DNA from: Streptomonospora litoralis
GTDB taxonomy: Bacteria; Actinomycetota; Actinomycetes; Streptosporangiales; Streptosporangiaceae
DNA length: 64,000 bases
Direction: 5' to 3'
Assembly (NCBI RefSeq): GCF_004323735.1
Contig: NZ_CP036455.1
Coordinates: 3,405,101 to 3,469,100, forward strand
Shown here: in pieces, positions 1-64,000 of the stretch
Position numbering within the stretch: position 1 is the first letter of the stretch
Layout: the number at the start of each line of letters is the position of its first letter
Notes under the pieces: model-generated
The model's input: only the letters and a program-made list of their open reading frames with translations
Told to the model about the DNA's origin: nothing
The model's database searches: none
Translations under genes and position numbers: made by a program

Positions 1-1818
1 GACCTCGGCTGTCACCAGCGACTTGTCGACCAGGGCGAAGAGCACCGACCACACGTCGCGGCCGTCCTCGGCTTCGCCCCCCGAGCAGACGTGCTCGACG
101 GCGTCGAGCGTGGCTCCGCCGGCGAACGCGGACAGGCGGCGCAGCAGGGCGCGCTCGGCGTCGTCGAGCAGCTCCCAGCTCCAGTCGACGACGGCCTGGA
201 GGGTTTGGTGCTGCGGCAGCGCGAAGCGGTTGCCGTTGGTGAGGAGGCGGAACCGGTCCGAGAGGCGGGCCGCCAGATGGGCGAGGGGGATCGCGCGCAA
301 CCGGGCCGCGGCCAGCTCCAGCGCCAGCGGCATGCCGTCCAGCTCGCGGCAGACGCGGACGACGTGCTCGGCGTTCTCCGCGTCGACGGCGAACGCGGGG
401 TCGGCCGCGCGGGCGCGCTCGGCGAAAAGCCGCACGGCGGCGTACTCTCCGGCCTCCGCGGCGGTGGTGTCCTCGGGCGGCAGGGCAAGGGAGGAGACCG
501 GCAGCAGCCGCTCCCCCGCTATCGCCAGCGGCTCGCGGCTGGTGGCCAGCAGCCGCAGCCGCGGGCAGCGGGCCAGCAGCATCTCAGCGGTCTGCGCGGT
601 CTCGGCGACCAGGTGCTCGCAGTTGTCCAGCACCAGCAGGACGTCGCGCTCGCCGAGGAAGCCGGCGACGCGGTCGAGCGCGTCGCCGCTCGGGGCGGGG
701 GCCGCCGAGGACAGCGCCATGCCCGAGGTCTCCGTCAGTTCCAGGGCCGAGAGCAGGGCGTGCGGGATGTCCGCGCCTTCGCGTAGCGGAGCGAGTTCGA
801 CGAACCACACCCCTCCCTCGGCCAGATCCGGCCGGTCCCCGACGAAGCGGGAGGCCGCCTCGATGGACAGGCGGGTCTTGCCGGCGCCGCCTGGGCCGAT
901 CAGGGTCACCAGCCGCGCGGCCGCCAGCAGCGCGCCGACCTGCACGACCTCGTCTTCGCGGGCGACGAAGCTGGTCATGGTGTGCGGGAGGCGCTTGACC
1001 GGGCGCGGCACGGCGGCTCTTGCGACTTCGGGCGGCTCTGCGGGGGGCGGCGCGGTTCCGCGCCGCCCCGCCCCGCTGGGCAGTTCGCCGCGCAGCAGGC
1101 GCAGATGCACCTCCTGCAGGTGCGGCGACGGGTCTAAGCCCAGGTCCTCGGCAAGAGCGCGGCGCAGCCGGTCGTAGGCGGCCAGCGCGTCGGCCTGGCG
1201 CCCGGAAGCGGCCAGCGCGCGGACGAGCAGTTCGACCGGGCGCTCGTCGTGCGGCTCGCGGGCGGCCAGCGCCTCGATGTCGGGCAGTGCCTCGTCGTGG
1301 CGGCCCAGGTCCAGGCGCACCGCCAGCCGTTCCAGCACGAGGCTGCGGTGGGCTTCGGCCAGGCGCACCGCCACGTCGTCGGCGCCGCCGATGCGGGCAA
1401 GGTCCGCCAGCGCCGGCCCCCGCCACAGCGCGAGCGCTTCGCCCATCAGGGCCGCGGCTCCCTCCGGGTCGCCGGCTGCGCGGGCGCTGCGCCCGCGCCG
1501 GGCGAGTTCCTCGAAGCGGTGCACGTCGACGCTGCCGGGGTCGACTTCCAGGCGGTAGCCGGTGGCGTCGCCGTGCAGCGGCGCCGAGCCGCCCAGTGCG
1601 CGGCGCAGCCGCGAGGCCAGGGCCTGCAGGGCGTTGGCGGCGCTCTCGGGTTCGGGCTCGTCGGCCCAGATGCCGCGGATCAAGCGGTCGCTTCCCACCG
1701 TGCGGCCGGGTGTCAGGAGCAGCAGGACGAGCAGGCGGCGCAGGCGGGTGCCGCCGACGGGCAGCACCGCGCCGTCGGCGCTGTGCACCGCGAGTGGACC
1801 GAGGATGGAGAACCGCAC
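1..1818 (-). CDS. SARP/AfsR-type regulator with BTAD and NB-ARC ATPase domains (3' end beyond window)
   Basis: Partial gene whose C-terminus runs off the left edge; 606 codons are visible from a GTG at 1818. The N-terminus (MRFSILGPLAVHSADG) is the start typical of SARP regulators with an OmpR-like winged helix (about residues 10-80). A bacterial transcriptional activator domain follows (about 95-245, helical repeats rich in Ala and Arg). An NB-ARC/AAA-type ATPase then starts near residue 300 with a Walker A motif (GPGGAGKTRL) and a later LLVLDNCEH Walker B-like segment. Proteins of this family usually activate secondary metabolism genes, and ATP hydrolysis is thought to gate their activity. 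The target here is unknown because the left neighbours are missing. The gene is divergent from the lipoprotein gene at 2080. The family is clear; the role is not. Confidence 0.88.
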   Translation of the reverse strand, partial: MRFSILGPLAVHSADGAVLPVGGTRLRRLLVLLLLTPGRTVGSDRLIRGIWADEPEPESAANALQALASRLRRALGGSAPLHGDATGYRLEVDPGSVDVHRFEELARRGRSARAAGDPEGAAALMGEALALWRGPALADLARIGGADDVAVRLAEAHRSLVLERLAVRLDLGRHDEALPDIEALAAREPHDERPVELLVRALAASGRQADALAAYDRLRRALAEDLGLDPSPHLQEVHLRLLRGELPSGAGRRGTAPPPAEPPEVARAAVPRPVKRLPHTMTSFVAREDEVVQVGALLAAARLVTLIGPGGAGKTRLSIEAASRFVGDRPDLAEGGVWFVELAPLREGADIPHALLSALELTETSGMALSSAAPAPSGDALDRVAGFLGERDVLLVLDNCEHLVAETAQTAEMLLARCPRLRLLATSREPLAIAGERLLPVSSLALPPEDTTAAEAGEYAAVRLFAERARAADPAFAVDAENAEHVVRVCRELDGMPLALELAAARLRAIPLAHLAARLSDRFRLLTNGNRFALPQHQTLQAVVDWSWELLDDAERALLRRLSAFAGGATLDAVEHVCSGGEAEDGRDVWSVLFALVDKSLVTAEV

Positions 1819-2079
1819 GGCTCCATGATTGCCGATCCCCGGCGCGCGGGCTCAACGGGATTTCGTGTTCGCCGGTAAAACCCCCGTTCGCCGTAAGAGG
1901 AGTGGAAACGGCGGATCGGGCGCCACTGCGGGGCACGCCGGGCAGGGGAACTCATCGTCGTTCGGTCCGCAGTATGGTTTGTGCCGTGCCGCGCCCTCCG
2001 GGCGAGCCCGGTAGTGTTCCGCGCTCCCGCGAGGCGCCCGGCACCGGGAGAGTCCGTCGCATCGTCTCGCAGGAGCCCC

Positions 2080-2664
2080 ATGTTCTCGGTCCAACGCCGT
2101 CCACCACGAACGCGCCGCGCGACATCGCGGCTCGCCGCCGCGGGCGGTGCGGCGCTCGTAGCGGCCGCGACAGCGGGATGCGGGGCGCTGTCGCCGGGCT
2201 CGGTGACCGAAATGAACGACGAGATCAACCTGACCAGCACGATGATGCAGTCGGGCGAGTCCATCCCCGACATCTACACCTGCGAGGGCGAAGGCATCTC
2301 CCCCACGCTGCAGTGGTCGGGGCTTCCCGACGACGACGTCACCGAGTCGCTGGCGCTGGTGGTCGACGCGCCCGAGGAGGCCACGGTGTTCTGGGTGCTC
2401 TACGGCCTCGACCCGCAGACGGCGGAGCTGCGGCAGAACACCGTGCCCCAGCCGGGCGAGCAGGGGGTCAACAGCGAGGGCGAATCCTCCTACGACCCGC
2501 CCTGCTACGCCGAGGACGGGGCCGACGAGATCCGCTTCACGCTCTACGCGCTCGACAGCGAGGTGGAGCTGAGTGACGACGCGTCCTTGGAGGAGTCGCT
2601 CGGAGCGATCGCGGACCGCGCCATCGCGCGGGGCTCCCTCTCGGTCACCAACGGCCCGTCGTGA
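2080..2664 (+). CDS. PEBP/YbhB-family lipoprotein
   Basis: A 194-residue secreted lipoprotein. The start is the ATG at 2080 because AGGAG (2071-2075) sits 4 bases upstream; an earlier in-frame start would spoil the signal peptide. The N-terminus has twin arginines, a hydrophobic stretch and a lipobox (ATAGC) with the lipidated Cys near residue 34. The mature part resembles the phosphatidylethanolamine-binding/Raf-kinase-inhibitor family YbhB/YbcL: TCEGEGISPTLQWSGLP followed by LALVVDAPEE and FWVLYGLD. These correspond to the ligand-pocket strands of PEBP, with Phe in place of the usual His before Trp. No enzymatic activity is established for bacterial homologues; it probably binds a small anionic ligand outside the membrane. 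It appears monocistronic. Confidence 0.82.
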   Translation: MFSVQRRPPRTRRATSRLAAAGGAALVAAATAGCGALSPGSVTEMNDEINLTSTMMQSGESIPDIYTCEGEGISPTLQWSGLPDDDVTESLALVVDAPEEATVFWVLYGLDPQTAELRQNTVPQPGEQGVNSEGESSYDPPCYAEDGADEIRFTLYALDSEVELSDDASLEESLGAIADRAIARGSLSVTNGPS

Positions 2665-3139
2665 CTCGCGTTTCGGGTCGGGACTCCGGCGAAGGCGCGA
2701 TATCCGACACACATCCGACATACACGGCCTATGCTCGCTCCGTGTACGCCAGAGGAACCCTCCGTCGCCCTCTGCACTCATGCCGCATCTATGCATAAAG
2801 TGGATCCGTGCCCCCCGTTGATTACCTCATGACCGAATCGCGTGAGCAGTACGACCGGCGCCGCCGCGAAAGCCCGGGATGCGCCCCGGGCACCACGCAC
2901 GGGCGCATATCCGTCGGACATGCCGGACATCCCGCGCAATGCGCCATGCGTCCCTTCACGACGGGGGTTCCCCAACGGGCCGTGGGGCCCCGCGACCGCC
3001 CAGGCGTGCGCCGCGGGTTCCGGGCGGCGCCGCCGCGTTCATCCGTGCCGCGCGCTTCCACACCGGCCAGCCCCGTCGCCCCCGCCGGTGGCAGCCATGT
3101 CGTCTACCAGGCCGCGGGCCCTAGGGTGGTGCATTCACC
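2665..3139. other. Intergenic stretch with an octamer direct repeat
   Basis: About 475 bases without a convincing gene on either strand; the open frames here have Arg/Gly-rich shadow composition and no ribosome site. ATCCGACA occurs twice with an 11-base period (2702-2709 and 2713-2720), and related ATATCCGTCGGACATG text occurs near 2905-2920. The right end presumably holds the promoter of the gene at 3140. Confidence 0.4.
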
Positions 3140-5497
3140 GTGACCATTGCGCTAATCGCGATCATCGCCGTCATCGTGGTTCTCATCGTCCTGGTACTGA
3201 TCCTGCTGGGGATGCGGGCGCTGAACATCGGCGGCGCCGACGACGGCTACGACTACGAGGACGACTACGACGGCGACGGCGAGGGGCCCGCCCAAGACGA
3301 GCCGGAACCGCGGGAGCGCGGCCGCGAGCGCGAGCGCCGACCGCGGGCCGACGCGGCCCCGGCTCGCTCCTCCCGCTCCCGGCGCGGCCGCTCCCCCCGC
3401 CGCGACGACGACGACGGTTTCTCCGGCAACGACTTCTGGTCGAGCCTCTCCGGCGACGACCCCGACTTCGACGCGGAGGAGCGCCCCTTCGCCGGGCGCC
3501 GCGAACCCCGGGGCGGATCGGCCGCCTTCGAGGACGACGATCCCCCCTTCGCCGGACGGCGCGACACCCGCGGCGAGTCGACCGCGGCCATGGCGGCCGT
3601 GACCGACGAAGGAGACGACGACAGGGCCGCCTTGCCGCCGCACCCCGCCGACACCGGCCCCGGCACGGCACCTGCCGAAGGCGGCCCGCGCGAGCGCCGC
3701 GGCCGCGACTCCGGCGAAACCGCGGATGCGGTCGGCCAGGACGGCTCCGGCGACGCCTCGGGACTGCGCATGCTGGCGAGCCTGGGGCAGCAACCGGCGC
3801 CGGGTGAGGACATGGGGCGCCGGGCGGCGGAGGAGCGCTCCGGCGACGCCGCATCGCCGGGCGAGCGGAGCGCTCCCGGCGACCGGGGCGGCCGGGAAAC
3901 GCGCGACCCGCTGAGCGCGCCCACGCCCGCGCGGCCCTGGTCGCCGGCCGCCTCAGCGGACCCCCTGTCGCAGCCGGCGTCCGCTTCTTCGGCGGCCGGC
4001 GGTGAACAGAACCGCTCCGCCCACCGGGACTCCGGCTCGTACTCGCAGGACCCCCTCGGCGGCCCCTCGCCGCTGAGCCGCAGCACCTCCTCCGGGCCCT
4101 CGCAGGCCGGCGGGCCGTCCTATGACACGGACTCGCACAGCCGCCCCTCCTACACCTCGGCGCCGCCGAGCCGCTCCTCCTACGACACGGGGCCGCTCGG
4201 CCGCAGCGGCGCACACGGGGGCTACGGCGCTCCGGCCCCGGCGCCCTCCTCCTACGACACCGGCTACGAAACCGGGTCCTACGACACGGGCTCGCACAGC
4301 CGCCCCTCCTACGACTCCGGCTCCTTCAGCCGCCCGGCCCACGATGCGGACCCCCTCGGCTCCGGATACAGCGGCTCCTCCGCCGGTGCGCCGGCGGCCC
4401 CTTCGGCCTACGACACCGGTTCCCTCAACCGGCCCTCCTACGACGCCGGCGCGTCCGGCCGCTCCTCCTACGACACCGGCACCTACAGCCGCTCCGGCTA
4501 CGACTCCGGCGCCGACGGCTCCTCCTACGACACCGGCTCCTACAACCGGCCGTCCTACGACCCGGCGCAGGCCGGCTCGCCCTTCGACACCGGGTCCTAC
4601 AGCCGGCCGTCCCGCGGCCCCTACGAGTCCGGCCCACGCGGCGGCTCGGCCGGCGGCGACCCGCTGACCGATCCCTCCTTCTCGCCGTCCGCGGGCTCCG
4701 GCGGCGACTCGGGGTCGCCGATCTGGTCCAGCCTGGAAACCGGGTCGCACCAGCGCCCGAGCGCCCCGCCGACTTATCCCGCGGAGCCCACCCGGTCCGC
4801 CGGTCCCCCCTCGGGCGGCGGCGACGCGGGAATCCCGGGCGGCATGGGCGGACGCACCGGCCCCGCCCACACGCCCGCGAGCGGGTTCGACGCCGCTCCT
4901 CCCGCCTACGGGCCGGGCTCCTACTCGCGCGACTCCTACGACGGCGGCCCCTACGGTGCCGCGCCGCCCCCGCCCGGGCCGCAACCGGGCGACCCGGTCC
5001 CGCCGGCGCCGGGTGCGGGCGATCCCGGTTACGGCTACGGCGGTCCGCAGCAACCGCAGCAGCCCTCCTGGGACCAGCGGCCGTGGGGCGGCGCCTCCGG
5101 GGAGCAGCCGAGCATGGCCCCGCGCACGGGCTACGAGCCGCCCGCACCCTACGGTCCCGGCGGCTACCCGCCGGAATACCACGACAGCGGGCCCTACGGC
5201 GCACCGCCGCCCCCGCCCGGGCCCGCCCCGCAGAACGGCTACCCCGGCATCGGCGCCTCCCAGCAGGGACCGGCGCAGCAGCCCTACTCCGGCTACGCCG
5301 ACGTCCTCGGCGACTACCCGCCGGCGATGGACCAGTACGGCTACCCCCCGGCGGGCCCTGCAGGCTACGACCCCGCACCCGGCGAGTGGCCGCCCTACCC
5401 GGGCCACCCCGACCAGCAGCAGGCACCGGACACCCCCCCTCCGCCTCCGCCCTACGACCAGGACGGATACGGCTACGGCTACGGCGGGTACCGCTAG
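3140..5497 (+). CDS. Membrane-anchored low-complexity protein with Tyr-Asp-Thr-Gly repeats
   Basis: A 785-residue protein I cannot assign to a family. Residues 3-28 are one strongly hydrophobic segment (ALIAIIAVIVVLIVLVLILL), followed by an acidic Tyr/Asp stretch and an Arg-rich stretch, so a single N-terminal anchor with the rest probably cytoplasmic. About residues 323-500 hold at least ten degenerate copies of a motif close to S-Y-D-T-G-S-x-x-R-P. The last 210 residues are Pro/Gly/Tyr/Gln-rich with blocks such as PYGAPPPPPGP and end in GYGYGYGGYR. Nearly the whole chain looks disordered. The start is the GTG at 3140, placed directly before the hydrophobic segment. Codon choice is strongly GC3, like neighbouring genes, so it looks resident and translated. 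Scaffold or condensate-forming roles are possible but speculative. Confidence 0.8.
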   Translation: MTIALIAIIAVIVVLIVLVLILLGMRALNIGGADDGYDYEDDYDGDGEGPAQDEPEPRERGRERERRPRADAAPARSSRSRRGRSPRRDDDDGFSGNDFWSSLSGDDPDFDAEERPFAGRREPRGGSAAFEDDDPPFAGRRDTRGESTAAMAAVTDEGDDDRAALPPHPADTGPGTAPAEGGPRERRGRDSGETADAVGQDGSGDASGLRMLASLGQQPAPGEDMGRRAAEERSGDAASPGERSAPGDRGGRETRDPLSAPTPARPWSPAASADPLSQPASASSAAGGEQNRSAHRDSGSYSQDPLGGPSPLSRSTSSGPSQAGGPSYDTDSHSRPSYTSAPPSRSSYDTGPLGRSGAHGGYGAPAPAPSSYDTGYETGSYDTGSHSRPSYDSGSFSRPAHDADPLGSGYSGSSAGAPAAPSAYDTGSLNRPSYDAGASGRSSYDTGTYSRSGYDSGADGSSYDTGSYNRPSYDPAQAGSPFDTGSYSRPSRGPYESGPRGGSAGGDPLTDPSFSPSAGSGGDSGSPIWSSLETGSHQRPSAPPTYPAEPTRSAGPPSGGGDAGIPGGMGGRTGPAHTPASGFDAAPPAYGPGSYSRDSYDGGPYGAAPPPPGPQPGDPVPPAPGAGDPGYGYGGPQQPQQPSWDQRPWGGASGEQPSMAPRTGYEPPAPYGPGGYPPEYHDSGPYGAPPPPPGPAPQNGYPGIGASQQGPAQQPYSGYADVLGDYPPAMDQYGYPPAGPAGYDPAPGEWPPYPGHPDQQQAPDTPPPPPPYDQDGYGYGYGGYR

Positions 5498-5515
5498 CCG
5501 AAGACCCGGACCGCA

Positions 5516-5551
5516 CGAAGGGCGGGGCGCGTCGGCGCGCCCCGCCCTTCG
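5516..5551 (+). terminator. Strong GC hairpin after the repeat-protein gene
   Basis: Perfect 16-bp stem (CGAAGGGCGGGGCGCG at 5516-5531 with its complement at 5536-5551) around a TCGG loop, 18 bases after the stop codon. No T-run, as is common for actinobacterial terminators. Confidence 0.75.
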
Positions 5552-5590
5552 GCGTGCCGCCCCCCGCGAAGAAGGCGGTCGCGCACCCTG

Positions 5591-5628
5591 CGCGGATGTG
5601 GCACCCCCGTAGGCGAGCCACATCCGCG
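5591..5628. promoter_or_regulatory. 12-bp perfect inverted repeat upstream of the SulP-carbonic anhydrase gene
   Basis: CGCGGATGTGGC (5591-5602) is mirrored by GCCACATCCGCG (5617-5628) with a 14-base spacer. It lies about 165 bases before the transporter start. It could be an operator for a dimeric regulator or a second terminator hairpin; the 26-bp centre-to-centre distance leaves both open. Confidence 0.45.
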
Positions 5629-5792
5629 GAAACGGTTATCGACATCGCCGCGAATGCGCCCTCCGCACGGCCTGGATTGACTACATTTAGTGATGACCGA
5701 GGCTCGTCGGGTCACGGGCTCATTCGCCCGTCGACCCTCTGCGAGGCCGCTGTCCCCAAGCGCCATTCCGCTCGCACCCATCGGGGGTAGAC

Positions 5793-8159
5793 ATGCGCCA
5801 CGACGCCCAGGGAACACCGACCCCGCATCGGGAGGAGGCCGCCGCTCCGCTCTCCCGCGTCCGCTCGCACTTCTTACTGAGCAACGTGCCCGGCGACGCC
5901 GCCGCCTCCCTCGTCGTCTTCCTCGTGGCGGTACCCCTGTCGCTGGGTATCGCCGTGGCGTCGGGGGCACCGCTGATCGCCGGCATCATCGCGGCCGTCG
6001 TCGGAGGCGTCGTCGCCGCGCTCGCGGGCGGATCGGCCGTGCAGGTCAGCGGCCCCGCCGCCGGACTGACCATCATCGTCGCCGACCTGGTCGCCACCTA
6101 CGGATGGCGGGTCACCTGCCTGATCACGCTGCTCGCGGGACTGGTGCAGATCGGCCTGGGCGCCTGCCGGATCGCGCGAGCGGCGCTGGCGGTCTCCCCC
6201 GCGGTCGTCCACGGCATGCTGGCCGGAGTCGGTGTCACGATCGCGCTCGCCCAACTGCACGTGCTGCTCGGCGGGGATCCGCAGAGCTCGGCACCGGCCA
6301 ACATCGCCGAGCTGCCCCGCCAGCTCGCCGACAACCACACCCCCGCGGTCGTCGTGGGACTGCTGACCATCGCCGTGGTCGTCGTGTGGCCGCGGCTGCC
6401 CGGCCTGCGGCGCATCCGCCGCCTGCCCGCGGCCCTGGTCGCCGTTGCGGGCGCGACGGCCGTGGCCGCGGTGGCCGACTGGAACGTCGAGCGGGTACAC
6501 CTGCCCGACTCCCCCGCCGCGGCCTGGAACGGACCGATGCTGCCCGCCGGGGCCGAGCTGCACGGCGTGGCCATCGGCGTGGTCGCGGTGGCCCTGGTGG
6601 CCAGCGTGGAGTCGCTGCTGTGCGCCATCGCCGCCGACCGCATGCACGACGGGCCGCGCGTCGACCTCAACCGCGAACTGGTCGGCCAGGGCGCCGCCAA
6701 CACCGCCAGCGGCGCGCTGGGCGGACTGCCCATCGCCGGGGTCATCGTGCGCAGCACCACCAACGCCCGCGCGGGCGCCCGCACCCCACTGTCGGCGGTG
6801 CTGCACGGCGTGTGGATCCTGGTGTTCATCGCGCTGTTCGCGCACGCCGTCGAACTGATCCCGCTGGCGGCCCTGGCCGGGCTGCTCGTGGTGATCGGGC
6901 TGCAGATGGTCAACCTCGCCCACCTGCGTGACCTCCGGCGCCACCGCGAGGCCGGCGTCTACCTGGCGGCGCTGCTGGCGGTGGTGGTCTTCGGGCTGCT
7001 GGAGGGCGTCGTCATCGGCTTCGCCCTGTCGGTGCTGGTCTCGCTGCGCCGACTGACACGGGTCAGCGTGCTCACCGAGGAATTCGAGGGACGGTGGCAC
7101 ATCGTCGTCCAGGGCTCGCTCACCTTCCTCGGCGTCCCGCGGGTGGCACACGTGCTGCGCACGGTGCCCAGCGGCGCCCACGTCGATCTGGACCTGCACG
7201 TGGACTTCATGGACCACGCCGCCTTCGAGTCGATCCACGCCTGGCGCTTGGACCACGAGCGCACCGGCGGCAGCGTCGACATCGACGAGGTGCACGAGAA
7301 CTGGTACGAGCGCCGGTCGAGCCAGACCCCGCCCGCCGGCAAGACCGCGCCGGGCGGCCTCGCCCGGTGGTGGGCGCCCTGGGGCATGCGCGGCGGCTTC
7401 GATCCCGCCGCCCCGCCCTCGGGACTGCTGCTCAGCGGCGCGCGGGAGTACCACGCCAGCACGGCCGGCCGGATGCGGTCGCTGATGAGCCGACTGGCCC
7501 ACCGCCAGCGGCCCGAGGCGCTGTTCATCACCTGCGCCGACTCCCGTGTCGTGCCCAACCTGATCACCGCCAGCGGCCCCGGCGACCTGTTCACGTTGCG
7601 CAACATCGGCAACCTGGTTCCCCGGCGCGACGGCGGACCCGCCGACGATTCCGTGGGCGCGGCCCTGGAGTATGCGGTGACGGTACTGGAGGTGCCGGCG
7701 GTGGTGGTGTGCGGCCATTCCGACTGCGGTGCGATGAAGGCGCTACTGGAAGGCACCGGCGAGCCCGATTCCGAACTGGACCGCCTGCGGCGCTGGCTCG
7801 CCCACGGAGACGCGAGTCTGGCCCGCGTCGACCGCGGCGGCCTGCACGCGGTGCCGGCGGCCGAGTCGCTGCGCGAGCTGTCGCAGGCCAACGTCGTCCA
7901 GCAGCTGGAGAATCTGCTCACCTATCCGGCGGTGCGGCGCCGGGTCGAGGAGGGGCGGCTGGAGCTGTCCGGGATGTACTACGACCTGGAATCGGCAGAG
8001 GTGCACGTGCTCGGCGCCGACGGCGCGTTCCTGCCCGTCGCCGCCGAGTCCGCACCCGCACCGCGTGCCCGGGAACGGGACACGGGAGCGGCGCCGGCCG
8101 CGCCTGATGATGGCGGCGCCGCCGATCCGCGGAGCGCGCAAGCCGCCCCGTCGAACTGA
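5793..8159 (+). CDS. SulP-family anion (bicarbonate) transporter fused to beta-carbonic anhydrase
   Basis: A 788-residue fusion. Residues about 25-430 form a SulP/SLC26-type transporter with around ten hydrophobic helices, beginning with the family's conserved first helices (VAVPLSLGIAVASGAPL) and the GPAAGLT segment. About 430-510 is a STAS-like cytoplasmic region. After a short linker, about 540-750 is a beta-class carbonic anhydrase with the zinc-site motifs ITCADSRV and GHSDCGAMKALL; Cys, Asp, His and Cys are all present. Fusions of this type are thought to take up bicarbonate and interconvert it with CO2 at the inner membrane face, feeding carboxylases. The ATG at 5793 follows a GGGGGT stretch. 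It stands alone between two hairpins, so it is probably monocistronic. Confidence 0.92.
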   Translation: MRHDAQGTPTPHREEAAAPLSRVRSHFLLSNVPGDAAASLVVFLVAVPLSLGIAVASGAPLIAGIIAAVVGGVVAALAGGSAVQVSGPAAGLTIIVADLVATYGWRVTCLITLLAGLVQIGLGACRIARAALAVSPAVVHGMLAGVGVTIALAQLHVLLGGDPQSSAPANIAELPRQLADNHTPAVVVGLLTIAVVVVWPRLPGLRRIRRLPAALVAVAGATAVAAVADWNVERVHLPDSPAAAWNGPMLPAGAELHGVAIGVVAVALVASVESLLCAIAADRMHDGPRVDLNRELVGQGAANTASGALGGLPIAGVIVRSTTNARAGARTPLSAVLHGVWILVFIALFAHAVELIPLAALAGLLVVIGLQMVNLAHLRDLRRHREAGVYLAALLAVVVFGLLEGVVIGFALSVLVSLRRLTRVSVLTEEFEGRWHIVVQGSLTFLGVPRVAHVLRTVPSGAHVDLDLHVDFMDHAAFESIHAWRLDHERTGGSVDIDEVHENWYERRSSQTPPAGKTAPGGLARWWAPWGMRGGFDPAAPPSGLLLSGAREYHASTAGRMRSLMSRLAHRQRPEALFITCADSRVVPNLITASGPGDLFTLRNIGNLVPRRDGGPADDSVGAALEYAVTVLEVPAVVVCGHSDCGAMKALLEGTGEPDSELDRLRRWLAHGDASLARVDRGGLHAVPAAESLRELSQANVVQQLENLLTYPAVRRRVEEGRLELSGMYYDLESAEVHVLGADGAFLPVAAESAPAPRARERDTGAAPAAPDDGGAADPRSAQAAPSN

Positions 8160-8168
8160 CCCGGCGCT

Positions 8169-8200
8169 CCGCCGGGCGCGGTCTCGGCCGCGCCCGGCGG
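8169..8200. terminator. Convergent GC hairpin
   Basis: 13-bp perfect stem (CCGCCGGGCGCGG at 8169-8181, complement at 8188-8200) with a 6-base loop, lying between the convergent transporter and small membrane-protein genes. It may serve both. Confidence 0.75.
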
Positions 8201-8211
8201 GACACGCCGAT

Positions 8212-8346
8212 TCAACGGTCGTCGGCGTCGGTCCAGTCGTCCCGATCGTCCTTGCGGACCTCGGAGGAGTGGTAGAGGGCGAACGCGACGATGACGACGA
8301 TCGCGATGATCGGCAGGGCGAACAGGATCACCCAGGTCGTGGACAA
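8212..8346 (-). CDS. Small single-helix membrane protein
   Basis: A 44-residue ORF: one transmembrane helix (WVILFALPIIAIVVIVAFAL) then a charged tail rich in Asp, Lys and Arg. I chose the TTG at 8346 because GAGAG lies 5-9 bases upstream; a GTG at 8358 in the same frame would add four residues. No family is recognised. The clean helix-plus-charged-tail layout and a position next to a terminator favour a real gene, but the size keeps confidence moderate. Confidence 0.5.
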   Translation of the reverse strand: MSTTWVILFALPIIAIVVIVAFALYHSSEVRKDDRDDWTDADDR

Positions 8347-8358
8347 GGCAGCTCTCAC

Positions 8359-8759
8359 CGGAACCCGACTCGCAACGGCACGGGCGCACGTCCGCGCCCG
8401 CGATACGCCCCCGCACGGCGCCTCACGCGGGACGTCCTGACCCGTCCAATCTATCGCCGCGTAGCGGTTCGTCGGTCGGCGAACCCCCGCGCTAGCGGAC
8501 TTTCGGCGCGGGAACACGCACGACAGGCTCCGTCGGCCGCGGCACTGCCGCACGGCGAGGGGACCTCTCTTTACCAGATACTTCGTTGCTCGACCGCAAC
8601 TGTCCGCATTCGGCCAACGCGAGACGCGAACCCACCGTGGGCAGCATGATCACTTGACGTGCACACAGCGGTGACCAGCGAGGAGAAGGATGGATCCGCC
8701 CGATGATCTGCCATGCTTGTGTCGGCGGCACCACCCGGCCACGAAAGGAGGTGACAACC
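8359..8759. other. Intergenic region upstream of the toxin-antitoxin pair
   Basis: About 400 bases, less GC-rich than the flanks towards its right end. No gene is supported. A TTGACG hexamer near 8654 may belong to the promoter of the following pair; no matching -10 box stands out. Confidence 0.3.
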
Positions 8760-9374
8760 ATGGCCTTTCCCATCAAGCTCGCGTCCGTGCTCACCGGAGC
8801 AACCGTGGCGCAACTCCATCGTTGGCGGCGCGACCTACTGACTCCCGAAGTCGGGACTGATCCGTACCTGTACTCGTTTCGTGATCTCGTCGCGCTGCGG
8901 AGCTTCGTCAAGCTCCGTACAGACGTCTCGCTGCAAGCGATCCGCAAGGCGCTCAATCAACTGCGCGACCTCGACCTGACCGATCATCCGTCGGTTTACG
9001 AACTACGCACCGACGGCCGAAGCGTCTACCTCGTCGACGATGACGCTGTCACCGACCTAGTCAAGCGGCCCGGGCAGAGTCTGCTGCTCAACTTGGAAAA
9101 CGTCTTCGCACCATTCGAGAACTTCCGCGGCGACCCTGTCGTCGACTTCCGCCGTCCGCGCCGCCATCTCCACGTCAGCGAGCACCGCCTGGCCGGCTGG
9201 CCCACCGTGGAGAACACGCGCATTCCCTTCGACACCATCGCCAAGCTGGTTTCCAGCGGCGATATCGGATTCGCGGACGTCGCCCACTTCTACCCCGACG
9301 TCAGCGCGGCGGCCGCATACGACGCCCTCGACCTCCAGTCCCAGGTCGAGAGTGTGGAGGCGAGGGCGGCGTGA
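8760..9374 (+). CDS. Antitoxin-like protein: MerR-like helix-turn-helix plus DUF433
   Basis: 204 residues. The start at 8760 is fixed by a near-perfect ribosome site (AAAGGAGGTGACAACC before ATG). Residues 5-65 look like a MerR-type winged helix (LTGATVAQLHRWRRDLL, then YLYSFRDLVALRSFVKLR). Residues 140-195 match the DUF433 pattern: GWPTVENTRIPFDTIAKLVSSG then DVAHFYPDVSAAAAYDAL. DUF433 proteins are common partners of PIN-like ribonucleases. The helix-turn-helix suggests DNA binding and autoregulation of the pair. The gene overlaps the next by 4 bases (GTGA), implying translational coupling. Base composition here is lower in GC than in neighbours, which suits a mobile module. Confidence 0.82.
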   Translation: MAFPIKLASVLTGATVAQLHRWRRDLLTPEVGTDPYLYSFRDLVALRSFVKLRTDVSLQAIRKALNQLRDLDLTDHPSVYELRTDGRSVYLVDDDAVTDLVKRPGQSLLLNLENVFAPFENFRGDPVVDFRRPRRHLHVSEHRLAGWPTVENTRIPFDTIAKLVSSGDIGFADVAHFYPDVSAAAAYDALDLQSQVESVEARAA

Positions 9375-9799
9375 AGTTCTTTCTCGACGCGAACCTCAAC
9401 GTCGCCCTTGCCGCCTCTCTCCGGGCTCTGTTCATCGGACACGACTTCACTCCGGCGCACGATCTCGGCCTGCAGTACGAGCAGGACATCCCCTTGTTTC
9501 CCGAGGTCGCGCGCCAGGGTTTCGACTTCCTGATGACGCACGACCGGAACCAATTGCGCAATCTGGACGAACGACACGCACTGTGGAAATCCCGGCTGCA
9601 TTGGGTCGGCTGGAAGGATTCGGGCCAACCGGGACTGCTGGGGCTGTCGCTGGAGACCGCAACGGTGACCGCGGCCCTCCCGCATATCCTCGCCGACACC
9701 CCGGACGAACCGACGTGCTACCACCTGAAGGGAGTTGCCGCGCAAAAGGAGCAGCGTCTGAAGTGCTCGTCGATCGCCATCGCCGCCTGGAAGGCGTAG
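9371..9799 (+). CDS. PIN-like (DUF5615-type) toxin candidate
   Basis: 142 residues. Starts with MKFFLDANLNVALAASLRAL, the DxNL-type opening of PIN-like DUF5615/Mut7-C-like nucleases, and has a second acidic cluster at FDFLMTHDRNQLRNLDE. This fits an RNase fold with Asp residues near 6 and 55-60 as metal ligands. The GTG start at 9371 overlaps the antitoxin stop. Together the two genes form a likely type II toxin-antitoxin module. RNase activity is inferred from the family; the substrate is unknown. Confidence 0.75.
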   Translation: MKFFLDANLNVALAASLRALFIGHDFTPAHDLGLQYEQDIPLFPEVARQGFDFLMTHDRNQLRNLDERHALWKSRLHWVGWKDSGQPGLLGLSLETATVTAALPHILADTPDEPTCYHLKGVAAQKEQRLKCSSIAIAAWKA

Positions 9800-9827
9800 G
9801 TGGCGCCCGCTGCCACGGGTAGCGGGG

Positions 9828-10210
9828 AAGAGTCGGCCGGTAAGCCGGATTTCGTCGGTCCGTAGCGGACCGGGCGGCCATCCATCTGGGGCTGCCGTTG
9901 CCGACAGCCTCGGTGCGGTCTACCCGCGAACTTCAGGCGGGCCGCCCTCGAACGTTCGCGCAGGGGACCGCGGTCCCCTTTTTTGACCTTGCTCCGGGTG
10001 GGGTTTACCGAGCCGACCGGATCGCTCCGGCCGCTGGTGGTCTCTTACACCACCGTTTCACCCTTACCACCGCGCGGCGGTGGCGGTCTGTTTTCTGTGG
10101 CACTTTCCCGCGGGTCGCCCCGGGTCGGTGTTACCGACCACCCTGCCCTGTGGAGTCCGGACTTTCCTCGACACCGCAACACGGTGCCGCGGCCGCCTGG
10201 CCGACTCTCC
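9828..10210 (-). ncRNA. rnpB: RNase P RNA (bacterial type A)
   Basis: Catalytic RNA that trims 5' leaders from tRNA precursors. Read on the minus strand, the 5' half has the conserved GAGGAAAGTCCGGACTCCA segment (about 10170) followed by GGTAAGGGTGAAACGGTGG and GGTGTAAGAGACCACCAGC. The 3' end has CCGACGAAATCCGGCTTACC, and the outer GAGTCGGCC/GGCCGACTC arms close the P1 helix. Total length is about 380 nt, normal for actinobacteria. An internal hairpin GGGGACCGCGGTCCCC after an A-run near 9980 is a lineage-specific arm. Ends are given to within a few bases. Confidence 0.95.
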
Positions 10211-10294
10211 CCTCGTGCCCATTGTACCGCGTTGTGTGTCCGGTCGCGGTCCCGGCGCAGTGCGCACCGGGTCGGCGGGCACAACCGGCGGGCG

Positions 10295-11506
10295 TCAGGC
10301 GGAGCCCAGGTGCCCGGTGTCGTTGAGCGAGCGGACGAGCATGGGGCCGTCGCTGAAGCAGTCGATCCGCGACAGGCACCCCACGTCCAGGTGCATGCGG
10401 AACAGCGCCTCCGGCGGCGCCAGCAGGGCCTGCTGCAGCAGGACCTTGATGGGCGTGACGTGGCTGACCACGAGCACGGTGCGCCCCGCGTGGCGGGCCA
10501 GCAGCTTCTCACGCGCTTCGGCGACGCGCTCGGCGACCGCAGCGAAGCTCTCGCCGCCCTCCGGTGCCGCGCGGATGTCCGACAGCCACCGCTGCAGTTC
10601 CCCGGGCCGACTGCCCTGCACCTCGCCGAAGGTCAGGCCCTCCCAGGCACCGAAGTCGGTCTCGCGCAGCCCGCCGACCTCCTCCACCGGCAGCGACAGC
10701 TCCGCCGCGATCGGATCGGCGGTGTCGCGGGCGCGGCGCAGCGGCGAGGACACGACCACGTCGACCCCCGCCGCGGCCAGATGCCGGGCGGCGGCGCGCG
10801 CCTGGGCGTGCCCGGTTTCGGTGAGGCCGATGTCGCCCGCACCGGCGAACCGCCGCTCCACCGACATCGGCGTCTGGCCGTGGCGGAGCAGGATCAGCCG
10901 CGTCGGCGCGGTGTCGGGGGCCGCCCACCCGGTGGCGGCCGGCTGCTCGGCGCGGACTCCGGCGCCGCCGGCGGGTACGACCGCGCCGACCGGTTCCGCG
11001 GCACCGCCCGGCGCGCCGGCGGTCCCGGCATCTTCGGCAGCCGTCTGCGCGGCGCCGTCGGCTCCCTCGGCGCCGATGCGCACCGGACGGCCTTCGGCGG
11101 CGGCGTCCATGGCCTCGTTGGCCAGACCGTCGGCATGGGAGTTGTCCGCCCGCGGAATCCAGGTGTAGCGGACCTCGGCGAAGTCGGCCGCCTTGGCTCG
11201 GGCCTCCTCGACGAGCGGTTTCAGGGCCGCGTGCTTGACGCGCCAGCGGCCCGACATCTGCTCCACCACGAGCTTGGAGTCCATGCGCGCCTCGACGGCC
11301 GCGCCCGGAGCGATACCGCCGGCGGCGGCCAGGCCCGCGATCAGCCCGCGGTACTCCGCGACGTTGTTGGTCGCCACGCCGAGGGCTTCGGCGACCTCGG
11401 CCAGCAGTTCGCCGGTCGACGCATCGCGGACCACCGCGCCGAAACCGGCCGGTCCCGGGTTGCCGCGCGAACCGCCGTCGGCCTCGATCACCAGTCGCCG
11501 ACTCAT
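10295..11506 (-). CDS. Bifunctional RNase HI / acid phosphatase (phosphoglycerate mutase-like)
   Basis: 403 residues. N-terminal RNase HI domain (about 1-135): VIEADGGSRGNPGPAGFGAV with catalytic Asp, a VEARMDSKLVVEQ segment with the next acidic residues and WIPRADNSHADGLANEAMD. An Ala/Pro-rich linker (about 140-195) leads to a histidine phosphatase domain beginning LILLRHGQTPMS (RHG phosphate-binding motif) and ending with VVVSHVTPIKVLL. The architecture matches M. tuberculosis Rv2228c, which degrades RNA in RNA:DNA hybrids and has phosphatase activity. The start ATG at 11506 follows AGGAGGT. It is the third gene of the Nif3, zinc-ribbon, RNase H series, in the same order as Rv2230c-Rv2228c. 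Confidence 0.94.
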   Translation of the reverse strand: MSRRLVIEADGGSRGNPGPAGFGAVVRDASTGELLAEVAEALGVATNNVAEYRGLIAGLAAAGGIAPGAAVEARMDSKLVVEQMSGRWRVKHAALKPLVEEARAKAADFAEVRYTWIPRADNSHADGLANEAMDAAAEGRPVRIGAEGADGAAQTAAEDAGTAGAPGGAAEPVGAVVPAGGAGVRAEQPAATGWAAPDTAPTRLILLRHGQTPMSVERRFAGAGDIGLTETGHAQARAAARHLAAAGVDVVVSSPLRRARDTADPIAAELSLPVEEVGGLRETDFGAWEGLTFGEVQGSRPGELQRWLSDIRAAPEGGESFAAVAERVAEAREKLLARHAGRTVLVVSHVTPIKVLLQQALLAPPEALFRMHLDVGCLSRIDCFSDGPMLVRSLNDTGHLGSA

Positions 11507-11691
11507 CCCGGCCACCTCCTGCTCCTCTGGCCCCGCCGCGCGTGGTGCGTCCGCGCGCCGGACCCCGTATCGTCCGCGGCGGCGGCCTCTGACACAGCCC
11601 TTCTCGGCCGGTGCCGCCCCGTTCGCCTGCTTCGCCTCCGCCGACCGGCCCGTCCGGCTCACCCGGTGCGCCCGTGCCCGCCGGGTGCCGC

Positions 11692-12435
11692 CTACAGCCC
11701 CGACTCTCCGGTGCGGACGAGGATGCGGCGGCACTGGTCGCAGCGCAGCACCTCGTCCTCGGGGGCGTTGCGGAACTCGGCCAGCTCGGCGGTGCTCAGC
11801 GCGAGCTTGCAGCCCTCGCAGCGCCCGTAGCGCAGCGGAGCGGCTCCGACACCCTCGTGCTGGTCGCGCAGTTTGGTGTAGAAGGCGATGAGTTCGTCGG
11901 GGATCTCGCCGGCGAAGCGCTCGCGGCGGGTGAATTCGGCGGCGCGGTCGGCCTCGATCCCGCCGACCGCGGTGGCCCGCCGCTCCTCGGCCGCGTCGTG
12001 TTCGGTCTCGGCCTCCTCCAGCTCCTTGTTCAGCTGGGCCTCCTGTGACTCCAGGCCCTCGCGGCGCTCCATCACCTCCAGCACGATCTCCTCCAGCTCG
12101 CTCTGGCGGCGCTGCAGCGAGGCGATCTCCGACTGCAGGTGCTCCAGGTCCTTGGGTGAGGAGACCTCACCCGAGTCCAGGCGCTTGGAGTCGCGCTCGG
12201 CGCGCGTGCGGACCTGATCGACGTCGGACTCGGCTTTGCGCTGCTCGCGGTCGAGATCCGAAAGCGCCGTCGTCAGCGCGGTCCGGCGGTCGCGCAGTTC
12301 GGCGAGCCGGGCGTCGAGGCGCTGGACCTCCGCGTTCTCGGGCAGGTTGCGCAGCCGGTGCGCGAGCTGGGCGAGTCGGCTGTCGGCCTCCTGGAGGTCG
12401 AGCAGGCGCATCTGGTGGGCCGGTTCTGCTTTCAC
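11692..12435 (-). CDS. Coiled-coil C4 zinc-ribbon protein (Rv2229c-like)
   Basis: 247 residues. Residues about 10-180 are a long heptad-rich coiled coil (alternating Glu/Arg/Leu: RRQSELEEIVLEVMERREGL). The C-terminus carries a four-Cys zinc ribbon, CEGC and CDQC spaced about 25 residues apart. Homologues lie next to Nif3-family genes throughout actinobacteria; some annotate them as nucleic-acid-binding or tethering factors. The start is taken at the GTG at 12435, 12 bases after an AGGAG; an ATG nine codons in is possible. Gap to the preceding Nif3 gene is 82 bases, so co-transcription is likely. Confidence 0.88.
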   Translation of the reverse strand: MKAEPAHQMRLLDLQEADSRLAQLAHRLRNLPENAEVQRLDARLAELRDRRTALTTALSDLDREQRKAESDVDQVRTRAERDSKRLDSGEVSSPKDLEHLQSEIASLQRRQSELEEIVLEVMERREGLESQEAQLNKELEEAETEHDAAEERRATAVGGIEADRAAEFTRRERFAGEIPDELIAFYTKLRDQHEGVGAAPLRYGRCEGCKLALSTAELAEFRNAPEDEVLRCDQCRRILVRTGESGL

Positions 12436-12517
12436 TTGGGTTCGGGGCTCCTTTGCCGGCGGCTGCAGCGGTGGCGGCGCCGCGCGCGGCACGCGCCGCG
12501 GCGGCGGAGGGATCGGC

Positions 12518-13357
12518 TCACAGCGCCAGTGACCAGGCGTCGGTGACGATCGTTGATACGCGGGTCTCCACGTTAGCCCGTTCGCCGCCCAGCGCGCTCA
12601 CGAGTCGGGCGGCGCCCTCGGCCAGCCAGGGCCACTCGCTCGCCCAGTGCGCCGTGTCGACGAGGGCGGTGCCGCCGTGCTCGGCGAACTCCGAGGCGGG
12701 GTGGTGGCGCAGGTCGGAGGTGAGGTAGACGTCCACCCCGGCGGCGCGGGCGCGGTCCAGCAGCGCGTCTCCGGCTCCGCCGGAGACCGCGACACGCTGC
12801 ACGGGGCGCTCGGGGTCGCCGCTGACGCGGATGCCGCCTGCCGTCCGCGGCAGCCCCGCCGCCGCGCGGGCCGCGAAGTCGCGCAGCGGCACCGGTTCGG
12901 GCAGCGCGCCGACGCGGCCGATACCGCGGCGCCCGGCCGGGTCGGCGGGGTCGGGGTCGAGCGGGCGCAGCGGGCCGGGCAGGCCCACGGCGGCGGCGAG
13001 CGCGTCGGAGACGCCGGGGTCCGCGGTGTCGGCGTTGGTGTGGGCGGTGTAGAGGGCGATGCCCGAGGAGATCAGCCGGTGCACGAGCCGACCCTTGGGC
13101 GTGGTGGCGGCGACGCCGGTGACACCGCGCAGCAGCAGCGGGTGGTGGGTGATGACGAGGTCGGCGCCCCATTCCCGGGCCTCTTCGACCACTTCGGCCA
13201 CGGGGTCGACGGCGAAGAGGACGCGGCGCACCGGCTGGGCGGGCTCGCCGCACACCAGTCCCACGGCGTCCCAGGAGGCCGCCCAGGCGGGGTCGTAGAC
13301 GCCCTCGAAGGCGCGCGTCACATCGTGCAGGCTGAGGTCGGCTGGCGATTCGGTCAC
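12518..13357 (-). CDS. Nif3/YbgI-family dinuclear metal-centre protein
   Basis: 279 residues of the Nif3-like family. Metal-ligand motifs are visible: VITHHPLLLRG and YTAHTNADTADPGVSDALA near residues 65-110, and the C-terminal DTAHWASEWP plus LTSDLRHHPASEFAEHGG. Family members form toroidal hexamers with two metals per site; hydrolase or methyltransferase-partner roles have been suggested, but the substrate is unsettled. A TAGGGT -10-like box (13365-13370) lies exactly 7 bases before the GTG at 13357 and there is no ribosome site, so I infer a leaderless transcript starting at the GTG. It probably heads the operon running to the RNase HI gene. Confidence 0.92.
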   Translation of the reverse strand: MTESPADLSLHDVTRAFEGVYDPAWAASWDAVGLVCGEPAQPVRRVLFAVDPVAEVVEEAREWGADLVITHHPLLLRGVTGVAATTPKGRLVHRLISSGIALYTAHTNADTADPGVSDALAAAVGLPGPLRPLDPDPADPAGRRGIGRVGALPEPVPLRDFAARAAAGLPRTAGGIRVSGDPERPVQRVAVSGGAGDALLDRARAAGVDVYLTSDLRHHPASEFAEHGGTALVDTAHWASEWPWLAEGAARLVSALGGERANVETRVSTIVTDAWSLAL

Positions 13358-13460
13358 GCACCGCACCCTAGCGGGCCGGTCGCGGGCACGTGCGCGATCG
13401 GCCGGGCGCGTTCGCCGAGGTCCGCGGAGGCCGCTCCCCCACCGGCGGACTGCCGCGCTT

Positions 13461-13892
13461 TCAGGTGCTGGCGGCCCGACCGCGGGGGCGGATGCAGCCG
13501 GCGGCGTAGACACCGATCGCGCCGGAGAGACCGCCCAGCACCAGCCACGCCCGGGCGACGCCCGGCAGCGCGGGATCGCCCCAGCCGAGCGGGGCCAGGA
13601 TGAGGTAGCACACCAGCCCCAAGACGGTCGCCAACCCGGCCCGCGGCACCTTGAGCAGCCGCAGGAGCCACCACCCCACCAGCGGCGTAACCACCAGCCG
13701 CAGCGCCATCGCTCCGATGCCGAGCCCGATGTTGGCGCCCACCACATCGCCGCCGGCCTGCGAACCGATCAGCGACACGCCGCCGTAGGCGAGCAGTCCC
13801 ACGACCCCGGTCGCTGCGCAGCCGACGGCGGCGCCGCGCCCGACACGGCGCCAGTCGGGCACGAACCGGCTTTTCGTCATGCCCTCCATCAT
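13461..13892 (-). CDS. Hypothetical four-helix membrane protein
   Basis: 143 residues with about four hydrophobic helices (near 20-38, 50-75, 83-100, 112-130), short loops and a positively charged tail. No family recognised. In-frame ATGs at 13892, 13889 and 13880 are all possible; none has an ideally spaced ribosome site. It is divergent from the AP endonuclease gene at 13928 with only 35 bases between starts, so the promoters must overlap the gene ends. Confidence 0.65.
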   Translation of the reverse strand: MMEGMTKSRFVPDWRRVGRGAAVGCAATGVVGLLAYGGVSLIGSQAGGDVVGANIGLGIGAMALRLVVTPLVGWWLLRLLKVPRAGLATVLGLVCYLILAPLGWGDPALPGVARAWLVLGGLSGAIGVYAAGCIRPRGRAAST

Positions 13893-13927
13893 GCCCGGTG
13901 CCCACAGGCCCTAAGCTGAGGCCGACC

Positions 13928-14791
13928 ATGACTGATCTCGCTGAATCCCCGATCGGGGCCCATGTGCCCGTCGCCGGTGGCCTGGCCACCCGCGGCCTCG
14001 CCTATGCCGCCGACATCGGCGCCGAGACCGTCCAGGTGTTCGTCTCCAACCCGCGCGGGTGGGCGACGACGGCCGGCAGCCCGGACGAGGACGCCAAGCT
14101 GCGCGAGCGCACCGACCTGCCGGTGTTCGTGCACGCCAACTACCTGATCAACCTGGGGGCGCCCGACGACGGGATCGCCGAGCGCTCGGTGGCGTCGCTG
14201 CGGCACGCCCTGGGGCGCGGCGCCGACATCGGCGCGCGCGGCGTCGTCGTGCACACCGGATCGGCCGTGCGCGGCGGACGCGAGGAAGGGCTGGCGCGGA
14301 TGCGCGCGCGGCTGCTGCCGCTGCTGGAGGAGTCGGCCGACGACGTGCCGCCCGTCCTGCTGGAGCCCATGGCGGGCCAGGGCCAGGTGCTGTGTGCGAC
14401 GGTCGACGACCTCGCGGGCTACCTCGCGGCGCTGGACTGGCACCCGCGGGCCGGGGTGTGCCTGGACACCGCGCACGCCTTCGCCGCGGGGCACGACGTG
14501 TCCACCCCGGCCGGGATGAACGCGATGCTGGACGCCTTCGGCGAGGCGGTCGGGGCCGAGCGGCTCCGGCTCATCCACGCCAACGACTCCAAGGAGCCGT
14601 GCGGCAGCAACAAGGACCGCCACGAGAACATCGGAGCCGGCCACATCGGCACCGCCCCCTTCGGCGCGCTGTTCACCCATCCGGTGAGCGCGGGGGTCGC
14701 CGTCATGTGCGAGACGCCGGGCCCGGTGAAACCGCACGCCGCCGACATCGCGACGCTCAAAAGGCTGCGCGACGGAACCGGGGCGGCCTGA
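13928..14791 (+). CDS. nfo: Deoxyribonuclease IV / AP endonuclease family 2
   Basis: 287 residues of the TIM-barrel endonuclease IV family, which cuts DNA 5' of abasic sites in base-excision repair. Zinc-site segments are present: GAHVPVAGGL, FVHANYLINLG, GVVVHTGSAV, VLLEPMAGQG, GVCLDTAHAFAAGHD, RLIHANDSKEPCGSNKDRHENIG and VMCETPG. Start ATG at 13928 follows GAGG with 6-base spacing, and a TAAGCT -10-like box lies at 13912-13917. It stands alone and ends at a double hairpin. Full family length, no missing ligands seen. Confidence 0.93.
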   Translation: MTDLAESPIGAHVPVAGGLATRGLAYAADIGAETVQVFVSNPRGWATTAGSPDEDAKLRERTDLPVFVHANYLINLGAPDDGIAERSVASLRHALGRGADIGARGVVVHTGSAVRGGREEGLARMRARLLPLLEESADDVPPVLLEPMAGQGQVLCATVDDLAGYLAALDWHPRAGVCLDTAHAFAAGHDVSTPAGMNAMLDAFGEAVGAERLRLIHANDSKEPCGSNKDRHENIGAGHIGTAPFGALFTHPVSAGVAVMCETPGPVKPHAADIATLKRLRDGTGAA

Positions 14792-14798
14792 CCGCCTT

Positions 14799-14873
14799 CG
14801 GCCCGCGGCCGCGTCGGGGACGCTCCCGCCGACGGCCGCGGGCCGAGCCGCTCCCGGGCGGAAGCGGCTCGGC
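14799..14873. terminator. Double GC hairpin between convergent genes
   Basis: First stem CGGCCCGCGGCCG (14799-14811) pairs with 14833-14845. A second stem GCCGAGCCGCT (from 14842) pairs with AGCGGCTCGGC ending at 14873. They separate the endonuclease gene from the convergent membrane-protein gene. Confidence 0.7.
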
Positions 14874-14881
14874 GCCCGCTG

Positions 14882-15550
14882 TCAGCTCGTCGGGTGCTCG
14901 TGCTTGCCGGGGCGCGTTCCGGGCGGGCGCTCCATGGCGGCCTGGCGCGCCTGCTGAGTGCTGGCCCCGCCGTAGGTGCGCTCGCGCTCCCCGGCTTCGG
15001 GAGCGCGCTCGCGGGTGCCGCCTCCGCCGGCTTCCTCGGCCTGCTCCCGGCCGCGGCCGACGCCCTCGCCCGCGGATTCGCCCTCGCCGGCGGCTTCGCG
15101 GTCGGCCGCCGCGGACCGCGCGTCGGCGCGTCCGGCCGCGTAGGCGTCGGCGCCGCCGGTGGCCTCCTGCACGCGCCCGTGCCGCCAGCCGGCCGTGACT
15201 CCGTAGACCAGGAGCACGTCGATCGCGATGACCACCAGGGACCACACCGGGTAGGAGTCGATGAACGCGAGCTGGGCGAACGCGTTCAACGCGGCGAGGA
15301 CGACGGTCAGGGCCCTCGCCCACATCCGCCCGGAAAGCATGGCGGCGCCCGCGAGGACGAGGACGATCCCCCAGATACCCAGGATCAGCCCCCACGTCGT
15401 GTAGCCGAAGACGAGTATCTCGCCCTCGGCGGCGACGAAGTACTCGGGCGTGAACATGGCGACGACGCCCTGCACGATGTTCACGGCGCCGACCACGAAG
15501 AGCATGGTGGCCGCGAAGATCGCCCATCCGTTCACCCGCGATCGCTGCAT
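14882..15550 (-). CDS. DUF7144-like four-helix membrane protein with charged disordered tail
   Basis: 222 residues. Four transmembrane helices in the first 130 residues: an N-terminal segment WAIFAATMLFVVGAVNIVQGV, a GYTTWGLILGIWGIVLVLAG segment, then LTVVLAALNAFAQLAF and VVIAIDVLLVYGV. The pattern matches small actinobacterial membrane proteins grouped as DUF7144. The last 90 residues are Gly/Glu/Arg-rich and disordered (GEGESAGEGVGRG). The ATG at 15550 follows GGAGGAG. Function unknown. Confidence 0.75.
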   Translation of the reverse strand: MQRSRVNGWAIFAATMLFVVGAVNIVQGVVAMFTPEYFVAAEGEILVFGYTTWGLILGIWGIVLVLAGAAMLSGRMWARALTVVLAALNAFAQLAFIDSYPVWSLVVIAIDVLLVYGVTAGWRHGRVQEATGGADAYAAGRADARSAAADREAAGEGESAGEGVGRGREQAEEAGGGGTRERAPEAGERERTYGGASTQQARQAAMERPPGTRPGKHEHPTS

Positions 15551-15890
15551 ATCGTGCTCCTCCCCAGGACGAGGAGCACGTCGGTGCGCGTTTCCCCGCC
15601 CCTCTTTGTCAGCACTCGATCCAGCCTTACGATGCACGACGCGGACGCCCCGAATCCACAGCCGCCCCGTCAGGGTCGGGTAAAACAGCACAAAAACCTG
15701 ATTCCCTAGGTTGTGCGGGGTGTCCTGCGGCATTCCGGCTCCGGTTGCGTCCGGACGCGGCGGGAGCGCGCCGGACCGTGGCATAAGGCCGGAATCGGAC
15801 GCACAATGGAGGCGGAATCGGCGTCTCGCGCGGTTAAGGGCGCACGGCAGGGGCCACAATGGGGAAGACGGTCGTGGAAGGGCGGTGCGC

Positions 15891-16220
15891 ATGGAACCGG
15901 TCAGCCTGGTGTTGGGGGCGGCACTCGCTCTCGGCGGGGTGATGATCGGCCGCCTGCTGCCGCGCCGCCGGCCGTCGGCGCCATCGGCCCCGCCCGCCGT
16001 CCCCGCCAAGCCCAGCACCCCCCAGCCGATCTGCGGCTGCGGCCACCACCTGGTCTTCCACAACCGGGAGAGCAAGCTGTGCCAGGCCCAAGTGGTGATC
16101 CCGGGCCGCTGGGTGGGCCAGAGCGGCGGGAGCTACCGGCCGTGCATGTGCCAGGGCTACCGCGGCCCGGTCCCGGTAGACGAGTACTACGCACCCGACA
16201 TCATGGGCGGCGATTCGTGA
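15891..16220 (+). CDS. Small Cys-rich membrane-anchored protein
   Basis: 109 residues. One N-terminal helix (VSLVLGAALALGGVMIG), a Pro/Ala linker, then a compact Cys/His segment: ICGCGHHLVFHN, LCQAQV and YRPCMCQGY. Six cysteines in C-x-C and C-x-C pairs plus His suggest a small metal-binding knot. I recognise the pattern from actinobacterial hypothetical proteins but know no function. ATG at 15891 sits after GGGCGG. Confidence 0.7.
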   Translation: MEPVSLVLGAALALGGVMIGRLLPRRRPSAPSAPPAVPAKPSTPQPICGCGHHLVFHNRESKLCQAQVVIPGRWVGQSGGSYRPCMCQGYRGPVPVDEYYAPDIMGGDS

Positions 16221-16305
16221 AGCGCGGTGCCTTCGCCCGGCACCCGCTCTGCTGTGCTCGCGCCGGGCGCCGGGCCGCCGGGGCGCAGCGCGGTAGCGTG
16301 CGGGG

Positions 16306-16941
16306 GTGACCTACTCTCCGCAGAGCTCCCGCGCCTTCGGCGGCGGCCGCGGCACCGTGTGGGTGGTGGCCGGTGCTCCCGGGGCGGGCAAGTCGACGGT
16401 CGCCGAGGCGCTGCTGGCGTGCCTGGACCCGGTGCCGGCGCTGCTGGACAAAGACACGCTCTTCAGCGGGTTCGCCGCCGAGGTGCTCTCCGCCTACGGC
16501 CGTTCCTACGGCGAACGCGAGGGCCCGTGGTACGACGAGCACATCAAGGTGCACGAGTACGCCGGGATGACGGCCGCCGCGGCGCAGATCCGCGCCGCGG
16601 GGTGCCCGGTGATGCCGGTGGCCCCGTTCACCAGCCGGATCCGCGACGCCGACCGGTGGCGCGCGTGGGTGGGCGAACTCGGCGGCGAGCCGGTGCGCCT
16701 GGTGTGGGTCGCCAGCGACGCCGCCACCCTGCGCGCCCGCATCGGGGGGCGGGGGCGCTCCCGCGACGCCGGGAAACTCGACGGCTTCGACGACTTCGTG
16801 GCGCGGGTACGCCCCGACGAGCCGCCCCCGGTCGACCACCTCGCCGTCGACAACCGCCTGGGGGCCGCGCCGCTGTCCGAGCAGGTCGCGGCCGTTGCGG
16901 CGGCCGGCTCGAAGCCGTGTGGGCGTGCGGAGGGCGGGTAG
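16306..16941 (+). CDS. AAA/P-loop kinase-like ATPase
   Basis: 211 residues with an N-terminal Walker A ([18 protein letters not shown]), followed by [11 protein letters not shown], a hydrophobic-Asp segment typical of small kinases such as gluconate kinase and zeta-like kinases, and a late Arg-rich lid ([12 protein letters not shown]). Substrate unknown. A TAGCGT box (16294-16299) ends 6 bases before the GTG at 16306 with no ribosome site, again indicating a leaderless start. The small membrane ORF at 16951 follows closely and may be co-transcribed. Confidence 0.8.
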
Positions 16942-16950
16942 ACGGGCGGT

Positions 16951-17076
16951 ATGGAGATCGGAACCGCTGAACTCATCATCATGGCACTGCTGCTCATCGG
17001 CATTCCGACCATCTTCGTGACGGTCGCGGCGCTGATGAGGCGGCGCTACCGCCGCAGCACCCGCGGCGACCGCTGA
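16951..17076 (+). CDS. 41-residue single-helix membrane peptide
   Basis: Short ORF: MEIGTAELIIMALLLIGIPT at the N-terminus forms one hydrophobic helix ending in an Arg-rich tail (RRRYRRSTRGDR). It begins 9 bases after the kinase stop with GGGCGG just upstream of the ATG. The helix followed by a positive tail, and the tight spacing, suggest a genuine small protein. Function unknown. Confidence 0.55.
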   Translation: MEIGTAELIIMALLLIGIPTIFVTVAALMRRRYRRSTRGDR

Positions 17077-17118
17077 AAAGCGCCGGCCCCGGGCGGCGCC
17101 GCGGGCGCGGCGCGCTCC

Positions 17119-17724
17119 TCAGCGGTCATCGGCGCCTCCGCCCCGGGACTCGCCGACCCGGGTCACCAGCTGCAGCAGTCCCCAGGTGAAGTCGGCGGTG
17201 TAGGAGTAGGTGCGGTGGTCGCCCGCCGCCTCCGAGGCGGTGAAGGCCAGCCGCCAGCGCGCAGGCGCGGTTCCCTCCATCGGTACGGCCGGCGCGAACG
17301 CGCGGGCCACGTCCTCGACCACGCAGGACCACGGCACGAGGTCGTCGACGGCGTGCGGTTCGGGCGCCGGGGCGTCCTCGGCGCGCACCAGCCACTCGTG
17401 CAGCAGGGCGCCCTCCGGCAGCGTCACCACCTCGTAGCGCAGTTCGGGCCACAGCGGCACCGGCCAGCGGTGCACAGCGCAGGCGAGGTCGCCGAGGGTG
17501 CGCTTGCCGGTGCTATGCGCGGGCCCGAGCACCGTCTCGTAGCGCCGCAGCCCCGCCGGCGCGCGGGCGGAGCGCAGCATCGCCTGCCATCGGGCGTTGA
17601 CCTCGCGCATCTCGGTGCGGGAGGCGTCCAGCTCGCGGCGCGCCTGGTCGACCAGTTGCGGCTGGAAGTCGGCCATGCGCCGCAGCAGCACGAGTTGGAA
17701 CTCGCGCGGACCCATCGACGCCAC
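17119..17724 (-). CDS. Conserved-looking hypothetical protein
   Basis: 201 residues; family not recognised. The first 70 residues are helical and charged (RRMADFQPQLVDQARRELDASR), and the rest has mixed strand character with several Trp residues (VHRWPVPLWPELRYEVV, FTWGLLQLVTRVGE), possibly a lipocalin- or START-like fold, which is a guess. GTG at 17724 follows GGGAGGTGCC. Convergent with the small membrane ORF and about 90 bases downstream of the baeRF-type gene, so the two may share a transcript. Confidence 0.6.
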   Translation of the reverse strand: MASMGPREFQLVLLRRMADFQPQLVDQARRELDASRTEMREVNARWQAMLRSARAPAGLRRYETVLGPAHSTGKRTLGDLACAVHRWPVPLWPELRYEVVTLPEGALLHEWLVRAEDAPAPEPHAVDDLVPWSCVVEDVARAFAPAVPMEGTAPARWRLAFTASEAAGDHRTYSYTADFTWGLLQLVTRVGESRGGGADDR

Positions 17725-17814
17725 GCGCCGGCACCTCCCTCGGGCGGTCCCCTCGCGGCTGCCGGCGCCCCGCGGGCCGGGCCCGCCCGGCCGACGCCGC
17801 GCTCGGCGCGGAGC

Positions 17815-19017
17815 CTACCAGCGCAGCAGCGCGGCGACGCCGTCCTCCTCGGCCAGTACCGCGGCCGCTTCGGGCGGCAGCAGCGTCACCTCGGCACCGG
17901 AGGTGAACCCCAGTTCGATCATGCGTTCACCCAGGTCGGGTTCCTCCGCCATGGCGTCGTGGGACTGCCCGGGCGGCAGCTCCCCATGAGGGTAGTACCC
18001 GCCGTCGGGTGCCCGATGTCCGCGCAGCTCGCGCATACCGTCCAGGACGAGGTGGGCGACGCGGTTCTCGCGGAAGGCGCCGAGGGTGTCGCTGAGGCCC
18101 GTGGTGCCCGCGCCGCCGGAGCGGGTGGTCTCGCGCGCCTGCTCGGCGAGGGCGCGGCAGCGCCGCCGCCGCGCCTCCTCCAGTTCGGGGCGTACGAGAG
18201 CGGCGATCTCGGTCAGCGACAGCGATTCGGCGACGCGGTCCAGCAGCACGACGTCGCGGCGGGCCGGCGAGGAGGCGAGACCCTTGCGCACGGCGTCGAT
18301 CAGGCGGGCGTCACCGGTGACGGCGACCGAGCGCCAGCCGTACTCGTCGGCGATCTCGCCGATGCGGGGCCGCAGCGAGGAGAGGTAGCGCAGCAGGTTG
18401 TCCTCGACGCGTCGGTCGAACCGGTCGAAAGCATTGGCGCCGCGCGAGGGGCTGCCGGCTTGGCCGGTGGCGGCCGGGGCGCGCATATTGCGCCAGTCGT
18501 CGGTGTCGAGCTGGAAGGACAGCCGGGTCACCTCCGAGGCCACACCGAAGCGCAGGTCGATCACGCGCACGCCCTCGTGGGAGACCGCCAGCACGCCGGC
18601 GGGCGCGCCGAGGGTGAGCGCCCCGGCCAGTGGGCGCAGGTAGGGGCGCGACTGCAGGACCGCGCAGTCGTCCAACGGCATCTGCACCGTGAGCGTGTGC
18701 ACCTCGTCGGTACTGACAGGGGCGAACAGGGCCCTGCCCACTCCCGACTCGGCGCTGTCGAGCACGGACTCGATCTCCGGCTGGAGCCGGTCGAGGCGCG
18801 CGAGCACGGCGTTGGCACGGTCCTTGCCGCCGTCGCCGGCGGCCGCTCGGCTGCGCACCGCGCCCAGGGCGTGGCCCACGGCCAGGCGCCAGGCGGGCGA
18901 GGCCGATTTGTCGCGCGGGTCGGCGGTGGCATACACGGTCAGCACGCCGATGTCGTCGCGTATGGCGGCCAGGTCGCGAACCGAGGTCGGATCAATGGTC
19001 ACGCTCATCCCGCCCAT
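17815..19017 (-). CDS. baeRF-type (bacterial archaeo-eukaryotic release-factor-1-like) protein
   Basis: About 400 residues. Layout resembles the bacterial aeRF1-like (baeRF/VLRF1) families: an opening SVRDLAAIRDDIGVLTVYATADPRDK, a Pelota-like middle with LAVSHEGVRVIDLRFG, a Trp/Arg helix (WRNMRAPAATG), a helical EENLLRY-like region (RRVEDNLLRYLSSLRPRIGE) then VAVTGDARLIDAVRKGL, and a C-terminal EMIELGFTSGAEV-like L7Ae-type segment. Such proteins are thought to act on ribosomes or stalled peptidyl-tRNA. I cannot see a GGQ motif. The ATG at 19017 is favoured by AGGA nine bases upstream; 19008 is possible. Divergent from tex, itself an RNA-linked factor. Confidence 0.65.
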   Translation of the reverse strand: MGGMSVTIDPTSVRDLAAIRDDIGVLTVYATADPRDKSASPAWRLAVGHALGAVRSRAAAGDGGKDRANAVLARLDRLQPEIESVLDSAESGVGRALFAPVSTDEVHTLTVQMPLDDCAVLQSRPYLRPLAGALTLGAPAGVLAVSHEGVRVIDLRFGVASEVTRLSFQLDTDDWRNMRAPAATGQAGSPSRGANAFDRFDRRVEDNLLRYLSSLRPRIGEIADEYGWRSVAVTGDARLIDAVRKGLASSPARRDVVLLDRVAESLSLTEIAALVRPELEEARRRRCRALAEQARETTRSGGAGTTGLSDTLGAFRENRVAHLVLDGMRELRGHRAPDGGYYPHGELPPGQSHDAMAEEPDLGERMIELGFTSGAEVTLLPPEAAAVLAEEDGVAALLRW

Positions 19018-19224
19018 CGTCGAGGTTCCTGCGAATCCACCGGAGGTCGCGCCTCCTCCCTCACAGGACACCAGGAGCGCCTCAAACGCCGGGTCGCCGG
19101 CCGGTCACACACGCCCCAAAAAAGCGGTCGGCGACGGGCCCCGCGCAGCGTCCGCCCCGGCGGTCGCGCCCGTCGGCCGTGCACCGGCGTGACAACCGCC
19201 GCCGGTGCCAGGACAATGCACCGG

Positions 19225-19260
19225 GTGAACATGAGCGAGAAAGTGGACCTGCCAACGTGA
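19225..19260 (+). promoter_or_regulatory. Candidate leaderless leader peptide overlapping the tex start
   Basis: GACAAT (19212-19217) lies 7 bases before a GTG that opens an 11-codon frame (MNMSEKVDLPT) whose stop TGA overlaps the tex GTG as GTGA. The spacing suits a leaderless start, and tex itself has no good ribosome site, so tex translation may depend on termination of this peptide. Inference from spacing only. Confidence 0.4.
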
Positions 19261-21629
19261 CGATCAGTATCGACCAGCGCATCGCCGAGGAGATCGGCGT
19301 CAGCCAGCACCGGGTGACCGCGGCCGTCGGGCTGCTCGACGACGGTTCCACCGTCCCCTTCGTCGCCCGCTACCGCAAGGAGGCGACCGGGGGCCTCGAC
19401 GACGCCCAACTGCGCCATCTGGAAGAGCGCCTGCGCTACCTGCGGGAGCTGGAGGAGCGCCGCGCCGTCATCCTGGAGTCGGTCCGCTCCCAGGGCAAGC
19501 TCGACGAGGCGCTGGAAGCGCGCATCAACGAGGCCGACTCCAAGGCGCGGCTGGAGGACATCTACCTGCCTTACAAGCCCAAGCGGCGCACCAAGGCCCA
19601 GATCGCCCGTGAAGCCGGGCTGGAGCCGCTGGCCGAGTCGCTGCTGGGCGATCCGGAGCAGGATCCGCAGACCGTCGCCGCCGGCTACGCCGATCCCGAC
19701 AACGGCGTCGCCGACGCCGCCGCCGCGCTGGAGGGCGCCCGGGCGATCCTGGTGGAGCGCTTCACCGAGGACGCCGACCTGGTCGGGGAGCTGCGCGAGC
19801 GGCTGTGGTCGCGCGGGCGGCTGGCCGCCGCGGTCCGTGAGGGCCGCGAGCAGGACGGCGCCAAGTTCTCCGACTACTTCGACTACGCCGAGGCGCTGAC
19901 GGCGCTCCCCTCCCACCGGGTACTGGCGATGTTCCGCGGGGAGAAGGAGGAGGTGCTCGCCCTCACCCTGCAGCCCGAGGAGGACGCCGCGGCGGACGAC
20001 CCGTCCGCCCCCGGCCCCTACGAGCGGGCGATCGCCGCGCGCTTCGGCATCGCCGACCGGGGGCGTCCGGCCGACCGGTGGCTGGTGGAGTCGGTTCGCT
20101 GGGCCTGGCGCACCCGCGTGTTCGTGCGGCTGGACATCGACCTGCGGATGCGGCTGTGGCAGCAGGCGGAGGACGCGGGCGTGGGGGTGTTCGCCGCCAA
20201 CCTGCGCGACCTGCTGCTGGCCGCGCCGGCCGGCACCCGGTCCACCATCGGACTCGACCCCGGCCTGCGCACCGGCGTCAAGGTGGCCGTGGTCGACGCG
20301 ACCGGCAAGGTGGTGGCCACGGACACGGTCTACCCGCACGCGCCGCAGCGGCGCTGGGACGAGGCGCTGGCCACGCTCGGCAAGCTGGTGCGCGAGCACG
20401 CCGTCGAGCTGTTGGCCATCGGCAACGGCACCGCCTCGCGCGAGACCGACCGGCTCGCCGCGGAGCTGGTCAAGCTGATGGGCGCGGGCAAGCTGACCAA
20501 GGTCATGGTCTCGGAGTCGGGCGCCTCGGTCTACTCCGCCTCCGCCTACGCCTCACGCGAGCTGCCGGAGTTGGACGTCTCGCTGCGCGGCGCGGTCTCC
20601 ATCGCCCGCCGGCTGCAGGACCCGCTCGCCGAACTGGTCAAGATCGACCCGAAGTCGATCGGGGTCGGCCAGTACCAGCACGACCTCTCGGAGAACAAGC
20701 TCTCGCGGTCGCTGGACACCGTGGTGGAGGACTGCGTGAACGCGGTGGGGGTCGACGTCAACACCGCATCCGTGCCGCTGCTGTCGCGGGTCTCGGGCAT
20801 CAGCTCCGCGGTCGCGCAGAACATCGTCGAGCACCGCGACGCCAACGGCCCCTTCACCGCCCGTTCGGGGCTGAACCGGGTGCCGAGGCTGGGGCCCAAG
20901 GCGTTCGAGCAGTGCGCCGGATTCCTGCGCATCCGCGGCGGCGACGACCCGCTGGACGCCTCCAGCGTGCACCCGGAGTCCTACCCGGTGGTGCGCCGCA
21001 TCGTCGCCGAGACCGGCGGCGGCGTGTCCTCGCTGATCGGCGACGGCGCGAAGCTGCGATCGCTGCGGCCCGCCGACTTCGTCGACGACGCGTTCGGGCT
21101 GCCCACGGTCACCGACATCATCGCCGAGCTGGAGAAGCCCGGGCGCGACCCGCGGCCGGAGTTCAGCACGGCCTCGTTCAAGGAGGGCGTGGAGACGCTG
21201 GCCGATCTGCGGCGCGGCATGATCCTGGAGGGGATCATCACCAATGTGGCGGCCTTCGGCGCGTTCGTGGACGTGGGCGTGCACCAGGACGGGCTCGTGC
21301 ACGTGTCGGCGATGTCCAAGAGCTTCGTCAGCGACCCGCGCGACGTGGCCAAGCCGGGCGACATCGTCAAGGTCAAGGTGATGGACGTCGACACCGACCG
21401 CAAGCGGATCGCGCTGAGCATGCGCCTGGACGACGATCCCGACTCCGGCGAGCGCGGCGGCAAGAGCGGCGGCGGCAAGGACGACGGCACAGGGCGCGGC
21501 GGCGGCCGCAAGAGCAAGGGCCGCGGCGGCGGCAGAGGCGGGCGCGACGGCGGCCGCGACAGCGGAGGCGGCGGAGGCGCCATGGCCGACGCGCTGCGGC
21601 GTGCGGGCCTGGACAAGGGCCCCGGATAG
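19257..21629 (+). CDS. tex: Tex family RNA-binding transcription accessory protein
   Basis: 790 residues in normal Tex order: N-terminal helical domain (TVPFVARYRKEATGGLDD, the family hallmark), a YqgF/RNase H-like domain starting near residue 330 (IGLDPGLRTGVKVAVVD), helix-hairpin-helix repeats (about 495-565), and a C-terminal S1 RNA-binding domain (about 654-724, IITNVAAFGAFVDVGVHQDG). The last 65 residues are a Gly/Arg/Lys-rich tail not needed in most homologues. Tex binds nucleic acid and associates with transcription machinery. The GTG start overlaps the short leader ORF. The gene ends convergent with a DUF2157 gene. Confidence 0.95.
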   Translation: MTISIDQRIAEEIGVSQHRVTAAVGLLDDGSTVPFVARYRKEATGGLDDAQLRHLEERLRYLRELEERRAVILESVRSQGKLDEALEARINEADSKARLEDIYLPYKPKRRTKAQIAREAGLEPLAESLLGDPEQDPQTVAAGYADPDNGVADAAAALEGARAILVERFTEDADLVGELRERLWSRGRLAAAVREGREQDGAKFSDYFDYAEALTALPSHRVLAMFRGEKEEVLALTLQPEEDAAADDPSAPGPYERAIAARFGIADRGRPADRWLVESVRWAWRTRVFVRLDIDLRMRLWQQAEDAGVGVFAANLRDLLLAAPAGTRSTIGLDPGLRTGVKVAVVDATGKVVATDTVYPHAPQRRWDEALATLGKLVREHAVELLAIGNGTASRETDRLAAELVKLMGAGKLTKVMVSESGASVYSASAYASRELPELDVSLRGAVSIARRLQDPLAELVKIDPKSIGVGQYQHDLSENKLSRSLDTVVEDCVNAVGVDVNTASVPLLSRVSGISSAVAQNIVEHRDANGPFTARSGLNRVPRLGPKAFEQCAGFLRIRGGDDPLDASSVHPESYPVVRRIVAETGGGVSSLIGDGAKLRSLRPADFVDDAFGLPTVTDIIAELEKPGRDPRPEFSTASFKEGVETLADLRRGMILEGIITNVAAFGAFVDVGVHQDGLVHVSAMSKSFVSDPRDVAKPGDIVKVKVMDVDTDRKRIALSMRLDDDPDSGERGGKSGGGKDDGTGRGGGRKSKGRGGGRGGRDGGRDSGGGGGAMADALRRAGLDKGPG

Positions 21630-21747
21630 CCGGAGCCGCGGCGGGGGTGCGCGGTCGGCCGCACCGGCGCGCGCCGCGCTCCCCCGCGGGTGCCGAGTCC
21701 GCCGCGGATGCCGCCGCCTCGCGGCGCCCGCGCTGCCGCTGCGGACC

Positions 21748-22821
21748 CTAAGGGCCCGACCGCGGCCCGGACCGGGGCGGGGCTGCCGGCCCACCGGCTG
21801 CGGGCGAAGCCTCCTCGGGCGGGCCCTGGCCGGGCGCGGCGGCGCCGGGCGGCGGGCGGTTGCCCGCGTTGCGCCGGTGCAGCAGCAGCCCCAGCCAACT
21901 GGCCACCAGCAGGACGGCTCCGGCGAGCAGCAGCACGGCCGCCACCGCGATCGCGCCGTCGGTGACGTCCCACACCAGCTCCGGCACTCCGACGGTCACG
22001 CCCGCGATGCCCAGCACCAGCAGCACCGCGGCCCGCTCCCGGGTGTAGTAGGCGATGCACAGCGCGGCCACCGCCAGCGTGCTGCCGTATCCCCAGGCAC
22101 TGTTGTCGCTCCAGGCCAGCAGGGTCTGGCAGGCCGCCAGCGCCAGCCCCGCGCCCAGCCCCAGGCCCAGTCGGCGCTCGGCCGCGACGCCCAGCGAGGA
22201 CAGCACCGCCCACACCAGACCCAAGCCCATCCATGCGGCGCCCAGCACCAGGCTGTAGTCGCTGCGGTCGGGCATGATCTCCTCGACCAGCGACCCGACG
22301 AGGCCGACACCCATCCCCCACACCGTCACCTGGCCCACGGCCGAAGGCAGCGCCGCATAACCGGCGGCGGCGATCGCCAGTCCGACCAGCGGCGGTAGGT
22401 ACATGAGCTCGCCGTCCACGGCCACGCCCACGGCGAAGGCGCCCAGCGCCGACGCGAGCGCCAGCAGCACCCCGGCGATGCGGCGGCGGACCGTGGGAAC
22501 GCGGTTGCTCCGGCCCCGCATCCGGTGGGGGCCGCCGGCCATGAACACGGCGGCGCCGACGGCGACGACGGCCAGCACCGCCAGGAGTGCGATGCGGGCG
22601 TCGTCGGAGAGCTCCTCCCAGGACGCTGCGGCCAGTGCCACCGCCCCGGCCAGCACCAGACCGCCGCCGATGTATCCGGCGATCTCCATCCAGCGCACGC
22701 CGCCGCGCCCGGGTGCGGCCGCGTCCAGCGCGATCCGCACCTCCTCGGCCTGCGCCGGCGAGAGCACGCCCCGGTCGACGAGGCCGCGCAGCGCCGCTTC
22801 GCGGGGCTTCGACTCGCTCAC
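21748..22821 (-). CDS. DUF2157-family polytopic membrane protein
   Basis: 357 residues. The N-terminal soluble 60 residues (LRGLVDRGVLSPAQAEEVRIAL) followed by about ten hydrophobic helices, the first starting EIAGYIGGGLVLAGAVALAA, match the DUF2157 arrangement. The C-terminal 40 residues are Pro/Gly-rich. The GTG at 22821 is fixed by GGAGGAGGG five bases upstream. Function of the family is unknown. Ends convergent with tex. Confidence 0.8.
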   Translation of the reverse strand: MSESKPREAALRGLVDRGVLSPAQAEEVRIALDAAAPGRGGVRWMEIAGYIGGGLVLAGAVALAAASWEELSDDARIALLAVLAVVAVGAAVFMAGGPHRMRGRSNRVPTVRRRIAGVLLALASALGAFAVGVAVDGELMYLPPLVGLAIAAAGYAALPSAVGQVTVWGMGVGLVGSLVEEIMPDRSDYSLVLGAAWMGLGLVWAVLSSLGVAAERRLGLGLGAGLALAACQTLLAWSDNSAWGYGSTLAVAALCIAYYTRERAAVLLVLGIAGVTVGVPELVWDVTDGAIAVAAVLLLAGAVLLVASWLGLLLHRRNAGNRPPPGAAAPGQGPPEEASPAAGGPAAPPRSGPRSGP

Positions 22822-22954
22822 CTGATCCCTCCTCCTCGATCCGCGCGCGACCGGTTCCGCCCGGTCTCCCACATCCCATCGTGTAGGTCCCGAGTGCGGC
22901 TTGAGTATCCCTACTCAGGGTCCCGGTCCGCAGGGATCCGGCGCCCCCGGCCCG

Positions 22955-23060
22955 CAGCGGACGCCGCAGCGGCGCGGCGGAAGGCGGCAGAAGGCGGCGG
23001 AAGGCGGCTCGGGTCTGTTGTGCGGCCTTGTGCAGGCCTTGTGCGCAGCTGCGACCGCGG
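22955..23060 (+). repeat. Fragment of the dispersed GC-rich repeat
   Basis: Within the 380-base gap 22822-23204, the text GGCTCGGGTCTGTTGTGCGG followed by CCTTGTGCAGG matches the core of the repeat found at 24.2, 24.4, 25.2, 30.5, 30.8 and 63.9 kb. It is preceded by four iterations of GGCGGAA-like text. No gene is seen in the gap. Confidence 0.5.
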
Positions 23061-23204
23061 TCCGGAGACCTCCTGCTCTAGCCGCCTGCGCAACTACCGC
23101 AACCAGCACGTCCACGATTAGCTCCGCCGCGACGCGGCACCGGGGGGCCGGCGGAGCTGGTGCGCCTTGGGCGGAGACCGCCGGGCAGCGGGCGGTGAAC
23201 GCCC

Positions 23205-23516
23205 CTATTCGATTGCGGCCACGGCCGCGGCGTACTCGACCAGCGCGCTCACAACGGGCGCGGCCATCATGACGACGAAGGCCAGTCCGGCCCAGACCCG
23301 GTTCCCCGGACACCGGAAGCTCACGGCGCACAGCACCAGCGCGGGCACGCCGAACACGAGCACGGCGCCGACTTGCACCGCCAGCGACGAGGTCACGGCG
23401 AAGGCGATGAACAGCGCGATGGCGCAGCAGAGCCCGGCGATCCCTGGAAGGCGGGCGCGGTCGGCGTGTCCGGGAGGCGCGGGGAACGGCGCGTATCCGG
23501 GGTGGTAGGGGTTCAC
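23205..23516 (-). CDS. Small three-helix membrane protein (DUF4190-like layout)
   Basis: 103 residues: a Pro/Tyr-rich cytoplasmic head (MNPYHPGYAPFPAPPG), then three hydrophobic helices (GLCCAIALFIAFAV, GAVLVFGVPALVLCAV, GLAFVVMMAAPVVSALV). This head-plus-helices layout is common in actinobacterial DUF4190-like proteins. The GTG start overlaps the stop of the upstream gene as GTGA, so the pair is translationally coupled. Function unknown. Confidence 0.7.
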   Translation of the reverse strand: MNPYHPGYAPFPAPPGHADRARLPGIAGLCCAIALFIAFAVTSSLAVQVGAVLVFGVPALVLCAVSFRCPGNRVWAGLAFVVMMAAPVVSALVEYAAAVAAIE

Positions 23517-23890
23517 ATGTCACCTGCCATGAGTGCCGTGTGCACTCCGAACGTATAAAAGGCCACGAACACGACAGTCGTGATGAACGGGCCGCTCACG
23601 GCCAGGAGTATGGCCATCACCGACGACGCCGAAGGCCCTTCGGTCCGACGGGACTGCACCGCTTTGACGATCGCGATGATCCCCAGGACCGTGGGAAGCA
23701 GTAGCGCGACCGGACGCCGCAGCCCCCAGAGCACGTCGATCGCGGCGATCATCTCGGCGTCACTATGCGGCTCATCGGAAGAGCCGAGCCTGGTGATCAT
23801 GGTCATGTCCGCGCTGAAGCCGATGGCGATCGCCAAGCCGAGGGACACCGCGAACCCTGCGACCACCAGCGACCATGTGCTCCTGCTCAT
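23513..23890 (-). CDS. Small membrane protein coupled to the next gene
   Basis: 125 residues from the ATG at 23890 (a GTG at 23920 would add ten). Three helices: WSLVVAGFAVSLGLAIAIGF, RRPVALLLPTVLGIIAIVKAV and a final SSVMAILLAVSGPFITTVVF. No family recognised. It overlaps the following gene by four bases. The block to its left on the minus strand is ORF-poor, so its promoter lies within 23.9-24.1 kb. Confidence 0.65.
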   Translation of the reverse strand: MSRSTWSLVVAGFAVSLGLAIAIGFSADMTMITRLGSSDEPHSDAEMIAAIDVLWGLRRPVALLLPTVLGIIAIVKAVQSRRTEGPSASSVMAILLAVSGPFITTVVFVAFYTFGVHTALMAGDM

Positions 23891-24194
23891 ACGTGAATGC
23901 AAGGCTTCCTTCCAACTCACGCAGTCACCACTGACTGGGGGGCCATTGCATCGCCACCCGTGGCTCTGCGGCCGCAGTGACCTTACCCAATCGGCGGAAT
24001 CCGCGCAGCCGCGGGGGTTGTTCGCCGACCCGCGGTTCTCGCGTGATCCAGCGCCCCGACGGCCGTGGAGAGCTCCTGCAACCAGGCTTCAAGATCAGTA
24101 GGGACCACCCACGGTTACCTACCTTGGGTGGCCATGACATCGCAAACTGTCGTTGCAGTACTAGGACGGCAGAGGGCCGGACCTGCGGTGAACG

Positions 24195-24500
24195 AGTCGG
24201 GTGCTCGCCGGTGGCGGTGATCGGCGGAGGGCGGCAGGGGTCTGCTGTGCGGCCTTGTGAACTGCCGGGCGACGGGTGGACTTCACCGGAAAGCAGCAGC
24301 AAGGGCGGCGAATGGTGGAGGCGGCGGCCATCGCACCCGGTGCCCGCCGGTCGGGCGCCAGACGCGAGCGGCACGGGTCCGCTTGGCGGCCTTGCTGGCC
24401 TGCCGGGCGACGGGCGGTCTTCACTCAAAAGCGGCGGCGGTGGCAGCCGAGCCGGGCCCGCGCCCACCGCACCGCATGCCCGCCGGTGGCCCACCCGGCG
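24195..24500 (+). repeat. Two tandem copies of the dispersed GC-rich repeat (plus orientation)
   Basis: Two adjacent degenerate copies. Each has a GGGTC-TGCTGTGCGGCCTTG-like core (degenerate in the second), CTGCCGGGCGACGGGTGG, then CTTCACCGGAAAGC and a GGCGGCGG run, and ends with GTGCCCGCCGGT-type text. The same block occurs inverted at 25.2 kb and elsewhere in the window. Confidence 0.65.
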
Positions 24501-24704
24501 GGGGCGGCGGGGCCGAGCCCGCGGTAGTCGGCGGCGTCCATGCAGCCGGGTCGGGGCCACGAGACGCACGTACGTGCGGCGGCACCCGCCTCGGCGCCGC
24601 CCCGAGGCGCCACCCACGCACCGTGATTCCGCGATACGAAACAACGCGGGGCGTTTTGTCCAGCAATGCCCGATTTCCCAGCGGGCCCGCAGCCGCGCTG
24701 CGGC

Positions 24705-24784
24705 GGCGGTGGCGCACGAGGCGCACCGAATGGCGCGAAAACGCCCCTGACGTCGACTTTTCGTGCACCTCGTCGCCACCGCGC
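24705..24784. repeat. Imperfect inverted repeat, about 25-bp arms
   Basis: The left arm (24705-24730, GCGGTGGCGCACGAGGCGCA then CCGAA) is mirrored by the right arm (24758-24784, TTTTCGTGCACCTCGTCGCC then ACCGC) with few mismatches around a roughly 28-base centre. It could form a long hairpin in RNA from either strand. Confidence 0.5.
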
Positions 24785-25189
24785 CCGCCGAGGCCGCCCG
24801 CAAAACGGGCATAGGACCCCAAAAGCCCACCCCATCGGGTCGTGGAGCTCCCGGCGGCCGCCCCCGGGCGCCACGAGCGACGTGTCGTCGCCCCCGGGCC
24901 CCGATCCGGCGCGGCCACCGGGCCGTGCGGGCACCCGCGACCGCGCCCCGCCGCGCGGCTGCCTGCCCGCGCGGGCCCGGCCGGAACACGGCGGCGACGC
25001 CTCCCCGCCCCCGCGCCCGCTACGTCCGACGTTCCGGAGTCGGCCGCGGAGCCCGCGGCGATCGCGGCCGAATTCCCACAAAACGCCGCTGGATCTCGTC
25101 ATACGGGCACAATCGCCGCGCCGCCCTGCGACATAGCGGGCACGCGAGCGCCTCCCGGCTCCCCCGCGCCCTCGCCGACCCCGTCGCGT

Positions 25190-25370
25190 GGGTCACCGGC
25201 GGGTACCTGGCCCATTGGGCGCGGGCTGGGCCCTCCGCCACCGTCGCCGCCGCTTTTCCCGAAGACCACCCGCACCCCGGCAGACCAACAAGGCCGCACA
25301 GCAGACCCGAGCCGCCCGCCGCCGACCGCCGCCACCGGCAAGCACCCGACCCGGCGCCGGCTAGCGAGGC
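25190..25370 (-). repeat. Dispersed GC-rich repeat (minus orientation)
   Basis: Reverse-complement copy of the 24.2-kb repeat: GGGTGCTTGCCGGTGGCGGC, then GGCTCGGGTCTGCTGTGCGG, CCTTGTTGGTCTGCCGGGG, GGGTGGTCTTCGGGAAAAGC and a GGCGGCGACGGTGGCGG run, read on the minus strand. It ends about 60 bases before the pdxA2 stop. Confidence 0.65.
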
Positions 25371-25427
25371 GGCGCCGCGGCGGTCACAGCGTCGCGGGAG
25401 CCACGGCGGGGCGGCGCGGCATCGCCG

Positions 25428-26471
25428 TCAGGAACCGTACTCGGCGCGGATGCGGTCGGCGAAGTGGGAGAACTCGCAGCCGTGCAGGAACGCCGAGCGC
25501 ATCGTGGCGGGGTCGGCGGCGCCGGTGCCGGCGATGTCGAAGGCGGTGCCGTGGTCGACCGAGGTGCGCAGGATCGGCAGTCCCACCGTGACCGAGATGG
25601 TGCCGTCGAAGTCGAAGGTCTTCGCGGCGATGTGGCCCTGGTCGTGGTACTGGGAGAGGACCCCGTCGTAGCGGTCCTGCAGCAGTTGGTGGAAGACCGA
25701 GTCGGCGGGCACCGGTCCGGCGACGTCGGATCCCCGGGCGCGCACCCGCTCCACGGCAGGGGCGAGGTGGTCGATCTCCTCGGTGCCGAAGGCGCCGTTC
25801 TCGCCGCCGTGGGGGTTGATGGCGGCAACGGCCAGGCGGGGCTCGTCGTGGCCGAAGACCCGCAGCGCGGTCAGCGCCTCCTCGATCGCGCCGACCTGGT
25901 GGTCGGTTCCGCACTGGTCCAGCGCCGTGCGCAGCGAGACGTGGCGGGTGGCGAAGAAGATCTTCTTGCCGCGCACCACGAACATGGTGTTCTGCCGGGT
26001 GACGCCGGTGAGCGCGCCCAGCATCTCGGTGTGGCCGAGGTGCTCGCTTCCGGCCGCCCAGATCGCCTCCTTATTGATGGGGCCGGTGACGACCCCGGAG
26101 ACGCGGCGCTCCATGGCCGCGCCGGTGGCGACCTCGATCGCGCGCACGGCGGCGGCGCCGGCCCGCTTGTCCACGGTCCCCCAGGCGAGCTCGGCCTCGC
26201 CCAGCTCGCCCAGGTCGAAGCAGTCGATCACACCGTCTCGCTCTTCCGGCAGATCCCAGGAGTGCAGTTCGCGGATGCGCACGTCCAGGCCGCACACGTC
26301 GGCGGCGCGGCGCAGCACCGCCGGGTCGGCCACCACCACGCCGCGGGCGGAGGCGGTCGTGCCGATCTCGGCCAGAGTGCGGACGGTGATCTCGGGGCCG
26401 ATGCCCACCGGGTCTCCGACGGTGACGGCGAGGGCCGGGCGTCCGGTGGCGGGTTCGGCGGTCTCGGGCAT
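25428..26471 (-). CDS. pdxA2: PdxA2-type 4-phosphoerythronate/threonate dehydrogenase
   Basis: 347 residues of the PdxA family, which oxidises and decarboxylates 4-phosphorylated hydroxy acids using NAD. Motifs: VTVGDPVGIGPEI at the N-terminus, VVTGPINKEAIWAAG, GHTEMLG, FATRHVSLRTAL, INPHGGENGAFGTEE, GPVPADSVF and the metal-binding YHDQGHIAAKTFDFDG. Adjacent to a DUF1537 kinase and a GntP permease, it is more likely the catabolic PdxA2, turning D-threonate 4-phosphate (or the erythronate isomer) into dihydroxyacetone phosphate, than the vitamin B6 enzyme. ATG at 26471 follows GGGAGGG. It is the last gene of a four-gene operon; the preceding gap is 98 bases. Confidence 0.88.
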   Translation of the reverse strand: MPETAEPATGRPALAVTVGDPVGIGPEITVRTLAEIGTTASARGVVVADPAVLRRAADVCGLDVRIRELHSWDLPEERDGVIDCFDLGELGEAELAWGTVDKRAGAAAVRAIEVATGAAMERRVSGVVTGPINKEAIWAAGSEHLGHTEMLGALTGVTRQNTMFVVRGKKIFFATRHVSLRTALDQCGTDHQVGAIEEALTALRVFGHDEPRLAVAAINPHGGENGAFGTEEIDHLAPAVERVRARGSDVAGPVPADSVFHQLLQDRYDGVLSQYHDQGHIAAKTFDFDGTISVTVGLPILRTSVDHGTAFDIAGTGAADPATMRSAFLHGCEFSHFADRIRAEYGS

Positions 26472-26569
26472 CTCTTTTCCCTCCCAGGAAGCGGGTCCGG
26501 CCGCGGCGAGGGCGGTCGGACGGGTGTCGCTGCTCGTCGCGCGGCGCCGGTCGGCGGCCGCTGACGGGG

Positions 26570-28006
26570 TCAGGCCCGCGGCGGTGTGCGCGGGCATCCG
26601 GCGGTTTCGGAGGACTCGGCGGGCACGGCGGGCTCGGCGGCTCCGGAATAAGGCGGGGTCTGCGGCGGATGGGGCGAGTGCGGGGCGTGGTGCTCGGGCA
26701 CCTCGGCCGGAACCGTGCGCAGGCGCCCCCGCACGGCGCGGCGCAGCTCGGCCAGGCACTCCACCAGTGCGGAGTCGTCGCCGACCAGGCCGCCCTTGGT
26801 GACGACGGGGATCTGGTCGAGGGCGCCGCCGCTGAGGCGGCCGTGCACGGCGAGCGGGACGACCTCGCCGTCCACCTCGAACGCGCGCGCCTCCAGGGCG
26901 TCCAGGACGGCCGAGGTCACCTCGCCGCCGCTGGTGTAGAGGCCGCTGGGCCGGGCCGGGCCCTCGGCTCGGCGCACCGCATCGCCGACCAGGGCGGCCA
27001 GCAGGCCGGGCAGGGCGAGCTTGGCCGCCCCGGGCAGCTCGACGACGTCGCGGGCGGACTGTGCGGTGCGCAGTACGACCGGTTCGGGGAAGGCGGCCGC
27101 CCGGAGGTGGTCGGTGAGTTCCCGGGCCAGCGCGGTGCGGTACTCGCCACCGTCCCGGGCCAGGCGGGCGGCGTCGACGTCGACGAAACGCACCGGCCCG
27201 CCGCGGGCGACCGCGTCGAGCTGGCGGCGGGTCAGCTCGGTCGCGCTGCCCACGACCCCCAGCAGCGGTCCGGCTGCTGCGGCGCGCCCGCGCAGCTCCA
27301 GTGCGTCGGCCAGCAGCGCCCCGGCGGGGCCGGGGTCGACGGCGAGCCACACCGTCCCGTCGTCGCGGTGGACGACTGCGGCGGCCTGGGCGATGTCGGC
27401 CAGGTGCTGCTCGGTGAGCGCGTCGCAGAGCACGACGGGCTCCTCACCGGCGGCCAACTGGGCGGCGAGCGGACCCTGGGCGATGCGGCGCAGCGGGACG
27501 TGCCGCACCGCCAGCCCGGTTTGGGCGGCGAGAATGTCGCCCACGACGCTGGTGCGCATCGGGTTGAGCGGGTCCAGGGCCAGCTCCGTGCGCTCCAGCG
27601 GGACTCCGTCGAGCAGTTGCACGCCGTCGACGGTGACACGTCCGGAGTCGGGGAAGGCCGGTACGAACAGGGCGCGCACCGGCACGGACTCCGCCACGCG
27701 CTCGCGCACGGCCCGCCACGCCGCCTCCAGTTCCGCGCCGACGTTGCCCCGCAGGGTGGTGTCGGTGCGCTTGACCACCAGGCCAACCGGCCAGACCGCC
27801 TCCACCGCGTCGGCGACCAGGTCGCCGGCCTGCTCGGCGGGGACGTGGCGGCTGTCGAGGTTGATCACCACGGCGTCGTAGTCGCGGGCCGCGCGCGGCG
27901 CCTGCTCGGGAGTGACCGTGGCCACACGCATCCCCGCGCGGGCGAACCGGGCGCCGGTCGCGTTGGCGCCGGTGAGGTCGTCGGCGACGACGAGTACCTG
28001 GGCCAC
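26570..28006 (-). CDS. dtnK: Four-carbon acid sugar kinase (DUF1537)
   Basis: 478 residues. The N-terminal substrate domain begins LVVADDLTGANATGARFARAG and contains NLDSRH and VVKRTDTTLRGNVGAEL, all typical of DUF1537 kinases; the C-terminal nucleotide domain has GLYTSGGEVTSAVL and VVTKGGLVGDDSAL. DUF1537 enzymes phosphorylate D-threonate, L-threonate, D-erythronate or similar acids at C4. With PdxA2 next door, D-threonate or D-erythronate is the best guess. The last 40 residues are Pro/His-rich and look disordered. GTG at 28006 follows AGGAGGACGACC. It lies 10 bases after the permease gene. Confidence 0.87.
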   Translation of the reverse strand: MAQVLVVADDLTGANATGARFARAGMRVATVTPEQAPRAARDYDAVVINLDSRHVPAEQAGDLVADAVEAVWPVGLVVKRTDTTLRGNVGAELEAAWRAVRERVAESVPVRALFVPAFPDSGRVTVDGVQLLDGVPLERTELALDPLNPMRTSVVGDILAAQTGLAVRHVPLRRIAQGPLAAQLAAGEEPVVLCDALTEQHLADIAQAAAVVHRDDGTVWLAVDPGPAGALLADALELRGRAAAAGPLLGVVGSATELTRRQLDAVARGGPVRFVDVDAARLARDGGEYRTALARELTDHLRAAAFPEPVVLRTAQSARDVVELPGAAKLALPGLLAALVGDAVRRAEGPARPSGLYTSGGEVTSAVLDALEARAFEVDGEVVPLAVHGRLSGGALDQIPVVTKGGLVGDDSALVECLAELRRAVRGRLRTVPAEVPEHHAPHSPHPPQTPPYSGAAEPAVPAESSETAGCPRTPPRA

Positions 28007-28016
28007 GGTCGTCCTC

Positions 28017-29480
28017 CTATCCCAGAATCAGCGCGGCGATGCCCAGCAGCGGGAGGCTGGCAAGCCACAGGGTGGTGGTGGCGCCGGTCCACATCTTCAT
28101 CGCCGCCCCTCCGGAGAGACCGGTGAAGCGGGTCACGACCCAGAAGAACGAGTCGCTGACGTAGGAGAAGACGAAGGAGCCGGAGCAGGCCGAGAGCACC
28201 GCGAGCGTCGGGTCGACCCCGGCCGACTGCACCAGCGGTGCGCTCAGTGTGGCGGCGGTGATGATGGCGACGGTGCCCGACCCCTGGGCGATGCGCACGA
28301 ACGTGGCGATGAGGAACGGCATCAGGAACATCGGGACCGGCCACTGCGACACCGTCTCGGCGAGGGCGTCGCCGACACCCGACTGGCGCAGCACTTCGCC
28401 GAACGCGCCGCCGGCACCGGTGATGAACACGATCATGCCGGCGGAGGCGGCCGCCGAGGTGAGCCAGCCGACCACCGTCTTGCGGCCGGTGTGCAGCCGC
28501 GGCAGCAGGTACACGGCGATGACCAGGCCGATGAGCAGTGCGATGGCGGGCTCGCCGATGAACGCGAACAGCTCGGCGATGCGGCTGCCCTCGGCGGTGG
28601 CACCGGTGACGGTGTTGCCCACGATGAGCAGCAGCGGCAGGAGCAGCGGAAGCGCGGCCAGGGCCGGATTGATCCGCGGTTTGCCGCCGGACTCCTCCCC
28701 CGCGTCCGACTCCCCGTCTTCCTTGGAGACGCCTGCGCCGGCGCCGGCCGAGCCGATGGTGGCCGTGCCGGCGGTTCCCGCCGCGCCCGAGCCGCGGCCG
28801 CCGGCGGCCGCCCCCGCGGTGCCGCCGGCGGCGGCGAGCTCGGGCACGAGGTCGGGGTCCAACTCGCGCTCCAGGCGCGGCCCCATGATGCGGGCGTAGG
28901 CGACCACGACCGGCACCAGGATGGCGGCCATGGCCACTCCGGCCAGGATCACGGTTCCCAGGTCCGCGCCGAGCAGCCCCACGGCGGCCAGCGGGCCGGG
29001 CGTCGGGGGGACGAGGTGGTGGGTGACGGCCAGGCCGCCGGCCAGCGCCAGGCAAACCCCGACGAGCGGCTTGCCGTAGCGGCGCGCCAGGGTACGCGCC
29101 AACGGGTGGAGGATGACGAAGCCGGAGTCGCAGAAGACCGGAACGGACACGACGGCCCCGGTCGCCGTCATGGCGACGTCCTCGCGGCCCTTGCCGAAAG
29201 CGCGGACGAACATCCGGGCGAGCGCGTCGGCGCCGCCGCTCTCCTCCAGCACCTTGCCGATCATGACGCCGAGTGCGATGACGATGCCGATCCCGGCGAG
29301 GGTGTTGCCGAAGCCGGTGGTGATGTGGTCGATCAGCTCGGTTACCGGGACCCCGGCGACCACGCCGGTGACCAGCGCGCCGGCCAGCAGGCCGACGAAG
29401 GCGTCCAGCCGCGACCATACGATGATCGCGACCACGGCCGCGACGCCGAGGACCAGCGCCGCGAGCAGCTGCACATCCAT
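28017..29480 (-). CDS. GntP-family sugar-acid/H+ symporter
   Basis: 487 residues, about twelve hydrophobic helices. GntP signatures: GFGNTLAGIGIVIALGVMIG, SVPVFCDSGFVILHPLAR, THHLVPPTPGPLAA, and near the end RIAQGSGTVAIITAATL and SDSFFWVVTRFTGL. Substrate is inferred to be a four-carbon sugar acid from the operon. Between helices, about residues 205-275, there is an unusual Ala/Gly-rich hydrophilic insert (GGRGSGAAGTAGTATIGSAG) not present in most GntP proteins. ATG at 29480 follows AAAGGGGCGG. Confidence 0.9.
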   Translation of the reverse strand: MDVQLLAALVLGVAAVVAIIVWSRLDAFVGLLAGALVTGVVAGVPVTELIDHITTGFGNTLAGIGIVIALGVMIGKVLEESGGADALARMFVRAFGKGREDVAMTATGAVVSVPVFCDSGFVILHPLARTLARRYGKPLVGVCLALAGGLAVTHHLVPPTPGPLAAVGLLGADLGTVILAGVAMAAILVPVVVAYARIMGPRLERELDPDLVPELAAAGGTAGAAAGGRGSGAAGTAGTATIGSAGAGAGVSKEDGESDAGEESGGKPRINPALAALPLLLPLLLIVGNTVTGATAEGSRIAELFAFIGEPAIALLIGLVIAVYLLPRLHTGRKTVVGWLTSAAASAGMIVFITGAGGAFGEVLRQSGVGDALAETVSQWPVPMFLMPFLIATFVRIAQGSGTVAIITAATLSAPLVQSAGVDPTLAVLSACSGSFVFSYVSDSFFWVVTRFTGLSGGAAMKMWTGATTTLWLASLPLLGIAALILG

Positions 29481-29499
29481 GTCCGCCCCTTTCGTGGGG

Positions 29500-30306
29500 T
29501 CAATCGGTCGCCGCAGGCGTGATGGGGTCGCCTGCGGTCGCGACGACGCGGAGTCGGCAGGAGGGGTCCGCGTCGAAGGTGCGGGCGTCCTCGTCACCGA
29601 TTCCGTCGTCGGTGACCAGGACATGGGGGCCGGGCGCAACGGCCCAGTAGTGGTGTTCGGCCGCGTTGGCCTTGCTGGAGTCGGCGACCACCACGACCTC
29701 GCGGGCGCTGCGCATCTGCAGCTCCTTGATCGCCGCAAGTTCGGGGCTGGGGCAGTTGATCCCGCGACCGGGGACCACCCCGTCGGCGCCGATGAAGGCG
29801 ATGTCGGCGGTGAGCCGGTCGAGCACGCCGCGGGCGTAGTCGCCCACGATGGATCCCCGGCGCCGCCGCACACGGCCGCCGAGCACGATCAGCTCGACGC
29901 CTTCGGCGTCGTGCAGGGCGGTCATCGGACCGAGCCCGTTCGTGGCGACCGTGGGCCCGAAGCGGGAGGCCAGGCGCTCGGCGATGAAGGTGGTCGTGCT
30001 GCCCGCATCGAGCAGGACCACGTGGTCGTCGGCGACCAGGTCGGCGGCATAGGCCGCGATACGCCGCTTGGCGGCCGCGTGGCGCCGGCTCTTCTGCGTC
30101 CAGGACAGCTCCCCGCCGGTGGGCGAGGGCACCGCGCCGCCGTGGGTGCGCACGACTTTGCCGGCCTGTTCCAGCTCGGCCAGTCCCCGCCGCACCGTGG
30201 AGGGGCTGATGCCCAGGATCCGAGCCAGGTCTTCGACCCGCTGGATGCCGTCGATGACGGCGTCCAGCAGCTCCTGATGGCGCACTGCACACTCCCGGCT
30301 GCTCAT
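29500..30306 (-). CDS. DeoR-family repressor of the sugar-acid operon
   Basis: 268 residues. N-terminal helix-turn-helix (VEDLARILGISPSTVRRGLA, then LEQAGKVVRTHGGAV), followed by the DeoR C-terminal sugar-phosphate sensor: [47 protein letters not shown] and VVVADSSKANA. DeoR proteins usually respond to a phosphorylated intermediate of the pathway they control. First gene of the operon and presumably autoregulatory. ATG at 30306; a TAATAT box on the same strand lies at 30346-30351. Confidence 0.9.
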   Translation of the reverse strand: MSSRECAVRHQELLDAVIDGIQRVEDLARILGISPSTVRRGLAELEQAGKVVRTHGGAVPSPTGGELSWTQKSRRHAAAKRRIAAYAADLVADDHVVLLDAGSTTTFIAERLASRFGPTVATNGLGPMTALHDAEGVELIVLGGRVRRRRGSIVGDYARGVLDRLTADIAFIGADGVVPGRGINCPSPELAAIKELQMRSAREVVVVADSSKANAAEHHYWAVAPGPHVLVTDDGIGDEDARTFDADPSCRLRVVATAGDPITPAATD

Positions 30307-30345
30307 TTCACGCAGATGAACAGCCCAAGAATGACTCAGATGCTC

Positions 30346-30351
30346 ATATTA
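30346..30351 (-). promoter_or_regulatory. Candidate -10 box for the deoR-gntP-dtnK-pdxA2 operon
   Basis: TAATAT on the minus strand, 40 bases upstream of the DeoR start, in an unusually A+T-rich patch. The following ATGAGCATCTGAGTCAT has partial dyad symmetry and could be the DeoR operator. No clear -35 box. Confidence 0.4.
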
Positions 30352-30424
30352 AGCAACCTGTAAGCCCGATCGTGACTGAAACACGCAAAGCACTGAAAGC
30401 TGCACGCTCTGGGGGCGGGCGCGC

Positions 30425-30829
30425 GGTCGTCGGGCGGGGTGCCCGGCGGTGGCCCAGCCGGCTGAGGGGCGGCTCGGGTCTGCTGTTCGGCCTTGTCGGT
30501 GGAGCGCCCGGCCTCGGTGTCGCTGTGCTCGTCCAACGCCCGGAAATCACCAAATCCGAGTCGTTCTTTGGCGAAAACCTCGCGCTCGGCGGCCGGATGA
30601 ACCGGCGGACCGGACATATCGGCGCCGGCCACCCTCGCACGAGCCACCGCCCGCGGCCAGCACCCGGACTTCCCTTCGCCGACGGCCGCCACCGGCGGGC
30701 ACCCGGCCCGACAACCGCAGGCGCAACCCACCGCCGCCCTCGCCGCCGCTCTCCAGTAAAGACCACCCGCCACCCGGCAGACCACCAAGGCCGCCCAGCA
30801 AACCCGAGCCGCCCCCGCACCGCACCCTT
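30425..30829. repeat. Inverted pair of dispersed GC-rich repeats
   Basis: A plus-orientation copy (about 30430-30520, with GGCTCGGGTCTGCTGTTCGG then CCTTGTCGG) and a minus-orientation copy (about 30660-30829, with ACCACCAAGGCCGCCCAGCA and CACCGGCGGGCACCCGGCCC) flank a 140-base centre containing CATATCGGCGCCGG. The arrangement parallels the one at 63.4-64 kb. It fills the 520-base gap between the divergently placed operons' ends and abuts the dxs stop codon. Confidence 0.6.
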
Positions 30830-32821
30830 TCAGCCCGGGTGGTCCAGCAGGTTCCGGACGGCGGCTGCGATGCTTTCCGGGTCGAGGCCGACCGACGCGA
30901 GGATTCGGCTGCGGGATCCGTGCGGCAGGAACCGGTCCGGCAGGGCTCGGGTGGCGACGCGGGTGGTTGCGCCCGCCGCGGAGAGCTCCGCGGCCAGGCG
31001 CATGCCCAGCGAGCCCGTGGTCACCGTGTCCTCGACCGCGACGACGAGGTCGTATCCGGCGGCGAGGGAGACCAGCGCGGAGGAGACCGGGGCCGTCCAC
31101 CGCGGGTCGACCACGCTCGCGGCGATCCCCCGCCCGTCCAACTCGGCGGCCGCCTCCAGGCAGGCGGCGGCCAACGGGCCCGCCGACACCAGCAGGACCC
31201 GGGCACCCGCCGCCTCGCGCAGCAGGTCGCAGTCGCCGATGCGGCGCACGGCCGGGATGTCGGAACCCACCGCGGACTTGGGATAGCGCAGCGCCGTGGG
31301 GCCGTCCGCCGTCGCCACCGCCTCCCGGAGCAGTTCCCGCAGGCGGGCGCAGTCGCGGGGAGCGGCCAGGCGCAACCCGGGCACCACCGGGAGCAGCGAA
31401 CCGTCCCACATGCCGTGGTGGCTGGCCCCGTCGGGGCCGGTCACCCCGGCGCGGTCCAGGATGAACGTGACCGGCAGGCGGTGCAGCGCGACGTCGGCCA
31501 GCACCTGGTCGAAGGCGCGCCCCAGAAACGCCGCGTAGACGGCGACCACTGGGTGCATACCGCCGAAGGCGAGTCCGGCCGCCGATGTGACGGCGTGCTG
31601 CTCGGCGATACCGACGTCGTGGACACGGTCGGGGAATCGCTCCGCGAACGGGCCGAGCCCGGCGGGCAGCCGCATCGCGCCCGTCACGCAGACCACGTCC
31701 GAGCGCTCGGCGCCGATCGCGGTGATCTCCTCGGCGAAGACCGAGGTCCAGGTGGCACCACTCTTGGCCGGCCGCCCCGTCGCCGGGTCGATGACGCCGA
31801 CGGTGTGCATGTGGTCGCTCTCGTCGGCCTCGGCGGGCGCGTACCCTTTGCCCTTGCGGGTCACGCAGTGGACCACGACCGGCCGGTGCAGCGAGACCGC
31901 CGAGCGCAGCGCGTCCTCGACCTCGGCGATGTCGTGACCGTCGACCGGACCGATGTAGGCCAGCCCCAGGCCCTCGAAGACCGTGCCGGCGGACCGCTCC
32001 CCCACCGCGCCACGCAGCCCGGCCAGGTGGCGGGCGATACCGCCGACGGTGGGCGAGTAGGAGCGGCCGTTGTCGTTGAGCACGACGACGACGGGCCGCT
32101 GCGGCGCGGCGCCGATGTTGTTCAGCGCCTCCCAGGCCATGCCGCCCGTCAGCGCGCCGTCGCCGACGACCGCGGCCACGCGCCGCTCGGTGGTGCCGCT
32201 GAGCCGAACGGCCTTGGCGAGGCCGTCGGCGTAGGACAGCGCGGTGGAGGCGTGGGAGTTCTCGATCAGGTCGTGGCCGGACTCGGCGCGCGAGGGGTAG
32301 CCGGACAGTCCTCCTTCCTTGCGGAGCGTGTCGAAGTCCGCGCCGCGTCCGGTGAGGATCTTGTGCACGTAGGTCTGGTGGCCGGTGTCGAAAAGCAGGG
32401 TGTCGCGCGTGGTGTCGAAGACGCGGTGCGCGGCGATGGTGAGCTCCACGGCGCCCAGGTTCGGGCCGAGGTGCCCACCGGTGCGCGAGACCTTCTCGAT
32501 GAGGAAACGCCGGATCCGCGCCGCCAGGGGCGGGAGGTCCGCGGCCGCCATGGCGCGCAGGTCGGCCGGCGACCTGATGGTGTCCAGCGGGTCCGCCCCG
32601 CCCTCGGCGCCGTCGGCCCCGCCCGCGTCGGGGACGCCGGAGGCGTCGGCGGCGGGCTTCGCGCTGCGAAGACCACGGTCGCGACCGCCGCTCGGGCTGA
32701 AGCCGCCCTCACGGACGCCTCCGCTACCGCGGGCGGGTGCGCCGCCGCCGGGGTCGGACTGCGGCTCCGCTGCGGGCGCCGCCGCTGCGGTGTTTGCCGG
32801 ATCCGTGGAAGCCCTGGTCAC
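30830..32821 (-). CDS. dxs: 1-deoxy-D-xylulose-5-phosphate synthase with disordered N-terminal extension
   Basis: 663 residues. Core Dxs begins near residue 76 ([15 protein letters not shown]) with [14 protein letters not shown], thiamine-diphosphate motif [16 protein letters not shown], and the transketolase-like [18 protein letters not shown]. It condenses pyruvate and glyceraldehyde 3-phosphate, the first step of the MEP isoprenoid pathway. Ahead of the core is a Gly/Ala/Pro/Ser/Arg-rich tail of about 76 residues absent from housekeeping Dxs ([16 protein letters not shown] is one segment). The GTG at 32821 overlaps the ispH stop (GTGA), so the tail is a planned part of the gene: the nearest later start would lose the coupling. 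In Family 2B encapsulin systems disordered N-terminal tails serve as cargo-loading domains, so this enzyme may be encapsulated. Last gene of the five-gene operon. Confidence 0.93.
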
Positions 32822-34125
32822 GACGGCCTCACCACCGAAGGCAGGGTGAAGTGGATGGTCTCGCGGGTGATCTCGCGTTCGTGCACGGTCACCGGGCCCA
32901 GGCCGCCGAGCGCGGTGATCACGGCCTCGACCAGCCCCGGCGGCGCCGAAGCCCCGGCGGTGAGGCCGACGGTACGGGCCCCGGCCAGCCACTCCGGCCG
33001 GATGTCGCCGGTGTCGTCGATGAGCCGGGCCGGAGTGCCGCAGCGCTCGGCGAGTTCGACCAGCCGCACCGAATTGGAGGAGTTGTCCGAGCCGACCACC
33101 AGGACCAGGTCGGACTCCTCGGCAATGGATTTCAGGGCGTCCTGGCGGTTGGTTGTGGCATAGCAGATGTCGTCGGATGCGGGCCCGCGCAGGGCGGGGA
33201 ACCGCGCACGCAGGGCGTCGACGACCGCGGCGGTCTCGTCGGTGGCCAGCGTGGTCTGGGTGAGGTAGGAGACGCGTTCGGGGTCGGCGACCTCCAGCGC
33301 GGCGACGTCCTCGGGGGTCTCGACCAGGACGGTGCGTTCCGGCGCCTCGCCGAGGGTGCCCTCGACCTCCTCGTGTCCGGCGTGGCCGATCAGCACCACC
33401 GTGTCGCCGCGGGAGGCGTAGCGGCGGGCCTCGGTGTGCACCTTGGTCACCAGCGGGCAGGTGGCGTCGATGACCCGCAGACTCCGCTCGGCCGCCTCCT
33501 GGTGCACCCGGGGCGATACGCCGTGAGCGGAGAACACCACCGTGGCGCCTTCGGGCACCGCGTCCAGCTCGTCGACGAAAACCGCGCCCCGCGACTCCAG
33601 GTCGGCGACGACATGGGTGTTGTGCACGATCTGCTTGCGGACGTAGACGGGGCTGCCGCGCTGCGCCAGCGCCTGCTCGACGACCTCGATGGCGCGCTCG
33701 ACCCCGGCGCAGAACGACCTCGGCGCGGCGAGCAGGACGGTGCGCGCGGTGCCGGCGACCGCCAGCCAGGCGTCGACGGCCTCGCGCGCCGCGCGTTCGG
33801 CGGCTGCATCCGCCGGGTCCGCGGCGCAGGCGGCGCCCAGACCGACGGGCGGGTCGGTTCCCGGTATCAGAGCGGTGAACCCAGGAGCGTGCCGGTCGCC
33901 GCCTTCGGGGGCGGCCGATGGTGGGCCCTCGCCCGCGGCCAGCGGCAGGGTGCCGCGCACGGGCTGCGCACCGCGGCGGCGGAGGTCGCCGGCGACGAGG
34001 GCGGCCGCCGGGCATGCGATCTCGGGATCGTGCGCGCGGACGAGGCGGTCGGCGACCAGGACGGAGCCCGGCCGCAGCGGGTGCGCGGCGCCGGGGTCCG
34101 TGGGCGGTGCTGCGGTGTCGGACAT
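32818..34125 (-). CDS. ispH: IspH (HMBPP reductase) with an extra N-terminal domain
   Basis: 435 residues, against about 310-330 for usual IspH. The IspH core starts near residue 126 ([20 protein letters not shown]) and keeps the three Fe-S cysteines ([24 protein letters not shown]), the substrate-binding SNSVRL (after GSDN) and FSAHGVSP, so it should be active: HMBPP to IPP plus DMAPP, last step of the MEP pathway. The first 125 residues are not part of the reductase: a segment [20 protein letters not shown] and a second [20 protein letters not shown] look folded, joined by a Pro/Gly/Ala linker. I do not recognise the domain. ATG at 34125 follows GAGGAGG; gap to the prenyltransferase is 28 bases. 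Confidence 0.93.
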
Positions 34126-34153
34126 TGCTCTGCCTCCTCGGATCGGCCGTCGG

Positions 34154-35194
34154 TCAGTGGTCGCGTCGGGTGGCCAGGCGGGCGAGTGCGGCCAGTTCGG
34201 CCGCGGGGGACGCGGCGGCGGCCGCGGCGCGCAGGTGCTCCAGCGACCGCTCCAGCAGAGCCTCGGTCTCCCGCTCGCCCCAGTCGCGTCCGCCCGCCCG
34301 TTCCACCAGTTCGGCGGCGCGGACGAGGTCGGGGCCCTCCAGCGACCGTTCGCGGGCGAACAGGGCCGCCAGTTCGCCGGACTCGGCGGCGCCGGCGGCC
34401 AGCGCGGCCACGACCGGCAGCGTCTTCTTGCGGTTGCGCAGATCGGAGTGGACGGGTTTGCCGGTGACTGCGGGGTCGCCCCAGATGCCCAGCAGGTCGT
34501 CGGCGATCTGGAAGGCGAGGCCGAGCAGTTCGCCGAATCGGCGCATGTCCTCGGCCCCCTGCGGTGTAGTGCCGCCGAACGCGGCCCCCAGGCCGCAGGC
34601 TCCGCCCAGCAGCGCGCCGGTCTTGGCCTCGGCCATGGACCGGCACTCGGCCGGTCCGACGTCGGTGCGGCGCTCGAAGTCCATGTCTGCGCTCTGGCCG
34701 TCGATGAGGCGCTGGACCGCCTCGTTGAGCCGGTGCGCCGCCTCCGGCGGGGTGTGGCCGCTGCCGGCGGCCAGCGCGTCGAAGGCCAGGGAGAGCAGCG
34801 CGTCGCCGGTGAGGATGGCGCCGCCGACACCGAAGACGCTCCAGGCTGTGGCGCGGTGTCTGCGGGTGGTGTCGCCGTCCATGACGTCGTCGTGCAGCAG
34901 CGAGAAATTGTGCACCAGTTCGACGGCCACGGCGGCCGGCACCGCGTCTTCGGCACGGCCGCCGACGGTTTCGGCCGCCAGCAGGGCGAGCGCGGGCCGG
35001 AACATCTTCCCGCCCGCGCCGCCCACCGGGTTCCCGCGCTCGTCGCGCCAACCGAAGTGGTATTCGGCGATCGCCCTCGGCGAAGGGGGAAGCGTCTGAA
35101 CCGTCGCGCGCAAGACGGGGTCGACGATGTCGCGGACACCGGCGAGCACCTCGGCCGCCGAGCGGCCTCCCGTCGTCTCCTCGATTGCCACCAT
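34154..35194 (-). CDS. Polyprenyl diphosphate synthase, likely encapsulin-associated
   Basis: 346 residues of the all-helical trans-prenyltransferase family. The first Asp-rich motif is [10 protein letters not shown] and the second [12 protein letters not shown]; the [15 protein letters not shown] segment precedes them. Phe at the fifth position before the first motif (NFSLLHDD) suggests a short product such as FPP or GGPP. The opening (about 45 residues, [10 protein letters not shown]) resembles the polyprenyl transferases associated with Family 2B encapsulins. It lacks a long disordered N-terminal tail, and only 31 bases separate it from the shell gene, so no hidden extension exists. It would use the IPP/DMAPP made by the operon's IspH. 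ATG at 35194; AAGGGA lies about ten bases upstream. Confidence 0.93.
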
Positions 35195-35225
35195 GAGCCG
35201 GAATCCCTTCTGTGCGTTCCGTCGG

Positions 35226-36620
35226 TCAGCGGCCGATCTCGACGTTCTCCAGGACTCCGAGGGCGTCGGGGACCAGCACGGCGGCGGAGTAGTAGGTGCT
35301 GACCAGGTAGGACATGATCGCCTTATCGTCGATGCCCATGAACCGCACCGACAGCCCCGGCTGGTACTCGTCGGGCAGCCCGATGTGGTGCAGGCCGACC
35401 ACCCCCTGGTCGTCTTCGCCGGTGCGCATGGCGATGATGGAGCTGGTGCCGCGGGCGGTGACCGGGATCTTGTCGCAGGGCAGCATGGGGATGCCGCGCC
35501 AGCCGGTGACGCTGTGCCCCTCGTGGGCCAGGCTGTCGGGGTAGACGCCGCGGCGGCTGCACTCGCGGCCGAAGGCGGCGATCGCGCGCGGATGCGCCAG
35601 GATGAACCGTGTCCTGCGCCGCCGGGAGACGAGTTCGTCGAGGTCGTCGGGGGTGGGCGGGCCGGTACGGGTGGGGATGCGCTGCTTGAGGTCGGCGTTG
35701 TGCAGCAACCCGAAGTCGCTGTTGTTGACCAGCTCGTGCTCCTGGCGCTCCCGCAGCGCCTCGACCGTCAGCCGGACCTGCTCCTCCAGCTGGCTCATCG
35801 GCTGGTTGTACAGATCGGCCACCCGCGTATGCACCCGCAGCACCGTCTGCGCCACACTCAGCTCGTACTCCCGCGGTGAGAGCTCGTAGTCGACGAACGT
35901 GCCCGGCAGGTCCGGCTCGCCGGCATGGCCGGACGCGACGGCGATGTCGGCCTCGCCGTACCTGTTGACGGGGTACTCCGACCGGGCGCGGGCGCCTTCG
36001 AGATGGGCGCGCAGGGCGGGTGAGGCGTCGGCGGCCTGCTGGAACGCCGAGCGCGGCAGGGCCAGGACGGTGCAGGCCGTGCGGGCCTTGACGGTGTCCT
36101 CCCACGTGCCGGGATCGGCGTCCATCGCGGAGTCGCCGAAGTGGTCGCCGTCGACGAGCAGGCCGACCACGGTGTCGTCGCCGTACTCACCGGCCCGGTG
36201 CACGCCCGCCTTGCCGTGGGCCATGAGGTAGACGTGGTCGACGGGGGCGCCCGCGGCGGCGATGACGTCGCCGGGACCGTGTTCACGCTGCTCGAAGCGC
36301 TCGGCCAGGGCCGCGAGCGCGGCCTCGTCGGCGAAGCCGCGCAGCGCCGGGAGTTCGGCCAGTTCCGGCGGGACGACGCGCACGTCGCTCCCGGTGGTGA
36401 TGAAGCTGACCCGGCCGTCGCCGACGGTGTAGGTCAGCCGCCGGTTCACCCGGTAGGTGCCGCCGTCGACCTGCACCCACGGCAGGACACGGAGCAGCCA
36501 ACGGGAGGTGATCCCCTGCATCTGCGGCGGAGTCTTGGTCGTCGTCGCCAGATTTCGCGCCGCCGCGGTACCGAGGCTCAGCTGCTCGGATTGCGGATTC
36601 TCGACGCTGGATTCGGTCAT
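35226..36620 (-). CDS. Family 2B encapsulin shell protein, second copy (shell B)
   Basis: 464 residues. Family 2 encapsulins share the HK97 capsid fold; 2B members carry a cyclic-nucleotide-binding-like domain inserted in the chain and are often misnamed Crp/Fnr regulators. Here residues 1-80 ([20 protein letters not shown], then [11 protein letters not shown]) are the N-terminal arm and first strands; about 85-225 is the cNBD ([30 protein letters not shown]); 226-464 is the capsid core ([60 protein letters not shown]). No DNA-binding helix-turn-helix is present. The canonical phosphate-binding Arg of the cNBD is missing. The chain is closely related to shell A, with blocks of identical DNA. 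ATG at 36620 follows AGGTGGTG. Confidence 0.93.
35631..35878. repeat. 248-bp segment identical to 37296-37543
   Basis: By eye this segment of shell B is base-for-base the same as 37296-37543 in shell A, including silent positions, while the cNBD-coding regions differ widely. It encodes the central capsid helix region. A second shared block of about 140 bases with one mismatch lies at 35230-35378 (matching about 36889-37038). Confidence 0.85.
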
Positions 36621-36813
36621 CTGTCGCACCACCTGACTTGTGGTCGTATCGGAGGCGCCCCCGCTGGTCGCGGGAGCGCTGGGTCGCGCCGGCGCCCGGA
36701 TGCGCGGTACGCCCGCGGCGGGCGCGGCCGGGGCCGGCAAGGGGCTGCGGTCGGGCGGGCGCCCGCGGCGTGGAGGGTCCGATGCGCGGGCGGCCGCGGC
36801 GGAAGGGGGGAGG

Positions 36814-36856
36814 GCCCGTGCGGCCTGCGTCGGGGGCGCGGGGGCGCCGCACGGGC
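36814..36856 (-). terminator. Hairpin between the two shell genes (possible attenuator)
   Basis: 11-bp perfect stem (GCCCGTGCGGC at 36814-36824, complement at 36846-36856) in the 261-base gap between shell A and shell B. No T-run follows on the minus strand. It may reduce read-through and so set the A:B shell ratio, or protect an mRNA end after processing. The rest of the gap has no gene. Confidence 0.45.
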
Positions 36857-36881
36857 GGTTTGGGGCCGCGGAGGCGGCGGA

Positions 36882-38282
36882 TCAGCCTTCGCGGCCGATC
36901 TCGACGTTCTCCAGGATTCCGAGGGCGTCGGGGACCAGCACGGCGGCGGAGTAGTAGGTGCTGACCAGGTAGGACATGATCGCCTTATCGTCGATGCCCA
37001 TGAACCGCACCGACAGCCCCGGCTGGTACTCGTCGGGCAACCCGGTCTGGTGCAGGCCGACGACGCCCTGCTTCTCCTGGCCGGCGCGCATGACCATGAT
37101 CGCGGTGCTGCGGGTGGAGGTGACCGGGATCTTGTTGCAGGGGAAGATGGGCACTCCGCGCCAGGCGGGTACCCGGTGGCCCTCGACGTCGACGTTCTGC
37201 GGGTAGACGCCGCGGCGGCTGCATTCGCGGCCGAAGGCGGCGATCGCGCGCGGGTGGGCGATCAGAAAGCTCGGGTCCTTCCACACCGTGCCCAGGAGTT
37301 CGTCGAGGTCGTCGGGGGTGGGCGGGCCGGTACGGGTGGGGATGCGCTGCTTGAGGTCGGCGTTGTGCAGCAACCCGAAGTCGCTGTTGTTGACCAGCTC
37401 GTGCTCCTGGCGCTCCCGCAGCGCCTCGACCGTCAGCCGGACCTGCTCCTCCAGCTGGCTCATCGGCTGGTTGTACAGATCGGCCACCCGCGTATGCACC
37501 CGCAGCACCGTCTGCGCCACACTCAGCTCGTACTCCCGCGGTGCGGCCTCGTAGTCGACGAACGTGCCCGGCAGGTCCGGCTCGCCGGCATGGCCGGAGG
37601 CCACCGCGATCGCCGCCTCGCCACCGGGGTCCTCCTCGCGGGCGGGGCGCGCGTGGACCTCGGCCACGTGTGCCCGAAGCGCGTCGGAACGGTCGGCGAC
37701 CTGCTGGAACTCCGAGCGCGGCAGCCAGAGCACGGTGCAGGGGGTGACCGCCTTGGCGGTGGCGTCCCAGGAGCCCTCCTGCTGGACCAGGGCGGCCGAG
37801 CCGAAGTGGTCGCCGTCGATCATGGTGCCGAGCACGGTCTCGTCTCCGTACTCGCCGGAGCCCAGCCGGTTCACCTTCCCGTGGGCGATGAGGTAGACGC
37901 GGTCGGCGGGGGCGCCGCGTTCGACGATGACGTCGCCGGGCGCGTACTCCTCCTGGGTGAAGCGCTCGGCGAGCGCCTCCAGCGCGGCCTCGTCGCCGAA
38001 GTCGCGCAGGAGCGAGAGTTCGCAGAGCTCCCGCGGGATCACCCGGACGTCGGTGCCGGCGGTGATGAAGCTGACGCGGCCGTCGCCGACGGTGTAGGTC
38101 AGCCGCCGGTTCACCCGGTAGGAGCCGCCCGTGGCCTCGATCCAGGGGAGCAGCCGCAGCAGCCACCGTGAGGTGATCCCCTGCATCTGCGGCGGAGTCT
38201 TGGTCGTCGTCGCCAGATTTCGCGCGGCCGCGGTTCCCAGGCTCAGCGGTTGCTGCCCGTTCTCCACACCGGACTCGGTCAT
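36882..38282 (-). CDS. Family 2B encapsulin shell protein, first copy (shell A)
   Basis: 466 residues, same architecture as shell B: N-terminal arm with the same [20 protein letters not shown] motif, inserted cNBD at about 85-225 ([30 protein letters not shown]), and HK97 core ending [17 protein letters not shown]. The cNBD pocket differs from shell B and also lacks the canonical Glu and Arg that hold cyclic nucleotides. In the capsid core the main difference from B is at about residues 330-340 ([17 protein letters not shown] against [16 protein letters not shown]), likely an exposed or interface loop. First gene of the operon; ATG at 38282 follows GGTGGAAG. Two different shell proteins suggest a mixed icosahedral shell. 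Confidence 0.93.
37296..37543. repeat. 248-bp segment identical to 35631-35878
   Basis: Partner of the identical block in shell B. Its perfect match next to strongly diverged sequence is best explained by gene conversion or strong purifying selection after a recent duplication. Confidence 0.85.
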
Positions 38283-38895
38283 GGTGCTTCCACCCGTTCC
38301 TTTGCTGACCGTTGATGCTGTGCCGATTGTTCTCGACCGGCGTGGCCCGCCCGCGGGAACGATCCCCGAATCGGCCCCGCCTTGCTGCGCGGATGCGTGC
38401 AGATGCCGCGACCGCGCGTTATCCGTTGGAGCATGCGAATACGAATCCGTTTCCTCAGGTTGCCTGCGGACCGTTCATCGTCACCGGACCCCCGAATGCG
38501 CGCCGGGTTCCTCCGCCTGCCTCCCGCCTTGGCGGGGCCGGCACCTTCACCGGCCGTCCATCGCGGCGAGCCAGTCTCACGCCTGGTCGGCACCGCACGT
38601 ACCCGGCGAACTCCTCCGCATGCGACGCCATCGGCAACTTTCATCGCGCATGGGCATCCCGCACTCATAGGCCCCGAATTCGGCGGGTCCGGAACGGCCG
38701 GAGCGATTATCCAGGGAATCCGCCAACCTGCATAGGCGCCACCTCAGTCGGCGTTAGGGACAACTTGAATCTCCTCGCCGGAAACACAGGAAAGACGCCA
38801 CCAACGTGAGCCAGTCGCGCCATCCGGACATCCACCAACGGGGATATCAGCGCAACTGGAATTCCACCCCAACGCCTTTCCCTTATCATAAAATA
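38283..38895. other. Upstream region of the encapsulin operon
   Basis: About 600 bases with no supported gene; the right third is clearly A+T-richer than the window average. It must contain the operon promoter. I see GGAAACGGATTCGTATTCGC on the minus strand near 38450 as a possible promoter stretch (GGAAAC resembling some ECF sigma -35 boxes) but no convincing -10 box. A CCGGTT-A-AACCGG dyad at 38897-38909 lies just beyond. Confidence 0.4.
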
Positions 38896-38911
38896 GCCGG
38901 TTAAACCGGTC

Positions 38912-38947
38912 AAAAAAGAAGAGCAGCCCGGATGTTCCGAACTGCTC
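38912..38947 (-). terminator. Intrinsic terminator with T-run after the transketolase gene
   Basis: On the minus strand: GAGCAG stem (38942-38947), inner TCCG/CGGA stem, CTGCTC (38921-38926), then TTCTTTTTT (38912-38920). One of the few classical T-run terminators in the window. It lies about 100 bases after the tkt stop and separates tkt from the encapsulin operon. Confidence 0.88.
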
Positions 38948-39048
38948 AGAAGACCTCAATTTTCGCGTGTGGCCGCGGCGGTCCGCCGAGGCGGCCGTCC
39001 GGTCGGCGAGCGGAGAAGCCTCCCCCGCCGCCCGGACGGCTGAGCCGC

Positions 39049-40911
39049 TCAGGCCCCCGCTGCGGCGGGCGTCTCCTCCTGGCGCAGAATCCCGCGGACG
39101 GCCGCCTCGATGGCGCCCGCGTCGATCCCGGCCTCGCGGCGCTGCTCATCCGGCGCGGCCGAAGCCGGCATGTGCGAAACCGCCAGCTTCATCGTCCGCG
39201 GACGGGAACGCGTGTCGGCGAACACGTCCAGCACCGCGTCGCCGAGACCGCCCTCGGGCCAGTGGTCCTCGACCGTGACGATGCGCCCGGTCTCCTCCGC
39301 GGCCGCGCGCAGCGTCGGGGCGTCCACCGGCTTGACCGAGTAGGCGTCGATCACGCGTACGGCGACCCCCTCGCCGGCCAGCTTGTCGGCGGCGGCCAGC
39401 GCCTCGTGCACCGTAGCCCCGGCTCCCACGACCGTCACCTCGTCGGCGCCCGAGGAGCGCAGCACCTTGCTACCGCCGATCTCGAAGCCCTCGTCGGGAC
39501 CGTAGAGCACCGGCGTCTTGCCGCGCATCGTGCGCAGGTAGCTCACCCCGTCGTGCTCGGCCATCCCCGCGGTCAGCCGCGCGGAGGAGTTGGCGTCGCA
39601 GGGGTGCAGGACGACGCTGTTGTGTACCGCACGCAGGGCGGCCATGTCCTCCAGACCCATCTGCGAGGGACCGTCCTCGCCGATCGACACACCCGCGTGG
39701 GAGCCGACCAGGTTGATGTCGGCCCGGCTGACGGCCGCCATGCGGATGAAGTCGTAGGCACGCGTCAGGAACGCGGCGAACGTGGCCGCGTACGGGGTCC
39801 AGCCGCGGACCTGCAGCCCCACGGCGGCGGCGATCATCTGCTGCTCGGCGATGTAGAACTCGAAGAACCGCTCCGGATGCTCGGCGGCGAAGAACTTCGC
39901 CCGGGTGGAGTCGGCGACCTCGCCGTCCAGCACGACCACGTCGTCGCGCGCGGTGCCCGCGGCGGTGACCGCCTGGCCGAAGGCGTCGCGGGTGGCCGCC
40001 TCCTCGCCCACGTCGAAAGTGGGCAGGTCCACCGCCGCCCCGCCGGGCCGCTGACGCACCCCGCCGCTGGTGGGCGCGGCGACCTCGATGCGCATGTCGC
40101 GCGTGCCGCCCAGCTCGGAGATCGCCTCCTCGGCATCGGGCACCGGCTTGCCGTGGGCGCCCTCCTGGTCGGCGACCGCGCTGACCCCGGCGCCCTTGAC
40201 CGTGCGGGCGATGATCGCGGTGGGGCGGTCGGTGGTCTCCGCGGCCTCGCGGTAGGCGGCGTCGATCTGCTCGACGTCGTGGCCGTCGATCTCGACCGTG
40301 TGCCAGCCGAACGCCTCCACGCGGCGCCTGTAGGCGTCCAGGTCCCAGCCGTGGCGGGTGGGTCCGCGCTGACCTAGCCGGTTGATGTCCAGGATCGCGG
40401 TCAGGTTGGCCAGTCGGGCCTGTCCGGCGTACTCGAAGGACTCCCAGACCGAGCCTTCGGCCAGCTCGCTGTCGCCGCACAGCACCCAGACCCGGTAGGG
40501 CAGCCGGTCCAGGCTCGTGCCCGCCAGGGCGACGCCCGCTCCGATCGGCAGGCCCTGCCCCAGCGAACCGGTGGCCACGTCGACCCACGGCAGGCGGGGT
40601 GTGGGGTGGCCCTCCAGCGGACTGCCCAGCCGCCGGTAGCGCAGCAGCTCGGCATCGGAGATCACGCCGCAGGCCTTGTACAGCGAGTACAGCAGCGGTG
40701 AAGCGTGGCCCTTGGAGAAGATCAGGTGGTCGTTGCCCGCGTGCTCGGGGGCGTCGAAGTCGTAGCGCAGGTGCCCGGACGCGAGCACCGCCATCAGATC
40801 CGCCGCCGACATCGACGAGGTGGGGTGCCCCGATCCCGCGGCGTCGGCAGCGCGGACCGCGTCGACGCGCAGTTGCTGTCCCAGTTCCTTGAGCCGTTGC
40901 CGGTCGGTCAT
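39049..40911 (-). CDS. tkt: Transketolase, short (about 620-residue) type
   Basis: 620 residues, shorter than E. coli TktA and close to the animal-type length. N-terminal half: HPTSSMSAADLMAVL, HLIFSKGHASPLLYSLY, GSLGQGLPIGAGVALAG and the diphosphate motif GDSELAEGSVWESFEYA. C-terminal half: FYIAEQQMIAAAVGLQ with the catalytic Glu, then VGSHAGVSIGEDGPSQMGLE. Transfers two-carbon units between sugar phosphates, yielding glyceraldehyde 3-phosphate, which Dxs uses; the proximity to dxs is suggestive but the genes are separated by a terminator. ATG at 40911 follows AGGAAGGA. About 50 bases downstream of the GCS2-type gene, so the two may be co-transcribed. Confidence 0.93.
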   Translation of the reverse strand: MTDRQRLKELGQQLRVDAVRAADAAGSGHPTSSMSAADLMAVLASGHLRYDFDAPEHAGNDHLIFSKGHASPLLYSLYKACGVISDAELLRYRRLGSPLEGHPTPRLPWVDVATGSLGQGLPIGAGVALAGTSLDRLPYRVWVLCGDSELAEGSVWESFEYAGQARLANLTAILDINRLGQRGPTRHGWDLDAYRRRVEAFGWHTVEIDGHDVEQIDAAYREAAETTDRPTAIIARTVKGAGVSAVADQEGAHGKPVPDAEEAISELGGTRDMRIEVAAPTSGGVRQRPGGAAVDLPTFDVGEEAATRDAFGQAVTAAGTARDDVVVLDGEVADSTRAKFFAAEHPERFFEFYIAEQQMIAAAVGLQVRGWTPYAATFAAFLTRAYDFIRMAAVSRADINLVGSHAGVSIGEDGPSQMGLEDMAALRAVHNSVVLHPCDANSSARLTAGMAEHDGVSYLRTMRGKTPVLYGPDEGFEIGGSKVLRSSGADEVTVVGAGATVHEALAAADKLAGEGVAVRVIDAYSVKPVDAPTLRAAAEETGRIVTVEDHWPEGGLGDAVLDVFADTRSRPRTMKLAVSHMPASAAPDEQRREAGIDAGAIEAAVRGILRQEETPAAAGA

Positions 40912-40964
40912 CGTGTCCTTCCTCCTCATGTGGCATTGCGCCGTCGGACGGCGACCGGGACCCG

Positions 40965-42161
40965 CTACCCGCCGAAGGGGCGGGCATGCGCCGAAGCGGC
41001 GCCTCGCCCGGGCGGTGTGACCGACGCCTCCAGGCCGTGTGCGGTGGCATAAGCCAGATCGTCGACGACGTCGGCGGCCAGGGAGCGGCGGTTGAAGGAG
41101 ACGCGCTGGCGCGCGGCTCCGCCGCCGTGGGCTCGCAGCGCCGTCAGCACGGCCTGCGCGAAGCCGAGGTCGCCGGAGCGCTCCAGGTACGGCCGCAGGT
41201 GCTCCACCGCCCCCGCCAGCACCCCGTGGACCGGGCGCAGCCGGCCGCCGTTCAGCGGATCGGGGCAGCTGCCCTCCAGCCCGTCGCGCGCGGCGCGCCA
41301 CAGGTCGCCGCGCAGCACCGCCGGGTCGCGGCGGGGTGCGGGGCGCCCCTGCGCGGCGTCGTCCAGGGCGGCGGCGACCAGCGCGCGCACGAGCACCGCG
41401 ATCAGCGCCGACTCCTCGGGCGTGGCCGGTACGTCGCATACCCGGATCTCGACGGTGGGGTGGCGGTCGGAGAGCCTGATATCCCAGTAGAGCATGCGCC
41501 GGTCCAGCGCGGCGCCCGACTCCAGCAGCGCGGCGACGCAGTGCTCGTAGTGCTCGGCCGACTCCATCGGCGGCGGCGGGCCCGCGGTGGGCCAGCGCGA
41601 CCAGCGGGGCTGGCGCCAGCTGCCGTATCCGGTGTCGGTCCCGCCGCAGACCGGCGAGTTGGCGCTGAGCGCCAGCAGCGTCGGCAGCCAGGCGCGCAGG
41701 CGGTTGCCGGCCTGCACCCCGCTGTCGCGGTCGGGCACCTCGACGTGGACGTGGCAGCCGCAGTTGGTGCCCGCCGCCTCGGCCACGGCGCCGAAGCGCT
41801 CGGCGATGCGGTGATAGCGCGTGCCGGGGTTGAGCTGCTGCGGCCCGAGCTCGGCCATGACGGGCACCGCACCGGCGATGACGCGCGTGTCCAGTCGGGC
41901 GGCGGCCTCGGCGAGGCGGCGGCGCGACTCCCGCAGTCCCGCCAGCAGTTCGCCGGCGCCGGCGCAGACCGGCCCGGCGGCCTCGACCTGGCTGCGGGTG
42001 AACTCGCCGAGCAGCTCGCCGGGACCGGGAGGGGCCGCGTCGAGGACCTCGACACTGCGAGGCGCCAGTCGGCCGTCCGCGCCGACCAGGAAGAACTCCT
42101 CCTCGACGCCCATGGTCGGCACGCCCGCGGCGGGACGCGTGCCTGTCTGCGCAGTGGGCAT
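40965..42161 (-). CDS. Carboxylate-amine ligase, YbdK / glutamate-cysteine ligase type 2
   Basis: 398 residues. Opens with MGVEEEFFLVGADG, the GCS2 signature, and has CGCHVHVEVPD and YWDIRLSDRHPTVEIRVCDVP, which carry metal- and ATP-binding residues. YbdK-type enzymes have weak glutamate-cysteine ligase activity; the true substrates in actinobacteria are unclear because mycothiol replaces glutathione. ATG at 42161; a GGCGGTG stretch lies upstream. Probably the first gene of a transcript that also carries tkt. Confidence 0.88.
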   Translation of the reverse strand: MPTAQTGTRPAAGVPTMGVEEEFFLVGADGRLAPRSVEVLDAAPPGPGELLGEFTRSQVEAAGPVCAGAGELLAGLRESRRRLAEAAARLDTRVIAGAVPVMAELGPQQLNPGTRYHRIAERFGAVAEAAGTNCGCHVHVEVPDRDSGVQAGNRLRAWLPTLLALSANSPVCGGTDTGYGSWRQPRWSRWPTAGPPPPMESAEHYEHCVAALLESGAALDRRMLYWDIRLSDRHPTVEIRVCDVPATPEESALIAVLVRALVAAALDDAAQGRPAPRRDPAVLRGDLWRAARDGLEGSCPDPLNGGRLRPVHGVLAGAVEHLRPYLERSGDLGFAQAVLTALRAHGGGAARQRVSFNRRSLAADVVDDLAYATAHGLEASVTPPGRGAASAHARPFGG

Positions 42162-42470
42162 GGATCACCGCCGTCTCCACTCGTGGTCCGGCTGCCGGCG
42201 GGCGCGGCGGTACCGAAAGGGCCGGCGGGTCGACCCGCGCCCGGTGATCCGCCGCCGAGGGCTGGTCCAGATGGCGGGGCGGCGGCGCGCGCCGACCGGC
42301 TGGCTGGCGGACCCGGATCGCTCGCGGTCCGGACGTATGGCTGTCGCCGGACGGCTACCCCCGGCGACCGGCGGGTAACCGCATCGCCGCTGCGCTCACG
42401 GCGGTTTTCCGGGCAGGGGTGCGGGTAGCCGGTGGGAAAAGACCGGCGAAGGTGCGAAGGAGGCGAGGAC
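42162..42470. other. Divergent intergenic region
   Basis: About 310 bases between the minus-strand ligase gene and the plus-strand phosphoribosyltransferase gene. No gene, strong hairpin or clear operator seen. Promoters for both directions must lie here. Confidence 0.3.
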
Positions 42471-43109
42471 GTGCAGGTCTTCCGCGACCGCGACGACGCC
42501 GGAGAGCAACTGGCCGAGCGCGTCCGCGAACTCGGGCTGGCGGACCCCGTCATCCTGGCGCTGCCCCGCGGAGGCGTGCCGGTGGGCTATGTCGTGGCCG
42601 AGCAGCTGGGCGCTCCGCTGGACGTGACCGTCGTGCGCAAGATCGCCACCCCCGACTTTCCGGAGACCGCGGTGGGCGCCGTGACGGCCGAAGGCGCGCC
42701 GATTCTCAACGAGGGACTGAGCCGGATGGTCCGGGCCGACGACGACGAGCTCGCGCGAAGCGCCGAAGACGAACGCGCCGAGGCCCGGCGGCGCGTCAAG
42801 ATCTACCGCGGCGACCGGCCCGCACCGCGGGTCGCCGGGCGCGACGTGGTGGTCGTCGATGACGGTCTCGCCACCGGGATGAGCGCCCGGGCCGCGCTGT
42901 CGGCGCTGGGCGAGGAGGGCGCCGCGTCGCTGACGCTGGCCGTACCGGTGTGCTCACCCGACGCCGCACGCGCGCTGGAGGACGTCTGCGACCGGGTGGT
43001 ATGCGTGCACAGTCCGCCCGAGTTCCATGCGGTCAGCCTGTGGTACGAGCGGTTTCCCCAGACGGAGGACACCGAGGTACAGGAACTGCTGCGCCGGGCC
43101 GGCGTCTGA
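42471..43109 (+). CDS. Phosphoribosyltransferase-domain protein
   Basis: 212 residues of the PRTase type I fold: FRDRDDAGEQLAERV at the start, ILALPRGGVPVGYVVAEQLG, and the PRPP-binding loop VVVVDDGLATGMSARAAL. This subgroup is widespread in actinobacteria, often near stress genes, with no proven substrate. The GTG at 42471 follows GGAGGCGAGGAC. A stand-alone gene. Confidence 0.88.
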   Translation: MQVFRDRDDAGEQLAERVRELGLADPVILALPRGGVPVGYVVAEQLGAPLDVTVVRKIATPDFPETAVGAVTAEGAPILNEGLSRMVRADDDELARSAEDERAEARRRVKIYRGDRPAPRVAGRDVVVVDDGLATGMSARAALSALGEEGAASLTLAVPVCSPDAARALEDVCDRVVCVHSPPEFHAVSLWYERFPQTEDTEVQELLRRAGV

Positions 43110-43259
43110 CTGCTCTCCAAGAAGCCCGGGGTCGGCCCGGTTCCCGGAGCCGCCGAAGGCGGCACCGATCCGGCCGGCTCCGAGCGCGGACGTGCCCGGT
43201 CACCCGGATGACGCCCGCCCCGCCGTGGCAGTAGGGAATCTCTGCGCGGGGAATACGGG

Positions 43260-43514
43260 CTACATGGGGGACTTGCCGCGCCCCTTGCGTCCGGCGCGGC
43301 CGCTTTTGCCCAGGACCCGCTGGGACTGGGAGAACGGCTTGGACGCGTAGTGGCCGATGCGGCCCGGCAATTTGCGCGTGCCGATCTTCGGTATGCCCAG
43401 CAGGCGCTTGCCGCCCCGCTCAGGCCCGCGGGAGAGGCGTGGGAGCAGGAACGCCAGCACGAGCAGCACGGCTGCCGCGACGATGACGACGGCGATCCAC
43501 ATCGAGGGCCCCAT
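43260..43514 (-). CDS. Small basic membrane protein
   Basis: About 84 residues from the ATG at 43514: one helix (WIAVVIVAAAVLLVLAFLLP) then a strongly basic tail with repeated Arg/Lys/Gly (ending SGRAGRKGRGKSPM). In-frame starts at 43535 and at the Met just before the Trp are also possible. Family not recognised; the helix-plus-basic-tail structure suggests an inner-membrane protein with a nucleic-acid- or ribosome-facing tail, which is a guess. Confidence 0.6.
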   Translation of the reverse strand: MGPSMWIAVVIVAAAVLLVLAFLLPRLSRGPERGGKRLLGIPKIGTRKLPGRIGHYASKPFSQSQRVLGKSGRAGRKGRGKSPM

Positions 43515-43684
43515 CTCCGGTGCACCGAGGTGCACCTGGTCGACTGTTTGCCTCGGCTTGACCCGCTACCCGGGATGTCCCCGACGAACCCGAATTCGCG
43601 GGGCGAGCACTTCGTTGAATCGATTTTACTCATCCCCTTCCCGCGCTTGGCGAGGCGTGTTACATTTCTTCTTCCAGATCCCTG

Positions 43685-43698
43685 GGTAAGCGCTTTCA
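43685..43698. promoter_or_regulatory. LacI-family operator-like site upstream of the pectinolytic lyase
   Basis: GGTAAGCGCTTTCA matches the LacI/CcpA-type consensus TGTAANCGNTTNCA at all but the first base, with a central AAGCGCTT dyad. Located about 215 bases before the lyase start in an A+T-richer patch, so probably substrate-dependent control of the lyase. Confidence 0.6.
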
Positions 43699-43912
43699 AT
43701 TACCGACAATCTTTCCGATTTCCCAGCAGAGCAGGGACCTCCGGGGCGTGCGGGCACGCGCGCTCGCACTCTCGGTCTCGGCGCCGAAGACCGCGTCCAA
43801 CGCCAACGATCGTTTTATCCCGTCCCCCATCCATCCCCCAAACCCCGAATACGGGCCGCGGGCGTTGCGTGCCGCGGCACCGCGGCGCGGCGCGGGGGTG
43901 CGAGGAGCACGA

Positions 43913-46177
43913 ATGACAGACGGCATCCCCCGAACACCGGCAACCGGCAGACTCGCCGCACGCGGCGGCGCGGCCGCTGCGGCGCTCGCGCTCGGCTCGG
44001 CGGTGCTATCAGCGGCCCCGCCGGCGATCGCCGCCACCGGCTGCGACGTCGACTACACCGTCAACCAGTGGAACTCCGGCTTCACCGCGAACGTGGAGAT
44101 CACCAACCTCGGCGACCCCGTCGACGGCTGGACGCTGGAGTGGGAGTTCCCCGACGAACAGCGCATCACCGGCTCCTGGAACGGCGAGTACAGCCAGTCG
44201 GGGACGAGCGTGCGCGTCGACGACGCCGGTTACAACTCCGCGATCCCCGCCGGCGGCACCGTGACCTTCGGCTTCCAGGCCACCCATACCGGCACCAACA
44301 GCGCACCCGGCTCCTTCACGCTCAACGGCACCGAGTGCGACGGCTCCGCCGACGATGGAAACGACGGCGATGACGGAGACGACGGGAACGGCGACGACGG
44401 CGACGACCAGACCGGCGGCCGCCAGGTCGAGGACTTAAACCGCGGAGTGGTCAGCGTCCGCTCCGGCGGCGGCAACCTGGTGAGTTGGCGGCTGCTCGCG
44501 ACCGACCCCCGCGACGTGGCGTTCAACCTCTACCGCGGCTCGACCAAGGTGAACTCCGACCCCCTCACGGACGCCACCTCCTACCTGGACGAGCAGGCCC
44601 CGGCCGGAGCCGAGTACTCCGTGCGTCCCGTCGCCGACGGCGGGGAGCGCGCGGCGTCGCGCACCGCACTGCGGTTCGGCGGCGGTTACCTGGACGTCCC
44701 CCTCCAGGTGCCCTCGGGGGGCAGCACTCCCGACGGCTCCTACACCTACACCGCGAACGACGCCAGTGTGGGCGACCTGGACGGCGACGGCGCCTACGAG
44801 ATCGTACTGAAGTGGCAGCCGAGCAACGCCAAGGACAACTCCCAGTCCGGCTATACCGGCAACACCATCGTCGACGCCTATGAACTGGACGGCACCCGGC
44901 TCTGGCGCATCGACCTGGGCCGCAACATCCGGGCGGGTGCCCACTACACGCAGTTCCAGGTCTACGACCTCGACGGCGACGGCGCCGCCGAGGTCGCGAT
45001 GAAGACCGGCGACGGCACCGTCGACGGGCAGGGCGGCGTGATCGGGGACGCCGGCGCCGACCACCGCAACTCCAGCGGGTTCGTACTACGCGGACCGGAG
45101 TACCTCACCGTCTTCGACGGCAGCACCGGGGCCGCGCTGGAGACCGTCGACTACCGGCCGCCCCGCGGCGATCTCGAAGACTGGGGCGACGACTACGGCA
45201 ACCGGGCCGACCGCTTCCTGGCCGGCGTGGCCTACCTCGACGGCCAACGGCCGAGCCTGATCATGGCACGCGGTTACTACACCCGCTCTGTCATCGTGGC
45301 CTGGGACTGGCGCGACGGCGAACTCACCGAGCGCTGGACCTTCGACAGCGACGACGTCGGCTCGCAATGGGCGGGCCAGGGCAACCACCAGCTGAGCATC
45401 GCAGACGCCGACGGCGACGGCCGCGACGAGGTGATCTACGGCGCGATGGCCATCGACGACGACGGCAGCGGATTGTCGAACACCGGCTACGGTCACGGCG
45501 ACGCCCTGCACGTGGGCGACTTCCTGCCCGACCGTGCCGGGCTGGAGGTCTTCGACATCCAGGAGCGCACGGGCGGCGAGGCCGGTGCGCACCTGGACGC
45601 CGCGGCGACCGGTGAGACGCTGTGGCGCAAGCCCACCGCCGACGGCCAGGAAGGACCGGGCCGCGGCGTCGCCGCCGACATCTGGGCCGGCAACCCCGGC
45701 GCGGAGTTCTGGGCGTCGCTGGGCGGCGGGGTCACCGGCATGTTCAACGGCGCGGGCGAGGACATCGGACGCCGACCGTCCTCGACCAATTTCGTGACCT
45801 GGTGGGACGGCGATCCGGTGCGTGAGCTGCTGGACGACACCCGCATCGACTCCTACGGGCCCGAGGGCGAGGAGCGGCTGCTGACCGGCTCGGGCGTGGC
45901 CTCCAACAACGGCACGAAGGCCACGCCGGCGCTGAGCGCCGACATCCTCGGCGACTGGCGCGAGGAGGTCGTCTGGCGCACCGACGACAGCCGGGCGCTG
46001 CGGATCTACTCCACGCCGCACCCGACGGACCTGCGCATGCCCACGCTGATGCACGACACGCAGTACCGCGTGGCCGTGGCCTGGCAGAACACCGCCTACA
46101 ACCAGCCGCCGCACCCGAGCTTCTTCCTCGGAGACGGCATGGAACCGGCCCCCTGGCCCGACGTGTACACGCCCTGA
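43913..46177 (+). CDS. Secreted rhamnogalacturonan lyase (PL11) with N-terminal CBM2
   Basis: 754 residues. Signal peptide about 1-42 (LAARGGAAAAALALGSAVLS, cleavage after AIAA). Residues 43-140 are a CBM2 module between Cys residues (VDYTVNQWNSGFTANVEITN, WTLEWEFPDEQRI, SWNGEYSQSG), which binds cellulose. An Asp/Gly linker (about 145-165) leads to a PL11 catalytic domain: EDLNRGVVSVRSGGG start, repeated Asp-rich calcium motifs (DLDGDGAYEIVLKW, DLDGDGAAEVAMKTGDG, DADGDGRDEVIYGAM) and YRVAVAWQNTAYNQPPH near the end. It cuts the rhamnogalacturonan-I backbone of pectin outside the cell. ATG at 43913 follows GAGGAG. Alone with its own operator and terminator. Confidence 0.95.
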   Translation: MTDGIPRTPATGRLAARGGAAAAALALGSAVLSAAPPAIAATGCDVDYTVNQWNSGFTANVEITNLGDPVDGWTLEWEFPDEQRITGSWNGEYSQSGTSVRVDDAGYNSAIPAGGTVTFGFQATHTGTNSAPGSFTLNGTECDGSADDGNDGDDGDDGNGDDGDDQTGGRQVEDLNRGVVSVRSGGGNLVSWRLLATDPRDVAFNLYRGSTKVNSDPLTDATSYLDEQAPAGAEYSVRPVADGGERAASRTALRFGGGYLDVPLQVPSGGSTPDGSYTYTANDASVGDLDGDGAYEIVLKWQPSNAKDNSQSGYTGNTIVDAYELDGTRLWRIDLGRNIRAGAHYTQFQVYDLDGDGAAEVAMKTGDGTVDGQGGVIGDAGADHRNSSGFVLRGPEYLTVFDGSTGAALETVDYRPPRGDLEDWGDDYGNRADRFLAGVAYLDGQRPSLIMARGYYTRSVIVAWDWRDGELTERWTFDSDDVGSQWAGQGNHQLSIADADGDGRDEVIYGAMAIDDDGSGLSNTGYGHGDALHVGDFLPDRAGLEVFDIQERTGGEAGAHLDAAATGETLWRKPTADGQEGPGRGVAADIWAGNPGAEFWASLGGGVTGMFNGAGEDIGRRPSSTNFVTWWDGDPVRELLDDTRIDSYGPEGEERLLTGSGVASNNGTKATPALSADILGDWREEVVWRTDDSRALRIYSTPHPTDLRMPTLMHDTQYRVAVAWQNTAYNQPPHPSFFLGDGMEPAPWPDVYTP

Positions 46178-46243
46178 CCCGGCGCCTGCCGCGGCCCCCG
46201 GCACTGGACGGGGCCGCGCCGCTCTCGTCCGCGCATGACAACA

Positions 46244-46273
46244 CCCCCTGGCCTGTAACCGCAGGCCAGGGGG
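46244..46273. terminator. Hairpin between the lyase gene and tRNA-Val
   Basis: 12-bp perfect stem CCCCCTGGCCTG / CAGGCCAGGGGG around TAACCG, followed on the plus strand by CGTCTCTAT. It lies between convergent transcripts and probably ends both. Confidence 0.85.
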
Positions 46274-46294
46274 CGTCTCTATGTTCACGGAAGG

Positions 46295-46367
46295 TGGGCG
46301 CGAGAGGACTCGAACCTCCGACCACCCGCTTGTAAGGCGGGGGCTCTGCCAACTGAGCTACACGCCC
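46295..46367 (-). tRNA. tRNA-Val (anticodon UAC)
   Basis: 73 nt. Acceptor GGGCGTG pairs with CGCGCCC (one G-U pair), D-stem GCTC/GAGC, anticodon stem CCCGC/GCGGG with loop CTTACAA (anticodon TAC, reads GUA), T-arm GGAGG-TTCGAGT-CCTCT, discriminator A. The terminal CCA is not encoded. Confidence 0.96.
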
Positions 46368-46447
46368 GGGGTGTCGCTGTGCGCGATCCGGTGCCAGGGA
46401 AATCGTACCGGGTCCGCGGTGCGGCGGGGGCCGCGTGCGGGTGGGGT

Positions 46448-46909
46448 TCAGGCGAGGTCGGCCAGGGCCTTGCGGTAGGTGTCGACGTCGCGCGGCTCGG
46501 AGATCGGGTTGACGACCTTCCAGCGGACGGCGCCCTCCTTGTCGATGACGAAGGTGGCGCGCACCGCGACCCCGCGGGTGTCGTCGAAGACGCCGTAGGC
46601 ACGGGCCGTCGCGCCGTGCGGCCAGAAGTCCGACAGCAGCGGGAACTCCAGGTTCTCCCGCTCGGCCCAGACGCGGTGGGCGAACATGGAGTCGACCGAC
46701 ACGGTGAGCAGCTGCACCTCGTCGTTGACGAGGTCTGCACCCGCGTCGCGCAGGGCGCCCAGTTCGCTCTCGCAGACGCCGGAGAAGGCGAGCGGGTAGA
46801 ACACCAGCACGACGTTGCGGCGGCCGGCGAAGTCGGCGAGGCGCACGGTCTGGCCGTGCTGGTCGGCCAGTTCGAAGCCGGGCGCGGCCTGGCCGGGCTC
46901 GATCGACAT
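46448..46909 (-). CDS. ahpE: AhpE-type peroxiredoxin
   Basis: 153 residues, the same length as M. tuberculosis AhpE (Rv2238c). Thioredoxin-fold peroxiredoxin with the active-site segment VLVFYPLAFSGVCESELGAL (peroxidatic Cys near 45) and a later RATFVIDKEGAVRW. No obvious resolving Cys, consistent with a one-Cys enzyme recycled by mycothiol/mycoredoxin. Reduces peroxides in the cytoplasm. ATG at 46909 follows GGAAGGGGAACG. Paired with the DUF3052 gene upstream on the same strand, the same order as Rv2239c-Rv2238c. Confidence 0.93.
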   Translation of the reverse strand: MSIEPGQAAPGFELADQHGQTVRLADFAGRRNVVLVFYPLAFSGVCESELGALRDAGADLVNDEVQLLTVSVDSMFAHRVWAERENLEFPLLSDFWPHGATARAYGVFDDTRGVAVRATFVIDKEGAVRWKVVNPISEPRDVDTYRKALADLA

Positions 46910-47039
46910 CGTTCCCCTTCCTTGCGGGCGTGCGGGCACGGATGTGTGCCGCCCGCCGCTTCCAGCGGACGGCACACCCGCGGGTCACCCTATGGCAATC
47001 CGCTCGTGGGACGCCGTCCCAGGCGGGGACGAGACCGGA

Positions 47040-47471
47040 TCAGCGCTGCATCTTCGGCGCGACGAGCCGCATCCCCGACCAGTTCGCTCCGGCGCTCACG
47101 GCGCTGGTCTGCGACAGCCCGGCCGTGGTGGACGCCTCGGCGACCTCGCTCGGCGCGACGTGGCCCTCGCGGCCGGGCTTAGGGGTCAGCACGAGGATGA
47201 TGCCCCCGCCCTCGACCGCGCCGAGGACGTCGACCAGGACATCGGTGAGGTCGTCCTCCTCGTCGCTCCGCCACCACAGCAGCGCGGCGTCCACGACGCC
47301 GTCGTAATCCTCGTCGACCAACTCCTCGCCGGTGCGCTCGGCGATCGAGGCGCGCAGCTCCTCGTCCACGTCGTCGTCCAACAAGAATTCCTGCACCACC
47401 TGACCCGGTTTGAACCCGAGTCGATCGGCCAGGCCACGTTCGCTTTGTGCCTGGCCCGCGGTCGCGCTCAC
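47040..47471 (-). CDS. DUF3052-family protein (Rv2239c-like)
   Basis: 143 residues of the actinobacterial DUF3052 family: LADRLGFKPGQVVQEFLLDD, then DYDGVVDAALLWWRSDEEDDL, ILVLTPKPGREGHVAPSEVA and a final GANWSGMRLV. Function unknown; conserved next to ahpE and, in most actinobacteria, next to aceE. Here aceE is absent from the expected place. GTG at 47471 follows GGAGGACTTTC. Confidence 0.9.
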   Translation of the reverse strand: MSATAGQAQSERGLADRLGFKPGQVVQEFLLDDDVDEELRASIAERTGEELVDEDYDGVVDAALLWWRSDEEDDLTDVLVDVLGAVEGGGIILVLTPKPGREGHVAPSEVAEASTTAGLSQTSAVSAGANWSGMRLVAPKMQR

Positions 47472-47653
47472 GAAAGTCCTCCTCCACAAGTTCTGCTCTT
47501 CGCGCCGACCCCGCTCGTCTGCCGGCGGGCCGACCGGGCGCGGTCCCGTATCACCGGGGCGACCCCGCTGTTGAGGGCTAAGTTCACACGCTGGGGACCT
47601 GATCCGTCAACGCGCCTGCGCCCTGAGGTGTCCTGCACTTACCATCCTGGCCG

Positions 47654-48067
47654 CTATGGCGCGCCCGTCAAGAACGAGAGCCGGACTTGCCTGCTCGGAT
47701 TGTCCACATTGAGGTCGACGAGTGCGACGGACTGCCAGGTTCCCAGTTCGAGGCGGCCGCTCACCACCGGCACGGTGGTGTACGGCGGAATCAGGGCCGG
47801 CATGACGTGGTCGCGGCCGTGGCCGTAGGAGCCGTGGCGGTGGCGCCACCGGTCGTCCTTGGGCAGTAGTTCGCGCAGGGCCGCGAGAAGGTCGTCGTCG
47901 GAGCCAGCCCCCAGCTCCATGATGCTGAGGCCGGCTGTGGCGTGCGGCACGAACACGTGCAGTAGGCCGTCGCCGCCGCTTTCCGATGCGAAATCCCGGC
48001 ACATGCCGGTGATGTCGGTGATGCTCTCGGACCCGCCGGTCTGCAGGTCGAGAAGTTTTGTCCGCAT
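47654..48067 (-). CDS. YjbQ/UPF0047 family protein
   Basis: 137 residues, full family length. Signature HVFVPHATAGLSIMELGAGS with conserved His and Glu, then RWRHRHGSYGHGRDHVMPALIPP, and a C-terminal ELGTWQSVALVDLN. The family forms trimers with a metal-like His/Glu site and complements thiamine-phosphate synthase mutants weakly. ATG at 48067. Divergent from the phosphatase gene. Confidence 0.9.
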   Translation of the reverse strand: MRTKLLDLQTGGSESITDITGMCRDFASESGGDGLLHVFVPHATAGLSIMELGAGSDDDLLAALRELLPKDDRWRHRHGSYGHGRDHVMPALIPPYTTVPVVSGRLELGTWQSVALVDLNVDNPSRQVRLSFLTGAP

Positions 48068-48222
48068 GCGGCAACGCGTACCCAGTTCGGCGCCCGCTGC
48101 AACCCGTCGCGGGTAGCGGATCGATGGTGACTGCCGCGCGCGCGTGCGGCCATACTCGGGTGCGGAGGTTCGGACGGGCGAGCGCCCGGCCGACACGGAC
48201 GACGTGGAAAGAAGGGGTACAC

Positions 48223-50226
48223 GTGGGCACCGGCCTGCGCCTCGGTCCGCTGCTGCGGCACGTGACGGACACGACGGCGACCATCTGGGTGGAGACCGAC
48301 GCACCGTGCCTGGTGACGGTCACCGCCGGCGGGCACACTGCCGAGGCCCGTACGTTCTCCGTGCACGGGCACCACTATGCGCTGTGCGACCTGCGCGGAC
48401 TGCCCGCGGGTTCCGTGCTGCCCTACGAGGTGCGCCTCGACGGCGGGACCGTTTGGCCCCGACCGGACTCCACCCGCCCGCCCAGCACGGTGCGCACCCT
48501 GGACCCCGACACGCCCACCCGCATCCTCTTCGGCTCCTGCCACACCCCCACCGACCACTCGCGCACGGCCGTCCTGCGCTACGGAGTGGACATGCTGCGC
48601 GCCTACGCGCTGCGCATCGCCTCGGTGCGGGCGGGGGCCTCGCCCGGCGCCGACGAGGCCACCCTGGGCGGACACGTGGTCGCGGGTCAGGCATCGGCGC
48701 CCGAGCGCGAGGTGGAGCCCTCCCTGCTGCTGCTCATCGGCGACCAGGTCTACGCCGACGAGATCCAGCCGAGCATGAAGGACTACCTCGCCCGCCGCAG
48801 AGCGCACACACGGGCCCACGGCGCCGGGCAGGCTCCGCCCGACGACGAGGTCGTCTCCTTCGACGAGTACGCCGAGCTCTACCGCCAGGCGTGGTCGGAC
48901 CCCGACATCCGATGGCTGCTGTCCACCGTGCCCACGCTGATGCTGTTCGACGACCACGACATCCGCGACGACTGGAACACCTCGGGCACCTGGCGCCGGC
49001 AGATCGCGCAGAATCCGTGGTGGCGGCCGCGCATCACCTCCGGGCTCGGCGCCTATTGGATCTACCAGCATCTGGGCAACCTCTCCCCCGACCACCGCGC
49101 AGGCGATCCGGTCTACGCCGAGGTCTGCCGGGTGGCGGCGGCCGGGGCGGCAAGCGGCTCCGCCGACCCCGCCAACCCGTCGGCGCCCGAACGCGCCGGA
49201 ACCGCGGGCCAGGGCTGCGAGGGGGCGGGCAGCGAGGCCGCGGGCGTGCAGCAGGACGTGCCGCCCCGCCTCGACGCCCCCGCCGACTGGGCCGCCGCGC
49301 CGCCGCCGAACGGGCAGCGCTCGGCCGCCGACCCCGACCCCGCCGACGGCGACGGCGACGGCGACGCGGCGACCGTCGTGGACGCGTTCGCCTGGCGCGC
49401 CCACCTGGACGCCGACAGCTACCGGTGGAGCTTCCGCTTCGACATCGGACGCAACCGGCTGCTGATGGTCGACACCCGCTGCGGCCGAATCGTCGACGAC
49501 GACACCCGCCGCAGCATGCTCGACGAGCGCGGCGCCGCCTGGTTGGAGGAGCAGCTCACCGGCGACGTCGACCACCTGGTCGTGGCCAGCACGCTGCCGT
49601 TCCTGCTGCCGCCGGGCGTGCACCACCTGGAGGCGTGGAACGAGGCGGTGGTCGCAGGCGCGTGGGGGCGGCCGATGCGCGGTCTCGGCGAGAAGATCCG
49701 CCAAGAGGTCGACCTGGAGCACTGGGCGGCCTTCCAGAGATCGTGGCGCGCACTGAGCGACTCCGTGCTGCGGGTGGCGGCCGGCGAGCGCGGCGCGCCG
49801 CCCGCGAGCATCCTGTTCCTCGGCGGCGACGTGCACTTCTCCTACCTGGCGCGCGCCGGCGCCGCCGACGCTGAGCGCGCCCCCGGCGGCGGAACCCGCA
49901 TCGCCCAGCTGGTGTGCTCGCCCACCTGCAACTGGATGCAGCCGATGCTGCGCCGGATGACGTGGCTGAGCGTGCGCGGTGTCACCGGAGTGGTCGGCGC
50001 GCTGATGGCGCGCCTGGCGGGCGTGCCCCGCCCGAAACTGCGCTGGCGGCTGGAGGGCGGCCCCTGGTACGACAACTCGCTCGCATCACTGGTCCTGGAC
50101 GGCCGCCGGGCCGAAGTGGTGTGGTCGCACTCCCCGCTGGCCAAGCGCACCGTGCAGCGGCTGACACCCAACGAGGCGCCCCGCCCGCACGTACGCGAGC
50201 TCTCCCGGCACGCGCTCGCGCCGTGA
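48223..50226 (+). CDS. PhoD-like metallophosphatase
   Basis: 667 residues. N-terminal fibronectin-like domain (LGPLLRHVTDTTATIWVETD, residues 1-95) then a PhoD-type metallophosphatase: FGSCHTP, LLLLIGDQVYADEI, LMLFDDHDIRDDWN, and near the C-terminus LFLGGDVHFSYLARA. Two-metal site residues are present. No signal peptide, so unlike classical secreted PhoD it is probably cytoplasmic. Between the two halves of the catalytic domain, about residues 305-385, is a Gly/Ala/Pro/Asp-rich insert that looks disordered. GTG at 48223 follows GAAGGGG. Confidence 0.88.
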   Translation: MGTGLRLGPLLRHVTDTTATIWVETDAPCLVTVTAGGHTAEARTFSVHGHHYALCDLRGLPAGSVLPYEVRLDGGTVWPRPDSTRPPSTVRTLDPDTPTRILFGSCHTPTDHSRTAVLRYGVDMLRAYALRIASVRAGASPGADEATLGGHVVAGQASAPEREVEPSLLLLIGDQVYADEIQPSMKDYLARRRAHTRAHGAGQAPPDDEVVSFDEYAELYRQAWSDPDIRWLLSTVPTLMLFDDHDIRDDWNTSGTWRRQIAQNPWWRPRITSGLGAYWIYQHLGNLSPDHRAGDPVYAEVCRVAAAGAASGSADPANPSAPERAGTAGQGCEGAGSEAAGVQQDVPPRLDAPADWAAAPPPNGQRSAADPDPADGDGDGDAATVVDAFAWRAHLDADSYRWSFRFDIGRNRLLMVDTRCGRIVDDDTRRSMLDERGAAWLEEQLTGDVDHLVVASTLPFLLPPGVHHLEAWNEAVVAGAWGRPMRGLGEKIRQEVDLEHWAAFQRSWRALSDSVLRVAAGERGAPPASILFLGGDVHFSYLARAGAADAERAPGGGTRIAQLVCSPTCNWMQPMLRRMTWLSVRGVTGVVGALMARLAGVPRPKLRWRLEGGPWYDNSLASLVLDGRRAEVVWSHSPLAKRTVQRLTPNEAPRPHVRELSRHALAP

Positions 50227-50240
50227 GGTATGCCCGGGCG

Positions 50241-50279
50241 CGGGGCCGGCGGATGCGTTCACGCACCGCCCCGGCCCCG
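50241..50279. terminator. Convergent hairpin after the phosphatase gene
   Basis: CGGGGCCGG (50241-50249) pairs with CCGGCCCCG (50271-50279), and an inner TGCGT/ACGCA stem extends it around a TC loop. Serves the convergent phosphatase and DUF1445 genes. Confidence 0.75.
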
Positions 50280-50294
50280 TTCCCTTCGCCGGGC

Positions 50295-51119
50295 TCAGGG
50301 CACCTGGTAGGCCGCGTCGCGCGCGTCGGTGACGGCCATGTGGCCCGGAGCGTGGCCGATGGCGAAATCCGGCGCGGAGGCCATGACCGCCGCCTGGGGA
50401 GTGACTCCGCACGCCCAGAACACCGGGACCTCGCCGGGGCGCACCTCCGCGGCGTCGCCGAAGTCGGGGTCGGCGAGGTCGGCGATGCCCAGCGCCGCCG
50501 GGTCGCCCACGTGTACCGGCGCGCCGTGGACGGAGGGGTAACGCGAGGTGATCCGCACGGCGTCGGCGACGCGCTCGGCCGGTATCGGGCGCATCGACAC
50601 CACCAGCGGCCCGGAGAGCCGCCCGGCGGGACGGCAAGGCCGGTTCGTGCGGTACATGGCGACGTTGCACCCCATCTCGATGTGGCGGACGGGAATCCGG
50701 GCCTCCAGCAAGGGGGCCTCGAAGGTGAAGCTGCACCCGATCAGAAAGGCGACGAGGTCGCGGCGCCAGTCGTCCTCGGCGTCGGGCGTCTCGCCGACGA
50801 GGCGCCCGTGTTCGTAGATGCGGTAGGCGGGCAGGTCGGTGCGCAGGTCGCCGGCGAAGATCGATGCGGAGATCTCGCCCGGTTCTGCGACGTCGAGCAC
50901 CGGGCACGGCTTGGGATTGCGCTGGGCGAAGAGCAGGAAGTCGTAGGCGAGTTCGCGCGGTAGTGCGATCAGGTTGGCCTGGGCGTAGCCGGCGCTGTAT
51001 CCGGCGGTGGGTGTCCGCAGGCCGGCGCGGAACAGCTTCCGCGCCCGGGCCGGGGTGAGCCTCGCCGGTTCGTCGGGCGCCGCGGGGGCGGCGCCGTGGT
51101 GGAGTGCTGCATCGGACAT
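50295..51119 (-). CDS. Putative hydro-lyase, DUF1445 / D-glutamate cyclase family
   Basis: 274 residues. Motifs of the DUF1445 family: [53 protein letters not shown] and [15 protein letters not shown] with conserved Cys and His. Mammalian homologues convert D-glutamate to 5-oxo-D-proline, so sitting with the 5-oxoprolinase genes it may make or remove 5-oxoproline. ATG at 51119 follows GGAGGT. It lies 383 bases beyond pxpC; co-transcription is plausible but not certain. Confidence 0.88.
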
Positions 51120-51502
51120 GGAACTACCTCCGCGTGGTGGCTCGATCGTTACGGGTCCGACTCCTCCGGCGGCGGAGCCGAGCCGAGGTGCGGTCTCCGC
51201 CGCGGCTGGACGGCGGGCCGCCGCGCGCCGACCGGACTGGACGCGGCAGTCGGAGCCGGACTCCGGCGGATGGTGCGCCGCCCCGGAGCGGACACGCCTC
51301 CGGTCAGGCCGTCGAGCCCCGCACCGGCGGCCGGGCCGCGAACGTTCGAACGGTCCCGCGCCCCCGGGTAGGCGTGCCGCGGCCGCGGTGACGGCCCGGA
51401 CAGGTTCCCGCGGTGGCGCCGTCCCGCACCGTTGCCGCCCCACCGGGCGGCCTGCGCCGACCGCCGGGCTGCTCGGGCCGCCTGGCCCGGCGGTCGCCGC
51501 GC
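51120..51502. other. Gap between pxpC and the DUF1445 gene
   Basis: About 380 bases, very GC-rich. No gene supported on either strand; no clear terminator or promoter box. Confidence 0.3.
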
Positions 51503-52357
51503 TCACAGGTGGAACCTCAGCCGCGCGCCAGGGCGGGCCTGGGCCGCCCGGGCGACGTCGGCCGCGACGACCACGGCGATGACCGGGTATCCGCCGGTCA
51601 CGGGGTGGTCGGCCAGAAAGAGCACCGGATTGCCCTCGGGCGGGACCTGAAGCGACCCGGGGACCATGCCCTCGCTGGGCAGCTCCCCGCCGCCGCGGCG
51701 GTGCAGGAGCGGTCCCGTCAGGCGGGCGCCGATGCGGTCGCTGCGGGCGGTGACCTCGTAGGTCGAGCCGAGCAGCACGTCCAGGGCGTCGTCGGTGAAC
51801 CAGTCGTCGCGGGGGCCGGGCACCACCCGCAGGCTCAGCTCATCGGCCGGGAACGGCCGGGTCGGAACCCAGTCGACAGCGGGCAGGGCGCGCGGTGGCG
51901 GGCCGATGCGCAGCACGGTGCCCGGCTCGGGCCGCGGCGGGCCGAGCCCGGCCAGGGTGTCGGTGCTCCGCGAGCCCAGCACGATCGGCGTGTCGAAGCC
52001 GCCGCGCGCGGCGACGTAGCTGCGCAGCCCGCTGCAGGGGGCCTCCAGGCGCAGTTCGGCGCCGTCGCCCAGGTGCAGGACGGTGTCGGTGGCCGCTCCC
52101 CTGCCGTCGACGGTGACGGGGCACGGCGCGCCGGTGACGGCCACCGCTACGGTGCCTCGCGCCCGCAGCGTGAGTCCGCCCATGGTCACCTCCAGCGCCG
52201 CCGCGCCCTCGGGGTTGGCCAGCAGCCGATTGGCCAGTGCGTAGGAGGCCCGGTCGGCGGCACCGGAGGCGCCGACCCCCAGCGCCGCGTGCCCGCGTCG
52301 GCCGCCGTCCTGAACGGTTGTGAGCACGCCCGTACGCACCACTTCAACTGCCGCCAT
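51503..52357 (-). CDS. pxpC: 5-oxoprolinase subunit C (biotin-dependent carboxyltransferase-like)
   Basis: 284 residues of the PxpC/KipA/DUR1,2 C-terminal family. Begins [20 protein letters not shown], has [19 protein letters not shown], the [20 protein letters not shown] segment, and ends with [13 protein letters not shown]. With PxpA and PxpB it forms the ATP-dependent 5-oxoprolinase that opens 5-oxo-L-proline to glutamate. ATG at 52357 lies inside the end of pxpB (14-base overlap), giving tight coupling. Confidence 0.93.
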
Positions 52358-53108
52358 CGGCGCGGTCTTCTCCTCTGCTCCGCATGTCCGCGCGTTGCGC
52401 ATCCCGGCGCCGCGCGCCCTCAAACGCCGCGCAGTCATTCCCGGCGGTATCGCCGCCGCCCGCGGCCGCGGCGGAACCGGACCGGCGACGGCTGCGCGGC
52501 GGCTCCTCGGTGAAGCGCACCCGCACGCCGGGACGCAGCAGGGCAGGGGGATCGCGCTCCAGATCCCAGGTCACCAGCTCGGTGCTGCCGAGCAGCTGCC
52601 AGCCGCCCGGTGATACCCGCGGGTAGATTCCCGTGAACTCGGCCGCCAGGGCCACGGCGCCGGCCGGGATGCGGGTGCGCGCCTCGCTGCGGCGGGGCAC
52701 GCGCAACCGCGGGTCGTCGCCGACGAGGTAGCCGAAACCGGGGGCGAACCCGCAGAAGGCGACCGTCCACGCGGCCCCGGTGTGCGCCGCCACCACCTCG
52801 CACTCGCTGAGCCCGGTGTGTGCGGCGATGTCGGCGAGGTCGGCGCCGTCGTACTGCACGGGCACCTCCAACTCGCCGGCGAGGGCGCGCTGCCCCGGCC
52901 GCGGCCGGATCCTGCGCACCGCGGCCGCCACCGCATCGGCGTCGCCGTGCTCGGGGTGCAGCCGCAGCAGGACCGTGCGGGCGGCCGGAACGATATCGGT
53001 GACCCCGACGGGCGGGTCCTCGGCCAGCGCCGCCTGCATCGCCAGCGCCTCGTCGAGACCGGCCAGCTCCACCAGCACGCCGGAGTCGGCACACCTCAAC
53101 ACGCGCAC
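52344..53108 (-). CDS. pxpB: 5-oxoprolinase subunit B
   Basis: 254 residues (PxpB/KipI, DUF213). VPVQYDGADLADIAAHTGLS, then VAFCGFAPGFGYLVGDDPRL, VPRRSEARTRIPAGAVALAA and GIYPRVSPGGWQLLGST are family hallmarks. The last 45 residues are Arg/Gly/Ala-rich and beyond the family core. GTG at 53108 follows GGGGGGTGCGGC. Second gene after pxpA, 76 bases downstream of it. Confidence 0.93.
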   Translation of the reverse strand: MRVLRCADSGVLVELAGLDEALAMQAALAEDPPVGVTDIVPAARTVLLRLHPEHGDADAVAAAVRRIRPRPGQRALAGELEVPVQYDGADLADIAAHTGLSECEVVAAHTGAAWTVAFCGFAPGFGYLVGDDPRLRVPRRSEARTRIPAGAVALAAEFTGIYPRVSPGGWQLLGSTELVTWDLERDPPALLRPGVRVRFTEEPPRSRRRSGSAAAAGGGDTAGNDCAAFEGARRRDAQRADMRSRGEDRADGGS

Positions 53109-53184
53109 GCCGCACCCCCCGTGCCCCCGTTGACGGCCGCTTGCCGCCGCGGCTCCGCCACCGACCGGCGCGCCGCGGTCGCCC

Positions 53185-53952
53185 TCATGGCGCGGTTCCG
53201 GTGAACGGGACCAACTCGACCCCCGAGCCGCGCAGCCGCTCGGCCACCTCGCGGGCGATCCCGACGGCGCCCGGGCTGTCGCCGTGCACGCACAGCGACT
53301 CCGCCTGGATCCGCACGGGGGTGCCGTCGACCGCGGCGACCGGTTCGCCGCGCACCATGTCCAGGCAGCGCCGGGCGATCTCCTGGGGGTCGTGCAGGAC
53401 GGCGCCCGGCTCGCGGCGTGGGACCAGGGTTCCCTCGGGGGTGTAGGCCCGGTCGGCGAAGGCCTCGCCGACGGTGCGCAGCCCGGCCTGCTCGGCGCGG
53501 CCAAGCCACACCGACCCGGGCAGACCGAGCACGGGCAGAGCGGGATCGTAGGTCGCCACCGCCTCGGCGACGGCCGCCGCCTGCTCCTCGTGGTACACGA
53601 TGGCGTTGTAGAGCGCCCCGTGCGGCTTCACGTAGCGCACCCGCTGCCCCGCCGCGTGCGCCATGGCCTCCAGCGCGCCGATCTGGTACAGGACGTCGTT
53701 CGTCAGGTCGGTCGGCGACATGTCGATGAACCGGCGCCCGAACCCCGCCAGATCGCGGTAGCCCACCTGGGCGCCGATGGCCACGCCGTGCTCCGCGGCC
53801 CCTGCGCAGGCCGTTCGCAGCACCGAGGGGTCGCCGGCGTGGAACCCGCACGCCACGTTGGCGCTGGTGACGATGGACAGCAGCGCGGCGTCGTCGCCGA
53901 GCCGCCAATTGCCGAAGCTCTCCCCGAGATCGGAGTTCAGGTCGATGCGCAA
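53185..53952 (-). CDS. pxpA: 5-oxoprolinase subunit A (LamB/YcsF)
   Basis: 255 residues. The family opening [13 protein letters not shown] is best reached from a TTG at 53952, which gives normal PxpA length; a ribosome-like AAGGG lies about 13 bases upstream. Other motifs: [58 protein letters not shown] and [14 protein letters not shown]. First gene of the pxpA-pxpB-pxpC operon, divergent from the GntR regulator. Confidence 0.93.
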
Positions 53953-54067
53953 CGCCGGTTCAGCCCTTCTGTCGGTCGGTGTGCTTAGGTGCTGCCGGTT
54001 CCCTTCGCCCCCGTCGAGGTCGGCGATAGCGCCCAGGGCCTCCGGCACATGAGACCCTCATCACTGG

Positions 54068-54082
54068 TATTGTTGAACAATA
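54068..54082. promoter_or_regulatory. GntR-type operator palindrome between pxpA and the regulator
   Basis: Perfect 15-base palindrome TATTGTT-G-AACAATA, containing TTGTTGAACAA, which fits the TNGTNNNACNA pattern of FadR/FCD-type GntR regulators. A weaker CAAT-N6-ATTG follows at about 54086. Position between divergent genes suggests control of both. Confidence 0.8.
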
Positions 54083-54241
54083 CTCCAATACTTCAATTGT
54101 CGCCATGTTGCATCGGGGCCGCCCCGAAAGAGGCGCCGCCGCGCCGGGGGCGCAGTACGGGGCGCACGACCGGCGCGCGGGCGCAGAGAGGCATCGGGGA
54201 CAATGGAGGCAACCCCCCGCACAGCACGACGAGGAGAGCGC

Positions 54242-54952
54242 GTGACCGCCACCGGCGACCGGATCGACGACCTCCCCGACGCCGGAGGGGGACTGGAGCG
54301 TTCCAGCACCGCCGAGCGGGTCGCCGACCTGCTGCGCGGCCACATCATCGACGGCGCGCTGGCACCGGGGGCGCGGCTGTCCGAAGAGCGCCTGGGTCGC
54401 AAGTTCCGGGTCTCGCGCAATACCCTGCGCGAGGCGTTCCGGCTGCTGGGCCACGAGCGGCTGCTCGTCCACGAGTTCAACCGCGGCGTGTTCGTCGCCA
54501 AGCCCGGCGCCGAGGACGTCGTCGACCTGTTCCGGATGCGCCGGGTACTGGAACTGGACGCGGTGCGCGCGAGCGCCCGGGCTTCGGCCGAGGCCCTCAA
54601 CGCTGTCGGCGCGGCCGTCGAGGAGGGCGAGGCGGCGCACGCCCGCGGCGACTGGGAGGGCATCGGCACCGCCAACATGGCCTACCACCGCCGGATCGGC
54701 GGTCTGCTGGGCAGCCCGCGGGTGGACGAGACGATGCGCCAACTGCTCGCCGAACTGCGCCTGGCCTTCCACGTGATGGCCGCGCCGCGCGACTTCTACA
54801 CGCCCTATCTCGACCGCAACCATGCGATCTACGACCTGCTGGCGGCGGGCGCCGTCGACACCGCCGCCGAGGAGTTGGCGGACTACTTCGACACCGCCGA
54901 GCGCCAGCTCGTGCACGCGTTCACCGCCCGGGCGGCCGATCGGGGCGCTTAG
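54242..54952 (+). CDS. GntR-family regulator (FCD subgroup)
   Basis: 236 residues. Winged helix: STAERVADLLRGHIIDGALA, LSEERLGRKFRVSRNTLREA and LVHEFNRGVFV. C-terminal all-helical FCD ligand domain with the metal-site pattern DLFRMRRVLELDAV and HRRIGGLLGS. GTG at 54242 is supported by AGGAGAGCGC; an upstream start would only add a basic tail. Probably controls the divergent pxp operon through the palindrome at 54068-54082, with 5-oxoproline or glutamate as a candidate ligand. Confidence 0.9.
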   Translation: MTATGDRIDDLPDAGGGLERSSTAERVADLLRGHIIDGALAPGARLSEERLGRKFRVSRNTLREAFRLLGHERLLVHEFNRGVFVAKPGAEDVVDLFRMRRVLELDAVRASARASAEALNAVGAAVEEGEAAHARGDWEGIGTANMAYHRRIGGLLGSPRVDETMRQLLAELRLAFHVMAAPRDFYTPYLDRNHAIYDLLAAGAVDTAAEELADYFDTAERQLVHAFTARAADRGA

Positions 54953-55114
54953 GACGCACCCGCCGGATCGCCCGCATGGCGCGCCCGGGCCGCGGTATCG
55001 GCCCGCGGACACACGGGAGCGGGGCGGTGCTCGCGCGTCCGGAGGCCGGCAGCGCGCGCCTTCAGGTGATCACCGCTCGCTTCCCGCCACAGCCGCGATG
55101 GGGCGCCCGCGAAA

Positions 55115-55173
55115 AGGCGCCGCGTGCCGGGCCCCGGCTCTCGCGGAGCGGGCCGCCGGCGCGCGGCGCCTTG
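55115..55173. terminator. Long-loop hairpin between convergent genes
   Basis: AAGGCGCCGCG (55115-55125) pairs with CGCGGCGCCTT (55163-55173); the 37-base loop holds a smaller GCCGGGCCC-type stem. Between the GntR gene and the convergent membrane-protein gene. Confidence 0.55.
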
Positions 55174-55214
55174 CGGGTCGGGCCGGATCGGTCCTTCCCG
55201 TCGCTCGGTGGTCG

Positions 55215-56126
55215 TCAGTTCTTCTGCTTGGGCCGGCTGCCGCCCGGACGCTGGGTGCTGTTCTTCCGGCGGCCGGGCCGCTGCTGGCGCGGCAGGGACC
55301 GGGGAGCCGTGGGCGAGCCGGACGATTCGCCGGAGAACCCGGGGACGATGCGGCTCGGCTCGGCGGCCGGCTCCTCGCTGGTCACGGCCAAGCGGTCGGG
55401 CAGGCCGGCCTGTGCTCCGGACGGATCCGGGCCGTCGTCGGCCTCCGCCCCCGAGGCGCCGCCCTCCTGATCGGTCTCGGCCGGCGGAGTGGCGCCGCCG
55501 TCCTTGTGCTCCGGCTCCTGCGCGGCCTCGGCCCGGCGCCCGCGCTCCAGGCTCCAGGCCCGGTAGCGCTCGGCCAGTGCGGTGACCACAGGCCACTCCA
55601 CCGGCGCCGGCTGCGCCAGGGCCGCCCACAGGTAGGCCCGCGTCCCCCAGGCCTCCATGGCCCGCCGCGACCGGGTGATGGTGAAGAACGTCGGCGACGC
55701 CAGGAGCAGCTGCGGCCAGGCGAGCGCGAGAGCGGCCAGGAGGGGGAACAGGCCGCCGCCCGCGATGGAGGCCCCCGCGCCGACGGCTACGGGAGTCAGC
55801 GCCAGGGCGATCCGCAGACCGGTGATCTGCCGGAACCGGTGCAGCGAGCGGCGCACCGACGCCTCGGCGGAGAGGCCCTCGGGTAGCGGAGTGGGCTGGA
55901 CCATCAGGGCCAGCAGCAGCGAGGCCACGGCCACGGAGCCGGCGAGGAGGATGGTCCACCCCGGCGCGGAGAGTCCGCCGCCCACTAGGAGAGCGACCAC
56001 GCCCAGGACGGGAAGGGGCACCGGCACGAAGAACAGGACCTGCCGCCAGAGTTGGCCGGATTCGGTCGGGCGTCTCAACGCCGCCGACATTCTGCTCAAC
56101 TGCTTCTGGACGCGACCGGTGATCAC
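55215..56126 (-). CDS. Hypothetical membrane protein with disordered acidic/basic tail
   Basis: 303 residues from a GTG at 56126 preceded by GGGGGGTG; an ATG at 56090 is the alternative. Four or so helices in two pairs (LFFVPVPLPVLGVVALLVGG, TILLAGSVAVASLLLALMV; then LRIALALTPVAVGAGASIAG, LFPLLAALALAWPQLLLASP). From about residue 190 the chain is charged and disordered, ending in Arg/Pro/Gln text. No family recognised. Confidence 0.68.
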   Translation of the reverse strand: MITGRVQKQLSRMSAALRRPTESGQLWRQVLFFVPVPLPVLGVVALLVGGGLSAPGWTILLAGSVAVASLLLALMVQPTPLPEGLSAEASVRRSLHRFRQITGLRIALALTPVAVGAGASIAGGGLFPLLAALALAWPQLLLASPTFFTITRSRRAMEAWGTRAYLWAALAQPAPVEWPVVTALAERYRAWSLERGRRAEAAQEPEHKDGGATPPAETDQEGGASGAEADDGPDPSGAQAGLPDRLAVTSEEPAAEPSRIVPGFSGESSGSPTAPRSLPRQQRPGRRKNSTQRPGGSRPKQKN

Positions 56127-56736
56127 TGCTGTGGCACCCCCCAAACTCGTGCTGCGGCGTCTGTGCGAGCGGGAAGTCCCCCTGGTCCCGCCGCCCCCAG
56201 CCGGGGCGGGGCCGTCTCGACCCTGGATCGGATCTGCGCCAACCACCCGCCGCATACGCTATCCGCTTTTCGGCGGTCACATGCCCGCTCATCACGGACT
56301 TCCCACCGATGTGGACGCGGGGGGAGGGCTCCCGGTTCACGCCCGTGAGTCCGCTTCGGCCAGTGGTTGAACGGCGATAACGGGGTTTGGGGGGAACATC
56401 CCGGTGCATCGGCGATCATCCGTGTTGTGCCCTGGACGAGGGGGATAAACCACGCATGGGGGAAACGATCCGCAATCGACTGCGCACCGGACGTGTAAAC
56501 CGCGCGTGAACGCGATGGGGCGCGGACCGAGGCGGCGCCTCTGGGGCGGCCGGGCCCGCGCCCGACGGCGACGGCCGCGGTGGATGCGGACGCTGCGGCG
56601 GCGGTCGCGCAAGCACCGGCGCCGCACGCCGCCGAACCGCGTCACGACGTCACGAGCACCCCGCCGCCCTGCGGCATGGCGGACACGCGGGCACCCTTGC
56701 GGCCACCCGGCGCCCCGGCAGCGCGGCGTATCGCGT
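56127..56736. other. 610-base gap without a supported gene
   Basis: No convincing ORF, RNA or terminator. About 56661-56690 (CCGCCGCCCTGCGGCATGGC then GGACACGCGG) closely resembles 25120-25149, a possible second short dispersed repeat. Confidence 0.35.
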
Positions 56737-57960
56737 TCACGGCTCCCGTTCCGACAGCCGGCCCAGGGTGATGGCGATGCGCAGCACGAACGACCCCCGC
56801 CCGTCGGCCGGCGCGTGGCCGGTCAGCTCGGCGATCCTGCTCAGCCGGTAGCGCACGGTGTTGGGGTGCACGAACAGCATGCGCGCGGTCGACTCCAGGG
56901 ACGAGGCGTGCTCCAAGTACACCGACAGCGTGTCCAGCAGGGGCGACCCCGCGCTGCGCAGCGGCAGGTAGATCTCCTCGACCAGTTGGGTGCGCGCCGC
57001 TGTGTCGCCCTCCAGCGCGCGCTCGGGCAGCAGGTCCTCGGCCCGCACCGGCCGGGGAGCGTCCGGCCAGGCGACGGCGGCGCGCAAACCGTTGACGGCC
57101 GCACGCACCGAGTGGCTGGCCACTCGCAGATCGCCGACGGCCGGGCCCACCACGACCGGGCCCGGGCCGAACAGGCCCGCCAGCGGCTCGGCTGCGACCA
57201 TCACGGCCGAGTCCCCGCTGAGCTTCTCGCTGATGCCCACGACCGCGATGACGCGCTCGCCCTGCACCCCGGCCAGCACGTCGTGGCCGGCCCGCCGCGC
57301 CGCCGAGCGCAGGTCCTCCAGCACCGACTCGGAGTCCGCCCCGCCGAGGCTGCCCGCCAGGGCCGTTACGGGCGTGCGCGACCAGCCCAGCGCCGAGCCC
57401 CACGTCTGCAGCCCTTCCTCCCGGTCGCCGTGCAGCAGCGCGTCGACCACCAACGCCTCCAACCGGGCGTCCCAGGCCCCGCGGGCCTCGGCGGCGCGGG
57501 CGTAGACCTTCGCCGAGCTGAAGGCGACCTCGCGGGTGTAGTGCAGCACGGCCTCGCGCAGCTGCTGCTCCCCGCCGGGCGCCGCGAGCTCGTCGACCTG
57601 GTTCTCCACCACGTCGATGACCACCCGGATCATGTCGACGGTCTGCTGCAGCGTGACCGATCGGGTCAGCTCGCGGGGCGCGGTGCCGAACACCTCCACG
57701 GTGATGGCCGGGCGACCCCGCCCCGGGTTCTTGAACCAGTCGACGAAAGCCGCCACACCCGACTGGGCCACCAGTCCCACCCATGAACGGTCCTCCGCCG
57801 ACATGCGCCGGAACCACGACAGCCGACTCTCCATGCGGGCGACCGCGGCCGTGCCCAGAGCGCCCATGGCGCGCTCCAGACGCTGGACGGTGGCGGCTCG
57901 GATCGCGTCGTCGTCGCCCGCCGCCGGCGGTTCGGTGCGGTCAGTGGAATCCGTGCTCAC
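56737..57960 (-). CDS. fasR: FasR/Rv2242-like PucR-family regulator of fatty acid synthesis
   Basis: 407 residues. N-terminal helical domain (VQRLERAMGALGTAAVARME, then MSAEDRSWVGLVAQSGVAAF), a central GGDEF-like CdaR domain, and the C-terminal PucR helix-turn-helix (LLDTLSVYLEHASSLESTAR, then FVHPNTVRYRLSRIAELTG). Homologues next to fabD activate the fabD-fabH-acpP-fabF operon in Streptomyces and sit at Rv2242 in M. tuberculosis. Here the gene is divergent from fabD rather than co-directional. GTG at 57960; no strong ribosome site. Confidence 0.88.
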   Translation of the reverse strand: MSTDSTDRTEPPAAGDDDAIRAATVQRLERAMGALGTAAVARMESRLSWFRRMSAEDRSWVGLVAQSGVAAFVDWFKNPGRGRPAITVEVFGTAPRELTRSVTLQQTVDMIRVVIDVVENQVDELAAPGGEQQLREAVLHYTREVAFSSAKVYARAAEARGAWDARLEALVVDALLHGDREEGLQTWGSALGWSRTPVTALAGSLGGADSESVLEDLRSAARRAGHDVLAGVQGERVIAVVGISEKLSGDSAVMVAAEPLAGLFGPGPVVVGPAVGDLRVASHSVRAAVNGLRAAVAWPDAPRPVRAEDLLPERALEGDTAARTQLVEEIYLPLRSAGSPLLDTLSVYLEHASSLESTARMLFVHPNTVRYRLSRIAELTGHAPADGRGSFVLRIAITLGRLSEREP

Positions 57961-58192
57961 GCTTCTAGACTGGCATCGACGCAGGTGCGCCGACGACACC
58001 GCGGCCGGCCCTCGGGGGGCCGACACCGGCCGCAGCCCCCTTGCACGCGCCGATCGCGACCGGCAGTGTGACCAGTACCGCTTTTTCCACCACCTCGGCG
58101 CCTAAGTTGTAGAACGGGCACAAACACCGGGCCGGTATTTTCGTCCGGGTCCTCATCCGTTCGGAGGGGGTCCACAGGGCAGTGTTGGTGAC

Positions 58193-59152
58193 GTGCTTGT
58201 CATCGTTGCTCCCGGCCAGGGCGCCCAGGTTCCCGGATTCCTCGCCCCCTGGCTCGAACTCCCCGGTATGGCCGACCGCTTCGACCGGTGGTCCGAGGTC
58301 GTCGGCCTCGACCTGAAGCGCTACGGCACCACCGCCGACGCCGACGAGATCCGCGACACCGCGGTGGCCCAGCCGCTGCTGGTCGCCGCGGGGCTCGCGG
58401 CCGCCACCGCGCTCTTCGGGGACCTCGACTCCGCCCCCGCCTCGATCGACGCCGCGGCCGGCCACAGCGTCGGCGAACTCACCGCCGCGAGCCTGGCGGG
58501 CGTGCTGTCGCCCCAGGACGCGCTGATGCTGGTGGCCGAGCGCGGCAGAGGCATGGCCGACGCGGCGGCGGCGACCGCAACCGGCATGACCGCCGTGCTC
58601 GGCGGCGATCGCGCCGAGGTGCTGGCCGCCCTGGAGTCACACGGGCTCACTCCCGCCAACGACAACGGCTCGGGCCAGATCGTGGCCGCCGGGACCACCG
58701 AGCAGCTCGCCGCCCTGGCGGCCGACCCGCCGGCCCGCGCCCGGCTGCGCTCGCTGTCGGTGGCCGGCGCCTTCCACACCCACCACATGGCGCCCGCCGC
58801 GGACCGCGTCTCGCGGGTGGCCAAGGGCATCGCACCCGCCGACCCCCGCACCCGGCTGCTGTCCAACCGCGACGGCGCCGTGGTCGCCGGCGGGTCCGAA
58901 TACCTCGACCGCCTCGTCGAGCAGATCAGCTCCCCCGTACGCTGGGACTCCTGCACCGAGACGCTGGCCGGCCTGGGCGCCACCGCGATCGTCGAACTGC
59001 CTCCGGCGGGCACCCTGACGGGCCTGGCCAAGCGCGGACTGCCGGGCACCGAGCGGCTGGCCGTCAAGTCCCCCGACGATCTGGACCGTGCCCGCGAGCT
59101 GGTCCGCGACCACGCCGAAGGCACCGCTCCCCGACAGGAAGGCCGCCCCTGA
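58193..59152 (+). CDS. fabD: Malonyl-CoA:ACP transacylase
   Basis: 319 residues. Loads malonate from CoA onto ACP. Catalytic Ser in AAGHSVGELTAASL, catalytic His in GAFHTHHM, and the opening IVAPGQGAQVPGFLAPWL with the conserved Gln. GTG at 58193; no ideal ribosome site, GGTGAC immediately upstream. First gene of the fab operon and divergent from fasR; the 230-base gap must carry the FasR-controlled promoter. Stop overlaps the fabH start (TGATG). Confidence 0.95.
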   Translation: MLVIVAPGQGAQVPGFLAPWLELPGMADRFDRWSEVVGLDLKRYGTTADADEIRDTAVAQPLLVAAGLAAATALFGDLDSAPASIDAAAGHSVGELTAASLAGVLSPQDALMLVAERGRGMADAAAATATGMTAVLGGDRAEVLAALESHGLTPANDNGSGQIVAAGTTEQLAALAADPPARARLRSLSVAGAFHTHHMAPAADRVSRVAKGIAPADPRTRLLSNRDGAVVAGGSEYLDRLVEQISSPVRWDSCTETLAGLGATAIVELPPAGTLTGLAKRGLPGTERLAVKSPDDLDRARELVRDHAEGTAPRQEGRP

Positions 59153-60105
59153 TGAACCTCCTCCCCGCGGCGGGCGGCGCGCGCGTCCTCGCGTTCGGCG
59201 AGTACCAGCCCGCCAACGTGGTGACCAACGACGACCTCGCCCAGCGCGTCGACACCAACGACGAGTGGATCCAGAGCCGCGTCGGCATCCGGGAGCGGCG
59301 CATCGCCGGCCCCGAGGACTCGGTGGTCTCCATGGCCGCGACCGCCGGCGGAAAAGCGCTGGCCGCGAGCGGGATGGCGCCGGCCGACATCGATCTGGTC
59401 ATCGTGGCCACCTGCACGCTGACCGAGCAGATCCCCAACTCCGCCGCCCGTGTCGCGGCGCGGCTGGGCATCGAGGCCCCGGGCGCTTTCGACGTCAACG
59501 CCGCCTGCGCCGGGTTCTGCTACGCGCTGGGCCTGGCGTCGGATTCCGTACGGGCGGGGTCGGCGCGCAACGTGCTGGTCATCGGCTCGGAGAAGCTGTC
59601 GGACTGGCTCGACTGGCAGGACCGCTCCACCTGTGTGATCTTCGCCGACGGAGCCGGCGCCGCCGTCGTCAGCGCCTCGGAGAACCCCGGCATCGGCCCG
59701 GTCGTGTGGGGCAGCTCCGGCGAACGCGCCGACAAGATCTTCCTGCGCGAAGGCAAGTACCTCTTCCAGGAGGGACAGGCGGTCTTCCGCTGGGCCACCA
59801 CGGAGCTCAACGCCGTAGCCGCCGAGGCGCTGCGCCGGGCCGGGGTCGAAGCCGGGCAACTGACCGCCTTCGTACCCCATCAGGCCAACCTGCGCATCGT
59901 CGAGGCGATAGCTCGAAGGCTGGGAGCGCCCCAGGCGATCATCGCCCGCGATATCGTCACCGCGGGCAACACCTCGTCTGCATCCGTCCCGCTTGCGCTG
60001 GCGCGCATGTCCGGGCGCGGCGAACTGCCCTCGGGGAGCCTCGTGCTCACCATGGGATTCGGCGCCGGCCTGACCTACTCGGCCCAGGTGCTGGAGATTC
60101 CCTAG
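59152..60105 (+). CDS. fabH: Beta-ketoacyl-ACP synthase III
   Basis: 317 residues. Starts fatty acid chains by condensing an acyl-CoA with malonyl-ACP; in actinobacteria it often prefers branched starters. Catalytic triad visible: Cys in NAACAGFCYAL, His in VPHQANLRI, Asn in TAGNTSSASVPL. C-terminal GFGAGLTYSAQVL. ATG at 59152 overlaps the fabD stop by one base, so the genes are coupled. Confidence 0.95.
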   Translation: MNLLPAAGGARVLAFGEYQPANVVTNDDLAQRVDTNDEWIQSRVGIRERRIAGPEDSVVSMAATAGGKALAASGMAPADIDLVIVATCTLTEQIPNSAARVAARLGIEAPGAFDVNAACAGFCYALGLASDSVRAGSARNVLVIGSEKLSDWLDWQDRSTCVIFADGAGAAVVSASENPGIGPVVWGSSGERADKIFLREGKYLFQEGQAVFRWATTELNAVAAEALRRAGVEAGQLTAFVPHQANLRIVEAIARRLGAPQAIIARDIVTAGNTSSASVPLALARMSGRGELPSGSLVLTMGFGAGLTYSAQVLEIP

Positions 60106-60188
60106 ACACTTGCGGTGCGCCCGGCTCCGGTCGGCGCCGCCGCAGCATGTACCGACCGCAACTCACGTCACCGAAGGAGAAGCCCGAA

Positions 60189-60428
60189 ATGGCGCACACC
60201 GAGCAGGAGATCTTGAACGGCCTCGGCGAGATCGTCGACGAGATCGCCGGCGTCTCGGCAAGCGAGGTCACCCCGGAGAAGAGCTTCGTCGACGACCTGG
60301 ACATCGACTCCCTGTCGATGGTGGAGATCGCCGTCGCCGCGCAGGACAAGTTCGGCGTCGAGATCCCCGACGACCAGCTCAAGGACCTCAAGACCGTCCA
60401 GGACGTCATCAACTTCATCCAGAAGTAG
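60189..60428 (+). CDS. acpP: Acyl carrier protein
   Basis: 79 residues, acidic, four-helix ACP. The phosphopantetheine Ser is in DLDIDSLSMVEI. ATG at 60189 follows AAGGAG with 8-base spacing, a stronger site than its operon neighbours, consistent with the high ACP demand. Third gene of the fab operon. Confidence 0.97.
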   Translation: MAHTEQEILNGLGEIVDEIAGVSASEVTPEKSFVDDLDIDSLSMVEIAVAAQDKFGVEIPDDQLKDLKTVQDVINFIQK

Positions 60429-60556
60429 CGCGCCGCGCCCGCCGGCGGCCGCGCCGGCGGGCCGGGCCCCACCCCGGCCCCGCGCACCAGCCCCTGCCAA
60501 GCCCGGCCGCGAACCGGCCGGAGCTCGACCACCCGATGAGAAGGGCGATCAGGACG

Positions 60557-61795
60557 ATGCACACCACCGAAGTCGTCGTTACGGGACTCGGCGCGACCAC
60601 TCCCCTGGGAGGTGACGTCGCCGGCACCTGGTCCGCACTTCTCGAAGGCCGGTCCGGAATCGCCACGATCCACGAGGACTGGGTCGCCGACCTGCCGGTC
60701 CACTTCGCCGGGCGGATCGCCCAGGAACCCAGCGAGGTGCTGCCCCGCCCCCGGCTGCGCCGCCTCGACCGCACCCAGCAGTTCTCGCTGATCGCCGCCA
60801 AGGAAGCCTGGGAGGACGCGGGCTCCCCCGGCGTCGACCCGACGCGCCTGGGCGCCGTCGTCTCCAGCGGCATCGGCGGCATCCTGACCATCCTGGAGCA
60901 GTACGACACCTTCCGCGAGCGCGGGTGGAAGCGCGTCTCGCCGTTCACCGTGCCGATGCTGATGCCCAACGGGCCCGCCGCGGCGGTGTCGCTGGAGTAC
61001 TCCGCCCGCGCCGGTGCGCACGCGCCGGTGAGCGCCTGCGCCTCCAGTGCCGAGGCCGTGGCCGACGCCGTCCACATGATCCGCAGCGGCCGCGCCGACG
61101 TGGTGATCGCGGGCGGCACCGAGGCCGCCATCCATCCGCTGAACCTGGCCTCCTTCGCCTCCATGCGCGCGCTGTCCACCCGCAACGACGATCCGCAGGG
61201 CGCGTCGCGTCCCTGGGACACCGGCCGCGACGGGTTCGTCATGGGCGAGGGCGCCGGCATCGTCGTGCTGGAGTCGGCCGAGCACGCCGCCGCGCGCGGG
61301 GCCCGCGTCTACGCGGTGGCCGCCGGAGTCGGCTACTCCAACGACGCCCACGACATCGTGCTGCCCGACCCCGAGGGCGCGGGCCAGGCCCAGGCCATCC
61401 GCGACCTGCTGGAGGACTCCGGCTTGGCGCCCGCTGAGATCGCCCACGTCAACGCGCACGCCACCTCCACGCCCGCCGGCGACGTCGGCGAGACCGCCGC
61501 CATCCGCGCGGCGCTGGGCGACTCCGCCGCCGACCGGGTCGCGGTGACCTCCACCAAGTCCATGACCGGCCACCTGCTGGGCGGCGCCGGCGCGGTGGAG
61601 TCCATCGCCACGGTCCTGGCGCTGTACGAGGGCCGCATCCCGCCGACGATCAACATCGAGGAACTCGACCCCGAGGTCCGGGTCGACATCGTGCGCGACA
61701 AGCCGCGCGACATGCCGGCCGACGCCGTGGCCGCCGTCAACGAGTCCTTCGGGTTCGGCGGCCACAACGTCGCCGTCGCCTTCCGCCGGGCCTGA
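60557..61795 (+). CDS. fabF: Beta-ketoacyl-ACP synthase II
   Basis: 412 residues. Elongating condensing enzyme: VVVTGLGATTPLG start, catalytic Cys in PVSACASSAEAV, His in NAHATSTPAGD and MTGHLLGGAGAVE, and ESFGFGGHNV at the end. ATG at 60557 after AGGACG is preferred; an in-frame ATG at 60536 would add seven residues. Last gene of the operon, ended by a hairpin. Confidence 0.95.
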   Translation: MHTTEVVVTGLGATTPLGGDVAGTWSALLEGRSGIATIHEDWVADLPVHFAGRIAQEPSEVLPRPRLRRLDRTQQFSLIAAKEAWEDAGSPGVDPTRLGAVVSSGIGGILTILEQYDTFRERGWKRVSPFTVPMLMPNGPAAAVSLEYSARAGAHAPVSACASSAEAVADAVHMIRSGRADVVIAGGTEAAIHPLNLASFASMRALSTRNDDPQGASRPWDTGRDGFVMGEGAGIVVLESAEHAAARGARVYAVAAGVGYSNDAHDIVLPDPEGAGQAQAIRDLLEDSGLAPAEIAHVNAHATSTPAGDVGETAAIRAALGDSAADRVAVTSTKSMTGHLLGGAGAVESIATVLALYEGRIPPTINIEELDPEVRVDIVRDKPRDMPADAVAAVNESFGFGGHNVAVAFRRA

Positions 61796-61827
61796 ACCCG
61801 CGAAGGCCGAGCTGAACGGATTCCGAT

Positions 61828-61856
61828 GCGGTAGGGCGGCCCACGCGCCCTACCGC
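61828..61856 (+). terminator. Hairpin ending the fab operon
   Basis: GCGGTAGGGCG (61828-61838) pairs with CGCCCTACCGC (61846-61856) around a 7-base loop, 33 bases after the fabF stop. The remainder of the gap to 62166 holds no gene. Confidence 0.75.
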
Positions 61857-62166
61857 GTCGGCGTGCGGACAAGGCCCGGACGCCTTCGCGGCGATCCCCG
61901 GTGGGGAGGACACGCGCACGGCGACATCCCGTTATAGGATCCTCGCCGACCGGCGGCCGGGCCGGTCCGTCGGCCCGCCGAGCAGGTAACCGCTGGTCAT
62001 GGCGCATCATGCGCCGGGGCGGGACGCTGACCGCGGATTCAACACCCGGGATGGCCGCGCTCGGGCGAATCGCTGACGTGAACGGCTCCCGTCATGCCGT
62101 GGAAGCCTGCCTGAATTCGGCTCGCGGGCTCCTGACAGGAAGATGCGGCTCCGTCAGGATTGACCT

Positions 62167-63351
62167 GTGTCCCTCCAGTCCCTGGCGTTGAGCGAAGTGC
62201 ATCCCGAGCCCGGTGACCACAGCGAGGATGACGACGGTGCCGACGCAGCTCTTGCGTTCCGACCCGTCGTCGACCTCGACTCCGGCGCCGTGCTCGCCGT
62301 GGACGCCGACCTCAGAGGCGCCGACGGCCGCCGGCGGGCCGAGTGGTCCGCCGATCCCGCGTCGGTGGCCGAGCGGCTGTCCCGGCTCGTGCGCGGCGCG
62401 ACCTCCCGCGAATCCCTCCTCCCCCTCGTACTGCCGATGCCGGCGCAGGCGCTGGCGACCGACCCGGAGATCCTGCACCGGTTCGAGGACACGCTGCGCC
62501 GGTGCGGGCGGAGGCCGCGCGACGTCACCGTCATGCTCGGCCCCGACCTGCCCCAGGTCCAGCGCGAGCCGCTGGTGCGCGGCATCGCGCGGCTGCGCGA
62601 ACAGGGCTTCCGCTGTGCGCTGGGCACCGCCGCGGTGCCACCGGACCTGCTCTTGGAGACCAGCCCCTTCCTGTTGCGTCTGGACTCCGGGATCGTCGCG
62701 GGTCTGCCCGACGACGCGCGCCTGGCCTCGCTCGTCGACGGCCTGGCACGCATCGGCCACGGCGCGGGTGTCTTCTGCATGGCCGCGGGCGTCACCTCCG
62801 ACCAGCAGGTGCACCGGCTGCGCGAGGCGGGGGTCCGCCTCGCGCAGGGGCCGCTGTTCGCCGATCAGGACTGGGCGCCGGGCGACCGGGTCGCGCCGGT
62901 ACCCGCCACCTCCTTGGAGCCGGCGGGCGCGCACGGCGACTCCGGGCCGCCGGTCACCGAGTTCACGACTCCCCCGGTGGCCATGAACACCGAGGCCACG
63001 GCCGAGGAGGTGCTGGACACCTTCAGCGCCGACACCGCGCTGAACAGCGTGGTGCTGATCGACCACCGCGACCGCCCGGTCGCGGTCATCGACCGCGCCC
63101 GGTTCCTCCTGGCCGTCACCGGCCCCTACGGCCACGCCCTGCACGCCAAGCGCCCGGCCCACCGACTGGCCGACACCCCGCGCACCGTCCCGCGCAACTA
63201 TCGCGCGATGGCCGCCCTGCGCGCCGCGGGAACCGACCGCGAGCGCGTCTACGACGACCTCATCACCGTCAACGAGTTCGGCCAGTGCACGGGCATCGTG
63301 CACGTCGGCGACCTGATCCAGAGCCTGGCGCGGGACGCCCAAAGCGGCTGA
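62167..63351 (+). CDS. Degenerate EAL-domain protein with C-terminal CBS-like pair
   Basis: 394 residues. Residues about 30-240 align by pattern with EAL phosphodiesterase domains (FRPVVDLDSGAVLAVDADLR corresponding to the EAL strand, then REPLVRGIARLREQGFRCAL and the late FLLRLDSGIVAGLPDD). The catalytic Glu of EAL is replaced (AVDADL), and the acidic DDFG-type loop is gone (GTAAVPPDLLLE), so c-di-GMP hydrolysis is unlikely; a binding or scaffold role is possible. Residues 265-390 look like a CBS-type sensor (TEFTTPPVAMNTEATAEEVL, then SVVLIDHRDRPVAVIDRARF). GTG at 62167 after AGGA. Confidence 0.72.
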   Translation: MSLQSLALSEVHPEPGDHSEDDDGADAALAFRPVVDLDSGAVLAVDADLRGADGRRRAEWSADPASVAERLSRLVRGATSRESLLPLVLPMPAQALATDPEILHRFEDTLRRCGRRPRDVTVMLGPDLPQVQREPLVRGIARLREQGFRCALGTAAVPPDLLLETSPFLLRLDSGIVAGLPDDARLASLVDGLARIGHGAGVFCMAAGVTSDQQVHRLREAGVRLAQGPLFADQDWAPGDRVAPVPATSLEPAGAHGDSGPPVTEFTTPPVAMNTEATAEEVLDTFSADTALNSVVLIDHRDRPVAVIDRARFLLAVTGPYGHALHAKRPAHRLADTPRTVPRNYRAMAALRAAGTDRERVYDDLITVNEFGQCTGIVHVGDLIQSLARDAQSG

Positions 63352-63404
63352 CGGCGCATCGCCGAGGCGGTCCGGTCCCGCCCACGGCCGGACCTCCCCC
63401 CTAT

Positions 63405-63510
63405 CGGGCGAGGGGTGGTCTGCGGGGGGCGGCGGCGAGGGCGGCAGTGGGCCGGGCCCGCGGTCATCGGGTCGGGTGCTCGCCGGTGGCGCAGCCGACG
63501 GGGCGGCGGG
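63405..63510 (+). repeat. Dispersed GC-rich repeat, plus-orientation fragment
   Basis: GGTGGTCTGCGGGGGGCGGC, then GGCGGCAGTGGGCCGGGCCC and GGGTCGGGTGCTCGCCGGTG match the end of the repeat unit seen at 24.2 and 25.2 kb. Part of the 650-base gene-free tail of the window (63352-64000). Confidence 0.55.
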
Positions 63511-63573
63511 CACCGGCACTGTTCGCGGGCGGCGACCCGGCGCCGGTACGTCCGATATGCCGGTTCGTCCGGC

Positions 63574-63634
63574 GTCTGTCGTGAAGTTATGGCTGCGGGA
63601 AAGCGCATTCCGCGGCCATAACTTCACGACAGAC
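63574..63634. repeat. 20-bp perfect inverted repeat
   Basis: GTCTGTCGTGAAGTTATGGC (63574-63593) and its exact complement (63615-63634) flank 21 bases that themselves pair partly (GCGG with CCGC). A very stable hairpin with lower GC than its surroundings, lying in the centre of an inverted pair of GC-rich repeats. No T-run follows on either strand. Confidence 0.85.
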
Positions 63635-63739
63635 GGGAGAAGCAGCGCCGAGTCTGTCTGTGGGGCTAGATTCGGCGCCGTCGGATCCACCCGGTGTTGC
63701 ACCCACCGATTGAATCCACCGCCGGAATCCGGTGAAAAC

Positions 63740-64000
63740 CGCGCGTTCGATGCGCCGACCGGCCCGCGGCGGCCGAACGCCGCCCCCGCCGCGCGCTCAA
63801 CCGGCGGGCACCGGACCCGGTGACCGCAGGCCCCGCCCTTCGCCGTCCTCGCCGCCGCTGTTCCCCGTCAGACCGCCCGCCGCCCGGCAGACCAGCAAGA
63901 CCGCACAGCAGACCCGATCCGCTCCGCCGGCCGCCGCCACCGGCGAGCACCCGAACCGGTGACCGCAGGGCCAGCCCACCGCCGCCCTCGCCGCCGCCTT
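63740..64000 (-). repeat. Dispersed GC-rich repeat, minus-orientation copies reaching the window edge
   Basis: Contains GCCCGGCAGACCAGCAAGAC, then CGCACAGCAGACCCGATCCG and CACCGGCGAGCACCCGAACC, in the same order as at 25.2 and 30.8 kb. The GTGACCGCAGG-CCCGCC segment occurs twice about 140 bases apart, indicating a tandem unit that continues past the edge. Confidence 0.65.

Follow-up and report, generated by a model that had tools for sequence, protein, structure and literature searches.

The window, the whole 64,000-nt stretch of Streptomonospora litoralis DNA analysed here, carries on its minus strand at 30830..38282 five genes in the order Enc1, Enc2, PT, IspH and Dxs. The host is a soil actinobacterium, and encapsulin shells are virus-derived. 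Enc1 (36882..38282, 466 aa) is a family 2B encapsulin shell protein matching NF041163, PF19307 and PF00027; Enc2 (35226..36620, 464 aa) is a second one, with RRRR at the position of the Enc1 TVWK motif; PT (34154..35194, 346 aa) is a polyprenyl diphosphate synthase of the encapsulin-cargo type with DDVMD and DDLLG motifs; IspH (32818..34125, 435 aa) matches PF02401 and NF002189 (448.6 bits, cut-off 444); and Dxs (30830..32821, 663 aa, GTG start) matches TIGR00204 (548.9 bits, cut-off 466). PT is separated from Enc2 by 31 bases and from IspH by 28, and IspH and Dxs overlap by 4 bases, in agreement with the tight five-gene order described in the first-pass annotation, from which the 261-base gap between Enc1 and Enc2 was absent. 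The dedicated isoprenoid supply that it had proposed is also supported. PT, IspH and Dxs all score above curated cut-offs, and IspH and Dxs are each a second copy in the genome. The operon is of an already known kind, a Family 2B encapsulin PT operon, of which 900 are counted in a published survey, often with terpenoid precursor genes included (PMC8346489).

Both shell proteins lie well above the NF041163 family 2B shell cut-off of 400 in the NCBIfam search (787.1 bits for Enc1, 773.5 bits for Enc2), and PF19307, the HK97-fold, SrpI-type shell domain, was found by Pfam at 460 bits in Enc1 and 463 bits in Enc2. Into each is inserted a cyclic-nucleotide-binding-like domain (PF00027), at residues 111-198 of Enc1 (37689..37952, minus strand; 70 bits) and 112-198 of Enc2 (36027..36287, minus strand). 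The two proteins share 75% identity, and no shell genes other than theirs were found in the genome. Enc1 aligns over its full length with the cryo-EM shell proteins 9bje (711 bits, the TVWK motif falling inside the alignment) and 9bix. Two-component Family 2B shells are recognised by two shell genes less than 10 kb apart together with diagnostic motifs, published as TVWK for Enc1 and RRRK for Enc2 (PMC12407261); here the gap is 261 bases, Enc1 reads GTVWKDP and Enc2 reads SRRRRTR, one residue away from RRRK, a comparison that covers the first of the published diagnostic motifs. The two-component Family 2B shell claimed earlier is supported. In the N-arm of Enc1 lies the motif LGTAAAR (38220..38240, minus strand), like the cargo tag LGTSAAR, and the same motif occurs in the N-arm of Enc2 (36555..36575, minus strand).

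The IspH core spans residues 129-433, with cysteines 139, 223 and 321 identified against E. coli IspH structures and as invariant columns of 18 sequences. It is preceded by an extra domain, residues 1-125 (33751..34125, minus strand), related to a nucleosidase-like domain that hopanoid clusters carry as a fusion with IspH (hhalign 98%, E 2.3e-13, 45 columns); the hopanoid versions are longer and match PF01048 and HpnG. A high-confidence fold is predicted for this domain except in the low stretches 1-13 and 65-79; the listed rows of a VIA-align of the IspH model match the core, with the N-domain barely covered, and many shell-linked IspH proteins are without the domain. The N-extension of Dxs comprises 78 low-complexity residues absent from relatives, GGHLG following the called start by 33-62 residues in those 24 of 25 relatives' rows that show it (two being repeat genomes) versus 115 in the window. 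No GLGT-type tag was seen in either protein of the operon. Both extensions were considered as cargo tags and rejected: the longer form of the IspH domain occurs in squalene-hopene cyclase clusters with no shell in the stretch fetched (the cyclase being Pfam-confirmed in one cluster and recognised by DxDD motif and length in the others), and GGHLG lies much nearer the start in relatives' Dxs. A fourth IspH-like repeat in the N-domain was also dropped, its basis having been one weak self-alignment (score 42).

Among 80 named PT loci, the best 80 of a larger number, at least one upstream shell gene is present in 73 and at least two in 60, IspH is present in 41, Dxs in 22, and all five genes in 22. 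The five-gene order, recurring in these loci, is beyond chance, and the reading as a conserved operon is supported. In six Streptomonospora genomes both shells and PT are always retained, a near full-length IspH is found in 5/6 and Dxs at the operon in 3/6; several shell-keeping congeners have lost Dxs there, and one has lost most of IspH. Supply modules of similar kind were also found without a shell neighbour, in a comparison covering 126 PT rows among the matches listed and in hopanoid clusters.

PT itself scores 455.6 bits against NF041169, the model for family 2 encapsulin cargo polyprenyl transferases (cut-off 450), and carries no known cargo tag. Its N-terminus holds 59 residues before the Pfam domain, and the NF041169 match already begins at residue 13; the disordered N-terminus of encapsulin PTs is given as 50-100 residues in the survey (PMC8346489). 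An RSAREVLAWSR-like N-terminal stretch is common to many shell-linked PTs and missing from hopanoid-cluster PTs, and it also occurs in some PTs for which no neighbouring shell was detected.

It had been noted earlier that no terpene cyclase lies in the operon and that the end product is unknown; the former is correct, and the latter can be narrowed. The genome holds four polyprenyl synthase genes, no squalene-hopene cyclase was found in it, and a single PF19086 gene, with two PF19086 domains and geosmin-synthase-like, lies outside the shell operon (G000:C1:429301-431571), at a distance of about 3 Mb in contig coordinates. Among PDB entries, the cyclase is closest to the germacradienol/geosmin synthase 5dw7, and it contains DDHFLE, NDLFSYQRE, DDAYP and NDLYSYQKE, which we take to be the metal-binding motifs of type I cyclase domains. 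Against NF041168, the encapsulin terpene cyclase cargo model, it reaches 1122.5 bits, under the cut-off of 1200. Two copies of GPTGLGTSA(A/G)R are present, at residue 349 in the linker (SAGR) and at residue 733 at the C-terminus, the expectation for GPTGLGTSA in a random protein of the same composition being 2e-8. GPTGLGTSAAR is the consensus reported for cyclases inside Family 2B operons (PMC8346489).

Of 150 genomes of the family, 107 bear a shell and 43 do not, by a shell search that would also pick up Family 2A; this cyclase was found in 95 of the former and 1 of the latter (both 95, cyclase only 1, shell only 12, neither 42). The one exception has a shell fragment at a contig end. Taking one genome per genus, which partly controls for shared ancestry, gave both in 35, cyclase only in 0, shell only in 8 and neither in 25. 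A strict tag pattern matched 44 times, in 39 genomes that all bear a shell and two of which are without this cyclase, against 4 matches for a reversed control pattern. Placement relative to the shell could be classed in 92 of the 96 cyclase genomes, four with matches in pieces being left out: 36 cyclases were near a shell among the matches listed, 31 far and 25 without class. One of the 30 cyclase loci examined was not parsed, and one had a degenerate tag only. In the 21 of 31 far cyclases with sequence in hand, the C-terminal tag is kept in 21/21 and the linker tag in 20/21, and the columns flanking the tags mostly show a consensus of 0.2-0.6 versus 0.80 over the whole cyclase. On a quick tree, placement switched between near and far at least 3-4 times, or one time fewer without a row counted as near though 14 kb from the shell gene. 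In Murinocardiopsis flavida, the orthologous cyclase lies directly downstream of Enc1-Enc2-PT.

Outside the family, tags were scored by GLGT alone, looser copies such as GLGTSTTE counting as kept, in 40 of 54 genomes with the cyclase (23/30 of the genus g83, which belongs to another family, and 17/24 others), two loci with the cyclase beside a shell not being parsed. In g83, with shell status judged from gene neighbourhood only, 22 cyclases have no shell beside them, of which 14 carry no GLGT tag and 8 keep at least one; one row scored untagged has GPTGIGTSAAR, and the linker tag of another looks spurious. Of the 15 shell-adjacent cyclases from genomes outside both g83 and the own family, 13 keep a C-terminal GLGT tag.

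Taken with the tags, these distributions lead us to propose that the cyclase missing from the operon is the remote tagged gene, putatively loaded in trans. In this explanation, to which we give a probability of about 0.6, Enc1 and Enc2 would form a mixed two-component Family 2B shell, IspH and Dxs would act in the cytosol and provide more C5 diphosphates, and PT, as a short-chain prenyl diphosphate synthase, would condense these, perhaps within the shell or at its surface. The lone remote cyclase would be the most likely cargo, its two tags docking on the shell, and the product would then be geosmin, an earthy-odour compound, or its sesquiterpene precursors. More tentatively, and with doubt outweighing confidence, one may envisage Family 2B shells in this group of actinobacteria as a widely scattered geosmin compartment, in which shell-PT operon and cyclase were repeatedly unlinked and yet stayed matched since the tags copy the shell N-arm LGT(A/S)AAR and dock there, the MEP genes being a supply module that can be exchanged and whose kind also occurs in hopanoid clusters.

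Trans loading has a counter-reading, since the tags may be left over from an earlier arrangement in which cyclase and shell were neighbours. In its fullest form, PT alone would occupy the shell as a prenyl diphosphate compartment, with the remote cyclase unencapsulated, which we regard as unlikely but as the strongest competitor: PT lies directly downstream of Enc2 and matches a cargo model, many shell-linked PTs share the N-terminal stretch, 12 of 107 shell-bearing family genomes are without the cyclase, and in g83 a tag persists in 8 of the 22 cyclases that have no shell beside them. However, relic tags should decay, and the near-complete retention in far cyclases speaks against this, as does tag loss in the other 14 g83 cyclases. 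Rather less probable is a shell serving another product, an untagged terpenoid or carotenoid pathway of the genome; the four polyprenyl synthase genes and the operon without a cyclase would fit it, but the tags and the co-occurrence of cyclase and shell would not.

The first-pass annotation had suggested that the shell may hold a prenyl diphosphate factory, a reading in which IspH, Dxs and PT would all be packed there. While the tight operon is kept across several families and both IspH and Dxs have N-terminal extensions, these extensions are not shell-specific, given the longer IspH domain of hopanoid clusters, the many shell-linked IspH proteins without it and the relatives' Dxs without a long extension; in addition, no tag was seen, congeners whose operon has lost Dxs or the greater part of IspH keep the shell, and IspH inside a shell would need a supply of reductant. 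Packaging of IspH and Dxs is not supported, and this factory reading is quite improbable. That both shell proteins are instead Crp/Fnr-type regulators of an isoprenoid operon, lacking an HK97 fold, was named at the outset as the outcome fatal to the shell reading; the cyclic-nucleotide-binding-like domain in both, and two related shell proteins named Crp/Fnr regulators in PDB records, point that way, but the CRP model yields 31.5 bits for Enc1 and 22.9 bits for Enc2, far under its cut-off of 266, versus 787 for Enc1 with the shell model, and Enc1 matches cryo-EM shell proteins throughout. Pfam matches with E of 0.001 or lower included no DNA-binding domain in either protein, and this possibility is close to negligible.

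Trans-encoded cargo is known in Family 1 encapsulins (Myxococcus), and the encapsulation of 2-methylisoborneol synthase has reportedly been studied; we found no published report of trans loading of tagged cyclases in the open-licence literature. The Family 2B PT operons of the survey by Andreas and Giessen (2021, PMC8346489) share with ours the shell type, the two-shell arrangement, the adjacent polyprenyl transferase and the precursor genes; cargo was assigned there among genes at most 20 reading frames from the shell, whereas the tagged cyclase here is far off. Two-component TC/PT operons have the same Enc1, Enc2 and PT, and in relatives also IspH, Dxs and IspG; those of Lentzea and some other relatives place the cyclase between Enc1 and Enc2, and not elsewhere in the genome as here. 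Encapsulins are described as consistently present in myxobacterial geosmin clusters, where cyclase and shell are neighbours instead of far apart (PMC12224551). The Streptomyces lydicus two-component shell (Dutcher et al. 2025, PMC12407261; 9bje and 9bix) has the same Enc1/Enc2 pair, TVWK and a full-length match, but its operon is of the xylulose kinase type, and its N-arms read LSTAAAR and LDTAAAR versus LGTAAAR here. The Streptomyces coelicolor geosmin synthase 5dw7 has the same N-terminal cyclase domain with DDHFLE and NDLFSYQRE; its linker aligns partly with the tag (tg-gtsa), and the 366-residue chain stops short of the C-terminus. Hopanoid clusters of the same bacterial family likewise place a PT close to a second IspH that bears an extra N-terminal domain, with squalene-hopene cyclase where the shell stands here. 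If tagged cyclases do load from distant loci, operons classed as PT only may be cyclase compartments, and the tag could serve for genome-wide cargo finding; the question bears on why volatile-terpene enzymes sit in shells, with N-arm mimicry as a candidate binding mode.

Around the operon, a promoter-like site (TTGACC-17-TATGAT; 38885..38913, minus strand; 1 found versus 0.2 expected) lies about 600 bases upstream of Enc1, and a terminator-like hairpin (38921..38947, minus strand) stands just 3' of a transketolase gene, between it and the operon, in a region with 5 terminator-like sites versus 2.5 expected; after Dxs there is a weak terminator-like site, a weak consensus match only (30765..30782, minus strand). 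The transketolase (39049-40911) is unlikely to be an operon member, given the 766-base gap with terminator-like and promoter-like sites. Parts of this stretch upstream of Enc1 are conserved among congeners, and a transketolase homologue (85-90%) adjoining shells was seen in Streptomonospora loci only. A 129-aa reading frame ending at the Enc1 start shows 41% similarity in one close relative (one stretch, L040 and L120), with weaker matches elsewhere.

The operon encodes a genuine two-component Family 2B encapsulin system of a known kind, and a better reading of it than a prenyl diphosphate factory filled with IspH and Dxs would be a putative geosmin compartment, in which a tagged cyclase from a distant gene would be loaded into the Enc1/Enc2 shell and fed by PT, the encapsulin-type polyprenyl diphosphate synthase, and the MEP enzymes. 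The coordinates confirmed the first-pass annotation of five ordered minus-strand genes, namely Enc1 (36882-38282), Enc2 (35226-36620), PT (34154-35194) and the operon copies of IspH (32818-34125) and Dxs (30830-32821), separated by gaps of 261, 31 and 28 bases and then one 4-base overlap. Its assignment of the shells also held, as both NCBIfam and Pfam name Enc1 and Enc2 family 2B encapsulins with an inserted nucleotide-binding-like domain, and NCBIfam names PT an encapsulin-cargo polyprenyl transferase. Enc1 matched, near full length, the chains solved by cryo-EM for the two-component shell of Streptomyces lydicus and carries TVWK, a motif separating Enc1 from Enc2 (Dutcher et al. 2025, PMC12407261), and Enc2 is 75% identical to Enc1. 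One promoter-like and one terminator-like site lie upstream of Enc1. Since the genome holds two IspH and two full Dxs genes, together with four polyprenyl synthase genes, the IspH and Dxs of the operon are second copies.

Relatives' loci were fetched with PT as the best 80 named of a larger number, counting shell genes up to 9 kb upstream and IspH up to 2.5 kb downstream, and the nearest named relatives were Streptomonospora. A shell gene lay upstream in 73 of these 80 loci and at least two shells in 60, with IspH in 41, Dxs in 22, IspG in 12 and a terpene cyclase in 25; the survey of the five-gene order that had been suggested for related genomes found all five genes in 22/80, 16 of them with a cyclase nearby. 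Contig ends cut part of the 80 loci; for the 64 loci with 6 kb or more to either side, the counts were 61 (shell upstream), 53 (at least two shells), 37 (IspH), 20 (Dxs), 11 (IspG), 21 (terpene cyclase) and 20 (all five genes, 15 with a cyclase). Some genera, Lentzea among them, have cyclases between their two shell genes, and in other relatives IspG lies 3' of IspH or Dxs. Because of this gene order and a published survey in which 900 PT operons were counted and PT systems often encode precursor genes (Andreas and Giessen 2021, PMC8346489), the operon is of a conserved, already described kind.

In the own genome, one gene with PF19086 matches and two cyclase domains was identified at C1:429301-431571, far from the operon (about C1:3435930-3443382); its gene-caller neighbours include small proteins that we take to be WXG100-like. 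The closest solved relative of this cyclase is the S. coelicolor germacradienol/geosmin synthase. The linker between the two domains of the cyclase contains GPTGLGTSAGR, and its C-terminus GPTGLGTSAAR. Andreas and Giessen (2021, PMC8346489) described this consensus, in the same two places, in geosmin-synthase-like cyclases encoded in Family 2 operons and proposed it as a targeting sequence. Geosmin clusters have been linked to encapsulins in myxobacteria (PMC12224551); what appears to be new here is the distant, tagged cyclase, a combination with a shell operon that we did not find in the open-licence literature.

The cyclase and the shell tend to occur together. Among 150 family genomes searched (shell E up to 1e-60, cyclase E up to 1e-80), shells were found in 107 and the cyclase in 96, with both in 95, cyclase only in 1, shell only in 12 and neither in 42; with one genome per genus, the respective numbers were 35, 0, 8 and 25. 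The single cyclase-only genome has a shell fragment adjoining PT at a contig end (L044). Searching with a strict DNA pattern for the tag returned 44 hits from 39 genomes, versus 4 hits for the reversed pattern, and all 39 genomes bear shells, two of them (G046, G051) without a match to the remote-type cyclase. Of 92 classed cyclases, 36 have a listed shell gene no more than 15 kb away and 31 do not; the other 25 were left unassigned. The remote cyclases with sequence retain the C-terminal tag in 21/21 and the linker tag in 20/21 amid variable flanking columns, where the weight lies on these presence counts rather than on column comparison, the tag windows having been centred on GLGT. On a quick tree, near and far placement needs four changes, and well supported branches force three of these; one of the cyclases counted as near (L193) is 14 kb from its shell gene. 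In Murinocardiopsis flavida (L051) the orthologous cyclase lies directly 3' of Enc1-Enc2-PT.

In an attempt to refute the link, 40 of the 54 cyclases detected outside the family were fetched with their surroundings. Leaving aside g83, a genus of another family, the C-terminal GLGT tag is kept in 13 of 15 cyclases beside a shell (the other two being one degenerate and one unparsed), and also in two cyclases with no shell in the fetched stretch. In g83, 22 of 23 cyclases have no neighbouring shell; 14 of these 22 carry no GLGT tag, and 8 keep at least one. Most of the 14 untagged linkers are GPGTSAAD-like and the S. coelicolor protein is partly alike, a resemblance by which g83 is probably Streptomyces. 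As to docking, the cargo tag LGTSAAR may mimic the shell N-arm, judging from likeness alone: the arm is LGTAAAR in 48 of 128 shell proteins examined, the search pattern missed 14, and most others have variants of LxTxAAR. In the published structure the Enc1 N-arm is resolved at some positions only (Dutcher et al. 2025, PMC12407261). Many shell-linked PTs (among L040-L119) start with an RSAREVLAWSR-like stretch, a candidate PT loading signal, which hopanoid-cluster PTs lack and which some PTs with no shell found nearby, such as L069 and L092, also have.

The factory proposed in the first-pass annotation, with IspH and Dxs inside the shell, found no support, as congeners keep the shell after losing Dxs or most of IspH at the operon. 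Enc1, Enc2 and PT are kept in all six Streptomonospora genomes; five have a nearly full-length IspH and the sixth a C-terminal remnant of it, and Dxs is at the operon in three. One genome without Dxs there carries an additional IspG-Dxs-IspH set at another site (L145). In one congener (L122, G030 region), a deletion inside the operon reduced IspH to its last part after PT, and both shells and the tagged cyclase are kept. Supply sets also occur without a listed shell neighbour. Among 126 PT matches listed across the 150 family genomes, with shell and IspH neighbours likewise taken from listed matches, the 82 at least 55% identical to the window PT have a shell within 9 kb in 64, IspH in 30 and both in 22; the 44 below 55% have a listed IspH in 21 and no listed shell within 9 kb.

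These shell-free PT/IspH sets adjoin squalene-hopene cyclases and other cyclases, and the extra N-terminal domain of the operon IspH, which is shorter, is homologous to a nucleosidase-like domain fused to IspH in such hopanoid clusters (45 columns, 98%, E 2.3e-13). The fused version (L140 9280-10809, L142 10441-11949, L144 10519-12075) matched PF01048 in 3/3 tested and HpnG in L140, the one tested, below the model's cut-off. With E values allowed up to 1, the operon domain matched nothing in Pfam, though its predicted fold is good; it is best read as a remnant. In a quick IspH tree, a single branch (support 87, not starred) separates the seven hopanoid IspH from the rest, and gain or loss of the domain seems to recur. 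The MEP genes of the putative geosmin system are a supply module.

A transketolase gene (39049-40911, minus) lies 5' of Enc1 with a terminator-like site between, and stays beside the shells in Streptomonospora loci. An unbroken stretch of 248 identical bases in the shell domain is common to Enc1 (about 37295-37543, minus) and the corresponding part of Enc2, other 100-base blocks being 59-97% alike, a pattern suggestive of recent gene conversion. Opposite both shell genes lie matches to Rfam Sernc350, a Saccharopolyspora antisense RNA, at 37753-38260 (plus, 190 bits) and 36088-36596 (plus, 175 bits), and a gene of this shell family was probably the source of the Sernc350 description. The window also holds an RNase P RNA (9825-10208, minus), a tRNA (46295-46367, minus) and short dispersed repeats (24197-25251, 30688-30747, 63417-63995); these repeats also occur in the gap after IspH of L040, a relative's locus where Dxs is missing.
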